A stretch of DNA of 64,000 nt from a virus, in the IMG/VR virus record IMGVR_UViG_3300044695_003432, positions 21,133 through 85,132 of that record. One strand, written 5' to 3'. The notes under the pieces are model-generated. The model was not told the DNA's origin. It did not search any database and saw only the letters and a program-made list of their open reading frames with translations. Shown piece after piece: positions 1 to 64,000 of this stretch; the stretch's first letter is position 1, and each line of letters begins with the position of its first letter. The translations under genes were made by a program, and so were the position numbers.

Positions 1-3000
1 CAAACTCGCGGAGCAGGGCAGCGTTGGGCTTCTTTCCGCTCAGAATCCACTCGCCGACGCGGTGCTGCATCTCGTCGCCCATGACGCGATAGAAATAGTC
101 CTGCGTCTGCTGCGCACCCGTGACGCGAGAGCCGAATCGACCAATAGAGGCAACGGCGTTCTCGGCTTTGCCAAGGGCGGCGTCAATGCCGCTGATCGGC
201 GTTTCCATGACGTGCGTGCGTTCGGAAATCCACGACGCGCCACGGCCCGTCATAAACTCGAACATCCGCGCGTTCTTGTTCGAGAGCGTGCCGTCCGCGA
301 TGCGGTCGGTCAGCTCTGACACGGCGGGAACAACAGACTTTGCCGCCGTGCTGATGTCGGTTACGAGGTGGGTGATCGGCTCGCCCGCGTTGGTCATGGT
401 GTAGTAGTGCGAAGAAAGCAGCGTGCTTCGGAGCGCGCTACGGGCCATGCGGCCCACGCGAACGAGGTAGTGGTACTTCGGATCGGTCACGCGAGGGATG
501 CCCACGGCCATGCGGTACATGTCCTCGATGCGGGCGATTTCCCATTCAATCTGCGTGCTGGTCTGGCCCTGCTGCTTGCCGGTGTATTGCAGATACGCCT
601 TGAGGTCGTCGAAGGTCTTGAGTTGGACCCCGTTCTCCTTCGACAGACGCCGCATGAGTTCCTTGTGAACAACGCTGCCGTGGGCACGCCGAATCTGCTT
701 CTTGCCAAGGGCGGCAATGTCGTTCTCTAGCAAGTCCTCGATGGCAAGTTTCTCGCCTCGCGCGGTGACGTGGACGTAGGTTTCGTCGATGTCGATGCGG
801 TCGCGGAGAGCGGTGGGCTTGCCCTTGTTCGCACGCCGAGCCTCAACGCGCTCGCGGAACAACTTGACCAACGCTTCCTTCTCGCCCTGATCCGTCATCG
901 TCTTGAGGACGACTTCGAGTTCGCCGTCCAGCATGTCAAGGCCAGGGTGCCGGTACTCGTGGCTTCCGCCGTTCTTGCGAATGTAACTGGCAACCATCGC
1001 GGCAATCTCGGGCGGATCGTCGGGGTTGGCGTTTTTGTACGCCTGTGCCAGAGCCTTGAGAACTTCGGCAGGGCCAATGTCCTTGTCGGCCTGACGCATC
1101 TTCCACTGAATCCACTCGCGTAGAACGTGGTTCTGCGTCTTGGTCGTGTCGGCACCTTCGAGGCCGTGCTTGAACATGACCGCCGCGCTCGGGTCGCTGG
1201 CACCCTTGCTGTACGCCTCGACGCCCTCCTTCATGCCGGGGATGTTCTCGTATTCGGCGTACTTGGGCGTTCCAAACCGACGCTTGGCCTTGGCAACCGC
1301 TTCCTTGAAATCGGTTTCGCTGAGTTGCCCGCCCTGCTTCTTGTGAATCTCGAAGGCGTTGAGCAACCGCGTCTGATACACGTTGTCCATGCCAGCCGAG
1401 TGATACTCGGCCCACTTGATACCAGCGGTCTTGACGCCGACCAGCTCGCCGGTGCGGGCGTTGACGCGGGCGAAGTCGAAGCCAAGCACGTTGGCGGCGA
1501 TGCGGGCGATTGGATTTCTGCTCGCGCTCGCCACGACGTTCATCGCGCGGGCGGTCGTCCACTTGCGAAGGCCAGCCGCCCACGGCACTTCGTCGCCGAT
1601 GTTGTGGACGATGAACATGCCCGCTTCGAGGTTGGGCAGTTTGGTCGTAGTGCCGGGATCGCCGACAAACGCCGGGTCGTTGGCCGAAGCCGCACCCATC
1701 GCCGGAGCGGGCGGGTTGGCTGCATCGGCGAGAGCGTCGGTCGCGGCGGTCAGGCGGGCGTCGAATCGAGCGTTCTGATTTTGGGCGACAATCTCATCCG
1801 ATGTCAACGCCTCCACGTCTGGCGGCAGGTCGTCGTCCACCGACTCGACCATCTCCAGCACGCCAGCACGCTTGGCCTCCATCCGCTTGCGGGAGAAGGT
1901 GTAGCCGAACTCATTGGCAAACTTACGGGTGAAGTTGGCTTCGAGCGTGGCCTTCAACTCGTCCACAGTCAGGCCGAGCGTGTCGGCGAACAGTGGGTCA
2001 AGGTCGTCGGCATCCACAATGTCAACGCGGCGACCGTCCGTGACGGCCCGCTTGTTGGCAACGCGGGCGTCGCTCGCGTCAATCGCCTGTGCCTGCAACT
2101 CGGACGCACCGGGGAACAGGCGGTCGAGCGCGTCGATGCGGGCCTGCTCCTGCGCGTCGAGCTTCTGCAAGCCCGTGATAGCCGACTGGCGGCGAGTAAC
2201 TTGCGGGGCATCTGGCTGCTTGATCGGCGCGAACTTGAGCGGATTGGGCGATGTGTCGGGGACGTTGAGTGTCCCGCCGAACGCGGCCAGGCGTTCCGTT
2301 GCCGCCGAGCGTCCTGCGAACGTCGTGTCGAGGACTTCGCCAAACTGTGCGTATCGGCCCTGTGCGGCACGCTGCAACGCCGGAGCGTCTTCGATGTCCG
2401 CAAACACCATCGCTTCGGCGGCGTCTCGCGGGGCGATCGTGGGGCCAAACTCCGCAAGCCGTCCACGGGCGAGAGCGGCGCGGGGATCGGGCGGGGCGGT
2501 GTAGTAGTCCTTGAGTGACGCAAACCCGCCCGGAGAAGTAATGTCGTCAAGCGTGGTGTACGTCATGGACACCATCGGCTTGTCCATGAGGCCCGTAGCG
2601 GGTGCGGGCTTGCGATTGAGAACGCCAAGGATGGCGTCCACAACCGTTGCCCGGTCGTGAATCTCCCGCATCGCGGCTTCGGCGAGTTGCTGAACCTTGG
2701 GGTCCGGCGTGGGTGCGCCGGGCGGACGCAAACGCGCCTCGGCCAGTCCGCCAAGTCCGCCGAACGTACCGCCGAACAACAGGGCCGCGCTGCTCCCGAG
2801 AATGATTTCGTTGCGGTCCATGCCGCTCAAGCCGCCAACGACGGGGAAGGGCAGGGCCGAACCGATGCCGACGCCCGCGCCGACGCGAACGAATCCGCCG
2901 CCAGCACGCGAACCAATGGCACCGCCGACCGTTCCGCCGAACGCCGACAAGCCCGCAAGGGCCACGTCCGCGCCGCGAATGTCGGGGTTGACCGACGCAC

Positions 3001-3532
3001 GGAACGCCTCCATGCCCACGGCAGGAACGCCCGCCATGAATCCGGCTCTGGCGTAACTCGCCATGCGAGCCGCACGGGTTGCGCCAACCGCGCTACCAAG
3101 TCCGCCCGACAGCGCGCCGATGATGGCCTGCTCGGGAAGTTCCGCCACCACGCGGGCGAACACGCCGCTCCAACCAGCCTGCTCAAGCGTCCGCCGCCGA
3201 TCCATCTTCGAGAGGTTGTCAACGTAGAGGCTGTAGAGGTGGTCCGCGCTGACGGCGTTCTCGTACTTGTACCAGAGGTCTTCGTCGATGCCATCGGTCA
3301 CGGCGTCGATGTCCGTCCGCTTGGGCGACCAGTTGGGGTCGGCAGGGAACGACGGAACAAGCGCGGCGTTCGCGGCTTCGCTCAGGAAGTTCTCTCGCCA
3401 TCCAGCCGGGAACGCGCCAAAGAAGCCAACGGACTCGGCCTGTTCCGACGCCGGACGCGGTGCGGCGGGGTCGGTCGTAACGAGGTCGATCGGATTGACG
3501 CGATCGTACCCGAGAAGGTTTGTGCGGCTCAT
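1..3532 (-). CDS. gp16-like giant internal virion protein (unit A), 3' end missing
   Basis: The minus frame from ATG at 3532 stays open to the left edge, so at least 1177 residues are present and the C terminus lies outside the window. The start overlaps the stop of the gp15-like gene (TAATG). It begins MSRTNLLGYDRVNP and has Gly/Ala-rich, possibly membrane-active stretches around residues 120-270. I see no lytic transglycosylase motif like that at the T7 gp16 N terminus. Its place after the gp14- and gp15-like genes and its length are the basis for the call. In T7 this protein is ejected into the cell and helps form the DNA channel. Function is by position, not by sequence motif. Confidence 0.7.
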   Translation of the reverse strand, partial: MSRTNLLGYDRVNPIDLVTTDPAAPRPASEQAESVGFFGAFPAGWRENFLSEAANAALVPSFPADPNWSPKRTDIDAVTDGIDEDLWYKYENAVSADHLYSLYVDNLSKMDRRRTLEQAGWSGVFARVVAELPEQAIIGALSGGLGSAVGATRAARMASYARAGFMAGVPAVGMEAFRASVNPDIRGADVALAGLSAFGGTVGGAIGSRAGGGFVRVGAGVGIGSALPFPVVGGLSGMDRNEIILGSSAALLFGGTFGGLGGLAEARLRPPGAPTPDPKVQQLAEAAMREIHDRATVVDAILGVLNRKPAPATGLMDKPMVSMTYTTLDDITSPGGFASLKDYYTAPPDPRAALARGRLAEFGPTIAPRDAAEAMVFADIEDAPALQRAAQGRYAQFGEVLDTTFAGRSAATERLAAFGGTLNVPDTSPNPLKFAPIKQPDAPQVTRRQSAITGLQKLDAQEQARIDALDRLFPGASELQAQAIDASDARVANKRAVTDGRRVDIVDADDLDPLFADTLGLTVDELKATLEANFTRKFANEFGYTFSRKRMEAKRAGVLEMVESVDDDLPPDVEALTSDEIVAQNQNARFDARLTAATDALADAANPPAPAMGAASANDPAFVGDPGTTTKLPNLEAGMFIVHNIGDEVPWAAGLRKWTTARAMNVVASASRNPIARIAANVLGFDFARVNARTGELVGVKTAGIKWAEYHSAGMDNVYQTRLLNAFEIHKKQGGQLSETDFKEAVAKAKRRFGTPKYAEYENIPGMKEGVEAYSKGASDPSAAVMFKHGLEGADTTKTQNHVLREWIQWKMRQADKDIGPAEVLKALAQAYKNANPDDPPEIAAMVASYIRKNGGSHEYRHPGLDMLDGELEVVLKTMTDQGEKEALVKLFRERVEARRANKGKPTALRDRIDIDETYVHVTARGEKLAIEDLLENDIAALGKKQIRRAHGSVVHKELMRRLSKENGVQLKTFDDLKAYLQYTGKQQGQTSTQIEWEIARIEDMYRMAVGIPRVTDPKYHYLVRVGRMARSALRSTLLSSHYYTMTNAGEPITHLVTDISTAAKSVVPAVSELTDRIADGTLSNKNARMFEFMTGRGASWISERTHVMETPISGIDAALGKAENAVASIGRFGSRVTGAQQTQDYFYRVMGDEMQHRVGEWILSGKKPNAALLREF

Positions 3533-5685
3533 TAGTATGGGTTGATAACGCTGCGCTCGTACTCGATCAGGGCGTTGTCGGCAGTGCGGGTTTCCCGCGA
3601 CTTGATGCCGGAGTCGATGCGGTCCTTGCCAGCATCTTGACGACGCTTCTTGTCTTCCTCGAAGCGGGCAATCAGGCCCGCCGAGGTGTAAGTAAACCGA
3701 CGATCCGGGTCCGCCGCCGGGAGGCCACGCTTGCGGACGGACCACAGATCGTCGCGTCCGGGCACCAACTCGAACGCGAAGTCGTCCGTGTCGGCACCGC
3801 TCTCGCCGACGTATTCGTTGATGATCGACATGGACAACTGCTCGAAGTTGTCGCGGAGCGGGGGCGTCAAGCCCTTGGCGTCCATGTTGACGTACGCGCC
3901 GTTGATGAGCTTGGTAGACGCCTTGATTTCCTCTGCGGCTTCGGACACCGCAAGGTCAGCGGGCATCCCAAAATCCGCCTTGGCTTCGGCGATGGCGCGG
4001 AGGCGTTCCAAGACCTGATGGCTGTTGCGGCTGGAAGTGTCAAGGCCGAGAGTGTTGCGTCCAGCCCTCTCCACAACCTTGTCGAACACCTGCTTGCGAC
4101 GGAACGCCTGCACGTCCTCGGACACCGAAGCACCCTCGACCGCAAGCCGGATGGCAACGGCGGGGTCGCCACCGGCCACCTTCATGTTGTCAAGTGCCGC
4201 GTCAAGGAAACGCCGCGTCTTCGGGTCGGTCACGCCGCGTGCCCAATTCGGATCGCGTTCCCGAATCTCTTTCCATGTGTTGAGCGCGTTCATCGTCGCC
4301 GGGGAAGGCTGACCGCCCGTGGCGACTCGCCCCGCCTGACTCACACCGATCTTGAGTTCGCGGTCAAACTCCGGCGGATACACGCCGTTCTCACGGGACC
4401 AGTCAATCACGCGCGGGAGCCGCGTCATCATGTCGCTGGTTGCGTCGATGCGGCTGAGTTCCGCTTCCATCACCCGCTTCTGCGTTTCCTCGCCGGAAAC
4501 CTTGACCGTACCGCCAGAGGGCAGTTCGAGTTCTTCGTCAACGATCGACGCAAGGGGAACGCCCGCCTGCACGCGAGACTGCACGCCTTCGATGTAGCCC
4601 CTAGTGACGTACTCCTTCTCGGCACGCTGGACGTGCGGGAGGATGCGGTCGTACACGTCAGGGTCGGACGTGGCGAGCGACGCAAGGCTGTCGGTGTACG
4701 GGGTGCCGGACTGTGCGGCTGCGATGATCGACGCGCCCTGCTGCATAGCCGCGTCCTTGCGAACGGCATCGGCGCGGTTGTCGATGATGTCTCGCCACTG
4801 GTCGGCCCGACCGGGTGCCAACTGCTGATTTTCGTTGAGAGCGTCCACTGCCGATCGCACGGCGTCAAGCGGCATCCCGTTATCCAACATGCCGAGGATC
4901 ATGGCGTTAGCCTGCTCGTACTGGTCGGACTGACGGGAGAGTTTCGCCGCTTCCAGCCGCGCGCGAAGCGGGTCAACGTCCGTGGCAAACGTGCCTTCGG
5001 GAAGTGCGGACGCCAGCCGGGCAAACACTTTTTCGTTCCCCGTCGCCGCCGCCGTCTTCAACCCCGGCAGAATCACGCCCGCGTAGACCTGCTGCTCGGT
5101 GATTCCGGGCAACGCACGCGCGCCCGCAAGAGCCTCGTCAACATCTCCGTTGTACGCCATCTCGCCAAAGCCATTCATCGCCTCGGCGTTCTTGACGTTC
5201 TGACGCTGGCCGAGCTTGACGCGAGCCATGTCAGCAATCTTGTCGGTCGCGTTCTTGCGGTACGCCTGCTTCCACGCTTCGCTCTTGCTGGCGTACTGCG
5301 TCTCGATCTGGGCTTCTACAAGGCTGCTCGCGTACTCGGACGGCTTCACGCCATCGGGAATGACGTTGGGGTCTTCGTCGAAACTCCGGGCCACGTCGAT
5401 GTTGTCGAGACTGGACCGATTGAACGCCTCGCCCTTGTCGGATACTTCCTGCCGCGACCGTTCCTCGGCACTGACCTGCCCCGCCGCCTGCGTGACCTGA
5501 CCGACAAGCCCGAACGCCTGCCGGAGTTCCGCAAGGTCGTTGCCCTGGTCAATCGCACCGACAGCCGGGACGTTGAACACCTGCAACGAATCGGTCTGGA
5601 TCGCGTTCTGCAACTGCTGGCCGTTGAGGAACGCGCCTCCGGGCCGTGCGCCGCGAAGGAGGGGAGCCGGGGAGAACTGTGTCAT
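3532..5685 (-). CDS. gp15-like internal virion (core) protein, unit A
   Basis: 717 residues, close to T7 gp15 (747). It is largely helical by composition, hydrophilic, with no signal peptide or membrane segment, and ends RSVINPY. It lies between the gp14-like and gp16-like genes, which is the fixed order of internal core proteins in T7-like phages; these stack inside the capsid on the portal and are ejected at infection. No catalytic motif is visible. The call rests on order and size, and a search against the unit B protein at 36033-37790 would test it. Confidence 0.7.
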   Translation of the reverse strand: MTQFSPAPLLRGARPGGAFLNGQQLQNAIQTDSLQVFNVPAVGAIDQGNDLAELRQAFGLVGQVTQAAGQVSAEERSRQEVSDKGEAFNRSSLDNIDVARSFDEDPNVIPDGVKPSEYASSLVEAQIETQYASKSEAWKQAYRKNATDKIADMARVKLGQRQNVKNAEAMNGFGEMAYNGDVDEALAGARALPGITEQQVYAGVILPGLKTAAATGNEKVFARLASALPEGTFATDVDPLRARLEAAKLSRQSDQYEQANAMILGMLDNGMPLDAVRSAVDALNENQQLAPGRADQWRDIIDNRADAVRKDAAMQQGASIIAAAQSGTPYTDSLASLATSDPDVYDRILPHVQRAEKEYVTRGYIEGVQSRVQAGVPLASIVDEELELPSGGTVKVSGEETQKRVMEAELSRIDATSDMMTRLPRVIDWSRENGVYPPEFDRELKIGVSQAGRVATGGQPSPATMNALNTWKEIRERDPNWARGVTDPKTRRFLDAALDNMKVAGGDPAVAIRLAVEGASVSEDVQAFRRKQVFDKVVERAGRNTLGLDTSSRNSHQVLERLRAIAEAKADFGMPADLAVSEAAEEIKASTKLINGAYVNMDAKGLTPPLRDNFEQLSMSIINEYVGESGADTDDFAFELVPGRDDLWSVRKRGLPAADPDRRFTYTSAGLIARFEEDKKRRQDAGKDRIDSGIKSRETRTADNALIEYERSVINPY

Positions 5686-5688
5686 GTG

Positions 5689-6207
5689 TTATGAGCCGTA
5701 GGGGAACCGATCGACCTTGGGCTTGTCGGGGAACAGTTGGTTGTAACCCTGACCGATCTGCAAGCCCGTACTCGCCCCACCCAACGCACCTTTCAGGCCC
5801 GCCAGCACGGGACTCTGGTAGTTGGCGAACAACTGGTCGATGCTGCTCTGCGTGCCGAGCCGGACCTGCTGCAAGGCGTTGCTGTAGTTCGTCTCGGTCG
5901 AGCGGTTGGCACGGGCGAAACTGCCGTCAATGCTGAACCCGAGGGCGTCGGTAGACGTGCCAACGCCACTCGCGCCACGATCAGCCGCCGACGCGAGAAG
6001 GCGACCACGAAGGGCTGCGGCTTCTCGGCGGTTCTGGTCTAACTGTTGCGACCGGCGTTCGGCCAACTGCTGCGCCTGCAAGCGGGCCGCGTCCTGCGTG
6101 TTATCCGCTTGCTTGCGGATTGAGCGATTCCGAGACTCGGCCTCGCCAGCCGCGAGGATTCCGCCAAGCAGCGCGCCGCCGCCAGCAATAGCCGCCACAG
6201 CACCCAT
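5689..6207 (-). CDS. gp14-like internal virion protein, unit A
   Basis: 172 residues from MGAVAAIAGGG at 6207; T7 gp14 has 196. The N terminus is a small Gly/Ala hydrophobic segment (about residues 1-20), followed by a Gln/Arg-rich helical region (ADNTQDAARLQAQQLAERRS). This resembles the unit B protein at 37791-38399, which has the same layout. The ATG overlaps the stop of the gene at 6207-6779. T7 gp14 inserts in the outer membrane as the first part of the ejection channel. A longer upstream start is possible but would overlap the previous gene. Confidence 0.7.
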   Translation of the reverse strand: MGAVAAIAGGGALLGGILAAGEAESRNRSIRKQADNTQDAARLQAQQLAERRSQQLDQNRREAAALRGRLLASAADRGASGVGTSTDALGFSIDGSFARANRSTETNYSNALQQVRLGTQSSIDQLFANYQSPVLAGLKGALGGASTGLQIGQGYNQLFPDKPKVDRFPYGS

Positions 6208-6779
6208 TAGCCATCCCTCCCGGTATTGAGGTCCGTCAAGAACTCGATGCTTGGAACGACAACCCGCTTTGGTGTCGATGAGCGAACCGACCATGCCGCG
6301 TCAACGGTGTTGCCGTTGAGGTTGGCGCGGTACAGACCCTTCGCCGTCACGGTGCCGTCTGAGTTGCCACCGAACACGCGATCTGAGTTGGCACGCCCGG
6401 TCATAGCTCGCCGCACGGTAAAGCCGGAACTCATGTAGTACGCCACGTCCAGATAGCGAACGCACATCTTGCTCGTGAAGTCAGGGGAGCCGTCCGCCCG
6501 CATACGAACCGGATTAGTCGGGATGATGTACCACTCGTAGGTAATGCCCACGCACGCGGTCAAGCCGTTGTAGTTTCCGGTAACGGACACGGTGTAGGGA
6601 TACGTCGATGTGTTGAGCGTCGGGTTGGAAATGACCGTGCCCACGCTCGCGCCGGACCCAACAATCAGACAGTTGATGTTGATGTCCGCGTAGAGCAGCG
6701 TCCATGTCGTTGTGCCAGCCGAGTGCGTGCCGGTTGACAACTCCTGCCGACGATCCATGTGGGGCGTGAACTCAGGCAT
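6207..6779 (-). CDS. gp12 tail tubular protein B, C-terminal cistron (unit A)
   Basis: 190 residues starting MPEFTPHMDRRQE. The sequence matches the C-terminal part of the unit B gp12 by pattern: the MDRR start resembles LLDRR there, followed by a VG.(S/T)Y stretch, an RxxDGS/RxxL segment and a beta-rich end (SSGFTVRRAM). Its ATG lies inside the end of the N-terminal gp12 cistron, overlapping that stop as ATGCCTGA. Together the two products total 734 residues, near T7 gp12 (794). So in this phage the nozzle protein seems to be made as two chains, or the gene is broken by a frameshift; see findings. Confidence 0.65.
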   Translation of the reverse strand: MPEFTPHMDRRQELSTGTHSAGTTTWTLLYADININCLIVGSGASVGTVISNPTLNTSTYPYTVSVTGNYNGLTACVGITYEWYIIPTNPVRMRADGSPDFTSKMCVRYLDVAYYMSSGFTVRRAMTGRANSDRVFGGNSDGTVTAKGLYRANLNGNTVDAAWSVRSSTPKRVVVPSIEFLTDLNTGRDG

Positions 6780-8406
6780 CCGCGCCTCCGCTCTCGCCCG
6801 ATGCGGACACGCTGGCACCAGTCATAATCAGGGTGCTGCTGGTAGTCATTGGCGAGCCAAGGGGCATTCCCTCAATCACAAACGAACCCTCGTTTTCCAA
6901 GAGGACATACAGCACGCCGTTGATGATCGCGGCGTCAAGCAGCACGTCGTTGGGACCAGAGAACTGCCACACGCTCCACGCTGTCTGCACCAGACGCCCG
7001 CCCTCGTAACCCCACCGCATGACATAGAAGTTGCGGTACTGATCGCTGGTGATGACGCCAATGAACCCCGAGTTGGTGTCGGCCACAACGCGTGTCGCGT
7101 TGGGCGGGATCAGCCCCTCGACATGCGACGACACCGGCATTGACGTGTAGGCAATCTGCGCGTCGTCGTAGACGTAGTAGTGAACCGCGCCAGTGTTGCG
7201 GTTTTTGACAAAGAACAGGATGCCCGTCTGGAACGGGGCGAGGGCCACGCCGTTCGTCGCGTTGAGCGAGGTGGACGGGGTAAACGAGACAGACGACGGC
7301 GAGAACGTATCGCCCGTCGTGGTCAACTCGAACTGACGCGCGCCGACAGCGGACGCAATGATCGACCGGCGAAGGGGGCATAGGCGGTCCAGGAACGTCA
7401 CGGACGGTCCCGGAGTCTTGACGACAACGGGATCGCTATCAACGACTGCCGGAGACGATCCGGCCAAGTCGTACCAATAGTCATTTAGCGAAGCTGTTTG
7501 GGTAGTGACGATGTACGGGCCAGCACCGATGACAAGCCGGTCCTGAAACAAGCACATATCCGCTACCTTGTTGCCGACTCCGCTATTGGGCGGGCCTCCA
7601 AACACCGGCAAAAGTGGGTTTGTCGTAGAGGTGCCACGCGATCCGCGCTGCTCCAAAGTCTCGTTTGCAAACTCAAACGTCAGCGGCGAGGTGCTGGTCC
7701 GCTTGATCGTGTACGGATACTTGGCTTGGTCAATCGCGCCAGTCGTGTTGTTGCCCTCCATCGCAACCGTGCCGTTGGCGATGTAGGTGTAATCAAGGAC
7801 CGAGCAGTATCGAAAATCTGCTGCTATTGGATTGTTGAGGGCGAAGTAAGTGGCCGGGGTTCCGCTTCCAGCCGCAAGCTCAGCCTCTTTCGCAAGTACG
7901 TTTCCAACGGGGACAATGCGGGGGTACGGGCTTGCGCTTGTTGCCGGACCCTGCACAAGCAGGTACACCTCGTCCTTGTCGCGGAAGATCGGGTGAAGCC
8001 GGAGTTTGGTGCCAAGTGCCCACTGTGCCCAAATGGTTGCAATCGTGCCGGTGCCGCCACCGCTCGTTGTCACGCCCGTAGCGGTGAACGTGCCGGACGT
8101 GACCTTGACGGTGATGTGGTTGCCGCCGTCCGAAATGGAGACGATGACGCCAGAGAACGCGGGCGAACCAGTAGTGCGGCTAACAGTCTGTCCAACGGAC
8201 CACGATCCAGACTTGCCGGTGATCGAGAATCGCAGCGTGCCGAGATTGGCAACCAGCTTCGTGCCAGAGCGGGTAAACGCCCCATACGCCGGGCTGAAAT
8301 CTGAGTTGAGCGCGTCTTCGACCTGCGACGGATGCCGCAAGTGAGCCGGTTGCTTGGAGATTCCCCCGTACAGCGACGGCTTCGAGACGATTGTTTGTTC
8401 TGGCAT
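6772..8406 (-). CDS. gp12 tail tubular protein B, N-terminal cistron (unit A)
   Basis: 544 residues. It opens with MPEQTIVSKPSLYGGISKQP, the typical gp12 beginning (SLxGGISQQP with small changes), and contains gp12-type segments such as FQDRLVIGAG and VDSDPVVVKT in the middle. A Gly/Thr/Ser beta-rich insert occupies about residues 60-115 (SGSWSVGQTVSRTTGSPAFSG) and resembles the insert in the neighbouring gp11. It stops early compared with T7 gp12, and the missing C-terminal part follows as a separate overlapping cistron. It forms the tail nozzle below gp11. Confidence 0.8.
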   Translation of the reverse strand: MPEQTIVSKPSLYGGISKQPAHLRHPSQVEDALNSDFSPAYGAFTRSGTKLVANLGTLRFSITGKSGSWSVGQTVSRTTGSPAFSGVIVSISDGGNHITVKVTSGTFTATGVTTSGGGTGTIATIWAQWALGTKLRLHPIFRDKDEVYLLVQGPATSASPYPRIVPVGNVLAKEAELAAGSGTPATYFALNNPIAADFRYCSVLDYTYIANGTVAMEGNNTTGAIDQAKYPYTIKRTSTSPLTFEFANETLEQRGSRGTSTTNPLLPVFGGPPNSGVGNKVADMCLFQDRLVIGAGPYIVTTQTASLNDYWYDLAGSSPAVVDSDPVVVKTPGPSVTFLDRLCPLRRSIIASAVGARQFELTTTGDTFSPSSVSFTPSTSLNATNGVALAPFQTGILFFVKNRNTGAVHYYVYDDAQIAYTSMPVSSHVEGLIPPNATRVVADTNSGFIGVITSDQYRNFYVMRWGYEGGRLVQTAWSVWQFSGPNDVLLDAAIINGVLYVLLENEGSFVIEGMPLGSPMTTSSTLIMTGASVSASGESGGADA

Positions 8407-8407
8407 A

Positions 8408-9199
8408 TCAGGGCATCACGGGAACCCACTCGCTCAACTTGATCGACCGCTCAAGGACGTTCGTGCCCTTGAGCATGTTGTCCATCCGCTCGAAGTCGAG
8501 TTGGGCAAGAGCCTCACGTTGTCCAAGTTTCTGGTCGTCGGTCACGCCGCGCTTCTTGTCCCACTGGAACTCACGCGCCGCCTTGCGAGCGACGTACTCC
8601 TGAATCCACTCAGGCGTTTCATCCCACGTCCGCACCGTGATCGCGTCGATATAGATGCTGCCGGTGAAGGTCTGGGTATCCTGGTCCTCGTCGAACAGGA
8701 AGCCGTTGTAGACGCCAAGCCGTTTCCACTCGCGGCGAGCGGGGCGGATGAACATGAACGCCGTCTCGGGGACGGCGTGGAAGGCTGACGTGATCGCGGC
8801 GGTAGCGGTGACAGTGGCGCGGGTAGCACCAGACGTGCCGCCAGTCAGGGCACCCGAGGCGTTCCACGTCCCCGACACGGTATCGACGTACACCTTGCCG
8901 CCAGTCTCGTACCGGAACTTGCCGGTGGCACCAGACACAGCCTGCGTGATCGTCTCGTCGTAGGTGAACGTGCCCGAACCGCCCGACGCGGTGACGGTGG
9001 TATCCGGCAGCGTGAGTTCCACTTCCTCGCGCGTGTTCGCCGCCGTGCCGTAGCCACGCCCGCGTAGGACAATCTTCAACTGCCGGTCAATCTCGCTCTC
9101 GGCCTCGCCCGCGTCGGACGTTCCGCCCGTGTCCAAAGCGGTCACAGCCGGGTCGCCAAGTGCCCGGATGCAGATGTTCACGGCGTCAAGTTTCAGCAT
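8408..9199 (-). CDS. gp11 tail tubular protein A (unit A)
   Basis: 263 residues, longer than T7 gp11 (196) and the unit B protein (197). The N terminus MLKLDAVNICIRALGDPAV and the C-terminal pattern (EYVARKAAREFQWDKKRG, then LGQREALAQLDFERMDNML) are those of the gp11 adaptor that joins portal and nozzle. The extra length is a single beta-rich insert at about residues 65-140, rich in Thr and Gly with SGATGKF and GGTSGATRA segments. It sits immediately upstream of the gp12 pair. Confidence 0.85.
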   Translation of the reverse strand: MLKLDAVNICIRALGDPAVTALDTGGTSDAGEAESEIDRQLKIVLRGRGYGTAANTREEVELTLPDTTVTASGGSGTFTYDETITQAVSGATGKFRYETGGKVYVDTVSGTWNASGALTGGTSGATRATVTATAAITSAFHAVPETAFMFIRPARREWKRLGVYNGFLFDEDQDTQTFTGSIYIDAITVRTWDETPEWIQEYVARKAAREFQWDKKRGVTDDQKLGQREALAQLDFERMDNMLKGTNVLERSIKLSEWVPVMP

Positions 9200-9201
9200 G
9201 G

Positions 9202-10389
9202 TTATCCACGGAAGGAAGCGATGCGACCATCGGGGGTCAGCATCTGCGTGCGACGGACCTTGACAACAGTGGTTCCGCCGCCGCCAGTCTCGATCTGGTC
9301 AATGACGGGGATCAACAGCGGGAACTTGGTATCCACGTCCGTCCAAGTCGTGCCGTCAGACGACGACGTGTACTGGAACACGTTGGCGGCGGTGCCGAAG
9401 AAGGTGTTGCGCTCGCTGGAGGCCGCCCATTCGACGTTTGCAAACTGGAGGATCGCGTTTGCCGTTGCGTCGGGCTTGAGGAAGATTCGCACCACGTCGC
9501 CAGCCTCAACCTCCTGCGGCGGAATCGGAATCTGCGTAAGGATGATGCCGGGGTTGGACGAAATGGCCGAGTAGAAGTTGTACGTCGCCGTGCCCGTGGT
9601 CTTGAGCGTGGTGCCGTCGCTCTCGTAGACGTTGATAACGAACTCGGGATTTGAGTTGGCGGCGGGACGCCACGCCACCCAGAACGACGACACGCGGCAA
9701 CCAAACTGCGCGTCCCAACGAAGCCCGCGACGGTTGGGGCTGCTCGCCGAGTTCCAGTTGGTTTCATTCGTGTAGGTCGGAGCGTTCGATGCGTTGACCG
9801 TGACCTTGCCAGTCTGGTCAACCGTCCACGCGGTCGGGCAGTTGCCCGTGTGTGCCCACGAACCGCTGACAAGCGTGCTGTAGTGGGGCAGCGTGAAGTT
9901 GGTCAGCCACGTCTGGTAGCCAGCGCGAATCGTGATCGTGTTGGTGGCGTTCAGGCCCGATCCGGTCGTGCCCGTGCGGACGGTGATAGCCACCAGCCGA
10001 GGGCCGGGGCCGGGATTGGTGTAGGTGTCAACGAACTCGTGGCTAACCACGGTGCCGCTTGTGAGTGCCGAGCCAGGGCTGTCCTCGACCACCATCGGGG
10101 CCGAGCCGCCGCCCGTGCTGGTCAACGGCGTGCCGTCAGGACGGCCACCGTAACCCGCACCGCTGTTGGTAACGCCCTCGATCGAGACGTTGTACGTCGG
10201 GGTGCCAACCGGCGCACCGCCGCCAATCAACTTCGCCGCCGAAATGGTCTGGCCGGGCTGGAGAACGACGATCGCCGCAAAGACGTTGTTCGCCGGAGTC
10301 GCGCTGTTGAGCGTGATCGTCGCGTGAGTGGCGAAAGGAAGCCGCCCCAGCCCGATCTGCGGGGCAGGGTTGATGTTGGTAAGTGCCAT
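9202..10389 (-). CDS. beta-rich virion protein, possible tail fibre or decoration (unit A)
   Basis: 395 residues from MALTNINPAPQIGLGRL. Almost wholly Ser/Thr/Asn/Gly-rich with alternating hydrophobics, as in beta-sandwich virion proteins; no signal peptide, no membrane segment and no catalytic motif. It ends KVRRTQMLTPDGRIASFRG. The C-terminal half (about residues 195-360) reads like a carbohydrate-binding or jelly-roll fold. It lies between the holin-like gene and gp11. Unit A has no other obvious fibre in the window, so receptor binding is a reasonable guess, but nothing in the sequence proves it. Confidence 0.45.
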   Translation of the reverse strand: MALTNINPAPQIGLGRLPFATHATITLNSATPANNVFAAIVVLQPGQTISAAKLIGGGAPVGTPTYNVSIEGVTNSGAGYGGRPDGTPLTSTGGGSAPMVVEDSPGSALTSGTVVSHEFVDTYTNPGPGPRLVAITVRTGTTGSGLNATNTITIRAGYQTWLTNFTLPHYSTLVSGSWAHTGNCPTAWTVDQTGKVTVNASNAPTYTNETNWNSASSPNRRGLRWDAQFGCRVSSFWVAWRPAANSNPEFVINVYESDGTTLKTTGTATYNFYSAISSNPGIILTQIPIPPQEVEAGDVVRIFLKPDATANAILQFANVEWAASSERNTFFGTAANVFQYTSSSDGTTWTDVDTKFPLLIPVIDQIETGGGGTTVVKVRRTQMLTPDGRIASFRG

Positions 10390-10391
10390 AG

Positions 10392-10649
10392 TTATCCCTT
10401 GAGCCACGCGCCAATGGCGGCAATGGCCGCACCCGCCGCCGTGGTAATCGCGGTCTTCGACCACGCCTCGCGGCGTTTCTCGCTCTGTTCCAGACGGTCT
10501 ACGCGCATGATGACGCCCTTCTCGGGCGAGCCGTTGCCGGTCAGCATGTGCGTGAGCGACTGCTGCGCGTGCTGGACTTGCTCAAGCCGCTCGTCCAGCC
10601 GGGCCATCCACACGGACAGGTCGCGGTCAGTCGGGCCGTTGTTGGGCAT
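10392..10649 (-). CDS. holin-like small protein: coiled coil plus C-terminal membrane helix (unit A)
   Basis: 85 residues from MPNNGPTDRDL. Residues about 10-60 form a charged coiled coil (WMARLDERLEQVQHAQQ), and a single membrane helix closes the protein (TAITTAAGAAIAAIGAWL). This is the layout of XhlA-type haemolysin/holin accessory proteins, and unit B encodes a protein of the same design at 30795-31073. It is followed upstream by the lipoprotein gene, so the pair may be a lysis cassette placed between capsid and tail genes. Confidence 0.5.
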   Translation of the reverse strand: MPNNGPTDRDLSVWMARLDERLEQVQHAQQSLTHMLTGNGSPEKGVIMRVDRLEQSEKRREAWSKTAITTAAGAAIAAIGAWLKG

Positions 10650-10651
10650 CG

Positions 10652-11257
10652 TCACGCTTTGTCTCCGAGTTTCACCTTGCGCTCGGCACGCCTCCAAGCA
10701 GCGTCGTAATACGGGTTCATCCGCGACGCCAAGATGCGATCGCGTTGGGCGTCTCGGTTGTGTTCGTCGGCCTCGCGGTAAAGCTCGTAGTCACGCTCGG
10801 CAGCGATGCGGGTGGGCTTGGGGATCAGCCACTCCAACCACTTCACGCCCGCGAGGAACACGGCCAGCACCGGCCAGAACTTGATGGCGAGGATCGCGGC
10901 GGCGGCGATAAGTGCCAACAGTGTCAAGTTGCTCAGCAACGTGGCCCACCAAGGTGTCACATCTTTCACCTTGGGTAGAGCGTTCTGGACCTTGCCCGCC
11001 TCAATCTGAATGTCGCGTGCGTTCTGTCCAATCGCCTTGACGTGGCCGGTCGCCTCGGCGTTCTCAGCCACCAGCGGGGCAAGGGCTTCGGCGTGAGCAA
11101 CGATGCCAGCCGCAAGCGTCTGGGTGTTGCCAGCGGCGCGGGCGATGTCCTTGGTGCCGGACGTACAGCCGGAAAGGACCACCAAAGCGATCAGGAACCC
11201 CGCCGCAAGGAGGCCGATGCCCACGCGGATCAAGGCTTGGCGAATGTTCTTGGTCAT
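10652..11257 (-). CDS. lipoprotein with internal membrane helix, spanin-like (unit A)
   Basis: 201 residues from MTKNIRQALIRVG. An N-terminal hydrophobic segment ends in a lipobox (VVLSGC, Cys about residue 31). A helical periplasmic stretch follows, then a second long membrane segment (LTLLALIAAAAILAIKFW, about residues 110-140), then about 60 charged residues. A lipid anchor plus a downstream membrane helix is the topology of unimolecular spanins, though those lack such a long tail after the helix. Unit B has a similarly built protein at 57674-58516. It is next to the holin-like gene and directly followed upstream by a terminator hairpin. Confidence 0.5.
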   Translation of the reverse strand: MTKNIRQALIRVGIGLLAAGFLIALVVLSGCTSGTKDIARAAGNTQTLAAGIVAHAEALAPLVAENAEATGHVKAIGQNARDIQIEAGKVQNALPKVKDVTPWWATLLSNLTLLALIAAAAILAIKFWPVLAVFLAGVKWLEWLIPKPTRIAAERDYELYREADEHNRDAQRDRILASRMNPYYDAAWRRAERKVKLGDKA

Positions 11258-11288
11258 AAAAAGACGGCACCGTGTTTCCACGATGCCG
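11258..11288 (-). terminator. Rho-independent terminator before the lipoprotein gene
   Basis: On the minus strand a 10-bp stem (CGGCATCGTG / CACGGTGCCG) with one G-T pair closes on a GAAA tetraloop and is followed by TCTTTTT. It ends the transcript of the 11317-11886 gene and lies immediately before the lipoprotein start. Confidence 0.75.
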
Positions 11289-11316
11289 CCCGCGAAAGGA
11301 GGGAAGGGAACGATGG

Positions 11317-11886
11317 TCAGGTGATAACGGCGGTCAGGTCGCCGCCGTGCGCCCACGTCACAAGCAACCAGCCGGTCACGGCCAGAGCCTTGTTGCCAAC
11401 CGGGTCGTTGGCCGTGGCGACGTTGAGGAACATGTCGGTGGCGGTGCCGGTGCCATTCAGGATTGCCATAGTGCCGAGCCGGGGCGCGAACGTCGCCGTG
11501 ACGTTCATCGCTGTCGCGGTCGATGCGATTACGTCCGCCTCGGTGGATGTCAGCGTTGCGTCAGCCGCAGCGGTCGCCGTGCCGATGGATGACACGAGGC
11601 CCGCGTTTACAAACGCGGCAAGGGTGTAGGTGAGGTTTCCGACCACGTTGAACAGGTTGATGTTGCCCTTGGGAAAGTCAAGAAGTTGGATGCTTCCGCT
11701 TCCGTTGGCCCCGTTGTCGGTCAGGGTGAGGACCGTGCTGTTGAACACCAAGAGCGTTTGCCGCATTACGTCGCTGGCATCGCCGATTGGGTGAACGGTG
11801 ACAAGCGCGGTTGGACACGTCACCCGCGCGTCGGCGACGGTTGGGCGTCCCCGAACAATGGCGGGGAGAACACGGGTTGCTGGCAT
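11317..11886 (-). CDS. beta-rich virion/decoration protein, paralogue of 13572-14150
   Basis: 189 residues. The middle matches the protein encoded at 13572-14150: MRQTLLVFN...LTLTDNGA...IQLLDFPKG here, LRQTVFTFN...IPFTDYGA...LQLLDLPEG there, and both end with a hydrophobic TVTW/VTWA strand. No signal or membrane segment. The partner sits right behind the capsid gene, so both are probably head decoration or minor virion proteins. The pair flanks the deacetylase gene, which suggests duplication followed by insertion. A terminator follows. Confidence 0.55.
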   Translation of the reverse strand: MPATRVLPAIVRGRPTVADARVTCPTALVTVHPIGDASDVMRQTLLVFNSTVLTLTDNGANGSGSIQLLDFPKGNINLFNVVGNLTYTLAAFVNAGLVSSIGTATAAADATLTSTEADVIASTATAMNVTATFAPRLGTMAILNGTGTATDMFLNVATANDPVGNKALAVTGWLLVTWAHGGDLTAVIT

Positions 11887-11895
11887 GGATTTTCC

Positions 11896-13524
11896 TTAGT
11901 TTGCGATGCCAGGGGCCGAACCGGACACGGCCTCCGCGAGCGTGACGCACCGATACGTCCCGTCTTTGAGTCTTGGAACAACAGCGTCCGTGACGACCTT
12001 CATAAAGGCTTGCTCTTGCGATCGGTTGGCGTGCCCGTAGAACACCGCCAGCCCGCCGTGGTCGTCCAAAGCGTCCAGAAGACCCTGCGAAACCGTTGTG
12101 TTGTACCCGGTCGCGTGCTGGACTTCGAGGAAGTCGATGTGGTTGGTGGTCGTTGCGTCCTCGGAAGCCGTCGAGGTGTGGGAAATCACGTCAAGCCCGG
12201 CCTCCAACAAATACTCAGACTGCTCCGGCGTCATGTTTCCCTGATGGGTCGCGTAGATGCGGGAACCCTGCTCAAAGCCGTTGTCCTGTAGCCACCACGC
12301 AGCGGGTCGGATGTAGTCGGTCCAGAACTTTTCGGCAGTCAGGGTGCGGCTGTTGATGTAGACGACGCCGCTGTTGATGTCGCCCTCGTATTTCGACCAT
12401 CCGTGATTGCCGATCATGTGCCCCGCCCTCTGCATGGCGAGAAGGTCGGCTTTTGACGCATAGCCGGACGTGCCGACCAGTTGGGGGTGGACGTGGAAGT
12501 TGCCACGGATTCCCCATTTGTCGAACTCCATCGCCGTGTAGATGCAGCCCGCGTAGCCGTCGTCGTCGCGGAAGGCGACGAGTTTGGTGGAGGGCGTCGG
12601 CGTAATGAACTGGAGGCTGTCGAACGTCACGGTACAGGACGTGCCGGTCTTGGAGTTGAGGTAGATGCGAATGAAGTGGACATCGGCGGGGTTGACGGTG
12701 CCAACGGTCGTCGGGTGCAGAACAAGCGTGTTCCAGCCCGGCCCGCACACGGCGGACGAATCGAACTGCTGGAAGTTCGCCATCGTTTTGGTGGCGGTTG
12801 CAAGCGTCGTGTCGTGGAACCCGATGCTGATGTTTTGCACGTTGCCGGACTGCGCCGATTGCTGAGACGGATCAACGTACACACGCAAGATGATGAACGG
12901 CCATTTGCCCGTTCCACCACTCAGGTCAACGGGTCCAGCACCGCCGTTCGACACGCGGTAGTCGTAGCGAATTTCTGCTGTGACGCCGCTCGTGGCAGTC
13001 AATGCGATAGAGAACGGGGCTGTCTCGCCGCTCTGGACCTCGCCTGAGCGACAGTTGACATAATCCTTCACGGCGGTTCCGGTTTCAACCTTGAACCGAT
13101 CCGCCGTGATCGTGGTGCCGTTGGTGGCACCGTAGGTTTCAAACGGGCAGACGTGCGACGTGCGAAGCCCGCCTTTGCGAAGCCCGCGCGGGGTGACGCG
13201 GCCTCGATTCTGGAGAAGCGGGGACACGCGAACGTCGTAGTCGTCTTGCAGGCGGACAGACGCGCGCTCGGCAAGGGTCAACGCCCCGCCCGTGTTGAGA
13301 TTCGTAACGTACACGCGATACTGGTTGAACCGGGGCACAACAAGGATGCCGCTGTTGTAGGCGTAGCCAAGGTTCACGGGCGTGTCGGAATCGTTGTTCC
13401 TTCCGTCAACGCGAACCGTGCCACCTCCGGGGAACACAAAGCGGAGCGGGACCGTTGGCGAGGAATCGGTGTTCTGATACCAGCCGCCGCCGCCAACAGC
13501 CGTGATGTTTTGTGCAAGTATCAT
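11896..13524 (-). CDS. CE4/NodB-type polysaccharide deacetylase, probable virion enzyme (unit A)
   Basis: 542 residues from MILAQNITAVGG. The first 310 residues or so are beta-rich and look like a structural or carbohydrate-binding region. The NodB-like domain follows: LVAFRDDDGYAG (Asp about 320-322, motif 1, normally TFDDG) and IGNHGWSKYE (His about 374, motif 2). The second metal His of the usual HxxxH is a Lys here, so zinc binding may differ. CE4 enzymes remove N- or O-acetyl groups from polysaccharides. Lying among virion genes with no export signal, it may modify capsule or O-antigen from the particle. A longer upstream start is open but less likely. Confidence 0.65.
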   Translation of the reverse strand: MILAQNITAVGGGGWYQNTDSSPTVPLRFVFPGGGTVRVDGRNNDSDTPVNLGYAYNSGILVVPRFNQYRVYVTNLNTGGALTLAERASVRLQDDYDVRVSPLLQNRGRVTPRGLRKGGLRTSHVCPFETYGATNGTTITADRFKVETGTAVKDYVNCRSGEVQSGETAPFSIALTATSGVTAEIRYDYRVSNGGAGPVDLSGGTGKWPFIILRVYVDPSQQSAQSGNVQNISIGFHDTTLATATKTMANFQQFDSSAVCGPGWNTLVLHPTTVGTVNPADVHFIRIYLNSKTGTSCTVTFDSLQFITPTPSTKLVAFRDDDGYAGCIYTAMEFDKWGIRGNFHVHPQLVGTSGYASKADLLAMQRAGHMIGNHGWSKYEGDINSGVVYINSRTLTAEKFWTDYIRPAAWWLQDNGFEQGSRIYATHQGNMTPEQSEYLLEAGLDVISHTSTASEDATTTNHIDFLEVQHATGYNTTVSQGLLDALDDHGGLAVFYGHANRSQEQAFMKVVTDAVVPRLKDGTYRCVTLAEAVSGSAPGIAN

Positions 13525-13535
13525 GTGTCCCCCAT

Positions 13536-13565
13536 AAAAAACCGCCCCCCGTTTCCGGGAGGCGG
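13536..13565 (-). terminator. Rho-independent terminator after the capsid-adjacent protein
   Basis: Minus strand: 9-bp stem (CCGCCTCCC / GGGGGGCGG, one T-G pair) with loop GGAAAC, followed by six T. It sits just after the stop of the 13572-14150 gene, so transcripts of capsid and decoration protein can end here. Confidence 0.8.
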
Positions 13566-13571
13566 ATTGGA

Positions 13572-14150
13572 TTAGTTGTTGCCGAGCAACGCCCACGTCA
13601 CGGTAATGGTGCCCGTGACAGTGATGGTGGTGTTGGCCGTCGCTGCGGTTGCGTCCGCCGCGAAGTTGAGGAACAGGTCTGCTGCGGTAGCGGTGCCGTC
13701 CACAAACGCAACGGCCGTATTCACGCCACCGACCGCACCGGCAGATGCAACGAGGGTCAGCGACGTAGAGGGAAGGACGTTTGCCTGCGTGGAATCAAGC
13801 GTGGTGCCAGTCGTCTCGGCAGCGGTGCCGAGAGAGTGAACAACCGCGCTGGTTGCGCCGATGCCAGCACCAGCCGTCAACGCCGTAAAGTCGGTCACGG
13901 CTCCATAGAACCCAATGTGACCTTCGGGAAGATCGAGAAGCTGGAGTGCGGCAGCACCGCCGCCCGCGCCGTAATCCGTAAACGGAATGACGGCGTTGTT
14001 GAAAGTGAACACCGTCTGACGCAGAACGCCGTTGCCGTACTCCTTCTTGGAGACGCCAAGAGCCTGCGTAGCGGTGGGGATGGTGCCAACGTCGTTCTGA
14101 CCCGGAGGACGAGACGACGCGATGGTGGGGGTTGCAGTTGCAATTGACAT
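13572..14150 (-). CDS. beta-rich capsid-adjacent protein, possible decoration (unit A)
   Basis: 192 residues, MSIATATPTIASSRPPGQ onward, ending TVTWALLGNN. It is Ala/Thr/Gly-rich and beta-type, with no known enzymatic motif. It follows the major capsid gene by 24 bases with a strong AAGGAGC ribosome site, the usual place for a head decoration protein. It is a clear paralogue of the 11317-11886 product. A strong terminator follows. Confidence 0.6.
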   Translation of the reverse strand: MSIATATPTIASSRPPGQNDVGTIPTATQALGVSKKEYGNGVLRQTVFTFNNAVIPFTDYGAGGGAAALQLLDLPEGHIGFYGAVTDFTALTAGAGIGATSAVVHSLGTAAETTGTTLDSTQANVLPSTSLTLVASAGAVGGVNTAVAFVDGTATAADLFLNFAADATAATANTTITVTGTITVTWALLGNN

Positions 14151-14174
14151 GTGTGTTGCTCCTTGTGGGTTGAA

Positions 14175-15215
14175 TTAGGCGTCGGAGTCGTTGACCTCAA
14201 TAACGCCAGCGCACCACGGATGCAACTGACCGGCACCCATGAGAACCTGCGACTTGACGAACACGGTGTTGCGACGCTCATCGGGCTGCATGACCGACTC
14301 GACGCCGCCATGCTGCACGATGCCGACCGGGGCCATGCCGTACTGACCACCAGCCGCGACGATCGCCACGGGGCGACCAACGGCGATGTTGCTGTCAGTG
14401 ACCTCAAACGTGCCCTGGTACTTGCTCGGGCCGGTCGTCACGTTGGCGGACGGGATGCGGTTCTTGGCGACCATCACCTCAAAGCCCGCGATCTTGCCAA
14501 TCAGACGGCTCTGGAGGTTGTTGCCGCTGGCGTTCTGGGCGTACTGCACGTCCCAGATGCCAGTGTCCTTCGCCAGAACGCGACGGATGTACGGGTCGAT
14601 CCACATGTAGCGACCGGCCTCGGGCACGTTGTCGTTGTCCATCGACTCGGCGAGCGTCTGTGCGTCGTCGAGGAAGTTGGCCGCGCCGGTCGAGGACACG
14701 GGGTAAGCCGCCGCAACCGTCTCTTCGTCGCGGGTGACGCGATTGCCGCCGCTGTGAACGGTCAGGCCGTTCTTGCTGACAGCCGCACCGCGAGCCGTGA
14801 GAACAAGCAGGCGGGCGAGGCGGTTGTCGTAGAAGCGGGCGATACGCTCGCCGGTCTTGCGGGCAAGCGGGCCGAGGATGTCGAAGTTGGCAATCCGCAT
14901 CTGGTCGAGCGGAACGTCGTGGTGAGCCACAACGATGCCGTCGATCGTGATGTTGCCCTCGTCAATCTCGAACTGCTGGCCGAGCAGTTCATCGCCGGGA
15001 GTGTGTTCCTCGGGATCGGGCGTATCGGCCATCAGGTAGAACTGGTGGCTGTTGCCCTGGCTGATGATCTTGCGCTGAATGGCGGGGCTGTCGGCGAAGA
15101 TAACCTCATCGCGGAAAGCCTCGACAACGCCCATCTGAAACATTTCCTCGGGCGACAGGGCATACTCGGTGCCTGCCGCGTTGTTGAGGAAACGACTCGG
15201 GTTACTGGAAGACAT
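14175..15215 (-). CDS. major capsid protein, gp10-like (unit A)
   Basis: 346 residues from MSSSNPSRFLNNAAG, with AGGTGA ahead of the ATG; T7 gp10A has 345. Position between scaffold and tail genes, length and pattern (EVIFADSPAIQRKI near the N-arm, IDPYIRRVLAKDTG, a basic GGNRVTRDEE stretch) fit an HK97-fold capsid protein. It differs strongly from the unit B capsid protein, which shows the classical T7 N-arm, so the two units are not close relatives. A terminator and an inverted repeat lie upstream, suggesting separate, high-level transcription. Confidence 0.8.
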   Translation of the reverse strand: MSSSNPSRFLNNAAGTEYALSPEEMFQMGVVEAFRDEVIFADSPAIQRKIISQGNSHQFYLMADTPDPEEHTPGDELLGQQFEIDEGNITIDGIVVAHHDVPLDQMRIANFDILGPLARKTGERIARFYDNRLARLLVLTARGAAVSKNGLTVHSGGNRVTRDEETVAAAYPVSSTGAANFLDDAQTLAESMDNDNVPEAGRYMWIDPYIRRVLAKDTGIWDVQYAQNASGNNLQSRLIGKIAGFEVMVAKNRIPSANVTTGPSKYQGTFEVTDSNIAVGRPVAIVAAGGQYGMAPVGIVQHGGVESVMQPDERRNTVFVKSQVLMGAGQLHPWCAGVIEVNDSDA

Positions 15216-15387
15216 GGATTCACCTCGGGGGTGGAAAGTGGTGGAACGTGCAAACACGCTTCCGGCACTTGCCGCGCGCGAGGTGTCCGTGGGCCTCTTG
15301 CGAGGGTGTCCACAGGCTCGTCTGCTGGCTAACTGTGACCGTGGCGGCGTGACGCTCGCGGCCTATGGCTGTGCGTCACGCGACCTG
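15216..15387 (-). promoter_or_regulatory. capsid gene leader with 9-bp inverted repeat
   Basis: This 172-base gap lies between a terminator and the capsid start. It contains a perfect 9-bp inverted repeat, GCGTGACGC at 15347-15355 and GCGTCACGC at 15373-15381, with a 17-base spacer. A phage promoter for the capsid gene would be expected here, but I cannot pick out a T7-like consensus. The inverted repeat could be an operator, an RNA stem or part of a second terminator. Confidence 0.35.
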
Positions 15388-15417
15388 AAAACACGCGGGC
15401 GGCTTTCACCGCCCACG
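15388..15417 (-). terminator. Rho-independent terminator before capsid gene
   Basis: Minus strand: 9-bp stem CGTGGGCGG / CCGCCCGCG with loop TGAAAG, followed by TGTTTT. It begins five bases after the stop of the 15422-15823 gene. Confidence 0.65.
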
Positions 15418-15421
15418 GGTG

Positions 15422-15823
15422 CTACTTCTTGAGACGGGCGGACGCGGCCTGTGCCACGCTCAGCCCGGACGGACCTTCAATCTCGTCCTCGTCGGACTTG
15501 GCCGGAGCCTTGACCGACTTCTTTTCCAACTCAGCGATGCGGGCCTTCGCCTCCGCAAGCTGCGCGGCGAGCGCGACGGCTGCGGCGTCGTTCTCGTGGA
15601 GCGGGCGCGGAGTGTCCTTGGTCTTGGCAATGGCCGCTTCGATCGCCGCGTTGAGTTCTGCGGCGTGCCCGGTCGTCCACTTGAGGCCGGTCTTGCTGTC
15701 AAAGACGATCGCGTACTTACCAGAAACGACGTTGTTCGCCTTGTTCTTGTAAGCACATCCGCCAGAGTGGATTGACGCCGAGTTTTCGGTCATCCACCTT
15801 GCGTACTTGGTCATGGTTGCCAT
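15422..15823 (-). CDS. unrecognised protein between scaffold and capsid (unit A)
   Basis: 133 residues from MATMTKYARWM with AAGGAA ahead of the ATG. The first half is compact with a Cys (SGGCAYKNK); the second half is a charged helix (AAQLAEAKARIAELEKK) that should form a coiled coil, then an acidic linker. It lies between scaffold and capsid genes, so an assembly or capsid-associated role is likely. I do not recognise the family. Confidence 0.6.
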   Translation of the reverse strand: MATMTKYARWMTENSASIHSGGCAYKNKANNVVSGKYAIVFDSKTGLKWTTGHAAELNAAIEAAIAKTKDTPRPLHENDAAAVALAAQLAEAKARIAELEKKSVKAPAKSDEDEIEGPSGLSVAQAASARLKK

Positions 15824-15832
15824 CGAGATTCC

Positions 15833-16690
15833 TTACGAGAAGCGGCGGGTGATTTCCGCCATGTTTGCCTTGAGCGTGCGCTGTGCGAGAATGTCGCCAG
15901 CCATCGCACGCTTGTTGAGTTCCTTGAGTTCCGCCAAGTCCTTCGGTGGCGCGGTGGAGTGCGACGGCATGGTCCCGATGACGGGCGAACCGCCCACGTT
16001 CTTCTCGTCGTACCGGGCCTTGATGACGCGAACGGCGTCAAGTGCCACCTGCGGGTTGGTGTCGTTGAGTTTCGCGGCGTAGACCGACAACTCGCCCTCG
16101 GGCACGTTGGACTTCGCCCACGTCATAAGGCGGTCGTAGTTCTCCTGCGAGCCGCCCGCGATCTTGAACGCCGCCTGCTTGGTCTGCTCTTGGACCTCAC
16201 GGGCACGCTCGGCCTTGATCTGTGCCGACTCCACCCGCCCAACAAAGATGTCGTTGAGAGCATCCTTGTTGAGCTTGTAGACCTTTCCGTCCTTGCCCTT
16301 GACTTCGATGCTGCCAAAGGCTTTCAGCGAGTCGTCGTCGATGCTCTTGTTCTTGACAAGGTTCTCGCCGAACTTCGCGGTGTCGAGGCCGATCGCCTTG
16401 AACAACCCGTCAATGTCGGTGTCGGCGTACTCGGTCGGCTGCGGGGCGGGAGCGTTACCCGCCAGAGCCTTGTAGAACGTGACCGCCGCGTCCTTGCTGG
16501 CGAAGTAGCCGCCGTCGCCGTAGACGGGTGCGTTGTCCGCCACCTGAACGCCACGGTGCTTGAACAACTCGCGTGCGCCCTGCTGGAACGCCGCCTCGTC
16601 CTTGAACTTCCCCGCGATCAACTCGGGCTGCGGTGGTGCCGCTCCCGGCGTCGGTGCGGCTTGCACCGGCGCGGTTCCTGTCTCTGACAT
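15833..16690 (-). CDS. scaffolding protein, gp9-like (unit A)
   Basis: 285 residues, T7 gp9 being 307. It opens with a Pro/Ala-rich tail, is acidic and helical with no hydrophobic segments, and ends with a basic helix (MAEITRRFS), as expected for a scaffold that binds capsid protein by its C terminus. Recognisable segments are LIAGKFKDEAAFQQG and LNDTNPQVALDAVRV. It lies between portal and capsid genes. Scaffold is needed for procapsid assembly and then leaves. Confidence 0.8.
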   Translation of the reverse strand: MSETGTAPVQAAPTPGAAPPQPELIAGKFKDEAAFQQGARELFKHRGVQVADNAPVYGDGGYFASKDAAVTFYKALAGNAPAPQPTEYADTDIDGLFKAIGLDTAKFGENLVKNKSIDDDSLKAFGSIEVKGKDGKVYKLNKDALNDIFVGRVESAQIKAERAREVQEQTKQAAFKIAGGSQENYDRLMTWAKSNVPEGELSVYAAKLNDTNPQVALDAVRVIKARYDEKNVGGSPVIGTMPSHSTAPPKDLAELKELNKRAMAGDILAQRTLKANMAEITRRFS

Positions 16691-16700
16691 TCAATTCCTT

Positions 16701-18263
16701 TCAGGCTTGGGGTGCGGCTTGCTGCTGCGCAATGCCACCAGCGGCGCGTGCCGCTTCCTGAATGACTGCCGTTGCCCCGTCCGCCTTCACTTGGTCCGCC
16801 ATCGCTTTGCGAGCCTCTTGCTCCAACTGCGCTGGCGTCTTGATAAGCCCAGGCTCGGCCACCCCCAATGAACGAGCCGCGAGACTGAGAAGCACGTTCT
16901 GATCCAACTGCTTGACCGCCTGCTCGCCCATCGCACCCGCGAGTTGTGCCAACTGCATCGCACCCTCGGCGCGACGCTTCTGGTTGATCGCGGCGATACC
17001 CGTGGTCGATACCACGTCGGCGAACTTCATCTTCTTGGCGTCGAGCAACCCGCTCCGCGTGCCCATGTCGATCGCGGCCCACAGGAGCGGCTTCTGCTGC
17101 TGGTCGTGGATGGTCGAGAACAGGTCGCCAAGCCAACCCTGCAACTGCTCGGCGGTCTGCTTCCATGCCGTGCTGTGACGGCCAGCCTCGCCCTTGGGAG
17201 CGGCGTCGGCGTCAAGGAGCATGGTCTTGGATAGGTCGTCTTGGCACCGCATCCAAACCTGCTGAACAACTTGGAAGTCGGCAAGTTTCTCGACGCCGAG
17301 CATGGCAACGTCTTGCAAGCGACCGCCCTCGACGCGGCCACCGACGATGATCTTGCCCGACTCGATAGCCAAGTCCTCGGGACGGAGCGTGCTGCCGGTG
17401 CCGATGACGGGGTTGAACTTGCTGGCGTGTTCCGCCCAATCCTTCATGCGACCGGCGAAGAACTCGTTGGACTCGAAATCGCCGCCGTGCAGTTCAATCA
17501 GGCCGCGCCCGTAGTGGTCGTTGCCCGCCCGCTTGAAGTCGGTTTGGAAGATGCGGGCCGTTTCGTGCTGAGCCTCGAACACCTGCTTGTCTTGGATTTC
17601 CTGCGTCAGCACCCACGAGTCGTCAGACTGACGCTTGTAGAGCGTGAATACGTCAACGTCCTCGCCTTCCTTGACCTCGATTTGGGCCTGAATGTCAGCG
17701 GGCAGGCGTGCGGGGTTGACGCATTCCTTGATGACGTGGTAGTCAACCTCGCCGTAGGCGTCGCGGCGGGTGCGGTACTGGTCGCGGGAGAACACGCGCT
17801 TGGCGAAGTCCTCATTCCCGCGAAGGCCGATGCCCTCAAGCGTGCTGCCGGTGATAAGCAACTGCGTGAGCGAAATACCTGTCTGGGCGTAGAAGCCGGG
17901 AACGACTTTCCGCTTGCTCTTGACGTGGCTGCTCTCGATCGCCGCCTGAATCTTCACGCCCTCGACGTACAGGGCGTTGACGATAACCGTGTATTCCTCG
18001 GGGCTGATGGAATACTTGCTCTCAGGCTCCACGTCCAACTCGAACCAGCCGTCGCCGGGGAACAGGACGGAGCGGAGTTTGCCGACGCAGTTGGCGATGC
18101 CACGGGCGGCAAGCGAGTTGTTGGGGTTGCGGAGCCGGTCGCCAGCCTGATAGCCCTGCTCCGGCATCACGAACGGCATGGAAATCGACGCCGCCCAACG
18201 CGCCCGATCCAAGACCTCCGACGCATCGCCGGTGCCTTGGTCGAACAGTTTTTGGATGCTCAT
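16701..18263 (-). CDS. portal (head-tail connector) protein, gp8-like (unit A)
   Basis: 520 residues, near T7 gp8 (536). Typical features are DRARWAASISMPFVMP at the N terminus, LFPGDGWFELDVEP, RVFSRDQYRTRRDAYGEVDY and a Gln/Ala-rich C terminus. Twelve copies form the vertex channel for DNA packaging and ejection. The start overlaps the stop of the gp7.3-like gene by four bases, pointing to translational coupling. The unit B counterpart is at 46732-48300. Confidence 0.85.
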   Translation of the reverse strand: MSIQKLFDQGTGDASEVLDRARWAASISMPFVMPEQGYQAGDRLRNPNNSLAARGIANCVGKLRSVLFPGDGWFELDVEPESKYSISPEEYTVIVNALYVEGVKIQAAIESSHVKSKRKVVPGFYAQTGISLTQLLITGSTLEGIGLRGNEDFAKRVFSRDQYRTRRDAYGEVDYHVIKECVNPARLPADIQAQIEVKEGEDVDVFTLYKRQSDDSWVLTQEIQDKQVFEAQHETARIFQTDFKRAGNDHYGRGLIELHGGDFESNEFFAGRMKDWAEHASKFNPVIGTGSTLRPEDLAIESGKIIVGGRVEGGRLQDVAMLGVEKLADFQVVQQVWMRCQDDLSKTMLLDADAAPKGEAGRHSTAWKQTAEQLQGWLGDLFSTIHDQQQKPLLWAAIDMGTRSGLLDAKKMKFADVVSTTGIAAINQKRRAEGAMQLAQLAGAMGEQAVKQLDQNVLLSLAARSLGVAEPGLIKTPAQLEQEARKAMADQVKADGATAVIQEAARAAGGIAQQQAAPQA

Positions 18264-18481
18264 GGGATGTACAAGCCGCTACCAGCCGGGGGCACGCCGG
18301 TCGTCGGGATCAGATACGAGTCGATGTTGCGGCGACGGGCGCGGCGTGCAGCGGCCTCGGCCTCGGCCTGCATGTTGGCCTGAGACGATGCGGGGTCCGC
18401 TGACGCCGCGTAGTCCGGCACGTTGGCCTGCGGTGCGTTGACGCCGAATACGCCGTCAACGAGACTTCCAACGGCACTCAT
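18260..18481 (-). CDS. gp7.3-like small virion protein (unit A)
   Basis: 73 residues ending SYLIPTTGVPPAGSGLYIP, directly before the portal gene with a 4-base overlap. T7 gene 7.3, a small virion protein needed for adsorption, has the same place; the unit B gene at 48300-48506 also has this place and a similar Gly-Leu ending. The middle is an Arg-rich helix (AEAAARRARRRN). Assignment is by position and ending. Confidence 0.55.
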   Translation of the reverse strand: MSAVGSLVDGVFGVNAPQANVPDYAASADPASSQANMQAEAEAAARRARRRNIDSYLIPTTGVPPAGSGLYIP

Positions 18482-18654
18482 CGGGGTTTGTTGTCCTTGG
18501 CGGCGATGATCTCGATGTCCTCAATGACAGAGGAAACACCAAGGTTCATCGCCAGTTTGTGAGAGTCGCGGCAGGCGTCAAGGCTCTGCGGCGGGGCAAG
18601 GCGATCCCGGTAGTGGTTCCGTAACCACTTACACAAGTCGGCGGCTTGCTGCAT
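18478..18654 (-). CDS. small unrecognised protein (unit A)
   Basis: 58 residues from MQQAADLCKWLRNHYRD, ending AAKDNKPR. It overlaps the stop of the upstream gene by 26 bases and the start of the gp7.3-like gene by four, so it is part of a coupled chain. Mixed helical composition, no motif recognised. Confidence 0.5.
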   Translation of the reverse strand: MQQAADLCKWLRNHYRDRLAPPQSLDACRDSHKLAMNLGVSSVIEDIEIIAAKDNKPR

Positions 18655-19120
18655 ATTGAGCGGGATGGGATTCGTCGATGACGACTTCGGTTGCGCCTCG
18701 GGCACGAAGGTACTCGTATAAGAGGATGGGCGACAACAAGTTATCGGGCGTGGCGTACCCGCACAGAGCAAGGTACTCCCGACAACGCGACACGCAGTTG
18801 GAGTGACGGACCCGCCCGCCTGACCAGAGGTACGCCAGTCCACGGGCAACGCTTATCGGGCGTTTGTCCAGACTGACATGCTCGGGGTTGAACGATCGCT
18901 CAACGGCAATAGACAGAACGGTCTGTATCATCGGCTGACGGATTGCAGCCTTGAAGGGGATAAGTCGCTCCCCTTTCTCAACCGTGCGTTCGACGATGGT
19001 TTCGTGGTCGCCATAGGCGACGTGAACCAAGTGGCTTCGCGTGGCGAGCGCGGCGATCGCGTTGGCCGGGTGCCATATGGCCCCGGACGCGAAGATAACC
19101 CACGCCTGTTGAACGGTCAC
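18629..19120 (-). CDS. unrecognised protein downstream of RNA polymerase (unit A)
   Basis: 163 residues, MTVQQAWVIFASGAIWHP onward, with CVSRCREYLALCGYATP and LYEYLRARGATEVVIDES segments. No signal peptide or enzyme motif that I recognise. It lies 24 bases after the polymerase gene and begins the late transcription unit of unit A. Confidence 0.55.
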   Translation of the reverse strand: MTVQQAWVIFASGAIWHPANAIAALATRSHLVHVAYGDHETIVERTVEKGERLIPFKAAIRQPMIQTVLSIAVERSFNPEHVSLDKRPISVARGLAYLWSGGRVRHSNCVSRCREYLALCGYATPDNLLSPILLYEYLRARGATEVVIDESHPAQYAASRRLV

Positions 19121-19144
19121 TCAATACACGTTTGGTTTATCGGA

Positions 19145-21544
19145 CTAGCACATTGCATAAGCGGCGTTTATGACGCTGCTTGGGTCATAGTCGCCGTTGA
19201 TGGGCGGTGCTGGCAACTCAATGTCAGGGTGCTGCTCGCGCCACTGGAACCACAAGTCCGTAAGCAGCGGCGTCTGGTGGATCGCCGCGAACTGCTCGCG
19301 TGCGATCAACCCGACTTCCTCGGCAGTCTCCGCGTGTGACCAGAACGAGTCATGCACGGCAAGGAACGAAATGCCCTGGTTGCGGCAAGTGATCGCCGCC
19401 TTCATCATCGCGGCAGCATCGACGCCATGCACGAAGTTGGGAGCCGAGCCGGACACCTGCTTGCGGGCGTTGACAGACCGCTCATTGTCCATTTGCATCC
19501 AAAGAACGCCAAAGCACGTTTCAACTTGCACTGCGTTCTTTGCGTAGTACGGCTGCACGCACCGCCAGCCGATCGGCGTCCGCCACATCACCGGGCGGTT
19601 GGACTCTGCGATCTGACCGGCGCACGTCCGCACCCAATCCATCGCCGCCGTCACAAGCGGGAACACCTCACGCACCGACTTCAACACCGACTTCGCCAGA
19701 ATCGACGCGGCCTCCTTCGCGTGTTCGCTCTCTAGCCCGAGCTTCTTGAACTTGCCCATGATCTGATCGCGTGCCCCGTACTCCGTCACGCCGTAGGGCG
19801 TCGTCATCACGGGCTGCTTGCACACTTCTTTGCCGTACTTCCTGACCGCGTGCAGGGCCATTGCCACAGCCTCGGGCGTGCCCTCCCCGTCTCCCGCCAA
19901 GTACGTCAGCACCCGCTTGGCAATCTCGGCGTACAGCGCACTCGGCTTGTCGTTCTCGACCAAGTTCACGAACGGTGCCGCCGTCGCGTCTCGCGTCATG
20001 GCAACGAAGTGCTGGAACCCGCTCGCCGTCGCGTCCCGCTGGATGGGCAGGTGTACCGCGTGGTCACGCGACTGCAACGCCTTGCACGCGGCGAGGAACT
20101 GCAACGGGTTCTCGGCCTGCCGCCAGAAGTCGGTGTTGAACGGGTCGCGGGCGGACATGAACACGTCCCGCATGTTGGACTTCACCCATTCAACCCGGTC
20201 GTCGAATGAAATCTTGTCGTGGCCGTACATCGTCGCGGCCTGGATTGCCACCTGCCGCATCACCCCGTCGCCGTCGCGGGCCTCGGCGAACTGGAACAGC
20301 GACCGCTCCATGTCCCCGCCGTAGTGGTTGAAGTAGTGGGGGCGTGCGTACATCCGGCCCCGGAAGTCGCCCTGGTGCGGGACGTAGAAGCGCGGCTCGT
20401 TCTCGAACTCGCGGGCGACCTGCCGACACTGGAACGCGGCATAGAACGCGGACTCGTTCTTGATGTTCTTGCGGTGAATCTCGACACATTCACCGCGCCA
20501 CTTGCGGAGAATGTCCGCGTCCTCGGTCTGCGGCTTGGGCGGGTTGTTGAACGCCGTGGACGCGGGCAACCCTGCCACGTCGCCGCCTTCCTCGATGAGC
20601 CGGTCAATCACGCCCAGCATCCAACCGTTCACCTTGAGCGGGGTGTTGCCCAACGCCTCCATGCCGTCGATGAACTCGCCCAACTCCCCGATGCCGTCGC
20701 GGATCAACTGCCGCTGCGCCTTCGTGGACTTCGTGAGCATCCCCATGCGGATCGTGACGTAACTACCGTGGGTGCTGTCCGCGTGCTTGTACGGGGGAAT
20801 CACCATCGGCGGGTAGACCGGCGAGACTGCCGCCAACGCCTGATGGTCGTGCATGATCGTCGCACGAATCTTCGGGTCGATGGTGAACATCGAACGCATC
20901 TTCTTCCCGGTGCCGACGTTCTTGCGGTGGAAAGCCAGCGCAAAGGGCTGCGATTCATCGTTGCAAGAGCAAGCCCCGACAGCATCCCACACGAACGCCG
21001 CCCCGACCTTGACGCACAGAACGCTGTCGTAGATCGCCTCGGGGTCCAGAATCTTGGCGTACCGATTCACGTCCATCGCGGCAATCGCGTTCTTTCGCCG
21101 CTTCTTGAACATGGCTTTGAGAAGGTCTTTCTTCTTCTCCTTCTGCCAGCGGTCGAGTTGGGCCTGCGCCAGAATCGCACGGCCAACCGCGATGTAGAGT
21201 TTCTGCTGCGTCACACCTTCGGGTTCGCGGAGCAGGCAGTTGAGCATCTGCGTCAGCGTGATCGCCGCCGCCTTGTTGGGCGACACCAGCGAGTAGATGC
21301 CGACGTACTCGGTGGGGGTTTTCTTGTTCTCGCCCACCAGTGATCGCCGCTTCTGGCGGATGGCGAGGGTCATCGCCACCGCCCAATGAGCGAGCCAGCG
21401 ACGGCCCGGCGCGGTGGATGCGTAGCGGCCCTTGTCGTGGGCCTTGTCGCGGTCGCGGAAGTAGCGGAGTCGTCCTGCCTCCTGCGCCTTCTTCTCGATG
21501 AGTATTTGCCGGTCGAAGTCCGTTCCGTACAGCAATCCGCTCAT
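19145..21544 (-). CDS. single-subunit DNA-dependent RNA polymerase (unit A)
   Basis: 799 residues; T7 RNA polymerase has 883. Catalytic motifs are present: Asp about 504 in QRDATASGFQHF, Lys about 576 and Tyr about 584 in KQPVMTTPYG, and Asp about 732 in AVHDSFWSHA (T7 Asp537, Lys631, Tyr639, Asp812). Lys-Tyr spacing matches T7. The residue after HDSF is Trp where T7 has Gly. It transcribes the phage late genes from its own promoters, which I could not identify. It lies directly before the virion genes, as in phiKMV-type phages, and its start overlaps the preceding stop (TGAATG). Confidence 0.95.
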   Translation of the reverse strand: MSGLLYGTDFDRQILIEKKAQEAGRLRYFRDRDKAHDKGRYASTAPGRRWLAHWAVAMTLAIRQKRRSLVGENKKTPTEYVGIYSLVSPNKAAAITLTQMLNCLLREPEGVTQQKLYIAVGRAILAQAQLDRWQKEKKKDLLKAMFKKRRKNAIAAMDVNRYAKILDPEAIYDSVLCVKVGAAFVWDAVGACSCNDESQPFALAFHRKNVGTGKKMRSMFTIDPKIRATIMHDHQALAAVSPVYPPMVIPPYKHADSTHGSYVTIRMGMLTKSTKAQRQLIRDGIGELGEFIDGMEALGNTPLKVNGWMLGVIDRLIEEGGDVAGLPASTAFNNPPKPQTEDADILRKWRGECVEIHRKNIKNESAFYAAFQCRQVAREFENEPRFYVPHQGDFRGRMYARPHYFNHYGGDMERSLFQFAEARDGDGVMRQVAIQAATMYGHDKISFDDRVEWVKSNMRDVFMSARDPFNTDFWRQAENPLQFLAACKALQSRDHAVHLPIQRDATASGFQHFVAMTRDATAAPFVNLVENDKPSALYAEIAKRVLTYLAGDGEGTPEAVAMALHAVRKYGKEVCKQPVMTTPYGVTEYGARDQIMGKFKKLGLESEHAKEAASILAKSVLKSVREVFPLVTAAMDWVRTCAGQIAESNRPVMWRTPIGWRCVQPYYAKNAVQVETCFGVLWMQMDNERSVNARKQVSGSAPNFVHGVDAAAMMKAAITCRNQGISFLAVHDSFWSHAETAEEVGLIAREQFAAIHQTPLLTDLWFQWREQHPDIELPAPPINGDYDPSSVINAAYAMC

Positions 21545-21877
21545 TCAGCCTCCTTTGTCCAAAGCCTCCACCGCCGCCGCGAGTGCGAGGAAGCGGGTGT
21601 TTCCACCGACGCCATTCTCGTACTCCCAATAGGCACAGTCCCCTACCGCGTCGTCGCACAAGTTGATCGTTCCCAACCTCTCCACCATCGCCCACGCGAT
21701 CGCGGAGAGGGCGTGAAGCGGGTGGCACCATCCGTCAAACTCGGAACCGTCGTGCCAGTGTTCCGCGTCGAGTCCGTCGTGGTGGCGGCGTTGCACCGTC
21801 TTCGGCCACCACTCCGCGTCCTTGTACGTTTTGTACAACTCCACCGCCTTCGCGTGGTCTGCTTCGGTGAATGTCAT
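21545..21877 (-). CDS. small unrecognised early protein upstream of RNA polymerase (unit A)
   Basis: 110 residues from MTFTEADHAKAVELYKTYK, with AAAGGGAA before the ATG and an ATGA overlap with the gene ahead. It is rich in Trp, His and Cys (EWWPKTVQRRHHDG, CHPLHALS, CDDAVGDCAYWEYE), which could bind metal. Unit B has an unrelated small membrane protein in the same slot. Confidence 0.6.
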   Translation of the reverse strand: MTFTEADHAKAVELYKTYKDAEWWPKTVQRRHHDGLDAEHWHDGSEFDGWCHPLHALSAIAWAMVERLGTINLCDDAVGDCAYWEYENGVGGNTRFLALAAAVEALDKGG

Positions 21878-22128
21878 GGCTTCCCTTTCCGCTCGGTGCC
21901 GTTGAGGATGGCGAGGATGTCGCGCTTGTGGATGTACCAGCGGTCGGGTGCCGCCTGCTCGCACAGTTCCCTCACCCTGCGGAGTTTCTCGCGGTCGTTC
22001 GTCCACTCGCGGGTGAGGACGGTCACGATGTCGCGATCCGTGTCGCGATCGCCATTTGCGGGCTTCTTTTCGCCCCGAATCGCGTCACTTTGTCGCGATT
22101 TCTGTCGCGATTCACGCTTCTTCGCCAT
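21874..22128 (-). CDS. small basic early protein, shared by both units
   Basis: 84 residues from MAKKRESRQKSRQS. The N-terminal half is strongly charged with RESRQKSRQ and DRDTDRD repeats; the C-terminal half (VRELCEQAAPDRWYIHKRDI) is compact. The last 44 codons recur almost unchanged at the right edge of the window (63863-64000). It overlaps both neighbours. The charged, basic character suggests nucleic-acid binding, but no family is recognised. Confidence 0.6.
   Translation of the reverse strand: MAKKRESRQKSRQSDAIRGEKKPANGDRDTDRDIVTVLTREWTNDREKLRRVRELCEQAAPDRWYIHKRDILAILNGTERKGKP
21879..22013. repeat. 135-bp direct repeat, copy 1
   Basis: Matches 63866-64000 with a single difference (T at 21886, C at 63873). 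The match is cut by the end of the window, so its true length is unknown. It covers the 3' half of the gene at 21874-22128. Sequence to the left of the two copies is unrelated. Confidence 0.95.
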
Positions 22129-22330
22129 CGCTCGCCTCCTTGATCGTCTTCTCCACTTCCTGCCGAATGACGTACCCGAGTGCGGGCAGGTCCACGCCGA
22201 ACAGCCGACGATACTCACGGGCACGGTTGACGATGCGGTTGGCACACTCGTTGGCGGCGATCTGGTCGTCGGTCCAGCCGCCGAGGTAGAGCGTGAGCGA
22301 CTGCGTGTTTTGGTCAAGTGGAAGGGGCAT
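22112..22330 (-). CDS. small early protein (unit A)
   Basis: 72 residues from MPLPLDQNTQSLTLYLGG, preceded by AGGAGG at good spacing. A helical segment (NECANRIVNRAREYRRLFG) fills the centre. It overlaps the next gene by 17 bases. Not recognised. Confidence 0.55.
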   Translation of the reverse strand: MPLPLDQNTQSLTLYLGGWTDDQIAANECANRIVNRAREYRRLFGVDLPALGYVIRQEVEKTIKEASDGEEA

Positions 22331-22406
22331 CGCTCGCCTCCTTCTTCGAGTTGTCAAGTGCGGCTTGACTGCTGGGGGAACTATTCGATGTTGTCGAAAG
22401 GTTCAC
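22314..22406 (-). CDS. possible 30-residue peptide with GTG start
   Basis: A GTG at 22406 follows AAGGAG by six bases and opens a Ser/Asn-rich 30-codon frame whose stop overlaps the start of the 22112-22330 gene. The ribosome site and coupling speak for it; the low-complexity product and short length speak against it. Confidence 0.3.
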   Translation of the reverse strand: MNLSTTSNSSPSSQAALDNSKKEASDAPST

Positions 22407-22440
22407 TTGCTTCTCCTTTTCCACTTTCCACCCCGAAACG

Positions 22441-22959
22441 CTAATTTGCGGGGCGTGATTTAGTGCTGGGTTGAATTTCGTCGGCGATGGTGATGCCCGC
22501 TTCGGCAAGAGCAGCGCGCCACGCATGATCGCGGGCATGGATCATCCGCATCTCGGCGTCGGTGAACAGGCCGGGCGTTTTCGCAACGGTCGGTGCCTTC
22601 ACCACCATCGCGGCGGGCTTGGGTGCGGGCTCAACTGCGGCGAGGCGGGATTCGAGGGCGGTGATGCGCTTCCATGCCTCGTGTAGCCGCTCGTGGGCGT
22701 GCGCGGCGTTGGCCCGTGCCTGCGCATCCACCACGGGAACAACGTCACGAAAACAAGATTTCTCGTCGTTCTTGTTTTCTTGCGGGGCGGGCTTAGGCAA
22801 CTCCGCTTTACCACCGTTCGCGGTAGGAAAATCTGGGGGCGTTTCCTTTACTAGCCGCGCGTTCCCAGACGCCTCTGCTGTCAAAACCGGCGATGTTGTC
22901 TTTTGCTGACACTCGGGCTTCTCCCCTTCGCCGGGGGTGATCGTGTTCTCGCTACTCAT
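22441..22959 (-). CDS. unrecognised early protein with coiled coil (unit A)
   Basis: 172 residues. The first 75 or so are low-complexity and charged (MSSENTITPGEGEKPE). Then comes a helical region (AHAHERLHEAWKRITALES) and a C-terminal compact part (FTDAEMRMIHARDHAWRA). No enzyme motif. The ATG overlaps the stop of the upstream gene as ATGA, within a chain of three coupled genes (22441-23611). Confidence 0.55.
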   Translation of the reverse strand: MSSENTITPGEGEKPECQQKTTSPVLTAEASGNARLVKETPPDFPTANGGKAELPKPAPQENKNDEKSCFRDVVPVVDAQARANAAHAHERLHEAWKRITALESRLAAVEPAPKPAAMVVKAPTVAKTPGLFTDAEMRMIHARDHAWRAALAEAGITIADEIQPSTKSRPAN

Positions 22960-23231
22960 GCTGCCACCGTCCTTTCCTTCCGAATCTTCTTCAGAATCTT
23001 CTTCACATCGCTCGCCGCGGTCTCGGGAACTTCCATCCCCATCCGCTCGGCGATCTCCCGGAGTACGGGATCGTTGACGAAAGCCCGATGGAGTTTACCC
23101 AGGGCTCTCTGCTCGATGGCGAAGGCATTGGCCTTTGTGCAGGGGGTTCCGCGGGCGGTGAGTATCTCGGCACACTCGCCGAGGGTGCGGATGCCGGAGT
23201 TACGCTCTTCTTTGGTGTAGCCGGTGCTCAT
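22956..23231 (-). CDS. small basic early protein (unit A)
   Basis: 91 residues, MSTGYTKEERNSGIRTLGE to a Lys/Arg-rich tail (VKKILKKIRKERTVAA). The region LGECAEILTARGTPCTKANA reads like a short helix-turn-helix and the basic tail could contact nucleic acid, so a DNA-binding role is possible but unproved. Coupled to both neighbours by 4-base overlaps. Confidence 0.55.
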   Translation of the reverse strand: MSTGYTKEERNSGIRTLGECAEILTARGTPCTKANAFAIEQRALGKLHRAFVNDPVLREIAERMGMEVPETAASDVKKILKKIRKERTVAA

Positions 23232-23611
23232 GCCGCCACCCCCATTCCCATATCCTCGGCAAACTCCTCGGCTTCATCCTGCGGCCATTCCTGATTCGTG
23301 TATTCACGGGGAGCGAACGCGGCGAAGATCACATCCTCTTCGTTGATCCCCTCAAGGACCGCGGGCACGTCGATCGAGACCTCTTCGATCCCGGAATCTT
23401 CCCACTCGATTGCGTTCCGGAGGCGGAGGCAGGAGAAGAGGGACATGAGCCGGATGGGCTCCTCGTCGAGGGCATCGAGAGCCAGAGTCAGCCGGGAACC
23501 TACGGGGGCCGGTGTGAACAGAGCCCGGAGGTACTCACGGGATTCGCGGGCGATGCTCCGCGTCCATGCGTCGAGGACCAAGGTACGGTAAGACTTCTTC
23601 CGATCTGCCAT
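23228..23611 (-). CDS. small acidic early protein (unit A)
   Basis: 127 residues from MADRKKSYRTLVLDAWTRS. The N-terminal 40 residues are basic and the C-terminal half strongly acidic (EWEDSGIEEVSIDVP, QDEAEEFAEDM). Such acidity is seen in phage proteins that mimic DNA or bind host enzymes, but no family is recognised. It is preceded by the most degenerate copy of the two-hairpin element. Confidence 0.55.
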   Translation of the reverse strand: MADRKKSYRTLVLDAWTRSIARESREYLRALFTPAPVGSRLTLALDALDEEPIRLMSLFSCLRLRNAIEWEDSGIEEVSIDVPAVLEGINEEDVIFAAFAPREYTNQEWPQDEAEEFAEDMGMGVAA

Positions 23612-23615
23612 GATG

Positions 23616-23683
23616 CAAAGACTCCAAAGGCCCCAGCGTCATTGCTAGGGGAAACGATCCGAGACCGGGTAGGGTGTCGGATC
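23616..23683 (-). promoter_or_regulatory. two-hairpin intergenic element, copy 1
   Basis: Minus strand: hairpin 1 at 23656-23683 has 11-base arms (GATCCGACACC / GGTCTCGGATC) with loop CTACCC and one C-C mismatch four pairs from the loop. Hairpin 2 at 23631-23650 is CCCTAGC / GCTGGGG with a 6-base loop. The CCTTTGAAAGG box before the start codon is degenerate here (CCTTTGGAGT). Confidence 0.65.
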
Positions 23684-23690
23684 GGATGGA

Positions 23691-24545
23691 TCAGCGAACG
23701 GGGAACCCCTCGCCGCGGTCGAAGTACCGGACGACGGTTCCGGGGTCGGTGTGGCTTCCACCGGCGTACCGCATCGTTTTTCCGCCGGTCGGCCACCAGT
23801 CCGGGAAGCGGTGCGACTTGCTTTCAATGCCCGTGACGGTTCCGGAGCGGCTGTCAGACTTGTAGCGGACAGTCTGCTCTACCGGGCGGTCTTCGCGGCG
23901 GAGGTAGACCCCGACGCGGACAGTGCCGATCCCGGAAACCTCAGAGAACCAGTGCGCGGAGCAAGTGCTATTTGAGTAGTGCGGGGAGTGAGCCCAGAAG
24001 GTGACAGGGGCGATCGGCGTGCGTTCCGGGTTTCCCTTCTCTGATCGGGACTCCGGACAAATGCTAGTGCATCCGTCCCGGCGAATCTCCGCGGGGATCG
24101 GAGGAAGTGCCGCAACGATCCGGAGAAGATCGGACCAGGAGAGCCCGCCTTCTTTGTGCATCGAGAACGAATCGCCGTAGGTGAGCCAGGCGGCTTCGGT
24201 AGAGTGGTGCCCTAGCACCGTCACCAGCCGGGGCGGAAGGTCTTCGAGGGCGTGGCGGATGATGGCCTCAGTCTCGGCCTTCAGGATATCTTGTTCGGCC
24301 TTCTCGATTGCCTTTACCCAGATATCCGAAACGGGCACGGCGATTGGGTATTCTGACGTGAGATCGTTAGGGGCGAAATAGCCCTCGACGGTGGAGCCAC
24401 TGAGGAACCACTCCCCCTTTTTAGGTGGGCGGCTCTCCCCCGTTGGCCGTACTTTGGTAGCCGTTCCCGCTCGGGTCCGATCCTCTTCCGCGATTGGGTA
24501 AAGGCGGCTTCCGGGAAACTCCCACTTCATGTCTCTAAGCTGCAT
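23691..24545 (-). CDS. unrecognised early protein, largest of the early cluster (unit A)
   Basis: 284 residues from MQLRDMKWEFPGSRLYP. It contains Trp-rich segments (GEWFLSGSTVEGYF, RFPDWWPTGG), a helical region (AIEKAEQDILKAETEAIIRH), and two Cys with His nearby. No domain recognised. Flanked by two-hairpin elements on both sides, so it is probably read from its own processed mRNA segment. Confidence 0.6.
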   Translation of the reverse strand: MQLRDMKWEFPGSRLYPIAEEDRTRAGTATKVRPTGESRPPKKGEWFLSGSTVEGYFAPNDLTSEYPIAVPVSDIWVKAIEKAEQDILKAETEAIIRHALEDLPPRLVTVLGHHSTEAAWLTYGDSFSMHKEGGLSWSDLLRIVAALPPIPAEIRRDGCTSICPESRSEKGNPERTPIAPVTFWAHSPHYSNSTCSAHWFSEVSGIGTVRVGVYLRREDRPVEQTVRYKSDSRSGTVTGIESKSHRFPDWWPTGGKTMRYAGGSHTDPGTVVRYFDRGEGFPVR

Positions 24546-24552
24546 GGCTTTA

Positions 24553-24616
24553 CCTTTCAAAGGCTCCGGCGGTATTGCCGGAGGAATCGACCCGGAACCG
24601 TTTCGGGTGCCGGATC
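24553..24616 (-). promoter_or_regulatory. two-hairpin intergenic element, copy 2
   Basis: Minus strand: hairpin 1 at 24589-24616, arms GATCCGGCACC / GGTTCCGGGTC, loop CGAAAC, C-T mismatch four pairs from the loop. Hairpin 2 at 24564-24583, CTCCGGC / GCCGGAG, loop AATACC. Palindrome CCTTTGAAAGG at 24553-24563 overlaps the ribosome site. Confidence 0.8.
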
Positions 24617-24623
24617 GGATACT

Positions 24624-24953
24624 TCAGACAGTGCAGGCGGGTCCGTAGGGCTTGCTAGAAAGTCCCTCTCGGACCAGGATGAGACGCGAACCCGTGAAGG
24701 GGATGCGATCTCCGTCGCGGGGATAGACCCACCATTCGCCCCGCGACTGAGAGACGTAGAACCCCAGAGCGAACTGGGCCGCGGCTTGATTCATGCGGAG
24801 CTTGGTTGTCGCGGTTTTCCAGCCGCCCGTATTCAGATCGATAAGGGAGGAGTCAAACGAAACCACATCGGTATTGTGATACCGAACGATCGTTCGCCCC
24901 CCCTCAGCGCGAATAGAGGTAGCTACGCCGGAGACTTTCAGAGTTTGGGCCAT
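24624..24953 (-). CDS. unrecognised early protein (unit A)
   Basis: 109 residues from MAQTLKVSGVATSIRAEGG, with GAAAGGG before the ATG. A mixed beta composition (RTIVRYHNTDVVSFD, GEWWVYPRDGDRIP), no motif. The start was chosen because the element box and ribosome site lie just ahead of this ATG; an upstream extension would run through the element and the neighbouring small gene. Confidence 0.6.
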   Translation of the reverse strand: MAQTLKVSGVATSIRAEGGRTIVRYHNTDVVSFDSSLIDLNTGGWKTATTKLRMNQAAAQFALGFYVSQSRGEWWVYPRDGDRIPFTGSRLILVREGLSSKPYGPACTV

Positions 24954-24960
24954 TGCTTTC

Positions 24961-25024
24961 CCTTTCAAAGGCTCCGGCGGTATTGCCGGAGGAATCGACC
25001 CGCAAGCGGTTAGGCTAGCTGGTC
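24961..25024 (-). promoter_or_regulatory. two-hairpin intergenic element, copy 3
   Basis: Minus strand: hairpin 1 at 24997-25024, arms GACCAGCTAGC / GCTTGCGGGTC, loop CTAACC, T-T mismatch four pairs from the loop. The outer C-G pair replaces the T-G pair of copy 5, a stem-preserving change. Hairpin 2 at 24972-24991 CTCCGGC / GCCGGAG. Box CCTTTGAAAGG at 24961-24971. Confidence 0.8.
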
Positions 25025-25032
25025 GGATGCTT

Positions 25033-25167
25033 CTACTCCGCGTCTCTGCTGCCAGGCTCCTCGGGGAAGAGGGCATCGGCGGCGGATTGGAGGAAGAGGG
25101 GTAGGAGGGTGCAGAGGAGGAGGGAGAGGAGGACCAGGGAGAAGAGGAGGAGGGAGGCATAGAACAT
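25033..25167 (-). CDS. 44-residue hydrophobic membrane peptide (unit A)
   Basis: A short frame from ATG at 25167 to TAG at 25033, with GAAAGGG seven bases ahead. The product starts MFYASLLLFSLVLLSLLLC, continues with more Leu and Pro, then an acidic tail (FPEEPGSRDAE). The first 25 residues make one strong membrane helix. It lies between a two-hairpin element and another copy, in line with the other early genes. A role in membrane disturbance, superinfection exclusion or toxicity is possible; nothing further can be said. Confidence 0.55.
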   Translation of the reverse strand: MFYASLLLFSLVLLSLLLCTLLPLFLQSAADALFPEEPGSRDAE

Positions 25168-25170
25168 CGG

Positions 25171-25237
25171 TTTCCCTTTCATCTACCGATGGCCTATTCC
25201 ATCGGTGAATCCGCCGATGAGACTTTCATCTAATCGG
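25171..25237 (-). promoter_or_regulatory. two-hairpin intergenic element, copy 4 (variant)
   Basis: Minus strand: hairpin 1 at 25214-25237, arms CCGATTAGA / TCTCATCGG, loop TGAAAG, mismatch four pairs from the loop. Hairpin 2 at 25185-25206, ACCGATGG / CCATCGGT, loop AATAGG. The ribosome site TGAAAGGGAAA (25171-25181) lacks the CCTTT half, but its exact complement lies 109 bases upstream at 25291-25301. Confidence 0.65.
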
Positions 25238-25254
25238 AAGGAAGGGGAGAGGAG

Positions 25255-25289
25255 AAAACCACCCAGGGCGGTTACCCGCGTCTGGGTGG
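25255..25289 (-). terminator. Rho-independent terminator within the early operon
   Basis: Minus strand: outer stem CCACCCA / TGGGTGG and inner stem GCGG / CCGC closing on a GTAA tetraloop, followed by TTTTCTCC. It follows the 25302-25541 gene by 12 bases and would lower expression of the early genes beyond it. Confidence 0.7.
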
Positions 25290-25301
25290 CTGAAAGGGAA
25301 A

Positions 25302-25541
25302 CTAGTGGAGCTGTTCGGCGGAGTAGTGTACGCCGATCATCGAAGCGGATACGACGAGATCAAAGGCAAATGTACAGATGAGAGGGTCGGGACAGTCGAG
25401 ACGGAACCGGATTTCTTCTATGGCCTTTGCCTTTGAAGGGGCCCTGATACCATCGAACACCAGGGATACTTGCGGATCGCTCGGTCGGGGCTTGTCCTTT
25501 GGACCAGCGAAGTATGCGACGCGGACGGAATAGCTTTTCAT
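25302..25541 (-). CDS. small unrecognised early protein (unit A)
   Basis: 79 residues from MKSYSVRVAYFAGPKDKPR. An alternating beta start, then a helical stretch (APSKAKAIEEIRFRLDCPD). No motif. Preceded by a full two-hairpin element and followed by a terminator. Confidence 0.55.
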   Translation of the reverse strand: MKSYSVRVAYFAGPKDKPRPSDPQVSLVFDGIRAPSKAKAIEEIRFRLDCPDPLICTFAFDLVVSASMIGVHYSAEQLH

Positions 25542-25548
25542 CGGGTGC

Positions 25549-25612
25549 CCTTTCAAAGGCTCCGGCACAATCGCCGGAGGAATCGACCCGCAAGCGGTTA
25601 CGCTAGCGGATC
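25549..25612 (-). promoter_or_regulatory. two-hairpin intergenic element, copy 5
   Basis: Minus strand: hairpin 1 at 25585-25612, arms GATCCGCTAGC / GCTTGCGGGTC, loop GTAACC, T-T mismatch four pairs from the loop. Hairpin 2 at 25560-25579, CTCCGGC / GCCGGAG, loop GATTGT. Box CCTTTGAAAGG at 25549-25559. Confidence 0.8.
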
Positions 25613-25624
25613 GGGTTGATTGGT

Positions 25625-26200
25625 CTAGAACTCTTCACCCTCTTCGGTGTACCGTTCTTCGTCTTGGTCGAGATACTCCAGGATGCCTGCCTCGGAGATT
25701 CGGTACTCCAAGTCATCCTCACAGATTCGCATGATCCGATCGGCTGCCCAATCGAATCCTCGGGAAAGGGTTTCACCGGATCGGATGGCGTCTAGGACAG
25801 CTTCGATAACGTCATCATCGAAGCAGACGCCAGACAGGCCACAGATACCGGGAAACTTTCCATCCTTCAACTGGTCTGGAGTGTAACCCTTGGGACGGAG
25901 GCATTCCCAGAACCATTCTTCGACCTTCTCTCCGGTATCGGAGAGGGTATCAATCTCATCATCCCCCAAGAAGGATTGGCGGAGGCTACACCGATTCCCG
26001 CGATTGTACGGGCCGATGCTCCAATCGCTCAGGGTAACGCACAAGGCATCGGCGAGCTTCTTCAGAGAATCAATACACTCGGAGAGGGTGAAGTTATCGT
26101 CATCCCCGCCAATGTCCTCGGCGATATCGGCGATAACCCGATCCTGAGACTTTTCTGACAGCTCAGAGAATGAATACAGCTCGGTCTCTTGCGTTCTCAT
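25625..26200 (-). CDS. acidic early protein, FSELSEK family-like (unit A)
   Basis: 191 residues from MRTQETELYSFSELSEKSQ. The YSFSELSEKSQDR start is like that of a common, uncharacterised phage protein family beginning with a phrase of the kind YxFxELSxKAKEKA. The protein is very acidic throughout, ending DQDEERYTEEGEEF, and has several Cys. Host-enzyme inhibition or DNA mimicry is a plausible guess only. ATG chosen because GAAAGGG precedes it; full hairpin element ahead. Confidence 0.6.
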   Translation of the reverse strand: MRTQETELYSFSELSEKSQDRVIADIAEDIGGDDDNFTLSECIDSLKKLADALCVTLSDWSIGPYNRGNRCSLRQSFLGDDEIDTLSDTGEKVEEWFWECLRPKGYTPDQLKDGKFPGICGLSGVCFDDDVIEAVLDAIRSGETLSRGFDWAADRIMRICEDDLEYRISEAGILEYLDQDEERYTEEGEEF

Positions 26201-26207
26201 CTTTGAC

Positions 26208-26271
26208 CCTTTCAAAGGTTTCCTAGCGACATGCTAGGGAATCGATCCGGTAGCCTTTCAGCTACGGGATC
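26208..26271 (-). promoter_or_regulatory. two-hairpin intergenic element, copy 6
   Basis: Minus strand: hairpin 1 at 26244-26271, arms GATCCCGTAGC / GCTACCGGATC, loop TGAAAG, single C-C mismatch at the sixth pair. Hairpin 2 at 26222-26238, CCTAGC / GCTAGG, loop ATGTC; both arms differ from copies 2, 3 and 5 but still pair. Box CCTTTGAAAGG at 26208-26218. Confidence 0.8.
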
Positions 26272-26278
26272 GGGTGAA

Positions 26279-26479
26279 TCATTCGTAATCGTGCCAGTCT
26301 CGGACTTCCCCACGCGTCTGAAGTCTCCAGTTCATATCGGGCTCGGCATCGCGGTATGCCTGCAAAGTTTTCAGTAGATACGGAAGTCTATGGGGCAGAT
26401 CGGACTCGTGGACTGTCCAGCGAGAATCGACGGTGAACCAACCAGGGCCGGACGACACTAAACGGAAGTTATTCGGCAT
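26279..26479 (-). CDS. small unrecognised early protein (unit A)
   Basis: 66 residues from MPNNFRLVSSGPGWFTVDS, ending GEVRDWHDYE. Compact, Trp-rich, no motif. Start fixed by GAAAGGG ahead of this ATG and the preceding hairpin element. Confidence 0.55.
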   Translation of the reverse strand: MPNNFRLVSSGPGWFTVDSRWTVHESDLPHRLPYLLKTLQAYRDAEPDMNWRLQTRGEVRDWHDYE

Positions 26480-26486
26480 TGTGTTC

Positions 26487-26548
26487 CCTTTCAAAGGTCC
26501 GGCGGTATTGCCGGAGAATCGATCCAGCATCCTTTCGGATGCCGGATC
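26487..26548 (-). promoter_or_regulatory. two-hairpin intergenic element, copy 7 (best stem)
   Basis: Minus strand: hairpin 1 at 26521-26548 has arms GATCCGGCATCC / GGATGCTGGATC closing on a GAAA tetraloop, twelve pairs with one G-T. Hairpin 2 at 26498-26515, TCCGGC / GCCGGA, loop AATACC. Box CCTTTGAAAGG at 26487-26497. Confidence 0.85.
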
Positions 26549-26555
26549 GGATGGA

Positions 26556-26813
26556 TCATTCGTCGTCCTCTTCAAGCAGATACACAATCCCACAATGTTT
26601 GCATGTCGGCAGGGGATGCCCGATCGGAGGCACGATCCTAGGGGCGGGTTCATGTCGGCAGTTGTCGATATCGTACAGTTGATCCTTCAGCTCTTGGGCA
26701 TTGTTCTCGATCTCTTCGATCTCTTCCTGAGAGAATCGATATCTCAGGGATGCCCGATCCGAGAGGATGGATTCGATCTCTTCGATGCGTTCGGCGAGCT
26801 GTTCGCGTGTCAT
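26556..26813 (-). CDS. first gene of the early operon; coiled coil plus Cys pair (unit A)
   Basis: 85 residues from MTREQLAERIEEIESILSD. Residues 1-50 are an acidic coiled coil; the C terminus holds TCKHCGIVYLLEEDDE, a single CxxC pair that could bind zinc as a dimer or with the nearby His. It is the first gene after the early promoter and is likely expressed at once on infection. Confidence 0.6.
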   Translation of the reverse strand: MTREQLAERIEEIESILSDRASLRYRFSQEEIEEIENNAQELKDQLYDIDNCRHEPAPRIVPPIGHPLPTCKHCGIVYLLEEDDE

Positions 26814-26820
26814 GTGTTTC

Positions 26821-26923
26821 CCTTTCAAAGGAATGAGTGAAAACCCCGCACGCGGTTTCCCGCATGCAGGGCGTTTAGGTTTCGGTTTCACTTGTCAGAG
26901 AAGGGGATTCGGGCCGTTGCCCG
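26821..26923 (-). promoter_or_regulatory. early mRNA leader with GAAA hairpin
   Basis: Minus strand: a 12-pair stem at 26844-26871 (CCCTGCATGCGG / CCGCGTGCGGGG, two G-T pairs) closes on a GAAA loop and is followed by TTTTC. A smaller stem, CGGGC / GCCCG, lies at 26910-26923. Box CCTTTGAAAGG at 26821-26831. TTCACTCAT occurs at both sides, 26833-26841 and 26930-26938. It is the leader form of the intergenic element. Confidence 0.7.
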
Positions 26924-26937
26924 TCTCCGATGAGTGA

Positions 26938-26966
26938 AGTATCGGCTATACGAGAAGGAAAGACAA
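26938..26966 (-). promoter_or_regulatory. putative sigma70-type early promoter
   Basis: Minus strand: TTGTCT, 17 bases, GATACT. This matches four of six bases in each box with ideal spacing, in a local AT-rich stretch, and would start RNA about 110 bases before the first early gene. It fits a host-polymerase early promoter. No experimental support. Confidence 0.5.
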
Positions 26967-27072
26967 TCGGCTTGTTTGCGGATTCGGAAAGATTGTGTCT
27001 AAGGGGCTGAAAAACAGGGGCTTGCGTTTAGATGGTTTTCTGGTAGGATCGGGAGAGATTGGAGCGATACCG

Positions 27073-27207
27073 ATGGAATGGATGATTGAATGGGTGTTTG
27101 GGTATGGGCCGATTGTGTTTGCTGGGGTCGTGGTCGGCTGGTGGCTGAGAGACAGGGAAGAGAGACGAAAAGCCCCAGTCACGAAAACTGGGGCAAGGGT
27201 TGAATGA
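27073..27207 (+). CDS. possible 44-residue membrane protein on the plus strand
   Basis: ATG at 27073 to TGA at 27207. Product starts MEWMIEWVFGYGPIVFAGVV, with one membrane helix followed by a basic tail (WWLRDREERRKAP). GGAG lies nine bases ahead. It would be the only plus-strand gene in the window, divergent from the early promoter. Against it, a minus-strand terminator hairpin lies in its 3' end, which constrains that sequence anyway. Confidence 0.35.
   Translation: MEWMIEWVFGYGPIVFAGVVVGWWLRDREERRKAPVTKTGARVE
27168..27194 (-). terminator. Rho-independent terminator at the unit junction
   Basis: Minus strand: perfect 8-bp stem GCCCCAGT / ACTGGGGC with loop TTTCGTG, then TTTTC. It would stop late transcription coming from the terminase side of unit B before it enters the early region of unit A. 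Confidence 0.75.
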
Positions 27208-27473
27208 TCGTTCAAGGAACAGAGGCACGATGCTCGATCGCTCCAGCGGATTGAAAGTCTGCAACGGGTGGCGTGATTCGCTGCACTATCGGCAGGGCTT
27301 GTGTCCGCACACGTGCCGATGCTCGCGGATGCGGTCGCTCGGGCGGGCTCGGGCAGGCTCGCGGCCCCACCCCCACGGGGGGAATCCGCCTGGCCCGCTA
27401 AACGATACCCTCTGAAAAGTTTCTGCTAGAAAAGCGGACCTAGGGATTTCTCCCCAGATCGCCTATAACGCCA
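27208..27473. other. gene-poor junction region
   Basis: No supportable gene on either strand. It contains an imperfect cruciform at 27290-27321 (CGGCA / TGCCG with an inner TGTG-TCCG-CACA) and a short CCCCC / GGGGG stem near 27370. If each unit is a phage genome, a genome end or terminal repeat could lie here, but no repeat elsewhere in the window confirms it. Confidence 0.4.
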
Positions 27474-27710
27474 TTAGACCGCATTAGAGCCATTCCTAGA
27501 CCGGGTGGACCCTTGGGTATCCCCAACCCCTAGAACGCCTCCTGAGCCATCTAATGCCCTCCCAGACCCATCCACACACGAGTTCATCTCCCCAACGGTT
27601 CCTATCCTTCTCAGAGCCTCTCTCGCAACCGTTTGAACCCCCTCGCATCCCATCCTAGCCACCCTCTGGAGGGCATCCTCGGCTATGAGCAGGCGGGATC
27701 GGTCATCCAT
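27474..27710 (-). CDS. small unrecognised protein after the terminase operon (unit B)
   Basis: 78 residues, MDDRSRLLIAEDALQRVAR onward. The first half is a plausible helical protein; the second half is Gly/Ser-rich and low complexity. The ATG overlaps the preceding stop (TGATG). Last gene of unit B before the junction terminator. Confidence 0.4.
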   Translation of the reverse strand: MDDRSRLLIAEDALQRVARMGCEGVQTVAREALRRIGTVGEMNSCVDGSGRALDGSGGVLGVGDTQGSTRSRNGSNAV

Positions 27711-27970
27711 CACTTCCTCCCTCTGCGTCTCGTCTGCGTCTTTCCTGCGTCCACCTCTGCGTCCACCTCTGCGTCCACCTCTGCGTCCACCTCTGCGTCC
27801 CCCTTCACAACCCCGTCCACCCCTCCCTCTCCATCTCCTCCTCCATCTCCGCCAACATCTCGTCCAGGTTCATCACCTCCACCCTTCACCTCCTCCCCCT
27901 TGGGGGGTTCAGCCTGAGCGACGTACATCTGCTTGATCGAGTCCCAATAGTTGATTAGCGAGTGATCCAT
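27710..27970 (-). CDS. small acidic protein with VDAE repeats (unit B)
   Basis: 86 residues from MDHSLINYWDSIKQMYVAQ. The first 22 residues look natural; then a Gly/Asp/Glu stretch, a run of DAEV repeats encoded by a 12-bp tandem repeat, and a basic end (RRRGRK). The start overlaps the stop of the large terminase gene. Function unknown. Confidence 0.45.
   Translation of the reverse strand: MDHSLINYWDSIKQMYVAQAEPPKGEEVKGGGDEPGRDVGGDGGGDGEGGVDGVVKGDAEVDAEVDAEVDAEVDAGKTQTRRRGRK
27745..27800 (-). repeat. 12-bp tandem repeat, four and a half units
   Basis: Plus-strand unit CTGCGTCCACCT at 27745, 27757, 27769 and 27781, then a partial unit. In frame with the gene above, it encodes repeated Asp-Ala-Glu-Val. 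Confidence 0.9.
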
Positions 27971-29646
27971 GAGTGGTGCTTTCTGGGCTCCTTGGCCCCT
28001 ACCTGAAACTTGAGGAACTTGTCCATCTCCATCTTCCACACCCGATCCTTTGCTCGGGCGTTCTCCTCCTCGGTCTTCTGACTCATCACCTCGGTCCAGG
28101 ATTGAACCGCGATGGCGACGGCTTCAAGCCGGTCATCGTGAGCCAGACACCCTGCCATCTTGCGGATGTGGGTGAGCTGGTAGAAGAGCTGGTAGGTCTT
28201 AGCGACCTCTGAGGGGTAGCTGGCGGTGGACTTGTAATCCCGCTCGATGAGAGCGGCGTTGACGATCATCTTGTGAGACTCGATGATCGGACCAAGGGTG
28301 TCGATCATGCGGGCCTCTTTGTTGCCCTTGGACCAGGGAGCATCCTCTACGGAGCAGAGTTGATTCCCTCTGACTGCCGCTTGGAGCATCTTGGTGAACA
28401 TGCCTCCGCCGTAGTTAGGCTCGCAGAAGATCCGGTTCACCTTGTACCGCTTGGCGATGGAGGCAAGGCGGGTGAGGGTGGTGTCTGAGAAACCCTCAAG
28501 GAACCCCCCAGCATCGAGGAGGAACATCTGCCCATGCAGATACCCCACAACCCCGTATGCGGTCTCGTCCTTACCCCGGCCTGACGGATCTACTCCCATG
28601 TGAATCCCCACGAAGGGGAGCCTGAGAGCGTCCTTGAGAGCCACACCGCGGTACGGCCTGTCTCCCCTGAACCCCACCAGATTGACGTTCTTGATCTCCT
28701 GGTCTGGGTCGTTGTTCCAGGCCACCCGTTCCGGGATGTCCCCGGTGTCGAAGTCGTAGAAGCAGAGGTCTCTGTACCGGAAGGGGTACATCTCTGCATC
28801 CTGCATCTTCGGGTTCAGCATGAACTGAAGACCGAAGGTGGCACGGCCAATCGAGGACTCGATCTCCTGGAGCTTGGTCTCGGGGAAGCGGGTGGGCTCT
28901 GTAGGCTTGCCCTCTAGGGTGGGGTCTTTCTCCAAGTCCTTGAGCAGGTCTTCAGAGATGTCCCCATCCACCGCTTCGATGTCAGCCTTGCTGGGATACC
29001 GAGCGGTCCAGACGGTCTTCTTGTACCCTCGCTTCTCCAGCTCGGCGTACAGGGTCTCCTCGGTCTGGGGAGTACCGAGGTAGCAGATCCTCCCCGTCTC
29101 CGGCTTGGCGATCATCTCGAACTCTTTGACCTTCTCTGCGATCTTCTCTCGCATGAGGACGGTCTCTGAGTTCTCCGGGGTCTCGATGTCGTCGGGGATG
29201 ATGAGATCGGCACGGAAGCCGGTAATCATGCCCGTGATCGGACGGGAGTACACAGAGGGGAACTGGCCTGACTTCACACAACCGACATCGAAGGCAATGG
29301 CGGAGTCTCGCTGACCGGGGTTCGGTCGGAGAGGCTCCAGCACATCCATCCCCTGAATCAACATCCGGGAAAACTTGGAGAACTCATCCGCTCGGCGGGC
29401 ACCGCCTGAGCAGACGAGGATGTTCCACGAAGGGTTCCAGTACAGGAACCAAGGCACCGCACAGCCGGTGATGATCGACTTACCAATCCCGCGGGGGGCC
29501 TCGATGATCTGACGCTCGGGACCGTGTTGGATCTTGTGAGCGATCGAGTACTGGAGGGGGGTGGGGGAAGGGAGACCGAGATGCTTGAAGGCGAGGTAGA
29601 GGAAGTTCCGAAAGTCCCGCAGGGCGGGGTCGGGGGTGTAGTTCAT
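27955..29646 (-). CDS. large terminase subunit, gp19-like DNA maturase B (unit B)
   Basis: 563 residues, T7 gp19 being 586. The Walker A-like P-loop is EAPRGIGKS (residues 49-57) and the nuclease-side pattern GVDPSGRGKDETAYG follows in the C-terminal half. The protein pumps concatemeric DNA through the portal and cuts it. It follows the glycosidase-like gene with an ATGA overlap. The C terminus ends HHSWITR. Confidence 0.9.
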   Translation of the reverse strand: MNYTPDPALRDFRNFLYLAFKHLGLPSPTPLQYSIAHKIQHGPERQIIEAPRGIGKSIITGCAVPWFLYWNPSWNILVCSGGARRADEFSKFSRMLIQGMDVLEPLRPNPGQRDSAIAFDVGCVKSGQFPSVYSRPITGMITGFRADLIIPDDIETPENSETVLMREKIAEKVKEFEMIAKPETGRICYLGTPQTEETLYAELEKRGYKKTVWTARYPSKADIEAVDGDISEDLLKDLEKDPTLEGKPTEPTRFPETKLQEIESSIGRATFGLQFMLNPKMQDAEMYPFRYRDLCFYDFDTGDIPERVAWNNDPDQEIKNVNLVGFRGDRPYRGVALKDALRLPFVGIHMGVDPSGRGKDETAYGVVGYLHGQMFLLDAGGFLEGFSDTTLTRLASIAKRYKVNRIFCEPNYGGGMFTKMLQAAVRGNQLCSVEDAPWSKGNKEARMIDTLGPIIESHKMIVNAALIERDYKSTASYPSEVAKTYQLFYQLTHIRKMAGCLAHDDRLEAVAIAVQSWTEVMSQKTEEENARAKDRVWKMEMDKFLKFQVGAKEPRKHHSWITR

Positions 29647-30596
29647 GGTTTCTTCAGAAGCAGACCGTCTCCGTAGCCTTCGGATTCACCCGCACGGATG
29701 CAGTTGAAGGACCCGGTGGCTTTGGCTTTGGCGTCTCGGAGTTTCCTCCACCAGGCCCAGGTGAAGTTGAATGGGGTGTTCAGGGTGAATCCGGGGACAC
29801 CGTTGGCGACTCTCTCAGAGAGATACCCGAAGTCCCACGCCACCACTCGCTCACCCGTCTCCGCTGCGGCATCGACCATGAAGGACCACTGACGGTCATC
29901 CACAAGCCGATACTTCCAGTTGTCGTTGGTTGGGTGGTACTGAGGGCTGAGCAGGATGTACCGCTTGGCGTTGGGGTTCAACCGGCGGGACTCGTTCACC
30001 GGCCCGAGCATCCTGGTCTTCCATTGCTCGTTGGTGTGGGAGTCTGAGTAGTGGTTGTAGAACGGGTAGCACTGGATGTAGTGCGAGTCGAGGTACTGCC
30101 CCAGCCGTGCGTAGGTGTAGTCGTTCGCGGTGCGGTACTGGATCATCTCGGCCCCGCTGGCCTGGATCGGGAGCCAGTAGGGGTTGTAGAAGCAGTCGTA
30201 CATCCCCAGCTCACACGATGTCGGAGCGTTGGCTCGGAACACGTCGATGAGGGTCTTGATGTACGCACAGTCCTCGTCGATGTTGGCGTTCGAGGCGTTC
30301 TGCCCGTAGCCGTTGACGGAGGTGGGCATGGAGGACTGCTGGACGATGCGGACATTCCCGCCTCGGTTGATCTCCTCTACGTCAAGGCAGACCTTGGTGC
30401 CGGGGGGAATGGCTCGGCAGTAGGAGGCCCAGTGAGCAGCGTCATAGACACCCGTGCTGTAGTCTCCGTCCGGGGAGTTGACGGACGGCTGATACCACTG
30501 GCGGATCAGCACCACCACCGGATCGACTCCCTGCCTTACACAGTCGGGGAAGGTGGGCCGACCATCGGCGTAGCCGAAGATGTTGCAGTAGATCAT
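29643..30596 (-). CDS. glycosidase-like protein in the lysis/packaging cassette (unit B)
   Basis: 317 residues. The layout is that of a TIM-barrel hydrolase: short beta strands with acidic ends (VCLDVEEINRGG, CELGMYDCFYNPY, RYILLSPQYHP, VVAWDFGYLSE) and many Trp and Tyr. No signal peptide. Between small and large terminase T7-like phages carry spanins, and endolysin genes are often nearby, so a cell-wall or capsule glycosidase is the best guess. No motif fixes the family. Confidence 0.5.
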   Translation of the reverse strand: MIYCNIFGYADGRPTFPDCVRQGVDPVVVLIRQWYQPSVNSPDGDYSTGVYDAAHWASYCRAIPPGTKVCLDVEEINRGGNVRIVQQSSMPTSVNGYGQNASNANIDEDCAYIKTLIDVFRANAPTSCELGMYDCFYNPYWLPIQASGAEMIQYRTANDYTYARLGQYLDSHYIQCYPFYNHYSDSHTNEQWKTRMLGPVNESRRLNPNAKRYILLSPQYHPTNDNWKYRLVDDRQWSFMVDAAAETGERVVAWDFGYLSERVANGVPGFTLNTPFNFTWAWWRKLRDAKAKATGSFNCIRAGESEGYGDGLLLKKP

Positions 30597-30805
30597 GCGG
30601 TCTTCTGATTCTCTTGGAAGGGGAGGTTCTCGGCGAGCTTCAGGATGGGGGAGTTCTTCTGACCGGCTTGGATGCCGTGGTCATGCAGGAGCTTCCGCAT
30701 CCGCTCTTTGTCCTGCGGGGATGCCTCACCGCTCTCCAGGAGCTTGAGGTCTGACTCGATCAGAGTGGTCATCATCTGAGCGAGCATGTCTTTATCACTG
30801 GGCAT
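30593..30805 (-). CDS. small terminase subunit, gp18-like DNA maturase A (unit B)
   Basis: 70 residues from MPSDKDMLAQMMTTLIESD; a GTG at 30814 is an alternative start. The segment ESGEASPQDKERMRKLLHDHGI is the recognisable part of this family (an ASAAELxxxRxFLKDNxI-type pattern). Small terminase binds the DNA ends for packaging. It overlaps the holin-like gene and the next gene by a few bases. Shorter than T7 gp18 (89). Confidence 0.65.
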   Translation of the reverse strand: MPSDKDMLAQMMTTLIESDLKLLESGEASPQDKERMRKLLHDHGIQAGQKNSPILKLAENLPFQENQKTA

Positions 30806-31073
30806 GGCCTGCACTCACAAGGGAGAGGATCTTGAGGATCGTCGCTGAGTTGAGGATGAAGGTGAGGACGGCGAGACCCCCGAGGCCCATGTAGAGGTGC
30901 TTCTTCAGGTGGTCGATCTCGCCCCTCTGCTCTCGGGCTTGGGTCTGGATTGAATCAAGGAGTTTGCCATTCATGGTTTCGCGTTCCTCGGCACGCTCGA
31001 TGAACTGGTCGAGCTTGCCGGTCAGGAGTCCGATCTTTTCGCAAAGCTCGGCCACTACGGATTGGTCGGGCAT
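30795..31073 (-). CDS. holin-like protein: coiled coil plus C-terminal membrane helix (unit B)
   Basis: 92 residues from MPDQSVVAELCEKIG. Residues 10-60 form a charged coiled coil, then one membrane helix (GLGGLAVLTFILNSATIL) near the C terminus. It holds the T7 gp17.5 (holin) slot, just before the small terminase. The same design occurs in unit A at 10392-10649. Confidence 0.6.
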   Translation of the reverse strand: MPDQSVVAELCEKIGLLTGKLDQFIERAEERETMNGKLLDSIQTQAREQRGEIDHLKKHLYMGLGGLAVLTFILNSATILKILSLVSAGHAQ

Positions 31074-31098
31074 GGGGGTTTCCAATGGGGTGAAGAGA

Positions 31099-31122
31099 CA
31101 CCCCCGCGGTTAGGCGGGGGTG
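31099..31122 (-). terminator. hairpin after the gp16-like gene
   Basis: Minus strand: 9-bp stem CACCCCCGC / GCGGGGGTG with loop CTAACC, then TCTCTTC. The weak T tract makes it a poor terminator; it may instead be an RNA-processing stem. Its loop is identical to that of two-hairpin element copy 3. Confidence 0.5.
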
Positions 31123-31128
31123 GCTTGA

Positions 31129-34100
31129 TTAGCGACCAGAGTTCTTGAGCAGCTTGTTCACCTCTTCGGAGGAGGTGAGCCCGCTCTCAAGCAGGGCGTC
31201 GATGTTGAGACCGCTGGAGGCAGCTTTCAGCTTGGCGGCATCGGGCATCACGGATTGGCCCGTTGTCGTTCTGAAGTGCTCCTCGGTCATGGCGAGGGCG
31301 GTGAGCTTGTACTTCTCGTAGATGGATCGGAGAGCCTGCACCCGGTAGTTGTACGAGTCGCCTCCCTTGTAGGGGAGAGCGGTGCTCTTGTACTGCGGGG
31401 TGTTGATGAGCTTCTCAAGAGCCTCATCCACGAGGGCCTTGGACCCATCCGGCATGGGGAGCTGGACTCTGCCAAGAGTCTCTCGCCAGTAGTCGAGATA
31501 GGTCTGACCGCTCTTGTCACGGTAACTGCGGAGGTTGATACCAGGGCCGTACATCTCCTCGGGGGGAGTGAGCACGGTTCCGGTGGCAACGAGTTCCTTC
31601 ATCACGGGGGTCTGAGAGATGGGTCCGCTTTGGAACGGAGAGACCACATCGGCAACACGGTTATGGCCGGTGATGAGGTTCCACGGAGCCGCTCCCCGCA
31701 TCCCGGTCGTCACTCGACCGAAGATGTCTCGGGCGGGGTCGGAGAACTCAGACCAACCAGGGACACGGTTGCGGATGGCACCGAGCATCCCATCGGTCTC
31801 TCGCTTCTGACCATCGAACGCAACCGCCACGTCACGGACGATGCCGGGAACGATGGAGCCTGCGTAGGAGTTCAGAGCCTTCTCCACTTGGCCGGGGGAA
31901 CCCTCCAGAAGGGAGAAGAGATTGGAGAGGCCGGTGAGGAAGGTGTCGTTACTGAGCTGGCTTTGGAAGACCAGCAGCATCTTCTCGGCGATGGTCCCCC
32001 GTTCGTTCTCGTCCGTCGCCACATCGAGGGTCTCCATCATGTCTGCGATAGCCATGAGGGGACGGCTGATGGGGGAGTAACGGTTGAGCGGGTAGACCCT
32101 TCCGTTGATGATGAGGGAGTTGGGAACCCAGCCGGTGTCCATGAGAGCCTTGCGGGTCTGAGGCTCCGTGGGACCGGAGCCAGTCAGGTTGCCCGAGGCG
32201 TACAGAGACACCGCGGGCAGAGCAAGCATCGTGGACATCACGAGCTCCCCCTTCGCATGTGCCCGCGTGAGCGGATCAGGCGAAGAGAGGCGTGCTCGGA
32301 ACTGCTTACCGGCCTCAGAGGGCCGGAGGTAGTTGAAGCCCAGAGTCATGTTGGCACCGTCCGTCAAGAGGTTCGACGGGGTGCGGAGGAAGGGGACGAA
32401 GAGACGGAGGACAGGAGCCTTCTCTCGGGTCTTCTCAAGCGATCGAGCGAGGCTCCCGTTGAGAAGGTCGGAGGTCCACGTTGCCGCAGCGGCTTCGTCT
32501 ACGCCGCCTTGGAACAGGAAGGTCTTTCCATCGGCGGTCTTCGAGGCCGTCCCGTCGATGCCGTAGGCAACCTTGAGGTAATACTTCTGGAACTCCTCTG
32601 CCTTGTCCCCGGAGATTCCGAGGAGGCGGGCATCGGCGTTGGCCTGCGTCTTCACCCAAGCCTGGTACGAGACGTTCTTGAACCACTCGTCAGAGGTGTT
32701 GAGTACAATACTCGGGCCTCGGGCCAACTTGCCAAGGATGCCGGGGAGAACCGGCTCATGCTCTCCAAGGGAGTGCTGAGAGAGAATCGGCCTCTCTTTC
32801 TTCCAAGCCCGCGTGGCGTTCTGAACCGCTCGACTGTTGAGCTTGAGGGACTCGAAGGAAGTTTCAAGAAGGTTTCGGAAGTGGTTGGAGACGAGTTTTA
32901 ACTGCTGAGGATCACCCTCGTTGATCGCCCCAAGGGCTTCCTTGAGGGGGCGAAGGACGAGCATGTTGAGCCCGGTACTGAGCGGGTTGTGGTTGATGGT
33001 CTTGACACTGGAGAGCAGACCGTTCTGCCACACTTCAAGAGCTGCCTTGCCCACCTTGCCCGCGATGCCCCAGAAGTTCTCAACTGCTTGGGCGGCTTCG
33101 GACGGGCCGAGGCCTGCACGGAAGACCGCTTCGGCGTACTTCGCCTGGGCTTTGAGGACTTCAGGGCTGGCCTTGACCACATCGAGATGGGCCTTGGCCT
33201 CGGCGAGGATCTCCTCGAGCTGGCGGAGCTGGGTTGCTTGGGCGGTGGTGGGGGTTCCTTTGACTTCAGCGAGGAGTGCGGCCTTGGCGGATTCAGCGGA
33301 CTCGACCATATCCATTGCCCGTTGGAGAACGGGGTGGAAGGTAGTGCCCGCTTCTTGAGCAGCCTTGGCGACCTTCTCCGCAGCCGGGTCGGCTTGACCT
33401 GCGGCTTTGGTGGAGGTGATGCGATCCCGCTCGACGCCGAGGCGACGGAAGACCTCATCGAGGGCTTCTGACTCCTTGGTGAGGTGTTCGACATCGTTGA
33501 TCTGGAGGGCTCGACCGACAACTCGGTTCAGAGCCTTCCGCTCAACGGTGGCGTCGATCATCCCGTTCAGGAACTCCGCACTCATCTTCATGTCGCCCTT
33601 ACCTGCCATGCGGGTTGCAAGGAGGCCGTTGGCGACGACTTTGGCGTTGGCACGAGCGACCAGGGCAGGGAGCTTCTCGCCGACGCTTGCCCAGTTGTCC
33701 TGAAGGAACTTGAGCTGGGTGGGGTCGTCGATGAGTTCCACCACGTCCTTCCACGTCTGGTCGTTGGACTGGTTGATGCCAGCGACGACGGAGGCGGCTT
33801 GGTTGGTGGTGGAGTCGATCGCCTTGTGGAGCTCGTCGATCGAGGGGGTGCCTCCGAGGGTTCGGAGGTTGGTGTGTTCAAGGGTGGCGAGGGCGATTGC
33901 GTCCGAGGGGATGGCACCTTCGGACATGAGGGCTTGGACGGTGGAGACGGCGGGGGGAGGAGTGGGGGCTGAGGCGGCGGGGGGAGGAGTGGGGGCTGGG
34001 GCGGCGGACTGACCAAGTTCCGCTGGCCCACGACGAGCTTGGCCACTGACCAAGCTCGACTGAGCGTTACGGATAACAGCATCCTCGTTCAATACGATGG

Positions 34101-36036
34101 TTCCAATAGTGCCATCTAGGTTGAAAGAGAGCACGTCGTATCCGGCTGTTTTCGCCTTTACGACCGCATCGTTTACCGCGTCCACGAGGGTTTCGCCCTC
34201 ATTCAGCGACGAGCCGATGTAATCATTCGGGGGCCGCTCCCGACCAAGAAGCGTCCAGAACCCATCGTCGCCTTCTCGCAGAATCTTGGCTTCAGGCTTA
34301 GCGACAATCGTTTCAATGCTCGGGCCGTAACTTCTGGCGGATTCCGCCGAGCGGGCCATGAACGTCATGCCTTTTGCGGCATTGAACGGCTCCGCGATCC
34401 GCTCGGTTCGGGACGGGTTGGTTCCTCGATAGAACACCCGAGATGGGTCTGCGGCGGCGGGGGGCCGCTCGATCATTACAATGTGCTTGACAGGCCCGTT
34501 GGGCGTGTCGTGCATGTAAGCAACGGAGTCGAATCCCATCGACTCCATCCAGTCGGCCATTGCGGAACCGCTGAGCTTCTCCGGGGGGATTGCCTCCGCC
34601 TCGCCTTTGGGGCGTTTAGACTTCCAGACATCGTGAGTGCCCGCTTCGTTTCGGAGAACCCGCCACACAGGCATCGGCGGATCTACGTCCCCGCCGGATA
34701 CAGACATCGGCCCCCTGAGAGGCCCGTCGAGAACAGCCGAAACTTCCTTGGGCAGATCATTCCGCCTCCAGTTAGGAGGTAGCGGGGGAAATCCCATAGC
34801 GTTGTTGATGGCCTCGGTGAACTCCACAAACGTCTGCTTCGGCCCGGATTTGGTCAGATCGAGCGTCTTCTTTGGGGCAATCTCAAACTCCGCCACGGTT
34901 CCGTCTGCACGGGGCTTGTGGCCGTGGAGGATCTCGAAAGACTCCGCACCCTTACCGGGGTTCCGCTTGTCGTACCTCGCCACGGTTCGGGAGTCGGTGG
35001 ATGCGTACCTTGCCGCATCCTCGGGGTCCGTGGTGTAGAACTTGAACGGGGCCGTAGGCGGGGTGTCCTGGCCGGGGCGGATTATGTTGTCGATGGACTG
35101 AACGCCGGAGAGATGCTTGCCGCCTTCGAGCGGGGCCATGTCTCCGCGGTAGACTTTGACAGCGGCGATTGGGGCCGCATTCGCCGCATCCCCCACAACG
35201 CCATTAGACGGCACTACAGCCGTTCCAGCATTGGATGCACTCTCGGATGCACCTGAAGGTACGGACGCATCCTGGGGCATCGTAGAGGCTTTGGGAGCCT
35301 GTAGGGCCTGGGCCTCTGCCGCCAGCTTGTCTTTCTGGGCTTGGATCTTCGCCAGCAGGGCCGCAGACTCCTCGGCGGAGGCGGCTTTCTGGAGGCCCTT
35401 GGTCAGTTTGACAAGGGTTTCGATGGTGCCGAGGGCACCGTCCATAACCACGCCTTCGAGGGAGGCTTTGAGCTTCCGCTTGAGGATGGAATCATCCGCG
35501 TTCGTGGACAGGGCACGGGTGAAGTAGTTGTTCGCCGGGCCACCGAGGCGGACCAGGAGGTTTGAGAGGTTCTCGTTCTCTTGGTTGGCGAGGGCAAAGG
35601 AGGTGGCGGCACCCTGACCGGCCATCGTGGAGAGCTGCCGGAGGGCACCAGCACCACGGGAGGGAGTGAACCCAGCACCCAGCAGGCCGTAGCCAGCGGT
35701 GAACTCCAGAATCCCCTCGGCCACGGGACCGGCGGGGGTGGAGTATTGCAGGGCCGAGGGCATGGAAGCCTCTCGGTCCTCGGCTGAGACGGTGGAGAGG
35801 GTGCCGGGGCCGAAGGCAGCGTTCGCTACCGCGGCGACGTTGTTGGTGATGAGGTCGTCCTTGAGTGCTCCAACAGCACGGGGGACAGCCTTGGCGACAT
35901 CTGCCGCCATCTTGAGGTTGTTGACGTAACCCTCTGCGGCTCCCTGAACGAAGCCTTTGCCCATTTCGGCGGCGTAGTCCAGGATGCCGGGGTCAGAGGG
36001 GACGGGCTTTGAGGAGGGGGTTTCGGGGTTGCTCAT
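31129..36036 (-). CDS. gp16-like giant internal virion protein with ART-like domains (unit B)
   Basis: 1635 residues, larger than T7 gp16 (1318). Order after gp15-like and size make the call. The N terminus lacks the transglycosylase of T7 gp16. At about residues 295-525 and 533-665 there are two regions with the pattern of ADP-ribosyltransferase-fold or polyvalent-protein domains: VKVYRGDMA...FYTTDPEDAARYA...GFDSVAYMHD, and VFYRGTNPS...MTFMARSAESARSYG...GYDVLSFNLDG. The rest is helical and Ala-rich with Gly/Ala stretches near residues 100-150. It is probably ejected into the host with the DNA. Confidence 0.7.
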   Translation of the reverse strand: MSNPETPSSKPVPSDPGILDYAAEMGKGFVQGAAEGYVNNLKMAADVAKAVPRAVGALKDDLITNNVAAVANAAFGPGTLSTVSAEDREASMPSALQYSTPAGPVAEGILEFTAGYGLLGAGFTPSRGAGALRQLSTMAGQGAATSFALANQENENLSNLLVRLGGPANNYFTRALSTNADDSILKRKLKASLEGVVMDGALGTIETLVKLTKGLQKAASAEESAALLAKIQAQKDKLAAEAQALQAPKASTMPQDASVPSGASESASNAGTAVVPSNGVVGDAANAAPIAAVKVYRGDMAPLEGGKHLSGVQSIDNIIRPGQDTPPTAPFKFYTTDPEDAARYASTDSRTVARYDKRNPGKGAESFEILHGHKPRADGTVAEFEIAPKKTLDLTKSGPKQTFVEFTEAINNAMGFPPLPPNWRRNDLPKEVSAVLDGPLRGPMSVSGGDVDPPMPVWRVLRNEAGTHDVWKSKRPKGEAEAIPPEKLSGSAMADWMESMGFDSVAYMHDTPNGPVKHIVMIERPPAAADPSRVFYRGTNPSRTERIAEPFNAAKGMTFMARSAESARSYGPSIETIVAKPEAKILREGDDGFWTLLGRERPPNDYIGSSLNEGETLVDAVNDAVVKAKTAGYDVLSFNLDGTIGTIVLNEDAVIRNAQSSLVSGQARRGPAELGQSAAPAPTPPPAASAPTPPPAVSTVQALMSEGAIPSDAIALATLEHTNLRTLGGTPSIDELHKAIDSTTNQAASVVAGINQSNDQTWKDVVELIDDPTQLKFLQDNWASVGEKLPALVARANAKVVANGLLATRMAGKGDMKMSAEFLNGMIDATVERKALNRVVGRALQINDVEHLTKESEALDEVFRRLGVERDRITSTKAAGQADPAAEKVAKAAQEAGTTFHPVLQRAMDMVESAESAKAALLAEVKGTPTTAQATQLRQLEEILAEAKAHLDVVKASPEVLKAQAKYAEAVFRAGLGPSEAAQAVENFWGIAGKVGKAALEVWQNGLLSSVKTINHNPLSTGLNMLVLRPLKEALGAINEGDPQQLKLVSNHFRNLLETSFESLKLNSRAVQNATRAWKKERPILSQHSLGEHEPVLPGILGKLARGPSIVLNTSDEWFKNVSYQAWVKTQANADARLLGISGDKAEEFQKYYLKVAYGIDGTASKTADGKTFLFQGGVDEAAAATWTSDLLNGSLARSLEKTREKAPVLRLFVPFLRTPSNLLTDGANMTLGFNYLRPSEAGKQFRARLSSPDPLTRAHAKGELVMSTMLALPAVSLYASGNLTGSGPTEPQTRKALMDTGWVPNSLIINGRVYPLNRYSPISRPLMAIADMMETLDVATDENERGTIAEKMLLVFQSQLSNDTFLTGLSNLFSLLEGSPGQVEKALNSYAGSIVPGIVRDVAVAFDGQKRETDGMLGAIRNRVPGWSEFSDPARDIFGRVTTGMRGAAPWNLITGHNRVADVVSPFQSGPISQTPVMKELVATGTVLTPPEEMYGPGINLRSYRDKSGQTYLDYWRETLGRVQLPMPDGSKALVDEALEKLINTPQYKSTALPYKGGDSYNYRVQALRSIYEKYKLTALAMTEEHFRTTTGQSVMPDAAKLKAASSGLNIDALLESGLTSSEEVNKLLKNSGR

Positions 36037-37790
36037 TGATCGGATTTCTTAGCGGGAGCGAGGGAGGGCGAGTCCGAGGAGGACGAGCCGGAGCGGGTGG
36101 CGTTGAAGGGGATCTCGGACTGAATCTGCTTGACGAACTCGGTGAGCTTGGACATGGCATCCTCGGGGAGGATCTTCTTGCCCCCGCGGGAGTTCATCTT
36201 GTAGGAGAACCACTTCTCAGACAGAGCGGCCTTGGCACGGACGATGCGGGCTCCGGTCTCACTGGAGGCGGAGGGCATACCAGGCATCGGGAAGGCGAAG
36301 GCGGCTGCTGCCGGATCGTTCTCGATGTATGCGGCGACGAGCTGCTGCTCGGCGACTCGGTACGCATCTTCGATCGTGGGGAACTTCTCGGCCTGCTCGG
36401 CACGGTCGATCCACTTCGAGGCCTCGTGCTCGGTGATGGCACCGTTCTTGGCGAGGTAGAAAACATACTCAGTGCTGAGGGGATCACGAGGATCGAGTTC
36501 CTCAGACATGATGTTCGAGCGGATCAGGGCGTTCGGGGCAGAGCCGATCTCACGATCGAGCTCGTTGACGCGATCCGTGAGTTCCTTCGCTGCCCCCATC
36601 TGGCGGAAGGCATCGAAGAAGCGGGCACGGGCTCCGGGGAGATCTCCGGTTTCCTTGACGTAGCCTTCGAGTTCGCCTCGAAGGTACTTGAGGGCCTCGG
36701 AGGAGGCTTGGCTATCGGCGGTGTGGATGTTCGAGGACAGCTTGTATCGCTCATTGAAGTAGCTCTCGAAGGCCCCCGGAGGGACGTTCTGGAGCATCTC
36801 CGGGGGGAGACGATGCGAGAGGGGATTCTCCCCCGCGGCGGTGTGGGCGTAGAGCGAGTCGCTAGCGGACTTGCCCCAAGTGTCTGCGGCTTGCTTGACC
36901 GCTTCGGACTGCTGCTTCATCTCTTGGAGGATGAGCGAGTTGACGCGGGTGGCGGTGTTGTAGCGGACTTCCTGAGCGGCGGCGGTGTTGCCGAGGGGAG
37001 CTCCGTCCTTGCCCTTGAGTTGAGAGAGGATGCGGGGGGCGAGGTTGGCGTCCTTGGCTTGGAGGGAGGCCTCTTCGATGGACTCGTAGAGGATCTTGTT
37101 GGCGATCGTGGGGTGCATGGTCCGAAGCATCTCGTCGAGATGGGTCTGGACCTCGGCCACGCCATCGGCTGAGTCGAACTTCGAGCCAGCGGTAAAGATG
37201 GAGGTGAGGTAGTCTCGGGCCTTCTCTTGGCGTTCCACCTGACGCTCTTGGGAGCGTTGGTTGGACCACTGGTTCAGAACCCGAGACTTCATCGAGTCGA
37301 GTTCGGGGACCGCAGCCTCGGCAGCGAATGGCGAGAGGTTCTGAGCGAAGCCGGAGAAGTGCTCATCCCAAAGAGAAGCCACCGCGTCGGGGTTGTCTTG
37401 GAACCGAGCGGGGTCTTCTTCGAGCTTCTTATCGAACCCGAGAGCGAGCTTGCGGGCCTCGGCCTTCGCCACCTCCTGCTCGGCCTGAGCCATCGACCAG
37501 GGGTTATCCGCCCAAGGGATCTCTCCAGCATCGACCGCCTTCTTGAAGGAGGCCATGTTGTCGAGACGCTTGGTGAGGACATCCTTGGTGGCTCGGAGTT
37601 CCGAGGCACGGCGGTAGGCGGAGAACTGGCGATCGAGGACGCCTTGGAGGCGGGGATTGAACTCGCGGAGAGACGCGGCAAGCTGAAGGGCCGGGTTGGC
37701 GGGGGCAGGGGCGGCGACATCGGCCTGCCGGAACTGATCCACAGGGCGGGCCTGCGGGTCAAGGGGGACGTACGAGTTCATCGAGGACAT
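36033..37790 (-). CDS. gp15-like internal virion (core) protein (unit B)
   Basis: 585 residues, shorter than T7 gp15 (747). Hydrophilic and helical, no membrane segment; segments such as RQFSAYRRASELRATKD and LSSNIHTADSQASSEALKY. Placed between the gp14- and gp16-like genes, with a 4-base overlap to the latter. Expected to stack in the capsid core and form part of the ejection tube. Confidence 0.7.
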   Translation of the reverse strand: MSSMNSYVPLDPQARPVDQFRQADVAAPAPANPALQLAASLREFNPRLQGVLDRQFSAYRRASELRATKDVLTKRLDNMASFKKAVDAGEIPWADNPWSMAQAEQEVAKAEARKLALGFDKKLEEDPARFQDNPDAVASLWDEHFSGFAQNLSPFAAEAAVPELDSMKSRVLNQWSNQRSQERQVERQEKARDYLTSIFTAGSKFDSADGVAEVQTHLDEMLRTMHPTIANKILYESIEEASLQAKDANLAPRILSQLKGKDGAPLGNTAAAQEVRYNTATRVNSLILQEMKQQSEAVKQAADTWGKSASDSLYAHTAAGENPLSHRLPPEMLQNVPPGAFESYFNERYKLSSNIHTADSQASSEALKYLRGELEGYVKETGDLPGARARFFDAFRQMGAAKELTDRVNELDREIGSAPNALIRSNIMSEELDPRDPLSTEYVFYLAKNGAITEHEASKWIDRAEQAEKFPTIEDAYRVAEQQLVAAYIENDPAAAAFAFPMPGMPSASSETGARIVRAKAALSEKWFSYKMNSRGGKKILPEDAMSKLTEFVKQIQSEIPFNATRSGSSSSDSPSLAPAKKSDQ

Positions 37791-38399
37791 TTATGCCTTT
37801 CCGAACAGCGGGCGATAGAGCCAATCGTTCGAGGTCTTATTCGGGTCGTAGGGACCGGAGCGGGTCTGCTGCATCCCGGTGTCGTAAGCGTCGATCGCAG
37901 AGCCGCCAATGCCGAAGAGAAGGCTGAGCGGATTGCCGCCTTCAACGGGACGGGGGCGAGCGGAGACGATGCGGTTGGCGGCATCGGTGCGGAAGCCTTC
38001 AGCATCGCGGGCATCCTGAGCACGCCGCCAGTTGTAGTTGAGGAGGAGGTTGTTCTCGGTGGCCGCGGCTTGGCGGTCGAACTCGCCGAGAAGGTTGTTC
38101 ATGGTCTGAGACGAGAGACCGCGGGAGCCGAGGGCGGTGGCAGCGGCGGAGCGATCTTGGATGCTCCGGCGGGCACGCTCGGTGCCTTCATCGAGAAGGG
38201 CCTCACGCTCTTGGAGAGCACGCTCACCCTGAGCTTCGAGCTGAAGGTTGTAGTTGCTCTTGGCGTTCTTGGTGATCTCGCTGTAGACCTGGTTCTGGTA
38301 TTCGTTCTCAGACTCGGCCCGCTGGTTCTCACCGACGTACTGAGCGGTGGACTGGCCGATGCCCAGAGCTAGAGGGATTGCTGCGGCGACGGTGCACAT
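37791..38399 (-). CDS. gp14-like internal virion protein (unit B)
   Basis: 202 residues, T7 gp14 being 196. Begins MCTVAAAIPLALGIGQSTA, a short hydrophobic segment, then a Gln/Glu/Arg-rich helix (LQLEAQGERALQEREALLD), the usual gp14 pattern. It abuts the gp15-like gene. Predicted outer-membrane component of the ejection channel. Confidence 0.75.
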   Translation of the reverse strand: MCTVAAAIPLALGIGQSTAQYVGENQRAESENEYQNQVYSEITKNAKSNYNLQLEAQGERALQEREALLDEGTERARRSIQDRSAAATALGSRGLSSQTMNNLLGEFDRQAAATENNLLLNYNWRRAQDARDAEGFRTDAANRIVSARPRPVEGGNPLSLLFGIGGSAIDAYDTGMQQTRSGPYDPNKTSNDWLYRPLFGKA

Positions 38400-38839
38400 G
38401 AGGAGTAGAACTCTCTGAAGATGACACCCTTGATGTGACGCTCACCGCTGAAGGTGAAGCCCATGTGGGTGAGCCATCGGACGTGGACGGTGTTGCGGGA
38501 ATCGACAAGATTCCAGAGGTGGGGGAAATCGAGATGGAAAATGGTTTTCCAGAGCTTTGCGGTTCGCATAAACCAGCGGACATTGAGGGCCATGCGATCG
38601 GTGCCCATGAGCCACGGGACACCCACGAGTTTGTTCTCGGGGTGGGGGCCGCATCCGAAGACACCGACAATCCCCTCGGCATCCACACCGACCTTGCAGG
38701 TCGAGGAGAGGCGAAGGGAGTAGAGAAGTGCCTCCTCCGGGCTTTCACCGAAGGAGGCGAGGATTTCACGATGGTCCGCGGCACGGAGGTTGGGGGCGAG
38801 GTCGAGAAGATCACGCTCCGTTGCATCACGGATTTCCAA
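38369..38839 (-). CDS. gp13-like / DUF2833-type acetyltransferase-fold protein (unit B)
   Basis: 156 residues, MEIRDATERDLLDLAPNLR onward. The pattern (GEDPEEAL-like start, GIVGVFGCGPHPENKLVGVPW, LWNLVDSRNTVHVRWLTHMGF) is that of a GNAT-fold family found in the gp13 slot of T7-like phages, just before gp14. T7 gp13 is needed for particle assembly. The C terminus overlaps the gp14-like start by 31 bases. Unit A has no counterpart at this place. Confidence 0.7.
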   Translation of the reverse strand: MEIRDATERDLLDLAPNLRAADHREILASFGESPEEALLYSLRLSSTCKVGVDAEGIVGVFGCGPHPENKLVGVPWLMGTDRMALNVRWFMRTAKLWKTIFHLDFPHLWNLVDSRNTVHVRWLTHMGFTFSGERHIKGVIFREFYSSCAPSPQQSL

Positions 38840-41800
38840 TCAGGTTTTCCTTGAGTCAGGGGACCAGTTCCCTTCCCATGAGGCCTTGGAGAACCAGGCC
38901 GGGAACATGGAGTCATTGAGAAGGGTGGCGGTGGTCTCCTCGTTGCGGCCTCCCACCCAAGCGATGAACTCGCCGGAGGTGAGAGAGACGGTTGAGGGGG
39001 CCGATCCGTTCCCGTTGGGGAGCTGGTCCGTGAGGGCGTAGGTGGCCGTGGGGCGACCGCCTGAAGGAGTCACGAGGAACGAGAACCCAACCGCATCGGA
39101 GTAGTTGATGCGGAGGCGGTGGATCTGGAGCCGACCGTTGGTATCAGCGAGCGAGCCTCCGCCGGGGAGGGGATCACGGACGTAGAACGGGGAGAAGACA
39201 GAGGACTGTGTGTAGGACAGGCCCACCCACACAGCCTTGCTCTCCCAGTTGCCCGTGAGGCGAAGCTCGGTGGCGGAGCCTCCGACTTGCTGAGCGATGA
39301 TCGAGCCGACCGTTCCGAAGGTGGGCTGAGGGGTTGCCACGATCGTTCCCACCGAGGGCTTATCCCAAGGCAGGGTGACGGTGGTGTAGTTGCCACCAGC
39401 GTTGTAGGTTCCACCCGCGGGGGTGACTGAGACGCGACGATCAAGGAGGACCGGGTACGCGAGGGTTCCATCGGTGTAGCCGATGTCGAGGTTGAAGACC
39501 TCAAGCTCGGTGCCGGTGACTCGCCGGATCACCATGTAGAGCTTCGAGTCAATGCACCCGAGGCCGTAGATCGTGTCATCGTTGGTTCCGTTCCCTGAAG
39601 GGGCGGGAGACCAGCGATGCCAACCGGCAAGGACAGTGCGATCACCCTCGGTGGCCCACTGGTGGACCCAGATCTTCTTCCGATCCCCAGAGCACAGCAC
39701 GGCGAGGAACTTCTCAGGGACCACACAGCAGAGCTGGATGGGGTTGCCGGAGAGGTAGGTAGCGACGTGCTCAGTGCGGGGGTTGGAGGAGGCGATCTCG
39801 TTGTATGGGTCGATCACGAACTCTCGGATCTGAGTGAACGATCCGCTGCGGTAAGGGGCGAAGAGCCGCCTCTCCGCGTTGACCGGGCGGCAGTTGGCGT
39901 AGGTATCGTGTTCCGACTCGATCTCAAAGCGAGCCGTCTTGGCGGTATAGGAACCGTTGACGGTGAGGCGGAGCTGAGAGCGATCCCCGAAGACCATCGC
40001 ACGGTTGGCGAAAGGAGAGCCAGCGTGGAGGGTGAGGACGGAGTTCGTGCCAGCCTCGAAGTCGATCGGGTCGGAGTCTTGGACGGTGAGAGCAGTTCCC
40101 CTCCAGAAGTCGTAGAAGTTACCTGCCACACTCGCTGAGGCGTTGGAGCCGGAGACGAAGTGGAGGCGATTCTCGAAGAGGAAGAGATCCTGGATCTTCT
40201 GGCCCACGAAGGCGGGGGCCGGAGCGGTGATCTCATCGCCTGCCCCACGGGAAGCCCAGGCTCCCTTGGAGATCTGGAAGTAGATCTGGTTCGGAATACC
40301 CGTGACGGTGCCGGAGACGTTATCCACCTTGCGGGTGATGACGTGAGGCATCGAGGCGAGATCGAAGGAATCGGTGATGCAGGGCTTATCGACTTCGACC
40401 CAGAGACCTCGGCCCACCACGAAGTCCGTGGCGGGGGTGGGGGTGATCTCGAAGCGGACGTAGTAATCGTCCTGACCCGAGGAGGCACTTCCCTTCACGG
40501 TCATTACATCGCCATGCTCCGCGGTGTCGGGGAGATCGGCGAAGGAGTTGACTTGGTTGTAGGCGAGGCGGGTATAGGAGTTGCCTACGGAGTCGGTGAT
40601 CTCTGCGGTGAGTGCGGCGTTATCGAAGCGAGCGATGCGGAAGACACTATCGCCGGGGCGGTAGTCAACACCGTAGGTGCCGAGGTTGAGCTGTTGAGCG
40701 ATGAGCGAGGCGAGCTGAGAGACGATGTAGCTCGTCTGGATCTTCGTGGCATCGTCCGTGGGGGTGACGTACTCGACGGCCTTACCATCGACCTGAACGC
40801 GGTAGCGAACTCCGTAGCCGCCTTGGCGAATCCAGAAGAGAGCGACGTTCCGCTTACAGAAGAGAACATCCGGGATGCCCGAGGCGGTGAGATCGACGGA
40901 GACACTCGCACGGGAGTTTGTGCGGTAGACCGTTCGGCCATCGACCAGGGCCTCTTGGCGGAAAGTGTCCGTTGCCCATGAGAGCTGGTACTTGGAGCAA
41001 GTGTTGACGTAGCCGGTGATGACACTCGGCTTCGCGGTGATCGGGGAGCCTTCGAGGACGGACCCACCGGGCCACCCACCGGAGTAGTAGGTAACGAAGT
41101 CGAGGGTCTGGTCAATGAACAGACGCTCATGGGCCGCGGCGACCGAGAGCATCGACTTGGTGTTATGGCCGGTGAGGTGGTAGCGGTGGGTTGTGGTGTT
41201 GGAGCCGTCGATCGTGTTGGAGCCGACCTTGACGCCGATGATCTTCATGCCGGGGGCGATGAGGAGCTTGGCGGAGGTGTAGGACCAGTTACTCGGGGGA
41301 GAGGTGTTGCTGAGATCGTTGGGATCTCGCACATCACCCTGGCCCGCGGCGGGCAGGGTACAGGTGCGGCGGTAGGTGCCAGTGACTTCCCATCGGCTGT
41401 TGCCTGCATCCCAAGTGGTTGAGCCGGTGATGATGAACTCAACGAGATCGGTGCCGAGGTACGGGGCGTCGTTGACGTTCTCTTGGAGGAAGCGGACGTT
41501 ACCGGAGAAGGCCACGTTCGCTCGAACACAGTTGTAGCAGGTGGCCGAGCGTTGCTCGGGGATGTTGCCTGCGTACCAGTTCCAGAAGTTGAGGGTGACG
41601 CTCTCGGTTCCACACGAGGGGGTTGTGGAGGAGGAGACAGAGGCGAGGGCGGGAGTGACACTCCGGTTCACGAGGAGCGTGGTGTCCGCAAGCGTGAGAG
41701 CACGGAGATCGTGGCGAGGGGTAGAGCAGGCGAGGTACGCGGCGGTTCCCGAGTCGTAGATGACGGGGAAGGATGTGCCAGCGAGGTTGAACGCCTTGAG

Positions 41801-42076
41801 TTCACCCGAGCGGAACAGGAAGAGGTACTGCTCCGAGGCATCCCTTCGGATGAAGTGGACCATCGGATCGTTCGTGGCGTTCGCGTCCCCGGTGGTCTGG
41901 GAGGAGGTGAGGAGGCGAGCGATGTACTGAGACGATGGACGCTTACCCAATCCCTTGAGCGGGGAGAGGAAGGAGTTCTCCTGCGATGCAAACTGAGACG
42001 GGGCACGGAGCGGAGCGGTCTGCTGAGAGACGCCGCCGATGAGATTGGGGATAAGCCCCGAGACAGGTACAGGCAT
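38840..42076 (-). CDS. gp12 tail tubular protein B, enlarged (unit B)
   Basis: 1078 residues against 794 in T7. N terminus MPVPVSGLIPNLIGGVSQQTA is the gp12 signature, followed by SQFASQENSFLSPLKGLGKR. The C-terminal region (LLDRRVSVTPAGGTY, VWVGLSYTQSS, RLQIHRLRINYSD) is gp12-type too. About 280 extra residues lie in the middle, so the nozzle may carry added surface domains. It ends at the gp13-like gene and starts one base inside the gp11 stop. Confidence 0.85.
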   Translation of the reverse strand: MPVPVSGLIPNLIGGVSQQTAPLRAPSQFASQENSFLSPLKGLGKRPSSQYIARLLTSSQTTGDANATNDPMVHFIRRDASEQYLFLFRSGELKAFNLAGTSFPVIYDSGTAAYLACSTPRHDLRALTLADTTLLVNRSVTPALASVSSSTTPSCGTESVTLNFWNWYAGNIPEQRSATCYNCVRANVAFSGNVRFLQENVNDAPYLGTDLVEFIITGSTTWDAGNSRWEVTGTYRRTCTLPAAGQGDVRDPNDLSNTSPPSNWSYTSAKLLIAPGMKIIGVKVGSNTIDGSNTTTHRYHLTGHNTKSMLSVAAAHERLFIDQTLDFVTYYSGGWPGGSVLEGSPITAKPSVITGYVNTCSKYQLSWATDTFRQEALVDGRTVYRTNSRASVSVDLTASGIPDVLFCKRNVALFWIRQGGYGVRYRVQVDGKAVEYVTPTDDATKIQTSYIVSQLASLIAQQLNLGTYGVDYRPGDSVFRIARFDNAALTAEITDSVGNSYTRLAYNQVNSFADLPDTAEHGDVMTVKGSASSGQDDYYVRFEITPTPATDFVVGRGLWVEVDKPCITDSFDLASMPHVITRKVDNVSGTVTGIPNQIYFQISKGAWASRGAGDEITAPAPAFVGQKIQDLFLFENRLHFVSGSNASASVAGNFYDFWRGTALTVQDSDPIDFEAGTNSVLTLHAGSPFANRAMVFGDRSQLRLTVNGSYTAKTARFEIESEHDTYANCRPVNAERRLFAPYRSGSFTQIREFVIDPYNEIASSNPRTEHVATYLSGNPIQLCCVVPEKFLAVLCSGDRKKIWVHQWATEGDRTVLAGWHRWSPAPSGNGTNDDTIYGLGCIDSKLYMVIRRVTGTELEVFNLDIGYTDGTLAYPVLLDRRVSVTPAGGTYNAGGNYTTVTLPWDKPSVGTIVATPQPTFGTVGSIIAQQVGGSATELRLTGNWESKAVWVGLSYTQSSVFSPFYVRDPLPGGGSLADTNGRLQIHRLRINYSDAVGFSFLVTPSGGRPTATYALTDQLPNGNGSAPSTVSLTSGEFIAWVGGRNEETTATLLNDSMFPAWFSKASWEGNWSPDSRKT

Positions 42077-42669
42077 TAGGCGTATCCATAGCGGAGGTCT
42101 CTGAGGACATCCGGGTTCTTGAAGATGTTGGCGTCACGGACTCGCGTATCGTCGCGGAGCATCTCGGCCCACGATCTCTGCTCCTGCTCTCCGATGGTTT
42201 GCTGGAGTTCACGGGAGCCGAAGATGCGGTCTTGGAAGATGCGGGAGGCTCGGTGGGTGATGTATGCCTTGGCGTTCTCAGGGAGATCGTCGAAGTCCAG
42301 GGCGAAGACGATCCGCTCTGCGGTGTAGTCTTGAGTGAGGACATCGGTTCCGGTTACGGTGTCGTAGAGGAAGCCGTTGCGGATCACGAGGAGAACGGTG
42401 GGGTACTTGAAGGTGGAGATCTCAACCCGCATGGCCCCGGTGGGGACGGCGATCTTGTTGGAGCCGTTGCGGGTGAGGGCGACTTCGGTGCGGGTGTTGA
42501 AGGCCCACCCGCGGGTCTGGACTTCCCGGCTGACTTGCCGGAGGATGTTCAGAGCCTTCCCCATGTCCGAGGAATCGCTGAGGCCGGAGATGGACGCGAT
42601 GGGGGCTTCGTTGATGTCCCGAAGCATGATGTTTACGGCTTCGAGTTCAGTGGTCGCGGAGAGGGGCAT
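42076..42669 (-). CDS. gp11 tail tubular protein A (unit B)
   Basis: 197 residues, T7 size. N terminus MPLSATTELEAVNIMLRDIN and the C-terminal AYITHRASRIFQDRIFGS are classical for the adaptor between portal and nozzle. It lacks the beta insert seen in unit A. Confidence 0.9.
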   Translation of the reverse strand: MPLSATTELEAVNIMLRDINEAPIASISGLSDSSDMGKALNILRQVSREVQTRGWAFNTRTEVALTRNGSNKIAVPTGAMRVEISTFKYPTVLLVIRNGFLYDTVTGTDVLTQDYTAERIVFALDFDDLPENAKAYITHRASRIFQDRIFGSRELQQTIGEQEQRSWAEMLRDDTRVRDANIFKNPDVLRDLRYGYA

Positions 42670-42684
42670 GGGGGTTCCTTATGG

Positions 42685-42719
42685 AAAAACACCCTCCAGA
42701 CTTTTCAATCTGGAGGGTG
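42685..42719 (-). terminator. strong Rho-independent terminator after the capsid gene (unit B)
   Basis: Minus strand: perfect 11-bp stem CACCCTCCAGA / TCTGGAGGGTG with loop TTGAAAAG and TTTTT. It matches the position of T7 T-phi behind gene 10. A second perfect hairpin, ACTGTTGA / TCAACAGT, lies just before it at 42731-42751. Confidence 0.9.
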
Positions 42720-42756
42720 CTATGACGGTCACTGTTGACCGAATCAACAGTCAGGA

Positions 42757-43800
42757 TTAGCTGAGCTCGGACTCGCCGGTGGCGATTTCGATAGCAGCCT
42801 CGGGGCGGAGGACACCGTGTCCAGCAACGTACTTGCCGACAACGATGGACGCCTGACGGGCCACCGAGTATTCGCTCTCGGTGGAGATGCCCTCAGCACG
42901 GAGCGTGCCGATGGCGGACATGTGATGGCAGATCGCCACCGACTTGTTGTAGCCGTACAGCGAGGTAGCGGCGGCAACGTCGGCGGGGCCGTAGGTGTTG
43001 TTCGCCAGAGCGGGCTGGGTGAACGCACCGGCGGCGGTGACACGGGCCTTCCAGGTCGGGTAGCTGAGGTTCTTGACGGGAACCCAGGTGGCGACGGTGG
43101 GGAGGTCCGTGGTGCTCCACGAGCCGCTGCCGCCCACGTCACGGTTCAGGAAGCCCTGGAAGGTGTTGACGAGGAGGTACCACTGAGCGGGCTTGAGCTG
43201 GACGTAGCGGCCATTCAGCGGGAGGAACTGAGCATCCGCACGCTGAGCGGCGGTGAACAGAGCCGCACGGAGCGTGGCCTCGGTCGTATCGGCACCCGAC
43301 GAGTAGATAGCGTCCGGGGGCGTGATGCCCGCGGCACCGGCAGACGCAACACCCGTGCTCATCGTGCGGTTCGTGCGAGCCGCCTGGATGAGGGTGAGCG
43401 TCTGATACAGGTTCATCTTGTTGGCGAGGGCCGCGGCCATCTCCGAGACGTAGGCCGAGCGGGTCTCGTAGTGGGCCATGATCTCGTCGATGTTGGCGAT
43501 CGAGACCGAGCTCACCATGATGTTGTCCAGCGAGATCGTTCGCTCATTGGCGAGGATCGACTGGCCCGCGATGAGGGCACCGGGGGTGTGGTAGTCAGCG
43601 GACGTTCGGCCCAGAACAGGGAACTGCTCTGACTTGCGGCCTCGCACGCCGGTCTTGACGATGTGGCAGTTGTTCATGAAGTTCTGCTGCTGGAAGGCAG
43701 TCAGGACTTCACCAGAGAACAACTTGAGGAACAGGGCCGTATTGGAGCCGGAGCCCTCAATCTGACCAGAACGATTCGGGGTATAATCACCAGCAGCCAT
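42757..43800 (-). CDS. major capsid protein, gp10-like (unit B)
   Basis: 347 residues, T7 gp10A being 345. The N-arm region LFSGEVLTAFQQQNFM, then KSEQFPVLGRTSADYHTPG, is the T7 capsid hallmark. HK97 fold expected. The 169 bases before it (43801-43969) hold no gene and should contain the capsid promoter, which I could not define. A strong terminator follows. Confidence 0.9.
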   Translation of the reverse strand: MAAGDYTPNRSGQIEGSGSNTALFLKLFSGEVLTAFQQQNFMNNCHIVKTGVRGRKSEQFPVLGRTSADYHTPGALIAGQSILANERTISLDNIMVSSVSIANIDEIMAHYETRSAYVSEMAAALANKMNLYQTLTLIQAARTNRTMSTGVASAGAAGITPPDAIYSSGADTTEATLRAALFTAAQRADAQFLPLNGRYVQLKPAQWYLLVNTFQGFLNRDVGGSGSWSTTDLPTVATWVPVKNLSYPTWKARVTAAGAFTQPALANNTYGPADVAAATSLYGYNKSVAICHHMSAIGTLRAEGISTESEYSVARQASIVVGKYVAGHGVLRPEAAIEIATGESELS

Positions 43801-43969
43801 ATGCTGTAAACTCCAAGCAGGGACAATGAAGAAGTGGAAGAGAGACGAAGACCGGAGTAGTTGTCCTCAGCTTGTCCGCCGCAGCGGGGCATCGGGCTAG
43901 TGGTCGAAGAAACCGACTCCCGACCGTTGGGCCAGGAGTGGGGCCATTCTCGAAGGAATGGGGGAGTAG

Positions 43970-45406
43970 TTAGAAGCGATTGCGGGGCGGGGAGAATCCC
44001 GAGGCTCCGCCTCCGCCTTGTGTCCCGCCGATGTTTCGGGGGGTGTCGATGGACTGACCAAGGCGGCGGTTGTACCCGCTGTTCAGAAGCGGGGAGCCGG
44101 TGGTGGGGTTGAGGTCCAGAGCACCCGTGACGGTGCTGGTGAAGCGGGGATCGCCGGTGCTGATGAGGATGTTGGTGAGGTAGGTGGCCTCAGATCCAGC
44201 AGGACCGACCGCACCGGACGAGTTACCGAAGGCGTGGTTATTGGGGAAGGAGCCGATGCGGCCTGAAGAGATCGGGCTCGTGGCGTTGAAACCCCATCCG
44301 CCGTTGTTGGAGGAGGAGCAGTAGACGATTCGGGTAGCAGAGCCGGAGGCGAACTCGAAGCCGTCTCCGGTGTTGAACGCGGCCATGCACTGAGAGAACA
44401 CGCCAGCCGTTACCGAGGCGTTGAGGTTGTATCCATCTCCGGTGTTAGCAAAGGCCACACAATCATCCATCGTGAACAGGCCCACACCCGTCACGGAGAA
44501 ACCATTCGCTGTGTTACCCCACGAGCAGCACCCGCTGAAGAGGTGGGAGTTGCCGGTGGCGGAGTGAGCGAAGCCGGAGCCACCGCAGGAGTAGGCCCAG
44601 CAGTCAACACAGTTGACGCGGCTCGCCGAGGACGTGATAGAGAAACCGTGAGAGGAGACGTTCCGGGCTACGCACGCTCGGAAGGTGATGTCTGCGTTCG
44701 AGGCTCCGGTGGTTACGCCGGTAGTGGGAGCACCGCCACCGCCGCTCCCGCCGACGAACTCAAGCAGAATGAATGTGACGTAGACCAGAGAGCCGGGGAG
44801 GGTGAGGATGGGGGTGGCTCCGCCCGAGGAGGTAGAGCCGCCGAGCTTCACGGGGAACAGCGAGGGCTTTCCAGTGAAGTCAGCAGAGGCAACGCGAATG
44901 CGGTTGGCCGCGGTTCCGTTGTTTCCCCAAGTGAAGTTAGCGGTTGTGCCGCGGTACACCAGCTCGGTTCCATCCTCCCAGTTTGTGCGGACGATGCGGT
45001 GATCGTCTCCGCCTGCGGATGCGATGGGGGTGGCCGAGGCCATGTAGGTCAGAGTGGCCCAGGGTCCGTCTGAGAACGTGAGGGCGGTGGTGTTGACAGT
45101 GGCGAGGCCGGTTGCGGGCTTGAGAACGACGGTCTGTAGGCCGAGGTTGTTGCTCTCCACTTCGTAGAGACCGTTCACGCCGCCCGTGGCCCCACCCCAG
45201 TTGATGTACACGAGACATCCGGCAATGGAGTTGTCCCCCAAGATGTTGCCGAAGCCGGGGTCAGTGATCGTCCGGGTGGATGTGTTGTATGAGGGGGACG
45301 TGGACTGAGCAGCAAGGCCGATCGGACAGAGCCCGTCGTTGCCGTTGTTGGGAGTAGAGACGGCTCCAGGCGTTGAAGACGCCGCGGACACGAAGTAGAT
45401 CGCCAT
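43970..45406 (-). CDS. right-handed beta-helix virion protein (unit B)
   Basis: 478 residues, MAIYFVSAASSTPGAVS onward. The middle (about residues 190-430) repeats short strands with Gly, Asn, Cys and Val at regular spacing (NVSSHGFSITSSASRVNCVD, GNSHLFSGCCSWGNTANGF), the look of a pectate-lyase-type beta-helix. Such folds serve as phage depolymerases or surface spikes. It lies between a terminator and the capsid gene, an unusual place for a fibre; unit B has no gp17 after gp16, so it may be the receptor-binding or head-attached protein. Confidence 0.6.
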   Translation of the reverse strand: MAIYFVSAASSTPGAVSTPNNGNDGLCPIGLAAQSTSPSYNTSTRTITDPGFGNILGDNSIAGCLVYINWGGATGGVNGLYEVESNNLGLQTVVLKPATGLATVNTTALTFSDGPWATLTYMASATPIASAGGDDHRIVRTNWEDGTELVYRGTTANFTWGNNGTAANRIRVASADFTGKPSLFPVKLGGSTSSGGATPILTLPGSLVYVTFILLEFVGGSGGGGAPTTGVTTGASNADITFRACVARNVSSHGFSITSSASRVNCVDCWAYSCGGSGFAHSATGNSHLFSGCCSWGNTANGFSVTGVGLFTMDDCVAFANTGDGYNLNASVTAGVFSQCMAAFNTGDGFEFASGSATRIVYCSSSNNGGWGFNATSPISSGRIGSFPNNHAFGNSSGAVGPAGSEATYLTNILISTGDPRFTSTVTGALDLNPTTGSPLLNSGYNRRLGQSIDTPRNIGGTQGGGGASGFSPPRNRF

Positions 45407-45422
45407 AGGTGGTTCCTGTAGG

Positions 45423-45455
45423 AAAAGCGGGGGAAGCCGTTAGACTGTCCCCCGC
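45423..45455 (-). terminator. Rho-independent terminator before the beta-helix gene
   Basis: Minus strand: perfect 8-bp stem GCGGGGGA / TCCCCCGC with a 13-base loop and TTTTCC. Confidence 0.75.
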
Positions 45456-45467
45456 CGGATCAGAAGG

Positions 45468-45995
45468 TCAGAAGATCTTCGCTTCGAGAAGCGAGTCGTA
45501 GGCGTTGCCGCCAGAGAGGACGAGAGCGACTTCATTGCCGAAGAGGAACTGATCGCATCCTTGGGTGTCGTAGATGTGATTCAGGTTGTCCACTTCGGAC
45601 GACTTGAGAGTTCCGTTGATGACAGCGTTCGATCCCACCGCGAAGGTGGCGGAAGAAGTGTTGTTTCGATTCTTGAGCCGCTGCCACTTGCCCGAGTCCC
45701 CACATCGACCGAAGACGGCGATGGAGCAGGAGGTGGACAGAGTGGCGGCGGATGGGATCGAGAGACGGAGAGCGATGTTGGTGCCGCCAACGGACTTGAT
45801 GATGCGGCAGCGGGCGGCGGTGATCTGAGTGGTTGGGTTGGTGATCGTGGCAGCGTCGATTGCATCGAGGCCCGCCGTGGATGCGGCAGCGTTGATCGCC
45901 CACGTCCAGTCAGAAGAGATGGAGACCGGAACGACAAGATGCTTGTTCGCGGCCCCGTCGATACGCGGGAAGTTTGTTTCGGCTGAGAGAGGCAT
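45468..45995 (-). CDS. beta-rich virion protein after the scaffold (unit B)
   Basis: 175 residues, MPLSAETNFPRIDGAANKH onward, ending SLLEAKIF. Ser/Thr/Ala-rich beta composition with two Cys pairs (ARCRIIKS, GRCGDSG). No known domain. It lies between the scaffold gene and a terminator. A minor head or decoration protein is likely by context. Confidence 0.5.
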   Translation of the reverse strand: MPLSAETNFPRIDGAANKHLVVPVSISSDWTWAINAAASTAGLDAIDAATITNPTTQITAARCRIIKSVGGTNIALRLSIPSAATLSTSCSIAVFGRCGDSGKWQRLKNRNNTSSATFAVGSNAVINGTLKSSEVDNLNHIYDTQGCDQFLFGNEVALVLSGGNAYDSLLEAKIF

Positions 45996-46003
45996 CTGGG
46001 TTC

Positions 46004-46735
46004 CTAGTTGAAGGTGGACGCCTTCATCCGCCGCTCAACCTCATCCCGGTAGGCCGGGTCGGTGTGGTATCGCTTGTCGCTCATGGCGGCGGTGGCGTGA
46101 GCCCATGACGGGTAGCCGATGCCGCTCGGGGCCGAGGCATCGCCGCCGAGGAGCTCGGGGTCTTTGGGTGAGACTTCGGAGACCTTGGCCTTGAGGCCCA
46201 TGAGGGCGACTCGAACAGCGTTCTGGTCGCCAGTCTGGACGATGGTGTTGAAGGCAGCTCGCTCCTCAGCGGAGAGAACCTTTGCGGCCTGCTCCTTGAA
46301 GGAGGCGATTTCCCGCTGAGAGCTGAAGATGCCCTGAAGGGTCACGTCAGCCTGAGCCTGGATGCCGCGGATGTACGAATCGACCAGAGGCTTCGGGATG
46401 CCCTTGGCCTCAAGGTTCTTGATCGTCTGCTCGCTGAGAGAGCCGCTGGCAGAGAACTCATTGGTCAGGGCCGAGATGTCGAGACCTGCGGGGACTTGGG
46501 GGGTGGCCGGGGTCTCGGGGGCCTGAGCGGGCTGATCGGCGGCGGGCTGAGCACCTGAGCCGAGACGCTTCTCCAGGCTGACGTAGGCCTTGGCGAGGTC
46601 GTCGATCTTCGGGGCACCCTTGGAGGCATCCCAGAACTTCTCAGGGATGTACTCGGGACGGGAGGGGGCGGCGGGTGCCTGCGGGATGAGAGACGGGCCA
46701 GGGGCGGCCGGCATCGTGGTCGAGGTCTGGGTCAT
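46004..46735 (-). CDS. scaffolding protein, gp9-like (unit B)
   Basis: 243 residues. Pro/Ala-rich start (MTQTSTTMPAAPGPSLIPQ), then the scaffold pattern YIPEKFWDASKGAPKIDDLA and LAKAYVSLEKRLG, and a basic end (YRDEVERRMKASTFN). Acidic and helical. Coupled to the portal gene by ATGA. Shorter than T7 gp9 (307). Confidence 0.85.
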   Translation of the reverse strand: MTQTSTTMPAAPGPSLIPQAPAAPSRPEYIPEKFWDASKGAPKIDDLAKAYVSLEKRLGSGAQPAADQPAQAPETPATPQVPAGLDISALTNEFSASGSLSEQTIKNLEAKGIPKPLVDSYIRGIQAQADVTLQGIFSSQREIASFKEQAAKVLSAEERAAFNTIVQTGDQNAVRVALMGLKAKVSEVSPKDPELLGGDASAPSGIGYPSWAHATAAMSDKRYHTDPAYRDEVERRMKASTFN

Positions 46736-48300
46736 TGGGTTCCTTGCTGAGCCTGAGCAGCACCGGCAACGGCGTTGACGACGTTGGGAGCTGCCCGTTC
46801 CATGAGAGCGGCTTGCTGAGCCTGGGCTTGCTCTTGGGCAAGCTCCTCCTCAGACTTGACGAGATCCTTCGCGTCAAGACCGAGAGCCGCGGCACGGCGG
46901 CGTTGGACGTTGTTGAGCTTGAGAGTCTGGATACCGGCTGGACCCATGAACTCGATTGTGCCTCGGAGGAACTCTTCGATGGACTGGAGATCCGCGGTGC
47001 GGCCCAGAGCGTCGATGCCTCCGATGATCGTGATGTCCACGGTGGCATCGGGAAGGGCGGGGAGTTCGTCTGCCTTCTCCATGCGGTACTTGATCCACCG
47101 GACCAGCGGGAGTTGATACTCGGCTGAGAGGGTGGAGTAGATACCGGCGTTCGTGGAGTCGGCCTCGTTGGCGATCAGCCGGATCTCCTCAGCAGTCACA
47201 CGCTCCGCATCTCGGCGGAGGTTGACGGTCATAAGGAAGACGGCTGAGAGCCGCTGGAGGAGGCTGTTCAGAGTGTCTTGGGTGGCCTGGATGTCGAGCT
47301 GCTTGTTGATCTGCGGGACAGTCACATCCTCCGCACGGCCAACACGGAAAGCACCTGACTCGGCGTTTTCGACATCGGCAATGTCAGTGACACCGCCGGG
47401 GTTGACGAGGTATAGGAGGCGGGAGACAGCGAGGGAGTAGGCAGTCAGCGAACGCTGGAGTGCCTCAACCGCGGTGATGTCTCCGATGTTGTCTTCGCAC
47501 AGGGATCGAGCGTAGTGCTCACCGTCCACGCGGCCCCACCGGAGGGCGAGGAAACGGGGGGTGTCCTTCGGGTAGCGTCCCACCGAGCCGGGAATCTGCA
47601 CGTCCTCGACTTCCTGGTGGATACGCCACCAGTTCTTGTCGAGCTTGATCCAGGTGTAGATGTCGTATTCCTCAAGCGTCTTCTTCTCCGGGACAGTCTG
47701 GTTCCGCCGGTCGATCGCTTGGATCACCTCCTCGGTTAGGGCGGAACGAGCAACACTCTCCTTGAGGATGAGTTCGACGAGGTTGCCTTCGCGGTCGCGG
47801 ACGCAGACGAACTGATTGAGGGAGTAGACTCGGGGGAACGGGGCTCCGAGGTCGATCGCGGCGTTGCCGGAGACCTGGAGGTGCTGAAGGATCGAGTTCA
47901 ACGCTCGGCGGTGGCCGAGTGACTCGATCTGCCTGTGAATGACGGACTCGATGTTCGAGAGAGCTTGGAGCGTCTCACCGGCGGCGTCAATCCCGGTCTG
48001 AGAGCCAACCGCCTCCAGTTGTCGAGCAACCTTCGGCTTTGGCTCCATGCGGAACGGACGGCGGTTCGGCGGGAGCAGGGAGAGTGTGAGCTTGGAAGCG
48101 AAACCAGAAACACCCTGAGCTACGAACGACTGCCACGGCTTGTAGAGCGTCGTGGCTTCGGTAGTCCCCTCTTGGGGGTACAGGCGGGGGAGAGAATACT
48201 TAGAAGCATCTCTCGCCCTCCGCAGGTAGGGCTCGCGTTTCTCCGCGAGTTTCTTGTAGCGTTCACATGCTGACACCCGCCCGAGAGCGGATGTTGCCAT
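46732..48300 (-). CDS. portal (head-tail connector) protein, gp8-like (unit B)
   Basis: 522 residues. Typical T7-like portal start (CERYKKLAEKREPYLRRAR), then LYKPWQSFVAQGVSGFASKL and LSLLPPNRRPFRMEP, and RDAERVTAEEIRLIANEAD near the C terminus. It forms the dodecameric vertex. Starts on a TAATG overlap with the gp7.3-like gene. Confidence 0.9.
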   Translation of the reverse strand: MATSALGRVSACERYKKLAEKREPYLRRARDASKYSLPRLYPQEGTTEATTLYKPWQSFVAQGVSGFASKLTLSLLPPNRRPFRMEPKPKVARQLEAVGSQTGIDAAGETLQALSNIESVIHRQIESLGHRRALNSILQHLQVSGNAAIDLGAPFPRVYSLNQFVCVRDREGNLVELILKESVARSALTEEVIQAIDRRNQTVPEKKTLEEYDIYTWIKLDKNWWRIHQEVEDVQIPGSVGRYPKDTPRFLALRWGRVDGEHYARSLCEDNIGDITAVEALQRSLTAYSLAVSRLLYLVNPGGVTDIADVENAESGAFRVGRAEDVTVPQINKQLDIQATQDTLNSLLQRLSAVFLMTVNLRRDAERVTAEEIRLIANEADSTNAGIYSTLSAEYQLPLVRWIKYRMEKADELPALPDATVDITIIGGIDALGRTADLQSIEEFLRGTIEFMGPAGIQTLKLNNVQRRRAAALGLDAKDLVKSEEELAQEQAQAQQAALMERAAPNVVNAVAGAAQAQQGTQ

Positions 48301-48506
48301 TAGAGGTTCAGGCCCTTCGTGGCTCCGGGGAGGAGCAGGTCATTTCGGAACACCGCAAGACCGGACTCGGCTTGCGGGTTGGCCTTTCGGCGTGCGGTGG
48401 GTGCCGAGACGGGAGATGTCTGATCCGGGGTCCGTACAGGGGCCGGAGCAGGCGGAGGCGATGTAGCCGCCGGTGCGGCCTTTGGACCGCCAGAGAAAAG
48501 ACACAT
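48300..48506 (-). CDS. gp7.3-like small virion protein (unit B)
   Basis: 68 residues, MCLFSGGPKAAPAATSPPP onward, ending LLLPGATKGLNL. Pro/Ala-rich. The slot before the portal and the Gly-Leu-Asn ending match T7-like gene 7.3 products, needed for adsorption. Confidence 0.55.
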   Translation of the reverse strand: MCLFSGGPKAAPAATSPPPAPAPVRTPDQTSPVSAPTARRKANPQAESGLAVFRNDLLLPGATKGLNL

Positions 48507-48510
48507 TCAG

Positions 48511-48714
48511 TCAGACTCCAATAGGTTTGTCGAGCTTGGCAGGGGCACCGGCTTCGATACGCTTGTGCCAAGCCACGATCTTTTCGATGATGTCTTGCCG
48601 ACCGGCCTCCATCCAGATCTCACGATCGGACTGCTTGACGGTCGGGGCCTTGAGTGGGAAACACTTCTTCAAGTGATCCACCAAGGACTTCGGAACTTCG
48701 AGTCCTTCGGTCAA
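48511..48714 (-). CDS. small unrecognised protein (unit B)
   Basis: 67 residues, MTEGLEVPKSLVDHLKKCF onward. Helical; the phrase DREIWMEAGRQDIIEKIVAWH recalls small phage proteins of unknown role. Overlaps the gene ahead by four bases. Confidence 0.55.
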   Translation of the reverse strand: MTEGLEVPKSLVDHLKKCFPLKAPTVKQSDREIWMEAGRQDIIEKIVAWHKRIEAGAPAKLDKPIGV

Positions 48715-49085
48715 GCGTTGTCATCCTTTGGGGGAAGGGTCATTGGGGGGATGTCCGCGTTGGAGATGGCTCGACCGGTTCGCAGCTCGATCACTTGTTT
48801 ACCGAGAGTCTTCAGAATGAAGATCTCAAACAGAGAGCCGCGGGAGTGTTTCCAGCCTGGAAGAGCCACCCCCATCGTGGCGTCGGGCAAGTGGCGGATG
48901 TCTCGGGCGAGGTAGCTCTCCCAAGTCTTCTCGCCCTTGATGGGGTCGATCTGATCGAGTTCGTCAGGGGAGATCACATCTGCCCCAGCGTCTCGTAGCT
49001 TCTTAGCCGCCTCCCGGAAGGCGGGCCGATTGTCGTCTTTGTAGCCGGTCATCGGGCCGGTGATGTAAACACGTTCGCCGTTCAA
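48711..49085 (-). CDS. DUF4406-type (deoxyribosyltransferase-like) protein (unit B)
   Basis: 124 residues. Starts MNGERVYITGPMTGYKDDNRP, the hallmark of the DUF4406 family, which has a fold like nucleoside 2-deoxyribosyltransferases, with RDIRHLPDATMGVALPGWKHS as the other conserved part. Activity is unproved in the family. It sits with a dNTP pyrophosphohydrolase, ThyX and a DNA methylase, pointing to nucleotide metabolism. Confidence 0.75.
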   Translation of the reverse strand: MNGERVYITGPMTGYKDDNRPAFREAAKKLRDAGADVISPDELDQIDPIKGEKTWESYLARDIRHLPDATMGVALPGWKHSRGSLFEIFILKTLGKQVIELRTGRAISNADIPPMTLPPKDDNA

Positions 49086-49465
49086 GTAGAGGAGACTCCG
49101 GTGTAGTCAGGGAGTCCGTTGAGCAACTCCGGGGTCAGGTTTCCGCGAGCGATCGCTTCTTCCTGATGGATCATCGCCAAGACATTCCACGCTGCCGCGG
49201 AGAGATGGTCCTCATCGCGGAGTCCTTCGAGGTAGCGGAAGAGATGGCGGAGGGCGGAGTCGAGGTAGCGGGATTGGGGTTGGCCCCGCTCCCAGTTTCG
49301 ATCGCCGTACTTCTTGGCACCGTTCTCGAAGTGCTTTGCGAGGCGGGCCAGGGCGAGGGGACTGAGCAGGTCGTACCGACCCTTCCCTTCGCGGGAATCT
49401 CGCTTCGATCCGGTCGAGAACTCTTCTCGGGAACCGGAGTCTTTCACGTTGTCAAACTCAGGCAA
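49082..49465 (-). CDS. dATP/dGTP pyrophosphohydrolase-like protein (DUF5664 type, unit B)
   Basis: 127 residues from a TTG at 49465 that follows AAAGGA by seven bases; an upstream GTG at 49513 gives 143 residues but overlaps the methylase by 56 bases with no ribosome site. The core GKGRYDLLSPLALARLAKHFE, then NGAKKYGDRNWERGQP and AAWNVLAMIHQEEA, is the all-alpha dNTP pyrophosphohydrolase family (MazZ-like). It would hydrolyse dATP/dGTP or a modified dNTP. No PurZ gene is visible nearby. Confidence 0.7.
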   Translation of the reverse strand: MPEFDNVKDSGSREEFSTGSKRDSREGKGRYDLLSPLALARLAKHFENGAKKYGDRNWERGQPQSRYLDSALRHLFRYLEGLRDEDHLSAAAWNVLAMIHQEEAIARGNLTPELLNGLPDYTGVSST

Positions 49466-50159
49466 GGGCTGGTCCTTTGCTGGTAATATCGTCTGTTTGG
49501 GTATCCCTAACACGGCGGAGTCTGTCCTCCGCTATGCAGTAGTACGTCTCGTCAATCTCAACACCGAGGAACCCCCGTCCGGTCTCAGCACACGCCACGC
49601 CGGTTGTCCCCGAGCCCATGAAGGGGTCGAGAACCGTCCCTCCGGGGGGACACCACTGAAGTACGACATGACGCATGTGTTCGATTGGGCGGGGGCAGGG
49701 GTGGCCCAATCCGGCCTCCCCCCGCTTCTTCCGTCCTCCTGGAGTGGTGTCGGCTAAGAACCAATCTCTTTGTGCGGTCCCTGCCGAGTATGGCTTTGCC
49801 CCCTCCTTCCACCACACAACCACCGGGTCAAAGGCGGCGTATGCGGGTCCGGGGTATATCTGCACGAAGTTCTTACACGCGGCCATGATCCGGTACTTGG
49901 CCGGAAACCACTTGTGGAAGTTGGGGACTTGTATCTGAGCCTGCCACACAAAGAACGCGGCTCCTGGCTTTGCGATTCGATCGGCCTCTTGAAGCCACGC
50001 CCGCATCATCTCTAGGTACGCATCGTGGGAGTCCTTATGCGATGCGTACTTGAAACCGATTCCGTATGGGGGATCGGACACCACCGCATCGACGGAAGCG
50101 GAAGGCAGTTCTCGGAGTACCTCTAAACAGTCCCCGAGAACGGTTCGGATTTCAGTCAA
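49458..50159 (-). CDS. DNA methyltransferase (N6-adenine/N4-cytosine type, unit B)
   Basis: 233 residues. Catalytic motif SDPPYGIG (about residues 28-35) precedes the SAM motif DPFMGSGTTG (about 185-195), the order of beta-class amino methyltransferases. It probably protects phage DNA or marks it. No partner restriction enzyme is seen, so it is an orphan methylase. Abuts thyX. Confidence 0.85.
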   Translation of the reverse strand: MTEIRTVLGDCLEVLRELPSASVDAVVSDPPYGIGFKYASHKDSHDAYLEMMRAWLQEADRIAKPGAAFFVWQAQIQVPNFHKWFPAKYRIMAACKNFVQIYPGPAYAAFDPVVVWWKEGAKPYSAGTAQRDWFLADTTPGGRKKRGEAGLGHPCPRPIEHMRHVVLQWCPPGGTVLDPFMGSGTTGVACAETGRGFLGVEIDETYYCIAEDRLRRVRDTQTDDITSKGPALA

Positions 50160-50837
50160 TCAACTCTCCTTAGTCCCGGACAAAGCGGCCCAAGAGATCG
50201 GGAACTGTTCGGACATGATCTTGTCAACCGCCGCGGCATACTGCTGGATCTCCCACTGAGCGTGAGGATCGAGGCGAAGGGAGCAGATGCGGTGTGCGGC
50301 GGACAGTGAGGAGGTCATCCAGATTTCGGTCATCGTCGAGAGAGGGAGGACCATGCGGGCCATCTCGGGGGCGACACCGCCTTTGATGAGAAGGTGGTAC
50401 TTGCTCGCGGAGTCTGAGATCGACTCTTCGTACATCCGCTCCGCCCACTCTGCGGCAGCGTCGGGGAATGGCTCCCCGCTCCCCTGCTTCATCCCGTTCT
50501 GCGGACGCTCTCGCCAGTTCTCGGGGATGTAGAAGTCCGGGTGAGAGTCCACATACCGCCGACTCACCTCGTTGTACACCACCCCCACATTACTTTTCAT
50601 CCATTGCCTCGCCACGAAGATCGGCAGCTTGATGTGGAACGTAACCTGGGGATGAGCGAACGGGGTCCAATGCTTGTGGTCAGCGAGGTAGCGGATGAGC
50701 CGCTTGTCTGCGTCGGTCAGGGATTCGCTCCGCTTGCCGAAGGAGACGCGGGCAGCGTTGACCACGGTGAGGTCAGATCCCATGACGGATTCGAGGCGGA
50801 CGAAGCCGGTGTTTAGGACGGGGATTTCGTCAATCAA
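50160..50837 (-). CDS. thyX: flavin-dependent thymidylate synthase
   Basis: 225 residues. It contains the ThyX phrase ARQWMKSNVGVVYNEVSRRYV, a variant of RHRxxSxNExSxRY, and LTDADKRLIRYLADHKHWTPFAHPQ near the N terminus. It makes dTMP from dUMP with FAD and methylene-folate. Start is TTG at 50837 with AGGAA six bases ahead, overlapping the stop of the previous gene. Common in T7-like phages of water bacteria. Confidence 0.9.
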   Translation of the reverse strand: MIDEIPVLNTGFVRLESVMGSDLTVVNAARVSFGKRSESLTDADKRLIRYLADHKHWTPFAHPQVTFHIKLPIFVARQWMKSNVGVVYNEVSRRYVDSHPDFYIPENWRERPQNGMKQGSGEPFPDAAAEWAERMYEESISDSASKYHLLIKGGVAPEMARMVLPLSTMTEIWMTSSLSAAHRICSLRLDPHAQWEIQQYAAAVDKIMSEQFPISWAALSGTKES

Positions 50838-51096
50838 TGTATGTTCCTAGGTTTGGCTCGACCCGCACGATCTCCACGAGATCTTGCTCGATCTCGCGGC
50901 GGCGCGCTTCGTGGTGCTTGGTCAGCTTCTCGGTGGCTTCCGAAATGGAGGAAGCCCGGACAACGCAATCGAACGAGGCAGAACCGAGGTCCAATGAAGT
51001 AAGGCTGAACCAGAGACGGGACTTGACTCGATCCCAATGCTCCGAGGAGTAGCGGGTTCTGTAGACGATCTTGAACAGCCTCATCGTCTCAGTCAT
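50830..51096 (-). CDS. small unrecognised protein (unit B)
   Basis: 88 residues, MTETMRLFKIVYRTRYSSE onward. Mixed alpha-beta with a charged helix (EATEKLTKHHEARRREIEQ). No motif. Coupled by short overlaps to thyX and to the gene ahead. Confidence 0.55.
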   Translation of the reverse strand: MTETMRLFKIVYRTRYSSEHWDRVKSRLWFSLTSLDLGSASFDCVVRASSISEATEKLTKHHEARRREIEQDLVEIVRVEPNLGTYID

Positions 51097-51310
51097 TCAG
51101 CTTGCCCTCCACAACCTCAATCGGTAGATGCGGATGCTGCACCACCGCTACGGCCTTGAAGACGACGAACTTATCTCCAGGACCATACTGGTGGTTTCGG
51201 GCAAGATCGAAACGGGGGATCGCTGCCTGCGGCGTATCGTGAACATCTCCCTCGATTCGAGGGTCAGCACGAAGGGCGAAATACTTACCGATCACGTTCT
51301 TGGGGTCCAT
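51089..51310 (-). CDS. small unrecognised protein (unit B)
   Basis: 73 residues, MDPKNVIGKYFALRADPRI onward, beta-rich. Lies between the exonuclease gene and the gene above, overlapping both. Not recognised. Confidence 0.5.
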   Translation of the reverse strand: MDPKNVIGKYFALRADPRIEGDVHDTPQAAIPRFDLARNHQYGPGDKFVVFKAVAVVQHPHLPIEVVEGKLND

Positions 51311-52035
51311 AGCCTTACCTTCCTTTCCTTGAAGTCATAATCACTCGCTCGGCAGATCCTCGCCACGCGAGCCTGAATCAACGCTTCTTCTTCTGTCTGA
51401 CACCGAGAGGCATACGCCTCTACGACACCTTCCCAACCACGATCGAGGAACTTCTCGGCCTTCTTTGGACCGAGCCCGCTACAGCCGGGGTAGCCATCGG
51501 TGGGATCTCCCACGATCGTCTGGTAGAAGTGGAACCGATCCGCTTCCTTCTCGCTGATCTCTTGCACACCATCATCCGCCTTGTTCGGATTGAACAGCAG
51601 ACCGGGGATCTGCTTCATGTCCTTGTCCGAAGTCACGATCACCTTCTCACCCTTGATCTTCGTTCCGGTGGAAAGGATGCCGAGGATGTCGTCGGCCTCT
51701 AGGCCAGGGCGTTCGTAGTGCTGGTACTCGGAGATCAGGAACTCACGGAGGACGCCGAGGAGGACGGGCTTCTTCCCGTGGGTGCGGTGAGCTTTGTAGA
51801 GAGGCCAGAGATCGTGTCGCCAATACTTCCTCGAAGAGCAGGACAGGCACACCACGATGTCCTTGGCCTTGATCGTGTCGAGAAGGTTCTCGATGCCTTC
51901 TTTCGCTCGGCGGCGGACTCCGGCCTCGTCAACGGAGATGGACTCAACTCCGTCCCCCCAGTCGAAGCGGGACTCGGAGGTGGCGGCGATCTGGTAAACG
52001 AAAACGTCAGCGTCCAGCAGGAGCGTTCTAGCCAC
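51292..52035 (-). CDS. gp6-like 5'-3' exonuclease (unit B)
   Basis: 247 residues. FEN/PIN-type acidic sites: LLLDADVFVYQ at the N terminus, YERPGLEADDILG and VIVTSDKDMKQIPG in the middle, and VGDPTDGYPGCSGLGPKKAEKF (a helix-hairpin-helix). Like T7 gp6 it should remove RNA primers and help degrade host DNA. Start overlaps the HNH nuclease stop. Confidence 0.85.
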   Translation of the reverse strand: MARTLLLDADVFVYQIAATSESRFDWGDGVESISVDEAGVRRRAKEGIENLLDTIKAKDIVVCLSCSSRKYWRHDLWPLYKAHRTHGKKPVLLGVLREFLISEYQHYERPGLEADDILGILSTGTKIKGEKVIVTSDKDMKQIPGLLFNPNKADDGVQEISEKEADRFHFYQTIVGDPTDGYPGCSGLGPKKAEKFLDRGWEGVVEAYASRCQTEEEALIQARVARICRASDYDFKERKVRLWTPRT

Positions 52036-52381
52036 TCATAATCCTTTGGTAAAACTCCGCAAGCCGGAGCAGCTCCGCCAGGGTGGCATCACCCTTCAGT
52101 CGATTGGCTCTCGTCGAGACGACGACGACGTTTCCCCGGACGTAGCCCAGTACAGGCTCAATACGATCAAGAGAAGGAGAGCGGTCCCCATCCCCACGAG
52201 CCATCTCAAAGCCAAGTACGGGGCACGTCGGAGGAATGTCAAAGTCCTCTTCATACAGATCGAAAGGGACGCCAGCCTTGATCGCTCTCCGCTTGGCGTC
52301 CCTGAGCAGCTTTCGTTTCGGGTGTCTGTACTCATAACTAATGGGTCTCGGCCCAGTTCCTTCCGATCTTGAACTCACCAT
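52028..52381 (-). CDS. HNH-type endonuclease VII-like protein (unit B)
   Basis: 117 residues if the ATG at 52381 is used, which lies 44 bases inside the polymerase gene and has no good ribosome site. The secure part is SYEYRHPKRKLLRDAKRRA onward, with PTCPVLGFEMARGDGDRSPS, LDRIEPVLGYVRGNVVVVS and TRANRLKGDATL, an endonuclease-VII/HNH pattern (Asp-Arg, Asn for metal). It may be a small homing or resolving nuclease. Start uncertain. Confidence 0.6.
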   Translation of the reverse strand: MVSSRSEGTGPRPISYEYRHPKRKLLRDAKRRAIKAGVPFDLYEEDFDIPPTCPVLGFEMARGDGDRSPSLDRIEPVLGYVRGNVVVVSTRANRLKGDATLAELLRLAEFYQRIMSG

Positions 52382-54191
52382 CGGTGGGAATCCGCAGGTT
52401 GAAGTCACGTCCCGCTTGCCGGAACGCCTCCACGGCGATCTTGCCAACCGTCTCCGCGTGCTCGGGCGGAGCCTCGATCTGAACTTCGTCGTGGATGTGG
52501 AGTAGAAGCCGAGCGTCATACTTCGGGAACTCCCGTGCCATGAGCACGGTTCCCCGCTTGACGACGAGAGCACCGGCTGACTGAAGAACGGTGTTGAGTG
52601 CGGAGTGGGCGGAACGGACGTGGAGATACCTCCCGTCCAGTCCGAGGAGGTACGGACGCTTGGCAAGAGTCGCCTCGATGCTCGTCATAAGACGGGCATA
52701 CGCGGGGATCTTCTTGAACATCCGATCTCGTGCCCACTGACCACGCTTGATGTTGGCGAGGGCTTCCTTCGTGAGCTCCCCCGCGGACTTCATCTTCCCG
52801 GCGATGTACTTGTTCCGCTTGCTCAAGGCCGCGGCTTGGGCCTCGGCTTCGGCAACGGCTTCCAGGGTGCCAAGGCTGCTTCCAAGTTTCTCATCTCCGG
52901 CCCCGTAGATCAGGGCGTAGATTCCGGTCTTGGCGGCGTTGCGGCCCGCCTTGCCTGCGGGAAGTCCAAACACTCCCTGGTTGAAGGTGTGTACATCCCC
53001 GTCGAGTACGGTGCGACCGTACTCACCGGAATCGAACGCGGCGAGGTAGTGAGAGAGCATTCGGAGCTCAAGGCCGCTCGCGTCCGCACCGACGAGGACT
53101 TTGCCTTTCGTCGGCTCGAAGAGCTCGCGGCACTCTTTGCCGAACGGCTTGCCGACGCTCGGGACTTGGGCGAGGTTCGGGGACGAGTGCGTGCAACGGC
53201 CCGTGACTGCCCCGTTCGTGTTGATGCTGCCATGAATCCTGCCCTCCTTGGTTACGAGTTTCATCCACGCCTGATTGCCTTCGGCAACCTGACCGATTCG
53301 CTTCTGAAGCAAGAAGAACTCTGCGAGCTTCTTGGCCTCCGGGTAGGGGAGGTGCTCAAGAGTCTCCTCATCCACCTGCGGAACACCCGTAGCGGTTTTC
53401 TTCGCGGGCTTCCAACCCAGCTTCATAAGCCGATCTGCGATCTGCTGACGAGAGGCGGGGTTGAATGGAGTGGTCTTTGTCTTGGTCTTGAGCTTGATGA
53501 TGTTCGGCTCGAAGGTCGCTTCCATCTCGCGGCGGAGTTCGTCTCGCTTGGCGGCGAGGGCGGAGTACAAGACTCCCGCCTTCTCCACGTTGAAGCAGAC
53601 TCCGGTTCGCTCCATGTCCACGATCACCCCTTGGAAATCGTGTTCGAGTTCGATGGACCGCTCGCTGTAGCCGAGGGCCTTGAGCATCCGCCACAGGGCC
53701 AGAGTCACCGCCACATCCTGCTCGCAATACCGCTGCATCTGCGGAGACCACACCGACCAGTCAGCCGTTCTCCCGAACGAGTCCTTCAGCACACCGAGTC
53801 GATACCCCCATGCTTCAAGAGAATGGGAACCGATCAGGCGGGCAGGGAAGCGAGAGTCCTTGCGGGATCTCGCCATGTCCTGCTCGTAGAGGTGGGTGAA
53901 GATCAGGCGGGAGTATCGGAGGGTGTCTCGGATCTTCCCCTCCCACCGCCACTCAGGAGCGAGCTTGCGGAGGATGGGGATGTCGAAGACCTGGGCATTG
54001 TGGCCGATCAGGAGATCGGTGGAGGCGAGCACATCGAGGCCGTCCTCAATGGTCCCGTCCGTCTTGTCCTCGCCCTGGTGATCGTGGTAGGACCACCGCT
54101 TGCCGGTGTGAGGGTCGAGGGTGACGATGGAGTGGATGAGCGTGGAGTCTTCGAGTCCGTTGGTTTCTAGGTCGAAGATCAGTTCGCTCAA
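52338..54191 (-). CDS. family A DNA polymerase, gp5-like (unit B)
   Basis: 617 residues, T7 gp5 being 704. N-terminal 3'-5' exonuclease begins FDLETNGLED. Polymerase motifs: Asp about 370 in GADASGLELRML (motif A), RNAAKTGIYALIYGAGDEKL (motif B helix), and HDEV at about 567-570 (motif C). It replicates the phage genome. The sequence is on the short side, so a thioredoxin-binding loop like that of T7 may be reduced. Confidence 0.95.
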   Translation of the reverse strand: MSELIFDLETNGLEDSTLIHSIVTLDPHTGKRWSYHDHQGEDKTDGTIEDGLDVLASTDLLIGHNAQVFDIPILRKLAPEWRWEGKIRDTLRYSRLIFTHLYEQDMARSRKDSRFPARLIGSHSLEAWGYRLGVLKDSFGRTADWSVWSPQMQRYCEQDVAVTLALWRMLKALGYSERSIELEHDFQGVIVDMERTGVCFNVEKAGVLYSALAAKRDELRREMEATFEPNIIKLKTKTKTTPFNPASRQQIADRLMKLGWKPAKKTATGVPQVDEETLEHLPYPEAKKLAEFFLLQKRIGQVAEGNQAWMKLVTKEGRIHGSINTNGAVTGRCTHSSPNLAQVPSVGKPFGKECRELFEPTKGKVLVGADASGLELRMLSHYLAAFDSGEYGRTVLDGDVHTFNQGVFGLPAGKAGRNAAKTGIYALIYGAGDEKLGSSLGTLEAVAEAEAQAAALSKRNKYIAGKMKSAGELTKEALANIKRGQWARDRMFKKIPAYARLMTSIEATLAKRPYLLGLDGRYLHVRSAHSALNTVLQSAGALVVKRGTVLMAREFPKYDARLLLHIHDEVQIEAPPEHAETVGKIAVEAFRQAGRDFNLRIPTDGEFKIGRNWAETH

Positions 54192-54385
54192 TCTTCCTCC
54201 GTTTCAATCGTGATCCGAACCCGCCGACCGGGCTCTCCGTTGTCGTCCGTTGTGAGGGCGACTTCGTGGATCGCGGTTCCCATCGCTTCCTTGATGTACA
54301 CCGCGACGATCTCGTGGACTTCCTCCACGGGGCTCTCCGGGAACATCACCCCAAAGTCCAGCGTCGATGTCTTCGTTTCGTTCAT
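54188..54385 (-). CDS. small acidic unrecognised protein (unit B)
   Basis: 65 residues, MNETKTSTLDFGVMFPESP onward. Acidic, alpha-beta. It bridges polymerase and primase genes with 4-base overlaps at both ends, so it is surely translated if the pattern holds. Function unknown. Confidence 0.55.
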   Translation of the reverse strand: MNETKTSTLDFGVMFPESPVEEVHEIVAVYIKEAMGTAIHEVALTTDDNGEPGRRVRITIETEED

Positions 54386-55986
54386 AGCTCGCTTCCTGCT
54401 GTAGCGGTCTCGAAGCCGTACTCCGACAACCGCCCTGTCTCTTTATCCCACACCAGAGTCCCGGCCTCGCCGAGTTCCCCGGTGTAGCGATTCTTCAGAA
54501 CGCGGAGGGTGGTCTGGTCCTTGACCGACTCATCCTGCTGGTCACGTTCCAGTCCAACCACGATGTCTGACATCTGCCCGATACCGCCCGATCCTCGGAG
54601 CTGATTGAGCGATGTCCTCGCCCCCTCCTCATGGCCCTTCTTCTCGGGACGCTTGAGGTGGGAGACGATCAACATGCGGCAGTTGACTTCTTGGACGAAC
54701 GAACGGAGGTTCGTCATAAGAACGTCAATCGCCTTCCGCTCATCATCCGCTTCGTTGCCCGAGACCACGATGGAGATGTGGTCCAGGAGGATCGTGTCAC
54801 ACCCGCACCCCTTCACGAGGTAGCGGATCTTGCCGAGTAGGTTGTCGGATTCCAACGAGCCGAAGTGGTCGTAGAGGTAGAAGCGACCGGAGCCAACGGT
54901 CTTCTGTAGAGCTTCGCGTAGTTCGGCTTTGTCCGTGAGGGAGCGGTCCACGCTCACCCGCTTGCCAAGGGCCAGCGAGGCGAGGATGAGGCCGGTCTTC
55001 TCAACGGACTCCTCCAGACACACGATCCCGAACTTCTCGTTCGTGGTCTCGTGCATGTGGTAGATGATCTCTTTGCAAACTTGACTCTTGCCGATGCCGG
55101 TTCCGGCACAGAATGTCACGATCTCCCCGCGGCGAACGCCACGGAGGAGGGTGTTGATCGAGGCCCACGGGTAGGGAACCGAGGGCTCTTCCTTCTTGTT
55201 GAGTACCCGATCCACGATCTCGGTGCCAGCCACGATTCCATCTGGGCGGAACTCCTTGGCGGACCAGATCGCGTCGATCATCTCCTTCACCCTTCCGGCC
55301 TGGAGCATGTCGCTCGCATCCTTCAGGGGGAGGGCGGCGATGAACGCCTTGCCGGGGGTGAGCATCTCCGAACACTCGACCGCCGCGGCTTTGCCCGCGT
55401 CGTCGTTGTCGAACATGAACACAACCCGCTCGAACTTCTCAAGCCATTCGAGGGATCGCTGAATCGCTTGCTTGGCACCGCTTGCCCCGTTGGGGATCGA
55501 GGAGACGGGCCATCGGTTGTCTTGCACTTGAGAGACGGAGAGGGCATCCAGCTCCCCCTCGGTCAGGACAACCATCTTGCCCCCGTCTCGCCAGAGATGC
55601 TGGCCGTAGAGTCCGGCCTGCTTGAGATCGCCCCTGGTGAGGAACTCTTTCCCCGGCAGGCGGATCTTCTGGGCAACGATCTTCGAGCCTTGCAAGTCGT
55701 ACAGGTTGGCGACGTGGGCCTTCTTGCCCTTGTAGTCAACCACCCCGTACCCCCACTTGCGGCAGGTCTCTTCAGTGATCTTTCGTTTCGGGAGTGCCTG
55801 GAACTCCCATCCGGTCAGTAGGTCTGAGGCGATCTTGGTTCTCCGTGTTGGCTCCCCTTCGGACTTCTCGTGATGCTTACAGCCGAGGCTAAAGCAATGA
55901 GCATGTCCATCGGAGTAGCGGGCGAGGGAATCGGAAGAGCCGCAGGATGGGCACGGCTCGTGACGGAGGAAGGTTGAGTCAGACAT
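54382..55986 (-). CDS. bifunctional primase-helicase, gp4-like (unit B)
   Basis: 534 residues, T7 gp4 being 566. Zinc-binding start CPSCGSSDSLARYSDGHAHC and FSLGC; TOPRIM residues in LTEGELDALS and FDNDDAG; helicase Walker A CAGTGIGKS with Lys about 300, and LLDHISIV as motif B. It unwinds DNA and primes lagging strands. Overlaps RusA by eight bases. Confidence 0.95.
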   Translation of the reverse strand: MSDSTFLRHEPCPSCGSSDSLARYSDGHAHCFSLGCKHHEKSEGEPTRRTKIASDLLTGWEFQALPKRKITEETCRKWGYGVVDYKGKKAHVANLYDLQGSKIVAQKIRLPGKEFLTRGDLKQAGLYGQHLWRDGGKMVVLTEGELDALSVSQVQDNRWPVSSIPNGASGAKQAIQRSLEWLEKFERVVFMFDNDDAGKAAAVECSEMLTPGKAFIAALPLKDASDMLQAGRVKEMIDAIWSAKEFRPDGIVAGTEIVDRVLNKKEEPSVPYPWASINTLLRGVRRGEIVTFCAGTGIGKSQVCKEIIYHMHETTNEKFGIVCLEESVEKTGLILASLALGKRVSVDRSLTDKAELREALQKTVGSGRFYLYDHFGSLESDNLLGKIRYLVKGCGCDTILLDHISIVVSGNEADDERKAIDVLMTNLRSFVQEVNCRMLIVSHLKRPEKKGHEEGARTSLNQLRGSGGIGQMSDIVVGLERDQQDESVKDQTTLRVLKNRYTGELGEAGTLVWDKETGRLSEYGFETATAGSEL

Positions 55987-56380
55987 TCGTCCACTTGACT
56001 CTCAAACACACATGGGCTTTCTCGCCCACCTTGGTCCATCGCTTCGTTGCGAAGGATTCCTGAATCGCCCAGTCGTCAATCCACACCGAACCCGTTGCGG
56101 CGTCGAACACCGACTTCAGGTAGTTGTCAATATCCGGCTTAGGAAACGGGAGCTTGGTACTTGCGGGACGAGGGGCGACGATCTCCACGTCAACCCGACA
56201 CGGGCCTTCCCGTGCAGGGGCGGCTCTCGCCGCAGCAATGAACGCCGCAGCAAGAGCCGCCTTGAAATCTCGATAGCGTTTCGGGTAGTAAGCCCCCCAC
56301 CTGCTAACCCGAGGACGGGCGGCAGGGACGGGCTCAATCGGGATCTTGTATTCGGCATCCCACTTGGGAGGTTTCTTCAC
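55979..56380 (-). CDS. rusA: RusA-type Holliday-junction resolvase (unit B)
   Basis: 133 residues. RusA family pattern: IPIEPVPAARPRVSRWGAYY at the start, then PFPKPDIDNYLKSVFDAATG with the catalytic Asp residues, and VWIDDWAIQES. It cuts branched DNA before packaging. T7 uses an unrelated enzyme, gp3 endonuclease I, so this is a functional replacement. Confidence 0.9.
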   Translation of the reverse strand: MKKPPKWDAEYKIPIEPVPAARPRVSRWGAYYPKRYRDFKAALAAAFIAAARAAPAREGPCRVDVEIVAPRPASTKLPFPKPDIDNYLKSVFDAATGSVWIDDWAIQESFATKRWTKVGEKAHVCLRVKWTNV

Positions 56381-57009
56381 AGATCGCCGTCTCCAGCGTT
56401 GTCGTCCGTAGCCCCGGCATTGTCCAAAGGAGTCTCGGCGGTGTAGCCATCTTCCTCGCCGAAGCCGAAGCCCTTTGCGTCCCGGTTGCTGTACTCGACG
56501 AGCTCGATCACCTGAACAGCCTGAAGGGAGAGCTGAACTCCGTACTGACTGGCGGTGCCGATCTTGATGGGGCGGGGGCGGAACGCAACCTTCACCTTCG
56601 AGCCGCGGCCCACTCGGACCTCCTCGGCCAGGGGCTTGCCCTTGGCATCGAAGCAGGGGATCGTGATGTTGCGAGTCTCGCCGGTCTTCTTGTCCTTGAA
56701 CGTGGCGTTCTGCTTGAACTTGAAGACGATGAAGCCGGTCTCGTTGCCTTCGGCATCCGTGTCGTCAGAGAAGGGGAAATACTCCTTGAACTTCTTGACC
56801 TTCGGATCTTCCTCGGAGAGCTCGGCCTTCGCCTCCTTCGTCCACTCCTGGATCTGCTTGATGAACGGAGCCGCCTGCTCCTTGGTCAGGAGGAGCTGGG
56901 CGTTGAACTCCCCGTCCGCCTTGAACTTCACGCTGGGTTTCTGGATGCTGGCGAACTTGATCTCACCAACGGGAGAGGTCTGGTTCTTACGCTTCGTGGT
57001 CGTCGTCAT
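56377..57009 (-). CDS. single-stranded DNA-binding protein, gp2.5-like (unit B)
   Basis: 210 residues from MTTTTKRKNQTSPVGEIKF. OB-fold-type beta core with FNAQLLLTKEQAAPFIKQIQ and KVKVAFRPRPIKIGTASQYG, and an acidic C terminus (TDDNAGDGDL) like that through which T7 gp2.5 contacts polymerase and helicase. The 27 codons before this ATG are an unlikely extension. Confidence 0.85.
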   Translation of the reverse strand: MTTTTKRKNQTSPVGEIKFASIQKPSVKFKADGEFNAQLLLTKEQAAPFIKQIQEWTKEAKAELSEEDPKVKKFKEYFPFSDDTDAEGNETGFIVFKFKQNATFKDKKTGETRNITIPCFDAKGKPLAEEVRVGRGSKVKVAFRPRPIKIGTASQYGVQLSLQAVQVIELVEYSNRDAKGFGFGEEDGYTAETPLDNAGATDDNAGDGDL

Positions 57010-57319
57010 TCTGTTCTTCTTGCTCCGTGAACGCACCCTTGATCGAGTGCTGAAGGAAGTCGGAGGCGTCCTCGCCGATGCCTATGGCGATCGTGACGGG
57101 ACGCTCTCCAGGTGTGATTGCATTGATGAAAGCGAGATCGACCTGCTGCTCAACTGCGGTGGCAAGCAGGATGATCGTGCGGGCGAGACAGTGATCGGCC
57201 CACGAGGGGGCGACACGTCCGATGATCTCAAGTCCCTTGCGGGTCATTGGCCGATCGGCCTCGATGATCCGCTCGATGGGGGGAATCTTCTGGGCCTTCT
57301 TCCGCGGCTTCTTTGCCAC
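56987..57319 (-). CDS. small unrecognised protein (unit B)
   Basis: 110 residues, MAKKPRKKAQKIPPIERII onward. Basic N terminus, a hydrophobic centre (ARTIILLATAVEQQVDLAF) and an acidic end. It overlaps the SSB start by 23 bases and touches the gene ahead. Not recognised. Confidence 0.55.
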   Translation of the reverse strand: MAKKPRKKAQKIPPIERIIEADRPMTRKGLEIIGRVAPSWADHCLARTIILLATAVEQQVDLAFINAITPGERPVTIAIGIGEDASDFLQHSIKGAFTEQEEQNDDDHEA

Positions 57320-57686
57320 TAGAGTTCCCCGTTGATGTAAGCCACCGCTCCACGAAGCTCGGGGCTTTCTGATCCGCGAGTTCGATTGAGGATGTTCTTG
57401 CTGACTTCGAGGATGTTCCCCGCGGCACCGACTTGATACTTCTCCAGCAGCACCACAAAGACCACCCCAACAGCGGCGAGCTGGGCTTCGGTGTCGAAGT
57501 TCTGGAGCTGGTTCGTGATCCGCATTGCGGCGGCACCGACCTCAGCGGGGTTGACGAGCGTGAGCTTGTCCGGGTCATACGCCTTGAGCTTGTTGGGAAT
57601 AGGTCGTCTCCGTAGAGGATGATGAAGGAAGCGAGCATGGCACCGACGATCAGGCAGATGGAGTGGGTGAGGATCAGCGATTCCAC
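57319..57686 (-). CDS. membrane-helix plus T7-like small protein split between two frames (unit B)
   Basis: Two frames overlap. From GTG at 57686, one frame encodes MESLILTHSICLIVGAMLA and on to ILYGDDL, a membrane helix, then becomes unlike protein. From 57600 the frame one base back encodes IPNKLKAYDPDKLTLVNPA to GEL (93 residues), a well-formed protein of a type common in this place in T7-like phages, but it has no ATG, GTG or TTG start. Either the two parts are joined by a -1 shift near TATTCCC, or translation starts at the ATT (GGAG lies seven bases ahead), or there is a sequence error. Confidence 0.5.
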
Positions 57687-58516
57687 AGCATCCCCTTATC
57701 CACCTTCCACCAGTCCTTGATCTTCTTCTGCCACCCGGCTCGGCCCTGGGCGATGTCAACAAGGGAGGGGGTAACTCCCTTCTGGATGTCGTGGGCCTTG
57801 GCAGCGAACACGCGGTAGGTCTCACCCTTGCCGAGTTCAGCGAAGGTCTCGTCCACGGTCTTCACGATTTCCTTCACGCCTCGGTTCTTGATCCACAACT
57901 CACGGGCGATGGCACCGACCGAGACAACGAGGACCGCACCTGCGATCCAGGCGGAATACTCCATCACGAAGTCCAGGAACATCATGCCCGCGATCGCACC
58001 CGCGGCGATGAAGGCGGGGAGGGCGGTGTTCATCCGGCCCGTCACGGCGAGGATGCCGAAGACGCCGAGGGAGATACCGCAGATCCAGTAGGTGAGGGCC
58101 TTGAGGTTGGCGAGTCGCCGCCCACTCTCTTGCTCCAAGTCAGCGTTCCGCTTTCGGAGTGAGTCCACCGTCTTGCCGAGGGTGGTGATCTGACTCTGAG
58201 CCTCGCCGATCTTCAGCGTGAGAGCGGCGATCTTGTGGAAGGATTCGTTCTGCTCCTTGTTGTGGGAGAGGACGACATCGACCTTTGGCTGCGTCTCGGG
58301 GAACTCGGTGCCGATCGAGGCCGCGGCCTTGGCGGTCTTCTCGTTGGCGTTCAGGCCGGTCTTGGCTTCGGCCTTGAGTTCGTCCCCGAGGGTCTTGACG
58401 TTGGGTGTCAGGGCGGGGAGGATGGGAGGGGAGGAGGATGTGGAGCAGGAGACGATGATCGAGGCGGAGAGGGTGGCGATGAGGATGGATAGAAGGGTCA
58501 GGGTTCGTTTCGTCAT
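57674..58516 (-). CDS. lipoprotein with coiled coil and membrane helices (unit B)
   Basis: 280 residues from MTKRTLTLLSILIATLSAS with a lipobox (IIVSC, Cys about residue 24). A coiled coil follows (about 60-140, ITTLGKTVDSLRKRNADLE), then three hydrophobic segments (about 150-225) and a soluble tail with Trp-rich end (WQKKIKDWWKVDKG). Start overlaps the methylase-like stop as ATGA. Similar in plan to the unit A lipoprotein at 10652-11257. Spanin, membrane-anchored exclusion protein, or early envelope modifier are possible. Confidence 0.5.
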   Translation of the reverse strand: MTKRTLTLLSILIATLSASIIVSCSTSSSPPILPALTPNVKTLGDELKAEAKTGLNANEKTAKAAASIGTEFPETQPKVDVVLSHNKEQNESFHKIAALTLKIGEAQSQITTLGKTVDSLRKRNADLEQESGRRLANLKALTYWICGISLGVFGILAVTGRMNTALPAFIAAGAIAGMMFLDFVMEYSAWIAGAVLVVSVGAIARELWIKNRGVKEIVKTVDETFAELGKGETYRVFAAKAHDIQKGVTPSLVDIAQGRAGWQKKIKDWWKVDKGMLWNR

Positions 58517-59079
58517 GGGGTCCTTTGGTTTGTCCATTGCTCGGCCATCGCTTCTGCGATGCCGAGGTATGTGGCACTCCGCTTCTTCCAGCGGTCGGGG
58601 CCGGGTGATTCGTTGTGAACTCTCCCCTTTCGTCCCGAGACGATGCTGGTGGGGACGAGGGGAAGCAGACCGCGGAGCCAGAGGCAGGTTGCCTTGGTCT
58701 CTCCGTGGCCGAACTGCCAAGGCTGCACGATCTGGGTGTACGGCGGAAGCTCCGCGTACTTGTGCGGGATCGGGTTCTCAACGGCAACCCGAGGGATTGG
58801 GAGGTTCAAGCACCACAGGAAGAACTCCCGTGCTTCTCGAAGTTCTTGCCACAGGTTTCGCTCGTGGAGCCGCCGCACCCCGGAGTTGCACAATCGAGTA
58901 CAGGGAGGGTGACACACGGCGGCGTCAAACCCCGATAGGTCAGCGTTGCGTACATCGCCAACCACATGCGGCCCGTCTGTCTCCGAGGGGAGCAGATCGA
59001 ACGATACGGCCTCGTGGCCTCTTCGCCGGAACGCATCTCGCACAGTCCCCGTGAACTCACAGATGACTGCTATTTTCAT
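58513..59079 (-). CDS. cytosine-C5-methyltransferase-like protein (unit B)
   Basis: 188 residues from MKIAVICEFTGTVRDAFRR, with AAAGGA ahead. Rossmann-type start, CHPPCTRLCNSG in the place of the catalytic PPCQ loop, and VAVENPIPHKYAE like motif ENV. Known phage families with HPPCT are annotated as DNA (cytosine) methylase-like but are shorter than Dcm and lack a clear target-recognition region. Activity is uncertain. Sits directly after the RNA polymerase gene. Confidence 0.65.
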   Translation of the reverse strand: MKIAVICEFTGTVRDAFRRRGHEAVSFDLLPSETDGPHVVGDVRNADLSGFDAAVCHPPCTRLCNSGVRRLHERNLWQELREAREFFLWCLNLPIPRVAVENPIPHKYAELPPYTQIVQPWQFGHGETKATCLWLRGLLPLVPTSIVSGRKGRVHNESPGPDRWKKRSATYLGIAEAMAEQWTNQRTP

Positions 59080-59105
59080 CGAGTCCTTTGCGTAATCGGA
59101 TGGAT

Positions 59106-61571
59106 TCAAGAAAAGAAATAAGCACTCTGCTCGACAAGCCCAAGATCCAGCGTCCCTTTGGCAGGGACCGGCGGAACCTCAACCCCATCGGGCAAGAGTT
59201 CGATCACCGACTGACGGAGATCTTCGAGGACATCCCGGCTCTCGTGGATGTGGCGGAAGACTTGACGAGTGACGGCGAACATCGTGTCCATGTCCGCGGC
59301 CAAGCTTCCGTAGGAGTCGTGAACCATCTGGAAGGTGCGGATGCCGAGGTCATAGCAACGGTTCACGGTGAGCATCATGCACGCTGCGTCGTAGGAGTGA
59401 ACGAAGTGGGGGCCGGAGGAGGATGCCTGCCTTCGCCGGTCGATCTCCTTGGTAGCCACGTCACACCGCATGGCGTACACCTTGTCTCCCACCTTGGTCA
59501 GGATCTTCTTCTCGGCCATGAGCTCGGGGGCGACCTGGACATGGAAGCCGGTGGAGTGGACGGTGTAGCGGAGAGGCATCCCGTTCTGGGCACAGAGCGA
59601 GGCAAGGGTTCGGACGTAGTTCATCGTCACGGTGGGGCCGGAGATCAGATCGTGGATCGCGGTCCAGACCACCTTCGAGAGGTACGAGTAGGAGATCTCC
59701 TTGGGCTTCACGATCCCGAGCTTCTTGAGGTGAGCCTCGGCTGCTTCTCGGGTGTAGTCCTCACAGGACTTGTACGTTCCCCCGTAGGGGAAGACCATCA
59801 CCGGACGCTTCACAACCTTTCGGGGGACTCCGACCTCAAGCCAGAATCGGGCATTGGCGATGGCTTCGGCGGCGGATCGGCTTCGTGCTTTCTTGGACTT
59901 GGGGAGGAACTTGGTTCCGTCCTCTTGGCCGAGAAGGCATACGACTCGATCCGCGACGGCTGAGTAGATGTCGGAGGGTTTGTCACTCGGCACAAGGTTG
60001 ACCTGAGCCCCGGCCACTTCATCACGAGACATCGCTGCAAGGTGTTGAATACCGTTGCATGTTCCGTCAATCCCCACGATGAGTGACGATCGGTGAGCCT
60101 CACCATGCTCTGCCACTCCTCGGTAGTCAAGGCAAGCGGCAAGGAACTGCCAAGGGGAATCTGCTTCAGTCCACCAACGATGAACCAGGGGCTCGGCTGC
60201 ACACCGGAGAATGTCATCCTTCTTGCTTCGCGTCCAATCCTGCCGAGCCTCGAAAGATACCTTGTCCACTCCGAAACAGTTGGCGAGGTGGATCTCAAGC
60301 CAACGGATTCCCGACTGACCGAGAGGCTTAGACTCTTGGGATCGCAGAAGAGAGCGAGAAAGATCGTCTCCTTGGGGTTGTAGAAAACGCGGTCGGTAGT
60401 AAGCCCGACCACGAAAGTCGAGACGAACGGGTGCGTACGTTTTCTCGTATCGGCGGAACTGGTGGCAGGCAGCTCTGGTCTTGATGAGACCCACACGCTG
60501 AGATCGCCACGCAAGGTTTCTTCGGAGAGAGTCGGCGGCTCGCTCCTTCCACTCGATCCAGGGCTTGGGGTTCTCTGCGTCATACTCAGGCTCCGGTGGC
60601 TTTGGTTCATCGAACTTCTGCGGGAGCCCCTCCACCGGGATGCCCGCTTCCCAGACCTGCTCGAAGATCTCAAGCATGGCCTCGTTCACCCTGAAGGCGG
60701 AGGACTGCATGGCGTTGACCGCCTTGTAGACTTCCGGCATGGGGTTCTCTACCCGGTCCTTGGCCTCCGCTCTCCGGCGGGAGATGATGAGAGGGGACTT
60801 GAGGCGGGGGATCTTGTACCCGCCCATCTGCCCCGGCCCCCACTCATCGGGCTCACAGATCATCCATTGCTCGCATGTTTGCAGGAGGGTGGACTGGCGA
60901 TCGAACTCCTCGATCCATGCGATGATCTCTTGAGACGCCACCGCTCGATACATGAACCCCCGGCCCTTCTTCCGGCGTTGCCGGAGGATCTCAACCGCTC
61001 CGGTGGAGTCGGCAAAGATCTGGACCAGGGCTGTACCGACGTGCATCTTGTGGGCGTTGGTCCACTCGGTATGCTGAAGGTTGAACTTTCGGATGGTGTG
61101 GTTCAGCATCGACCGCTTGACGATGCCCATGAACCCGCGGGGGTGTTCCTTGAGGTTCTTGATGACTTTGTTGTAGAGCTGGGGATGGGCCGACTCCATC
61201 TCCGAGTAGTTCAGCTCCTCTTGGATTCGACGGCCAATGGCGGTGGCGGTTGTGGCGAAGGACCGGGTGTGTCCGATCTCGTTCAGGATCGCTTGGGTGG
61301 CGATGAAGGACAAGACCCAAGGATCGAGCATCGAGAACAGGCGGATGTAGAGGGCCTGCCTGGTGGGCTTGACATCGACCTCAGCGATTGCCTTCTCGAT
61401 TGCCCCGGCGAAGGGGGGGATGAGGAGTTCGGTGAGCTTCCTTCCGGCCTTGGTGGCTCCCTCCATCCGCTTCGAGCGGAGGCGGTGCTGGGAGTTCCAG
61501 TAGTCCTGCTGGCGGAGGAGACACCCCTCCTCCTCCAAGGCGATCTCTTCCTTGAGAAGATCCTTTGTCAT
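59106..61571 (-). CDS. single-subunit DNA-dependent RNA polymerase (unit B)
   Basis: 821 residues. Asp about 502 in GIDGTCNGIQHLAAMSRD, Lys about 588 and Tyr about 596 in VKRPVMVFPYGG, Asp about 752 in MVHDSYGSL: all catalytic motifs of the T7 type. The N-terminal domain contains EEEGCLLRQQDYWNSQHRL. It precedes the replication genes, as in T7 and in cyanophage/pelagiphage genomes, unlike unit A. Its start has AAGGAG about 11 bases ahead. Confidence 0.95.
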   Translation of the reverse strand: MTKDLLKEEIALEEEGCLLRQQDYWNSQHRLRSKRMEGATKAGRKLTELLIPPFAGAIEKAIAEVDVKPTRQALYIRLFSMLDPWVLSFIATQAILNEIGHTRSFATTATAIGRRIQEELNYSEMESAHPQLYNKVIKNLKEHPRGFMGIVKRSMLNHTIRKFNLQHTEWTNAHKMHVGTALVQIFADSTGAVEILRQRRKKGRGFMYRAVASQEIIAWIEEFDRQSTLLQTCEQWMICEPDEWGPGQMGGYKIPRLKSPLIISRRRAEAKDRVENPMPEVYKAVNAMQSSAFRVNEAMLEIFEQVWEAGIPVEGLPQKFDEPKPPEPEYDAENPKPWIEWKERAADSLRRNLAWRSQRVGLIKTRAACHQFRRYEKTYAPVRLDFRGRAYYRPRFLQPQGDDLSRSLLRSQESKPLGQSGIRWLEIHLANCFGVDKVSFEARQDWTRSKKDDILRCAAEPLVHRWWTEADSPWQFLAACLDYRGVAEHGEAHRSSLIVGIDGTCNGIQHLAAMSRDEVAGAQVNLVPSDKPSDIYSAVADRVVCLLGQEDGTKFLPKSKKARSRSAAEAIANARFWLEVGVPRKVVKRPVMVFPYGGTYKSCEDYTREAAEAHLKKLGIVKPKEISYSYLSKVVWTAIHDLISGPTVTMNYVRTLASLCAQNGMPLRYTVHSTGFHVQVAPELMAEKKILTKVGDKVYAMRCDVATKEIDRRRQASSSGPHFVHSYDAACMMLTVNRCYDLGIRTFQMVHDSYGSLAADMDTMFAVTRQVFRHIHESRDVLEDLRQSVIELLPDGVEVPPVPAKGTLDLGLVEQSAYFFS

Positions 61572-61678
61572 TGATAAACAGTCTCCTTGGATGTATTTGA
61601 GAGGTAGTCCTAATGGACTACTCCTGCGTCTATAAACCAGAACTGTCTCTGAGTCTGTCTCTGCGTACTTCTACTCGT

Positions 61679-61726
61679 CCTAGTACTACTCCTAGTACTA
61701 CTCCTAGTACTACTCCTAGTACTACT
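61679..61726. repeat. 12-bp tandem repeats, four exact units
   Basis: Unit CCTAGTACTACT at 61679, 61691, 61703 and 61715. Each unit contains CTAG and the palindrome AGTACT. Possible protein-binding iterons. Confidence 0.95.
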
Positions 61727-61761
61727 CCCCCTACTACTCTGTCTCTAGGGGGAGTCTTTTT
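61724..61761 (+). terminator. terminator-like hairpin reading on the plus strand
   Basis: Perfect 10-bp stem ACTCCCCCTA / TAGGGGGAGT with a 12-base loop, then CTTTTTC on the plus strand. No plus-strand gene ends here, so it may serve an antisense or regulatory RNA, or act as a stem on the minus strand. Confidence 0.55.
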
Positions 61762-62097
61762 CTCCCACATATAGTCCATTTTGTGCCCGAAAGTACTTAC
61801 GGATGCCACTTTTCGTCTATAAAATAGGGGGTCCGTGGTAGATAACAGGGGGTTCTACTAGGTGAGGGTGTTTCCCCTGTTTAGGGGGTAGGTGTTTTAG
61901 GTCTCCTTTCGGTGTGTGTCTTTGGTGCCAGTCACACCCAAGCCCCATTCCCCCGGCACAATGCCGCGGGTGCCTGCTGTGCCTGACTCCCCAGAAAGCC
62001 CATGCTCAAACGGAAATGATTCCTTTCCCCTCTCGGATGGAAAAGAATCGAGAAATCCCCGCTCATCGCGGGGATCAATCTCACTCTCGGATGTAGT

Positions 62098-62146
62098 CTC
62101 GAACGGATTTTGAATCCGCTGCGGATGCCAGTTTCGCCACTCCGGC
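62098..62146 (-). other. tRNA-Leu(CAA) 5' half: candidate attP core (unit B)
   Basis: Read on the minus strand from 62146: acceptor arm GCCGGAG, TG, D stem GCG / CGC with an 11-base loop containing CTGG, anticodon stem GCGGA / TCCGT with loop TTCAAAA, so anticodon CAA. The acceptor 3' strand (CTCCGGC) and T arm are missing downstream, so it is only half a tRNA. It lies 16 bases after the integrase stop. Phage integrases often use such tRNA segments as the crossover site, including tRNA-Leu in related marine podoviruses. Confidence 0.7.
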
Positions 62147-62161
62147 GAGGGTTTCAGGAGT

Positions 62162-63205
62162 CTATGCAGTCACCGCGGGCGGTGTCTGTGCCTGTGCCGG
62201 ATCGTGTAGACGCAGGCCCACAAAGTCTGCACTCGATAGAACCTTGACCGCATCCATGAGATTCTGCGGGGCCAGGTGGGCGTACCTCATGGTCGTCACG
62301 ATGGACCGATGGCCGAGGAGCTTGCTCACGGTCTGGAGCTCCACCCCCCGCTGGACCAACCGAGAGGCGAAGGTGTGTCGGAGCGAGTGGATGACGAACT
62401 GAGAATCGGTCTCAAGGCCGAGATGTTCCCGCATCCGAGCCCAGTAGTAGTCGCACTGAGAGACGGTCAGGTTCCAGGGCCTAGGGGAATCCTTGGGTCT
62501 GGACTCGAAAGCCCGCTTCGCTCTAGGAGTCATTGGAACCCGCCTGTGGCCTCCGTTCTTGGTAAGGTAGAGGGCTAGCCAGTCACCCTCGAAAGCGTCC
62601 CAGCGAGCCTCTAATGCCTCTGAGAGACGAACCCCGGAGTCGATCAGGAACTCGACCAGGGAGTGCATGTCGAGGTTGCCGGTTTGCCAGAACCAGGAGA
62701 GCACCCGAGCCTCTTCGTCTACAGACAGATACCTAATGCGGTGCTGAGACTCCCGCTGCCGGTGGATCGGGGGAACCCGCTGGAGCCACCCTCGGGTTTC
62801 CCCCAGTCGAAGCATCTTGGACAGAGCAGCGAGCTTGCGGTTGATCGTGGCTCCAGAGCAGCCTCGTTCCTTCAGCCGTTGGATCATGGCTTCGATGGCG
62901 AGGTGGGTGATATGCTTCACCTCGACATCCCCGAGGAGATCCACCACGTCGTCGGCGTTGAGAACAGAAGTCCGTTCCCCCTTGGACCCTTTCCAGAACT
63001 TCTCCACAGCGAGGTCTCGGAGGGCTCCGAGGGTACGCTTCTCGGGGGTTTCGTACCCCTCGATGGGGAGACCGGCGATGAGCTTGGCCTTGATGTCCGT
63101 CTCCGCGGCCTCGGCCTCGGCTTTGGTGCCGAAGCCGGACATGCGGACTCGCCTCCCGGAGTGGGAGACATCGGCCTGCCAGGTGTTGCCGCGTTGCTTG
63201 GGCAT
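62162..63205 (-). CDS. int: tyrosine recombinase / integrase (unit B)
   Basis: 347 residues. N-terminal arm-binding region (MPKQRGNTWQADVSHSGRR), core-binding region (about 65-170), catalytic domain with Arg about 193 (SGVRLSEALEARW), His-x-x-Arg at about 273-276 (HSLRHTFASRLV), GHRSIVTTM and the nucleophile Tyr about 308 (MRYAH). All catalytic residues are present. It should insert the phage at the tRNA-Leu site next to its stop codon. Confidence 0.95.
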   Translation of the reverse strand: MPKQRGNTWQADVSHSGRRVRMSGFGTKAEAEAAETDIKAKLIAGLPIEGYETPEKRTLGALRDLAVEKFWKGSKGERTSVLNADDVVDLLGDVEVKHITHLAIEAMIQRLKERGCSGATINRKLAALSKMLRLGETRGWLQRVPPIHRQRESQHRIRYLSVDEEARVLSWFWQTGNLDMHSLVEFLIDSGVRLSEALEARWDAFEGDWLALYLTKNGGHRRVPMTPRAKRAFESRPKDSPRPWNLTVSQCDYYWARMREHLGLETDSQFVIHSLRHTFASRLVQRGVELQTVSKLLGHRSIVTTMRYAHLAPQNLMDAVKVLSSADFVGLRLHDPAQAQTPPAVTA

Positions 63206-63208
63206 GGG

Positions 63209-63541
63209 TCAGCCTTTCTCGATGGAGTCCAGGGCCTTGCGGAGGAGGGAGTGGCCAAAGGGGGTGAGGTACAGGAGCTTCCTCCGCATGTCGTCCTTCG
63301 GGATGTCGTAGTACACAATGTCAGGGGATCGGTGACGCGAGCGGTCGCGGGAGTACATGAAGATCACCGCTCGGCTGACTGAAGCCTGAGAGATCCCATG
63401 CACCTCGCAGATCTCACTCGGGGAGCACCCAGGGTGGGAAGCGATGTACAGGAATATCTGAAGGTGCCGGATGGCGAACTCGTCGTTCACTTCTCCGAAC
63501 ACGGCCAGGGCTTTAGTCAACTTGCCGATTCGCTGGTCCAT
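63209..63541 (-). CDS. winged helix-turn-helix regulator, MarR-like (unit B)
   Basis: 110 residues. HLQIFLYIASHPGCSPSEIC, EVHGISQASVSRAVIFM (recognition helix) and KLLYLTPFGHSLLRKALDS (wing and C-terminal helix) form a typical MarR-type winged helix. It lies three bases ahead of int. It may act as the lysogeny or integrase regulator, since no CI-type repressor is visible. Confidence 0.8.
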   Translation of the reverse strand: MDQRIGKLTKALAVFGEVNDEFAIRHLQIFLYIASHPGCSPSEICEVHGISQASVSRAVIFMYSRDRSRHRSPDIVYYDIPKDDMRRKLLYLTPFGHSLLRKALDSIEKG

Positions 63542-63698
63542 TGTGTCCTCCCCGGACGAGGTAAATCTCGAAGCGACTCCATCGGATGATGGTCTCGTTG
63601 GGAGTATATTCCCAATCGAGCCTCCGCTGGATTCTCGGATATGCTAGAATCAGAAGTTCTCCCAGATAGGGGATCTTTACGTCAACGATTCTTTTCAT
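63513..63698 (-). CDS. small unrecognised protein (unit B)
   Basis: 61 residues, MKRIVDVKIPYLGELLILA onward. Overlaps the regulator start by 29 bases. Not recognised. Confidence 0.45.
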   Translation of the reverse strand: MKRIVDVKIPYLGELLILAYPRIQRRLDWEYTPNETIIRWSRFEIYLVRGGHNGPANRQVD

Positions 63699-63717
63699 CT
63701 AGGCCTCCGTGCCAGCC

Positions 63718-63864
63718 CTACGAGCAGAGCCGTAGGCAGGTTTCCAGAAAACGCAGGGAAAGGTAGATCGTCAGAGCTAGGAGCCAGATCAAGGCTCCCA
63801 TGAGCAGGGCGAAAAGGATTGCGGGAGAGTAGAGGGTGAGGGTGAGGATGTCGAGGGGTTTCAT
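63718..63864 (-). CDS. 48-residue membrane protein (unit B)
   Basis: From ATG at 63864, MKPLDILTLTLYSPAILFA to CLRLCS; one long membrane helix (about residues 14-40). AAGGGGAA precedes the ATG. It occupies the slot that a soluble 110-residue protein holds in unit A. Confidence 0.5.
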   Translation of the reverse strand: MKPLDILTLTLYSPAILFALLMGALIWLLALTIYLSLRFLETCLRLCS

Positions 63865-64000
63865 CGCTTCCCCTTCCGCTCGGTGCCGTTGAGGATGGCG
63901 AGGATGTCGCGCTTGTGGATGTACCAGCGGTCGGGTGCCGCCTGCTCGCACAGTTCCCTCACCCTGCGGAGTTTCTCGCGGTCGTTCGTCCACTCGCGGG
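63863..64000 (-). CDS. small basic early protein, unit B copy, 5' end missing
   Basis: The last 45 codons of a homologue of the unit A gene at 21874-22128 (WTNDREKLRRVRELCEQAAP to GTERKGK, ending Arg instead of Pro before the stop). The start is beyond the window. The stop overlaps the next ATG. Confidence 0.7.
63866..64000. repeat. 135-bp direct repeat, copy 2
   Basis: Matches 21879-22013 with one difference and is cut by the end of the window. Offset between the copies is 41,987 bp. Confidence 0.95.

Follow-up and report, generated by a model that had tools for sequence, protein, structure and literature searches.

A two-hairpin RNA element tied to early gene starts in two T7-like phages

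In a T7-like phage, termed P1 here, seven early genes are each preceded by a 64–67 nt element on the minus strand, which folds into two adjacent hairpins directly upstream of the ribosome site. The geometry of the element relative to the start codon is fixed, it is restricted to the early region, and it is present in two phages. Together, the copies make up a genuine and new family of structured, start-linked RNA leaders in two temperate T7-like phages, for which we tentatively infer a role in translation initiation.

The contig and its two phages

The window, that is, the whole stretch of 64,000 nucleotides analyzed, comprises bases 21133–85132 of the IMG/VR record G000 (85,132 bp). The final 140 bases of this record are a repeat of window positions 21874–22013 (98.6% identity), and its opening 247 bases are a repeat of record positions 43820–44072 (95.7% identity). 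With these terminal repeats, phage P1 closes (window 21874–64000, 41,987 bp) and so does a second phage, P2 (record 1–43819). It appears that two circular T7-like phages were joined in one contig, each with its own RNA polymerase, integrase, portal, major head protein, and large terminase. Judged from the sequence, both are temperate T7-like phages and P2 is a distant relative of P1, the two RNA polymerases being about 28–31% identical. The T7-like character assumed earlier was borne out by the RNA polymerase, portal, MCP, and terminase families. A further polymerase of P1, at window 52338–54191, matches phrog_17 as well as phrog_15971, which stands for DNA polymerase I.

That P1 is a real lineage is shown by three further contigs (L123–L125), found via the portal, which match its polymerase-to-capsid region with 77–84% DNA identity; the early region of P1 lies outside the coverage of these close relatives. 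When both RNA polymerases and one terminase were used in single-protein scans, no close relatives were found. A nucleotide search of named phages gave no relevant match, two early proteins searched in named phages gave none, and Rfam 15 yielded 0 matches above the gathering threshold in the window.

Architecture of the seven copies

The element array lies in the early region of P1 on the minus strand, and all seven copies sit in the gap that separates a stop codon from the following ATG. The order of parts is hairpin H1, a linker NUUC, hairpin H2, and usually CCTTTGAAAGG at the ribosome site. H1 has 11-bp arms (12 bp counting the outer C-G pair) and a loop of 6 nt. H2 comprises 6 bp in the copies at 26.5k and 26.2k, 7 bp in four copies, and 8 bp in the copy at 25.2k. 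A sequence-only reading of this DNA had proposed the same two-hairpin structure with these dimensions before seven genes, and all seven were confirmed at their places on the minus strand.

The first copy, E2 (26487–26550), precedes a 66-amino-acid gene starting at 26479. Its H1 (26520–26549, loop CGAAAG) is fully paired, and its H2 (26498–26515, loop AATACC) is followed by CCTTTGAAAGG at 26487–26497. E3 (26208–26273; gene start 26200, 191 amino acids) has a C.C mismatch at the sixth pair from the loop TGAAAG in H1 (26243–26272), an H2 with the arms CCTAGC/GCTAGG (26222–26238), and CCTTTGAAAGG at 26208–26218. E4 (25549–25614; gene start 25541, 79 amino acids) combines an H1 with the loop GTAACC and a T.T mismatch (25584–25613) with H2 at 25560–25579 and CCTTTGAAAGG at 25549–25559. 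In E5b (25175–25241; gene start 25167, 44 amino acids), H1 (25211–25240, loop TGAAAG) contains a T.C mismatch, the arms of H2 (25185–25206) are ACCGATGG/CCATCGGT, and the ribosome site reads ATGAAAGG. E5 (24961–25026) precedes a gene starting at 24953 that encodes a 109-amino-acid protein of the Pfam family PF23790 (Kyano_Gp96); its H1 (24996–25025, loop CTAACC) carries T.T and A.G mismatches, with H2 at 24972–24991 and CCTTTGAAAGG at 24961–24971. E6 (24553–24618; gene start 24545, 284 amino acids) has H1 at 24588–24617 (loop CGAAAC, C.T mismatch), H2 at 24564–24583, and CCTTTGAAAGG at 24553–24563. The last copy, E7 (23620–23685; gene start 23611, 127 amino acids), consists of H1 at 23655–23684 (loop CTACCC, C.C mismatch) and H2 at 23631–23650 (CCCTAGC/GCTGGGG), followed by CCTTTGGAGTC.

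Exact CCTTTGAAAGG is found at five of the seven element genes, in agreement with its description as the usual ribosome site, and at the first gene of the array. These six copies are the only ones in the contig, all on the minus strand of the early region and about 7 nt before an ATG. The sequence is replaced by CCTTTGGAGTC in E7 and by TAGATGAAAGG in E5b.

A mismatch at the fourth pair from the H1 loop had been described as recurrent. This holds for five of the seven copies (T.T, T.T, C.T, C.C, and T.C), always with pyrimidine facing pyrimidine, but not for E2, which is fully paired, or E3, where the mismatch lies two pairs lower; E5 and E5b carry one further mismatch. Over both phages, eight of ten copies display a pyrimidine–pyrimidine mismatch at the fourth pair. 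The H1 loops are confined to GAAA, UAAC, and UACC while the stems vary freely; GACA occurs in a further hairpin of P2. The three loop types may belong to one GNRA-like class, a suggestion that derives from UMAC loops, which include UAAC and not UACC.

Evidence for selection on RNA structure

All seven copies fold into the two-hairpin plan with z-scores from −3.5 to −7.2, and only 0 to 1 of 200 dinucleotide shuffles fold as well. A covariance model, R1, was trained on the five copies E2, E4, E5, E6, and E7 (75.3, 86.8, 90.3, 93.3, and 80.7 bits, respectively), with E3 and E5b held out. R1 recovered both held-out members, E3 with 48.4 bits (E-value 2.6 ∙ 10−13; folding z-score −5.0) and E5b with 20.3 bits (E-value 1.7 ∙ 10−4). 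On the sense strand of the window beyond the known copies, no R1 score exceeded 18 bits.

The covariation score of the five training copies was 0.347 compared to 0.158 in shuffled alignments, a value reached by 0 of 500 shuffles. For the eight R1 matches, the score was 0.637 compared to 0.167, again reached by 0 of 500 shuffles, in an alignment that is fitted to R1 and consists of paralogues, so that the shuffle count is not a probability. In these eight matches, 14 of 18 pairs changed on both sides, and 97% of the cells paired compared to 73% in the shuffles. When the 3′ arms of H1 were dealt among the seven copies, a test that needs no column model, the observed pairing was reached in only two of 5040 arrangements, namely the true one and one tie (two copies share the same 3′ arm). 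The stems of H1 and H2 in the P1 and P2 copies include seven G-U and no A-C pairs; a structure formed on the opposite strand would be expected to have the opposite ratio, so selection acts on the minus-strand transcript. The RNA-level structure of the element is under selection with a bias for the sense strand. The earlier claim of stems that change but stay paired, and of a selected RNA structure, is thereby upheld by the covariation, the held-out copies, the strand-specific wobble pairs, and a homologous copy in P2.

Occurrence in a second phage and in other genomes

In P2, R1 detected a copy between two early genes (P2a, L003:15247–15306; 39 bits, E-value 9.5 ∙ 10−11). The dot-bracket structure of its H1 is identical to that of the P1 element, and its loops are CUAACC, as in H1 of E5, and AAUACC, as in H2 of E2, E5, and E6. 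A model of H1 only, R2, gave two further matches in P2, at L003:14864–14893 (34 bits) and L003:12684–12713 (30 bits), which were among its own training copies and are regarded as probable copies of the element. Only P2a was counted as firm, because the two-hairpin fold of the P2 copies b and e is no better than that of GC-rich shuffles (z-scores −1.2 and −0.3). The early genes with the element in P1 are unlike each other and unlike the early genes of P2, which indicates that the element was kept while its neighbors changed.

The search of other phage genomes that the sequence-only reading had suggested was successful for P2, but not for 1.45 Mb of 100 other T7-like loci, in which the best R1 score was only 14.7 bits (R1 was run with speed filters on these loci and without filters on the window). 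Distant relatives of the RNA polymerase (L008–L015 and L017–L116, with L117–L122 left out) lacked the element, as did the stretches read of Mesorhizobium phage Lo5R7ANS and Rhizobium phage Pasto. A pattern scan of IMG/VR for the linker and ribosome site gave a single match (L005), which has no hairpins and was taken as chance.

Position relative to starts, stops, and transcription signals

The distance from the end of H1 to the ATG is 40, 42, 42, 43, 42, 42, and 43 nt in the seven P1 copies, and the end of H2 is 0–3 nt away from CCTTTGAAAGG. The upstream stop codon precedes H1 by 6, 6, 11, 61, 7, 6, and 6 nt. The exception is E5b, in which another hairpin intervenes after the stop codon and H1 lies 61 nt from the stop and 43 nt from the ATG. 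Because the distance between H1 and the ATG is fixed even where the stop codon is 61 nt off, the element behaves as a module attached to the downstream start. In six of the seven P1 copies, H1 follows the stop codon within 6–11 nt, as a function at the 3′ end would predict, which runs counter to a start-linked leader.

The element is absent at early genes that overlap (23228–23231 and 22956–22959) and, according to the R1 search, from the late region. A scan of positions 22400–27900 for sigma-70-like promoters, with other promoter types outside its scope, found 0 where 1.8 were expected, and a terminator scan listed no element. Directly after H1 comes AUUC or UUUC, and directly after H2 comes CCUUUGAAAGG, none of which is a U-tract. 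A sigma-70 promoter or a U-tract terminator was therefore rejected as the identity of the element.

Proposed function and alternative explanations

Our leading, though tentative, interpretation is a cis-acting, start-associated RNA leader that controls translation initiation. In the transcript, each copy would form the 5′ leader of a single early cistron and fold into H1, the NUUC linker, and H2 abutting the ribosome site. The two hairpins would then influence, at the post-transcriptional level, how translation of the same cistron is initiated. Located 5′ of the ribosome site, they would serve as a structural platform read by ribosomes or a bound factor, and unrelated early genes would thereby come under one common control. 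The predicted energy for opening the ribosome site is 1.6–4.7 kcal/mol with the intact element and 2.9–5.7 kcal/mol with scrambled hairpins. The site is thus as open as with scrambled hairpins or slightly more so, which argues against H1 and H2 as simple lids; in some copies, local pairing by CCTTT accounts for as much as 3 kcal/mol. The idea that the hairpins insulate the ribosome site against the sequence upstream of it found no support (spread over random upstream contexts 0.81 kcal/mol intact and 0.74 kcal/mol scrambled). For a pseudoknot of the loops with the ribosome site, inspection by eye revealed no consistent complementarity.

RNase III cuts the early RNA of T7 at sites between genes (R0.3, R0.5, R1, R1.1, and R1.3), and the main rival explanation, which we regard as rather unlikely, is that the P1 elements are processing or stabilizing sites of this kind. 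Cleavage by an endonuclease, either within H1 or within the NUUC linker, would give every early mRNA H2 as a 5′ cap and H1 as a 3′ block. P1 is a phage of the T7 type (judged by RNA polymerase, portal, and terminase), the elements occupy the same genome region, and the T7 sites are likewise hairpins between early genes shortly before starts (roughly 25–35 nt; L016). The position of H1 3–14 nt past the stop codon in nine of ten P1 and P2 copies and the retention of NUUC or NUUG in both phages would also fit. However, the T7 sites are single long stems with an internal loop (T7 folds; R1.1 in PMC6121014), whereas the P1 element has two adjacent hairpins, a pyrimidine mismatch, and a ribosome-site repeat. 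H1 offers only 12 bp with a mismatch, while one alphaproteobacterial RNase III requires longer double-stranded RNA than the E. coli enzyme (PMC6121014). Furthermore, H1 of E5b keeps to the start and not to the stop.

The freely varying stems, the restricted loops, and the pyrimidine mismatch at one position in both phages would also suit an operator, in which a phage or host RNA-binding protein reads the shape of H1 (a GNRA-like loop plus a pyrimidine mismatch at a fixed position) and switches the whole early array. The operator of gene 43 in T4 and RB69 resembles the element in having a hairpin about 40 nt before the start with a -UAAC- loop (PMC3014915), which two P1 copies share. It differs in serving one gene that is autoregulated by its own polymerase, compared to seven unrelated genes here, and the P1 polymerase, which matches phrog_17 and phrog_15971, does not count as a polymerase of the gp43 type on this basis. 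Both phages also have terminator-like hairpins with loops of the GAAA/UAAC type; the loop is therefore not necessarily a recognition site and is weak evidence for a specific binder. We consider such an operator improbable, and the same applies to the joint claim of a trans-controlled regulon, in which one phage protein would recognize the H1 shape and switch early-gene translation together, for example, at the lysis–lysogeny choice, with the same code at work in another, distantly related phage whose early genes are unrelated. A transcription element, either a weak or conditional terminator or an antitermination RNA resembling put, is very unlikely. The put RNA of HK022 is similar in size (about 70 nt), has two stem-loops, and is part of early transcripts (PMC9378689), and UUUC follows some P2 hairpins. 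Nevertheless, an early operon has a single put, which is located downstream of the promoter, works by direct contact with RNA polymerase, and requires no ribosome site, whereas the P1 element is present once per gene and fused to the ribosome site; an intrinsic terminator has a G+C-rich stem with an immediate U-tract in place of the tails observed here. Finally, we give very little credence to a DNA-level feature, i.e., inverted-repeat protein sites or recombination boundaries for early cassette swaps. The promoter early stem loops (PeSLs) of T4-type phages are comparable as repeated intergenic stem-loops between early cassettes, the flanking genes are wholly different between P1 and P2, and identical segments are common to E4, E5, and E6, as expected from recent exchange. 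PeSLs contain an early promoter by definition, however, and none was detectable at the P1 elements in the sigma-70-like scan; the 7:0 ratio of G-U to A-C pairs and the strict one-strand, start-linked orientation fit RNA instead.

Comparison with start-associated sequences

Similar start-linked repeats exist in other phages, without such clean evidence for RNA structure. The closest known kind is the SAS/ESAS of cluster K mycobacteriophages, a ribosome-site repeat with an inverted repeat just upstream that occurs at non-structural genes only (Pope 2011, PMC3203893); Microbacterium phages of cluster EF present an analogous case (PMC7302621). In both SAS/ESAS and the P1 element, the repeat precedes many non-structural genes, the ribosome-site repeat lies a few nucleotides (3–7) before the ATG and has self-complementary flanks (GGGATAGGAGCCC there, CCTTTGAAAGG here), and an inverted repeat is located upstream. 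In contrast, neither the 13-bp consensus GGGATAGGAGCCC nor the 17-bp consensus of the inverted repeat is matched by the ribosome-site or H1 sequences of P1, and the P1 element has arms that covary as RNA, a second hairpin, and a T7-like host phage. According to the authors, who favored DNA-binding proteins, departures in the two ESAS arms generally do not support RNA pairing (PMC3203893). Because both consensus and arm behavior differ, the element was not filed as SAS/ESAS. Whether the repeats of actinobacterial phages act as DNA or RNA has been a puzzle since 2011. An independent T7-like phage now offers an element built on this layout, and its RNA reading is checkable and passes. The leader is defined, small, and modular (about 75 nt), and hence accessible to reporter tests with compensatory mutations. 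Its presence suggests that the early genes of temperate T7-like phages may be controlled singly and after transcription.

Rejected members and the leader of the first gene

Two window matches were rejected as members, namely 36762–36841 (18 bits), which lies inside a gene, and 31078–31126, a single hairpin. The leader in front of the first array gene (26821–26875, minus strand; gene start 26813) had been taken for a variant copy, a view that did not hold, as it has only the ribosome site CCTTTGAAAGG (26821–26831) in common with the element and reaches only 15.2 bits with R1. The first gene thus has the ribosome-site sequence without H1 and H2, which is at odds with a start-linked leader. Its structure at 26840–26875 is a single hairpin with 13 uninterrupted base pairs and a GAAA loop, after which comes TTTT (z-score −6.4).

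Genome organization and additional sequence features

The 85-kb record looks chimeric: it seems to consist of two circular T7-like phages, P1 (approximately 42.0 kb) and P2 (approximately 43.8 kb), fused within a cassette of roughly 1 kb common to both. The cassette and junction regions cover positions 21874–22940 of the window as well as positions 1–247 and 84993–85132 of the record, and the cassette copies are 96–99% identical where two copies allow comparison. An 84-amino-acid protein encoded within the cassette (window 21874–22128) has a basic N-terminus (MAKKRESRQKSRQSD) and is a candidate that could bind RNA or DNA.

In the P1 early region, a terminator-like hairpin (CCACCCAG...CTGGGTGG, followed by TTTTC; window 25254–25295) is placed between the upstream gene for a 79-amino-acid protein and the downstream two-hairpin element E5b. 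Tandem repeats of 12 bp form two arrays in P1, one lying beyond the large terminase gene and adjoining the early region (window 27733–27816), the other directly upstream of the RNA polymerase gene (window 61660–61739). The P1 integrase gene neighbors a gene encoding a 110-amino-acid protein (window 63209–63541), the N-terminus of which, as judged by eye, resembles a winged-helix regulator; on this reading, the protein is a candidate lysogeny regulator.

The P2 early region (coordinates given under locus L003) contains six exact copies of GTGACACGGCGC at L003 12020–14554, exclusively on the minus strand and located both inside and between genes. Two near copies are found at L003 11264 and 13207.

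What the first reader, a model, noticed from the sequence alone, without database searches (positions are those of the whole stretch)
62098..63205. tRNA-Leu(CAA) 5' half directly behind the integrase gene
Acceptor strand, D arm and anticodon arm of tRNA-Leu are intact, while the 3' half is missing. Most phages carry the 3' part of a tRNA. Carrying the 5' part would mean that integration rebuilds the host tRNA from phage DNA and that its transcription would come from the int side.
Basis: partly seen in the sequence, partly recalled or inferred. Interest (0 to 1): 0.65.

Follow-up and report, generated by a model that had tools for sequence, protein, structure and literature searches.

The report
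Phage attachment site carries 5' tRNA-Leu half
Next to its integrase gene, a T7-like virus, probably of a planctomycete bacterium, carries the front half of a leucine tRNA gene; this looks like the landing site through which it inserts into and rebuilds the host's tRNA gene, an arrangement already known from T7-like cyanophages.

Summary
The minus strand at 62146-62104 holds nucleotides 1-43 of a tRNA-Leu(CAA): acceptor strand, D arm and anticodon arm. It starts 15 nt after the stop codon of a tyrosine integrase on the same strand, and no 3' half follows. The phage is a temperate T7-like phage (order MarR - int - attP - RNA polymerase). The half matches planctomycete tRNA-Leu(CAA) best (40/43, over exactly nt 1-43). 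Joined to that host's 3' half, ARAGORN scores it 118.0, against 122.5 for the host gene. A 5'-half attP is not new: T7-like cyanophage sites match "the first half" of tRNA-Leu, and integration was shown by PCR (PMC8776855). I found the same-strand arrangement in P-SSP7, HTVC109P and four uncultured relatives. Two integrated relatives show both junctions: attP lies between int and the polymerase, so integration parts the two and the host tRNA's 5' part faces the polymerase. Those two destroy the host tRNA and carry a whole tRNA-Leu of the same anticodon, which suggests tRNA-dependent lysogeny outside actinophages, perhaps the more interesting result. No exact host and no integrated copy of this phage was found.

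The parts
62104..62146 (-). 5' half (nt 1-43) of tRNA-Leu(CAA), the tRNA-derived part of the putative attP
   Evidence: sequence; structural scan; 40/43 to a planctomycete tRNA-Leu(CAA) over exactly nt 1-43
62104..62119 (-). anticodon stem-loop GCGGATTCAAAATCCG, the presumed crossover core
   Evidence: inferred: tRNA likeness ends here, and the same place is the shared core in two integrated relatives
62162..63205 (-). tyrosine integrase (347 aa)
   Evidence: Pfam Phage_integrase E 2.4e-21; 41% to the LUZ100 integrase
63209..63541 (-). MarR-like regulator directly upstream of int
   Evidence: Pfam MarR_2; PHROG 9665 transcriptional regulator
62020..62076 (-). two hairpins between the core and the polymerase gene, possible terminator
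   Evidence: fold z-score -3.26; terminator-like site; U-tail weak, so inferred
62084..62093 (.). 10-bp repeat CTCTCGGATG, possible integrase arm site (copy 1)
   Evidence: two copies 54 nt apart, 3 copies in the window against 0.23 expected; function inferred
62030..62039 (.). 10-bp repeat CTCTCGGATG, possible integrase arm site (copy 2)
   Evidence: function inferred
59106..61571 (-). T7-type RNA polymerase gene, on the far side of attP from int
   Evidence: Pfam RNA_pol E 7.9e-94

Best explanation
62104-62146 is the tRNA-derived part of the attachment site (attP) of a temperate T7-like phage, probably of a planctomycete. The integrase is expected to recombine it with the host tRNA-Leu(CAA) gene within the anticodon stem-loop. 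The product on the int side would be phage 5' half + host 3' half, a working tRNA-Leu(CAA). It would lie downstream of marR-int on the same strand, with only 15 nt between the int stop codon and tRNA nt 1, so its transcription should come from within or upstream of int. On the other side, the host's tRNA promoter and 5' half would face the phage RNA polymerase gene, with the hairpins at 62020-62076 between. Integration would thus also cut the polymerase off from the marR-int transcript. Shown here: the anatomy, the family, and the same geometry (int at one end, polymerase at the other, host tRNA split at the anticodon arm) in two integrated relatives. Inferred: crossover, tRNA function, transcription and host for this phage.
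For: Sequence and position. T7-like gene set with MarR-int-RNAP order. Same-strand 5' halves just 3' of int in P-SSP7, HTVC109P, L090, L096, L100, L117. [quoted passage not shown] Phage 5' half + planctomycete 3' half scores as a tRNA (118.0 against 122.5; the phage sequence alone gives none). Two integrated T7-like prophages with the host tRNA-Leu split in the anticodon arm, polymerase at one end and int at the other. marR-int cotranscription and a terminator 3' of int in LUZ100 (PMC10134795).
Against: No exact host tRNA found; best 40/43, with two changes at the end of the D loop (GA to TC) that could weaken the rebuilt tRNA. No integrated copy of this phage. No integrase relative at E 1e-35 in 392 planctomycetes. 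The two integrated relatives carry a whole tRNA and a short core, so they confirm the geometry but not the rebuilding step.
Confidence: 0.85

Rival explanations
1. The half is a relic: a decayed phage-borne tRNA-Leu whose 3' part was lost or replaced, not the working attP.
For: About 28 of 72 relatives carry a complete tRNA near int, so a decayed copy is conceivable. Two D-loop bases differ from all sampled hosts.
Against: The half stops at the end of the anticodon stem, as in unrelated phages with other tRNAs (Phe, Cys, Leu), and the acceptor, D and anticodon stems are kept.
Confidence: 0.08
2. The phage uses tRNA-dependent lysogeny: a whole tRNA-Leu elsewhere in its genome replaces the host gene, and the half here is only the core.
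For: Seen in integrated T7-like relatives.
Against: No complete tRNA in the record, though the record may lack its early end. The half reaches back exactly to nt 1, which such a phage would not need.
Confidence: 0.04
3. Chance resemblance to a tRNA.
For: The scan gives 0.2 hits per shuffled record at this score, so one hit somewhere is not impossible.
Against: Position 15 nt from int on the same strand, 40/43 identity to real tRNA-Leu(CAA) starting exactly at nt 1.
Confidence: 0.01

Closest known systems
attP of T7-like cyanophages P-SSP7 and S-TIP37 (PMC8776855)
   Same: T7-like phage, MarR-int-attP-RNAP order in P-SSP7, 5' half of tRNA-Leu directly downstream of int on the int strand
   Different: Anticodon CAA rather than TAA (P-SSP7 loop); 15 nt from int instead of about 90; probable planctomycete instead of cyanobacterial host; integration not shown here
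Pelagiphage HTVC109P (and HTVC304P, HTVC021P with tRNA-Cys)
   Same: T7-like, 5' tRNA half beside int, ending in the anticodon arm
   Different: Leu-TAA; in the tRNA-Cys phages the half lies on the other strand
Islander class of islands with 5' tDNA fragment, anticodon site A (PMC4383910)
   Same: 5' tRNA fragment in the element, crossover presumably at the anticodon
   Different: Islander lists integrated islands; this is an unintegrated phage record
pTN3-like archaeal integrases (PMC8371274)
   Different: Archaeal elements; there the integrase gene itself is cut on integration
tRNA-dependent lysogeny of actinophages (PMC10865867)
   Same: tRNA attB and tyrosine integrase; pattern used by several T7-like relatives seen here
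   Different: Host tRNA is not rebuilt and a whole phage tRNA replaces it; this record has only a 5' half

Membership tests
Temperate T7-like phages (Autographiviridae with int and MarR) | Single-subunit T7-type RNA polymerase, T7-type capsid, connector and terminase | tested here: met
   Pfam matches
Temperate T7-like phages (Autographiviridae with int and MarR) | MarR-like gene and tyrosine integrase upstream of the polymerase gene | tested here: met
   same order in relatives
Temperate T7-like phages (Autographiviridae with int and MarR) | Forms lysogens | not testable with these tools
   uncultured phage, no integrated copy found
5'-half tRNA attP type | 5' half of a tRNA gene beside int, 3' half absent | tested here: met
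5'-half tRNA attP type | Matching tRNA in the host with identity across the half | tested here: inconclusive
   best 40/43 in a planctomycete; no exact match; host not known
5'-half tRNA attP type | Integration rebuilds a functional tRNA | tested here: inconclusive
   joined sequence scores as tRNA in silico; not shown in cells
[quoted passage not shown]
   no complete tRNA in the 85 kb record; the record may be incomplete

The most novel reading that the evidence does not exclude
attP placed between marR-int and the RNA polymerase makes integration itself part of the lysogeny switch. It cuts the polymerase off from its read-through transcript, hands it to the host tRNA-Leu promoter behind a terminator, and makes the cell's tRNA-Leu(CAA) depend on continued marR-int transcription, so that silencing the prophage operon would deprive the host of a tRNA.
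Probability: 0.25. Interest if true: 0.65.

Novelty: new member of a known kind. Interest (0 to 1): 0.36.

Why it matters
It extends the 5'-half attachment type of T7-like phages to what is probably a planctomycete host, and gives a short host signature for an uncultured phage. The comparison suggests that temperate T7-like phages handle the same anticodon-arm target in at least two ways: carry the 5' half and rebuild the tRNA, or carry a whole tRNA and let the host gene be destroyed. It also offers a reason why T7-like phages such as LUZ100 carry a tRNA-Leu, which was put down to imprecise excision. If the polymerase is really disconnected by integration, the lysis-lysogeny choice of these phages becomes testable by moving attP.

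Tried and rejected
Exact 43-mer in genome contigs and a 30-mer in viral contigs: no hits. Integrase alone as query in viral contigs: none confirmed; an alignment worked. Near DNA matches among phages: none. Four viral contigs with the D-arm string GGCATCCGC: no tRNA by ARAGORN, and the sequence after the string is not tRNA-like. Integrase search in 392 planctomycetes at E 1e-35: none. Planctomycetales ZRK34 (L101, best integrase match in genomes, 44%) has neither a polymerase nor a tRNA next to int. The idea that every relative has a terminator between attP and polymerase was weakened: 16 of 72, against 1.6 expected from mononucleotide shuffles. That run mis-set the window's int end, so it lists the window as 'none', and P-SSP7 is also listed 'none' because its anticodon stem breaks; both are 5'-half cases. 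Seeking T7-like prophages through the polymerase gave a match in 6 of 12 genomes, of which two had both tRNA junctions.

Full report
Observation. On the minus strand, 62146-62104 reads GCCGGAGTGGCGAAACTGGCATCCGCAGCGGATTCAAAATCCG, nucleotides 1-43 of a class II tRNA with anticodon CAA. It starts 15 nt after the stop codon of a 347-residue tyrosine integrase on the same strand (62162-63205). After the anticodon stem the sequence (TTCGAGACTACATCC...) is not tRNA, and ARAGORN and Rfam report no complete tRNA. In the whole 85,132-base IMG/VR record (the window is 21133-85132) my scan for 5' halves finds this one only. Shuffled sequence gives 0.2 hits per record at that score.

The phage. Pfam identifies a T7-type RNA polymerase (59106-61571), family A DNA polymerase, T7 primase-helicase, T7 connector, Gp10A capsid protein and T7 terminase. 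Upstream of int lies a MarR-like gene. MarR-int-RNAP is the order known from temperate T7-like phages such as LUZ100 and the pelagiphages (PMC10134795). The nearest annotated integrase is that of LUZ100 (41%).

Comparison within the family. Scans next to int show tRNA 5' halves on the int strand and just 3' of int in P-SSP7 (anticodon TAA), HTVC109P (Leu-TAA), the viral contigs L090 and L096 (Leu-TAA) and L100 (Leu-TAG), and a Neomarinimicrobiota MAG contig, L117 (Phe); L041 is doubtful. HTVC304P and HTVC021P carry a tRNA-Cys 5' half on the other strand. In all of them the tRNA-like part stops within or at the end of the anticodon stem-loop. Of 72 loci with int followed by the polymerase, about 28 carry a complete tRNA near int, mostly tRNA-Leu on the int strand (the window and P-SSP7 are listed there as 'none' for technical reasons, see tried and rejected). 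Shitrit et al. [quoted passage not shown] So the 5' half is a recognised attP type. Islander counts 159 islands with 5' fragments and 3760 with 3' fragments (PMC4383910).

Host. The exact 43-mer is absent from the genome-contig collection. In 392 planctomycetes, 267 match a 60-base query (43 of them tRNA) at E 0.05 or better. The best is tRNA-Leu(CAA) of G236, 40/43, with the same acceptor strand, and many more stand at 91% over exactly nt 1-43. In 249 genomes of another phylum (that of Telmatospirillum) the best is 88%. A planctomycete host is likely but not proven, because other phyla, above all Actinobacteria, were not sampled. Joining the phage 5' half to the G236 3' half gives an ARAGORN score of 118.0, against 122.5 for the host tRNA. 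The phage half differs from the sampled hosts at the end of the D loop (ATC for AGA), and whether that matters is unknown.

Integrated relatives. Six of twelve genomes with a related integrase also hold a T7-like polymerase. Two give both junctions. In a Parvibaculum MAG (G003:C10) a host tRNA-Leu(TAA) is split: nt 1-45 at 152401-152357 and nt 29-87 at 112188-112130, with the polymerase (149042-151564) at the first junction, int at the second, and about 40 kb between; the joined empty site scores as tRNA-Leu(TAA). In Litchfieldella qijiaojingensis (G004:C7) a tRNA-Leu(TAG) is split: nt 1-40 at 119965-120004 and nt 28-85 at 162662-162719, with the polymerase starting at 120299. The prophage ends therefore lie between int and polymerase, the crossover is in the anticodon arm, and the host tRNA's upstream part reads towards the polymerase. 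In the Parvibaculum case a good terminator (CCCTCGGCTTATCGCCGGGGGTTTTTG) follows that 5' part within about 75 nt.

Mechanism. For the window phage the same reaction would place phage 5' half + host 3' half behind int. Only 15 nt separate the int stop from the tRNA, so I infer that the tRNA is made from the marR-int transcript or from a promoter inside int; no sigma-70-like promoter was found by consensus, which says little for an unknown host. In LUZ100, marR and int are one transcript that mostly stops at a terminator 3' of int, and the authors propose that read-through starts polymerase expression (PMC10134795). If so, integration would cut that route and leave the polymerase behind the host tRNA promoter, shielded by hairpins such as 62076-62020 (z -3.3). 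A comparable dependence of an element's gene on a host tRNA promoter, damped by stem-loops, is described for ICEKp1 (PMC13023037). These last steps are inference.

A side result. In the two split-tRNA prophages, and in Telmatospirillum (L105, int-side junction only), the phage carries near int a complete tRNA-Leu of the same anticodon as the broken host gene (TAA, TAG, CAA). The similarity searches found no other complete gene with that anticodon in G003 or G004, but they are not a full tRNA census. This is the pattern of tRNA-dependent lysogeny, described for actinobacteriophages and called plausible elsewhere (PMC10865867). I found no paper applying it to T7-like phages, but Boeckman et al. 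2022 and Zhao et al. 2019 are not in the library.

Verdict. It is a new member of a known kind, of moderate interest.

Noticed in passing
L110 7469-7630 with L187 (G003:C10:112130-152401); L102 5894-5978 with L185 (G004:C7:119965-162719); L105 7132-7290: T7-like prophages split a host tRNA-Leu in the anticodon arm without rebuilding it and carry a complete tRNA-Leu of the same anticodon beside int: the pattern of tRNA-dependent lysogeny, outside actinophages.
   Followed up: partly
window 1-27000 and L002; second set: RNAP 19145-21544, connector 16701-18263, MCP 14175-15257, nozzle 6772-8406, terminase L002 16599-18356: The 85 kb record holds two T7-like gene sets in the same orientation, each with its own integrase; two phages in tandem or a chimeric assembly, not resolved.
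   Followed up: partly
L002 11035-11066 (+), at the 3' end of integrase L002 11048-12142 (-): The second T7-like set carries a tRNA 3' half at the end of its own integrase gene, the usual attP type.
   Followed up: partly
L002 6724-6849 (-): 126-nt tRNA-like element: 7-bp acceptor-like stem, perfect T arm, anticodon-like arm with loop CTGATCC, but an enlarged D region; ARAGORN does not call it.
   Followed up: partly
L018 after 1863, L117 after 6909, L017 beside 1812: After the 5' half, phages with different tRNAs (Leu, Phe, Cys) share a TTGYAYCAATCC-like string, a possible integrase binding site (L017).
   Followed up: no
window 61680-61738: Short tandem repeat (TACTACTCCTAG) between attP and the polymerase gene.
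   Followed up: no
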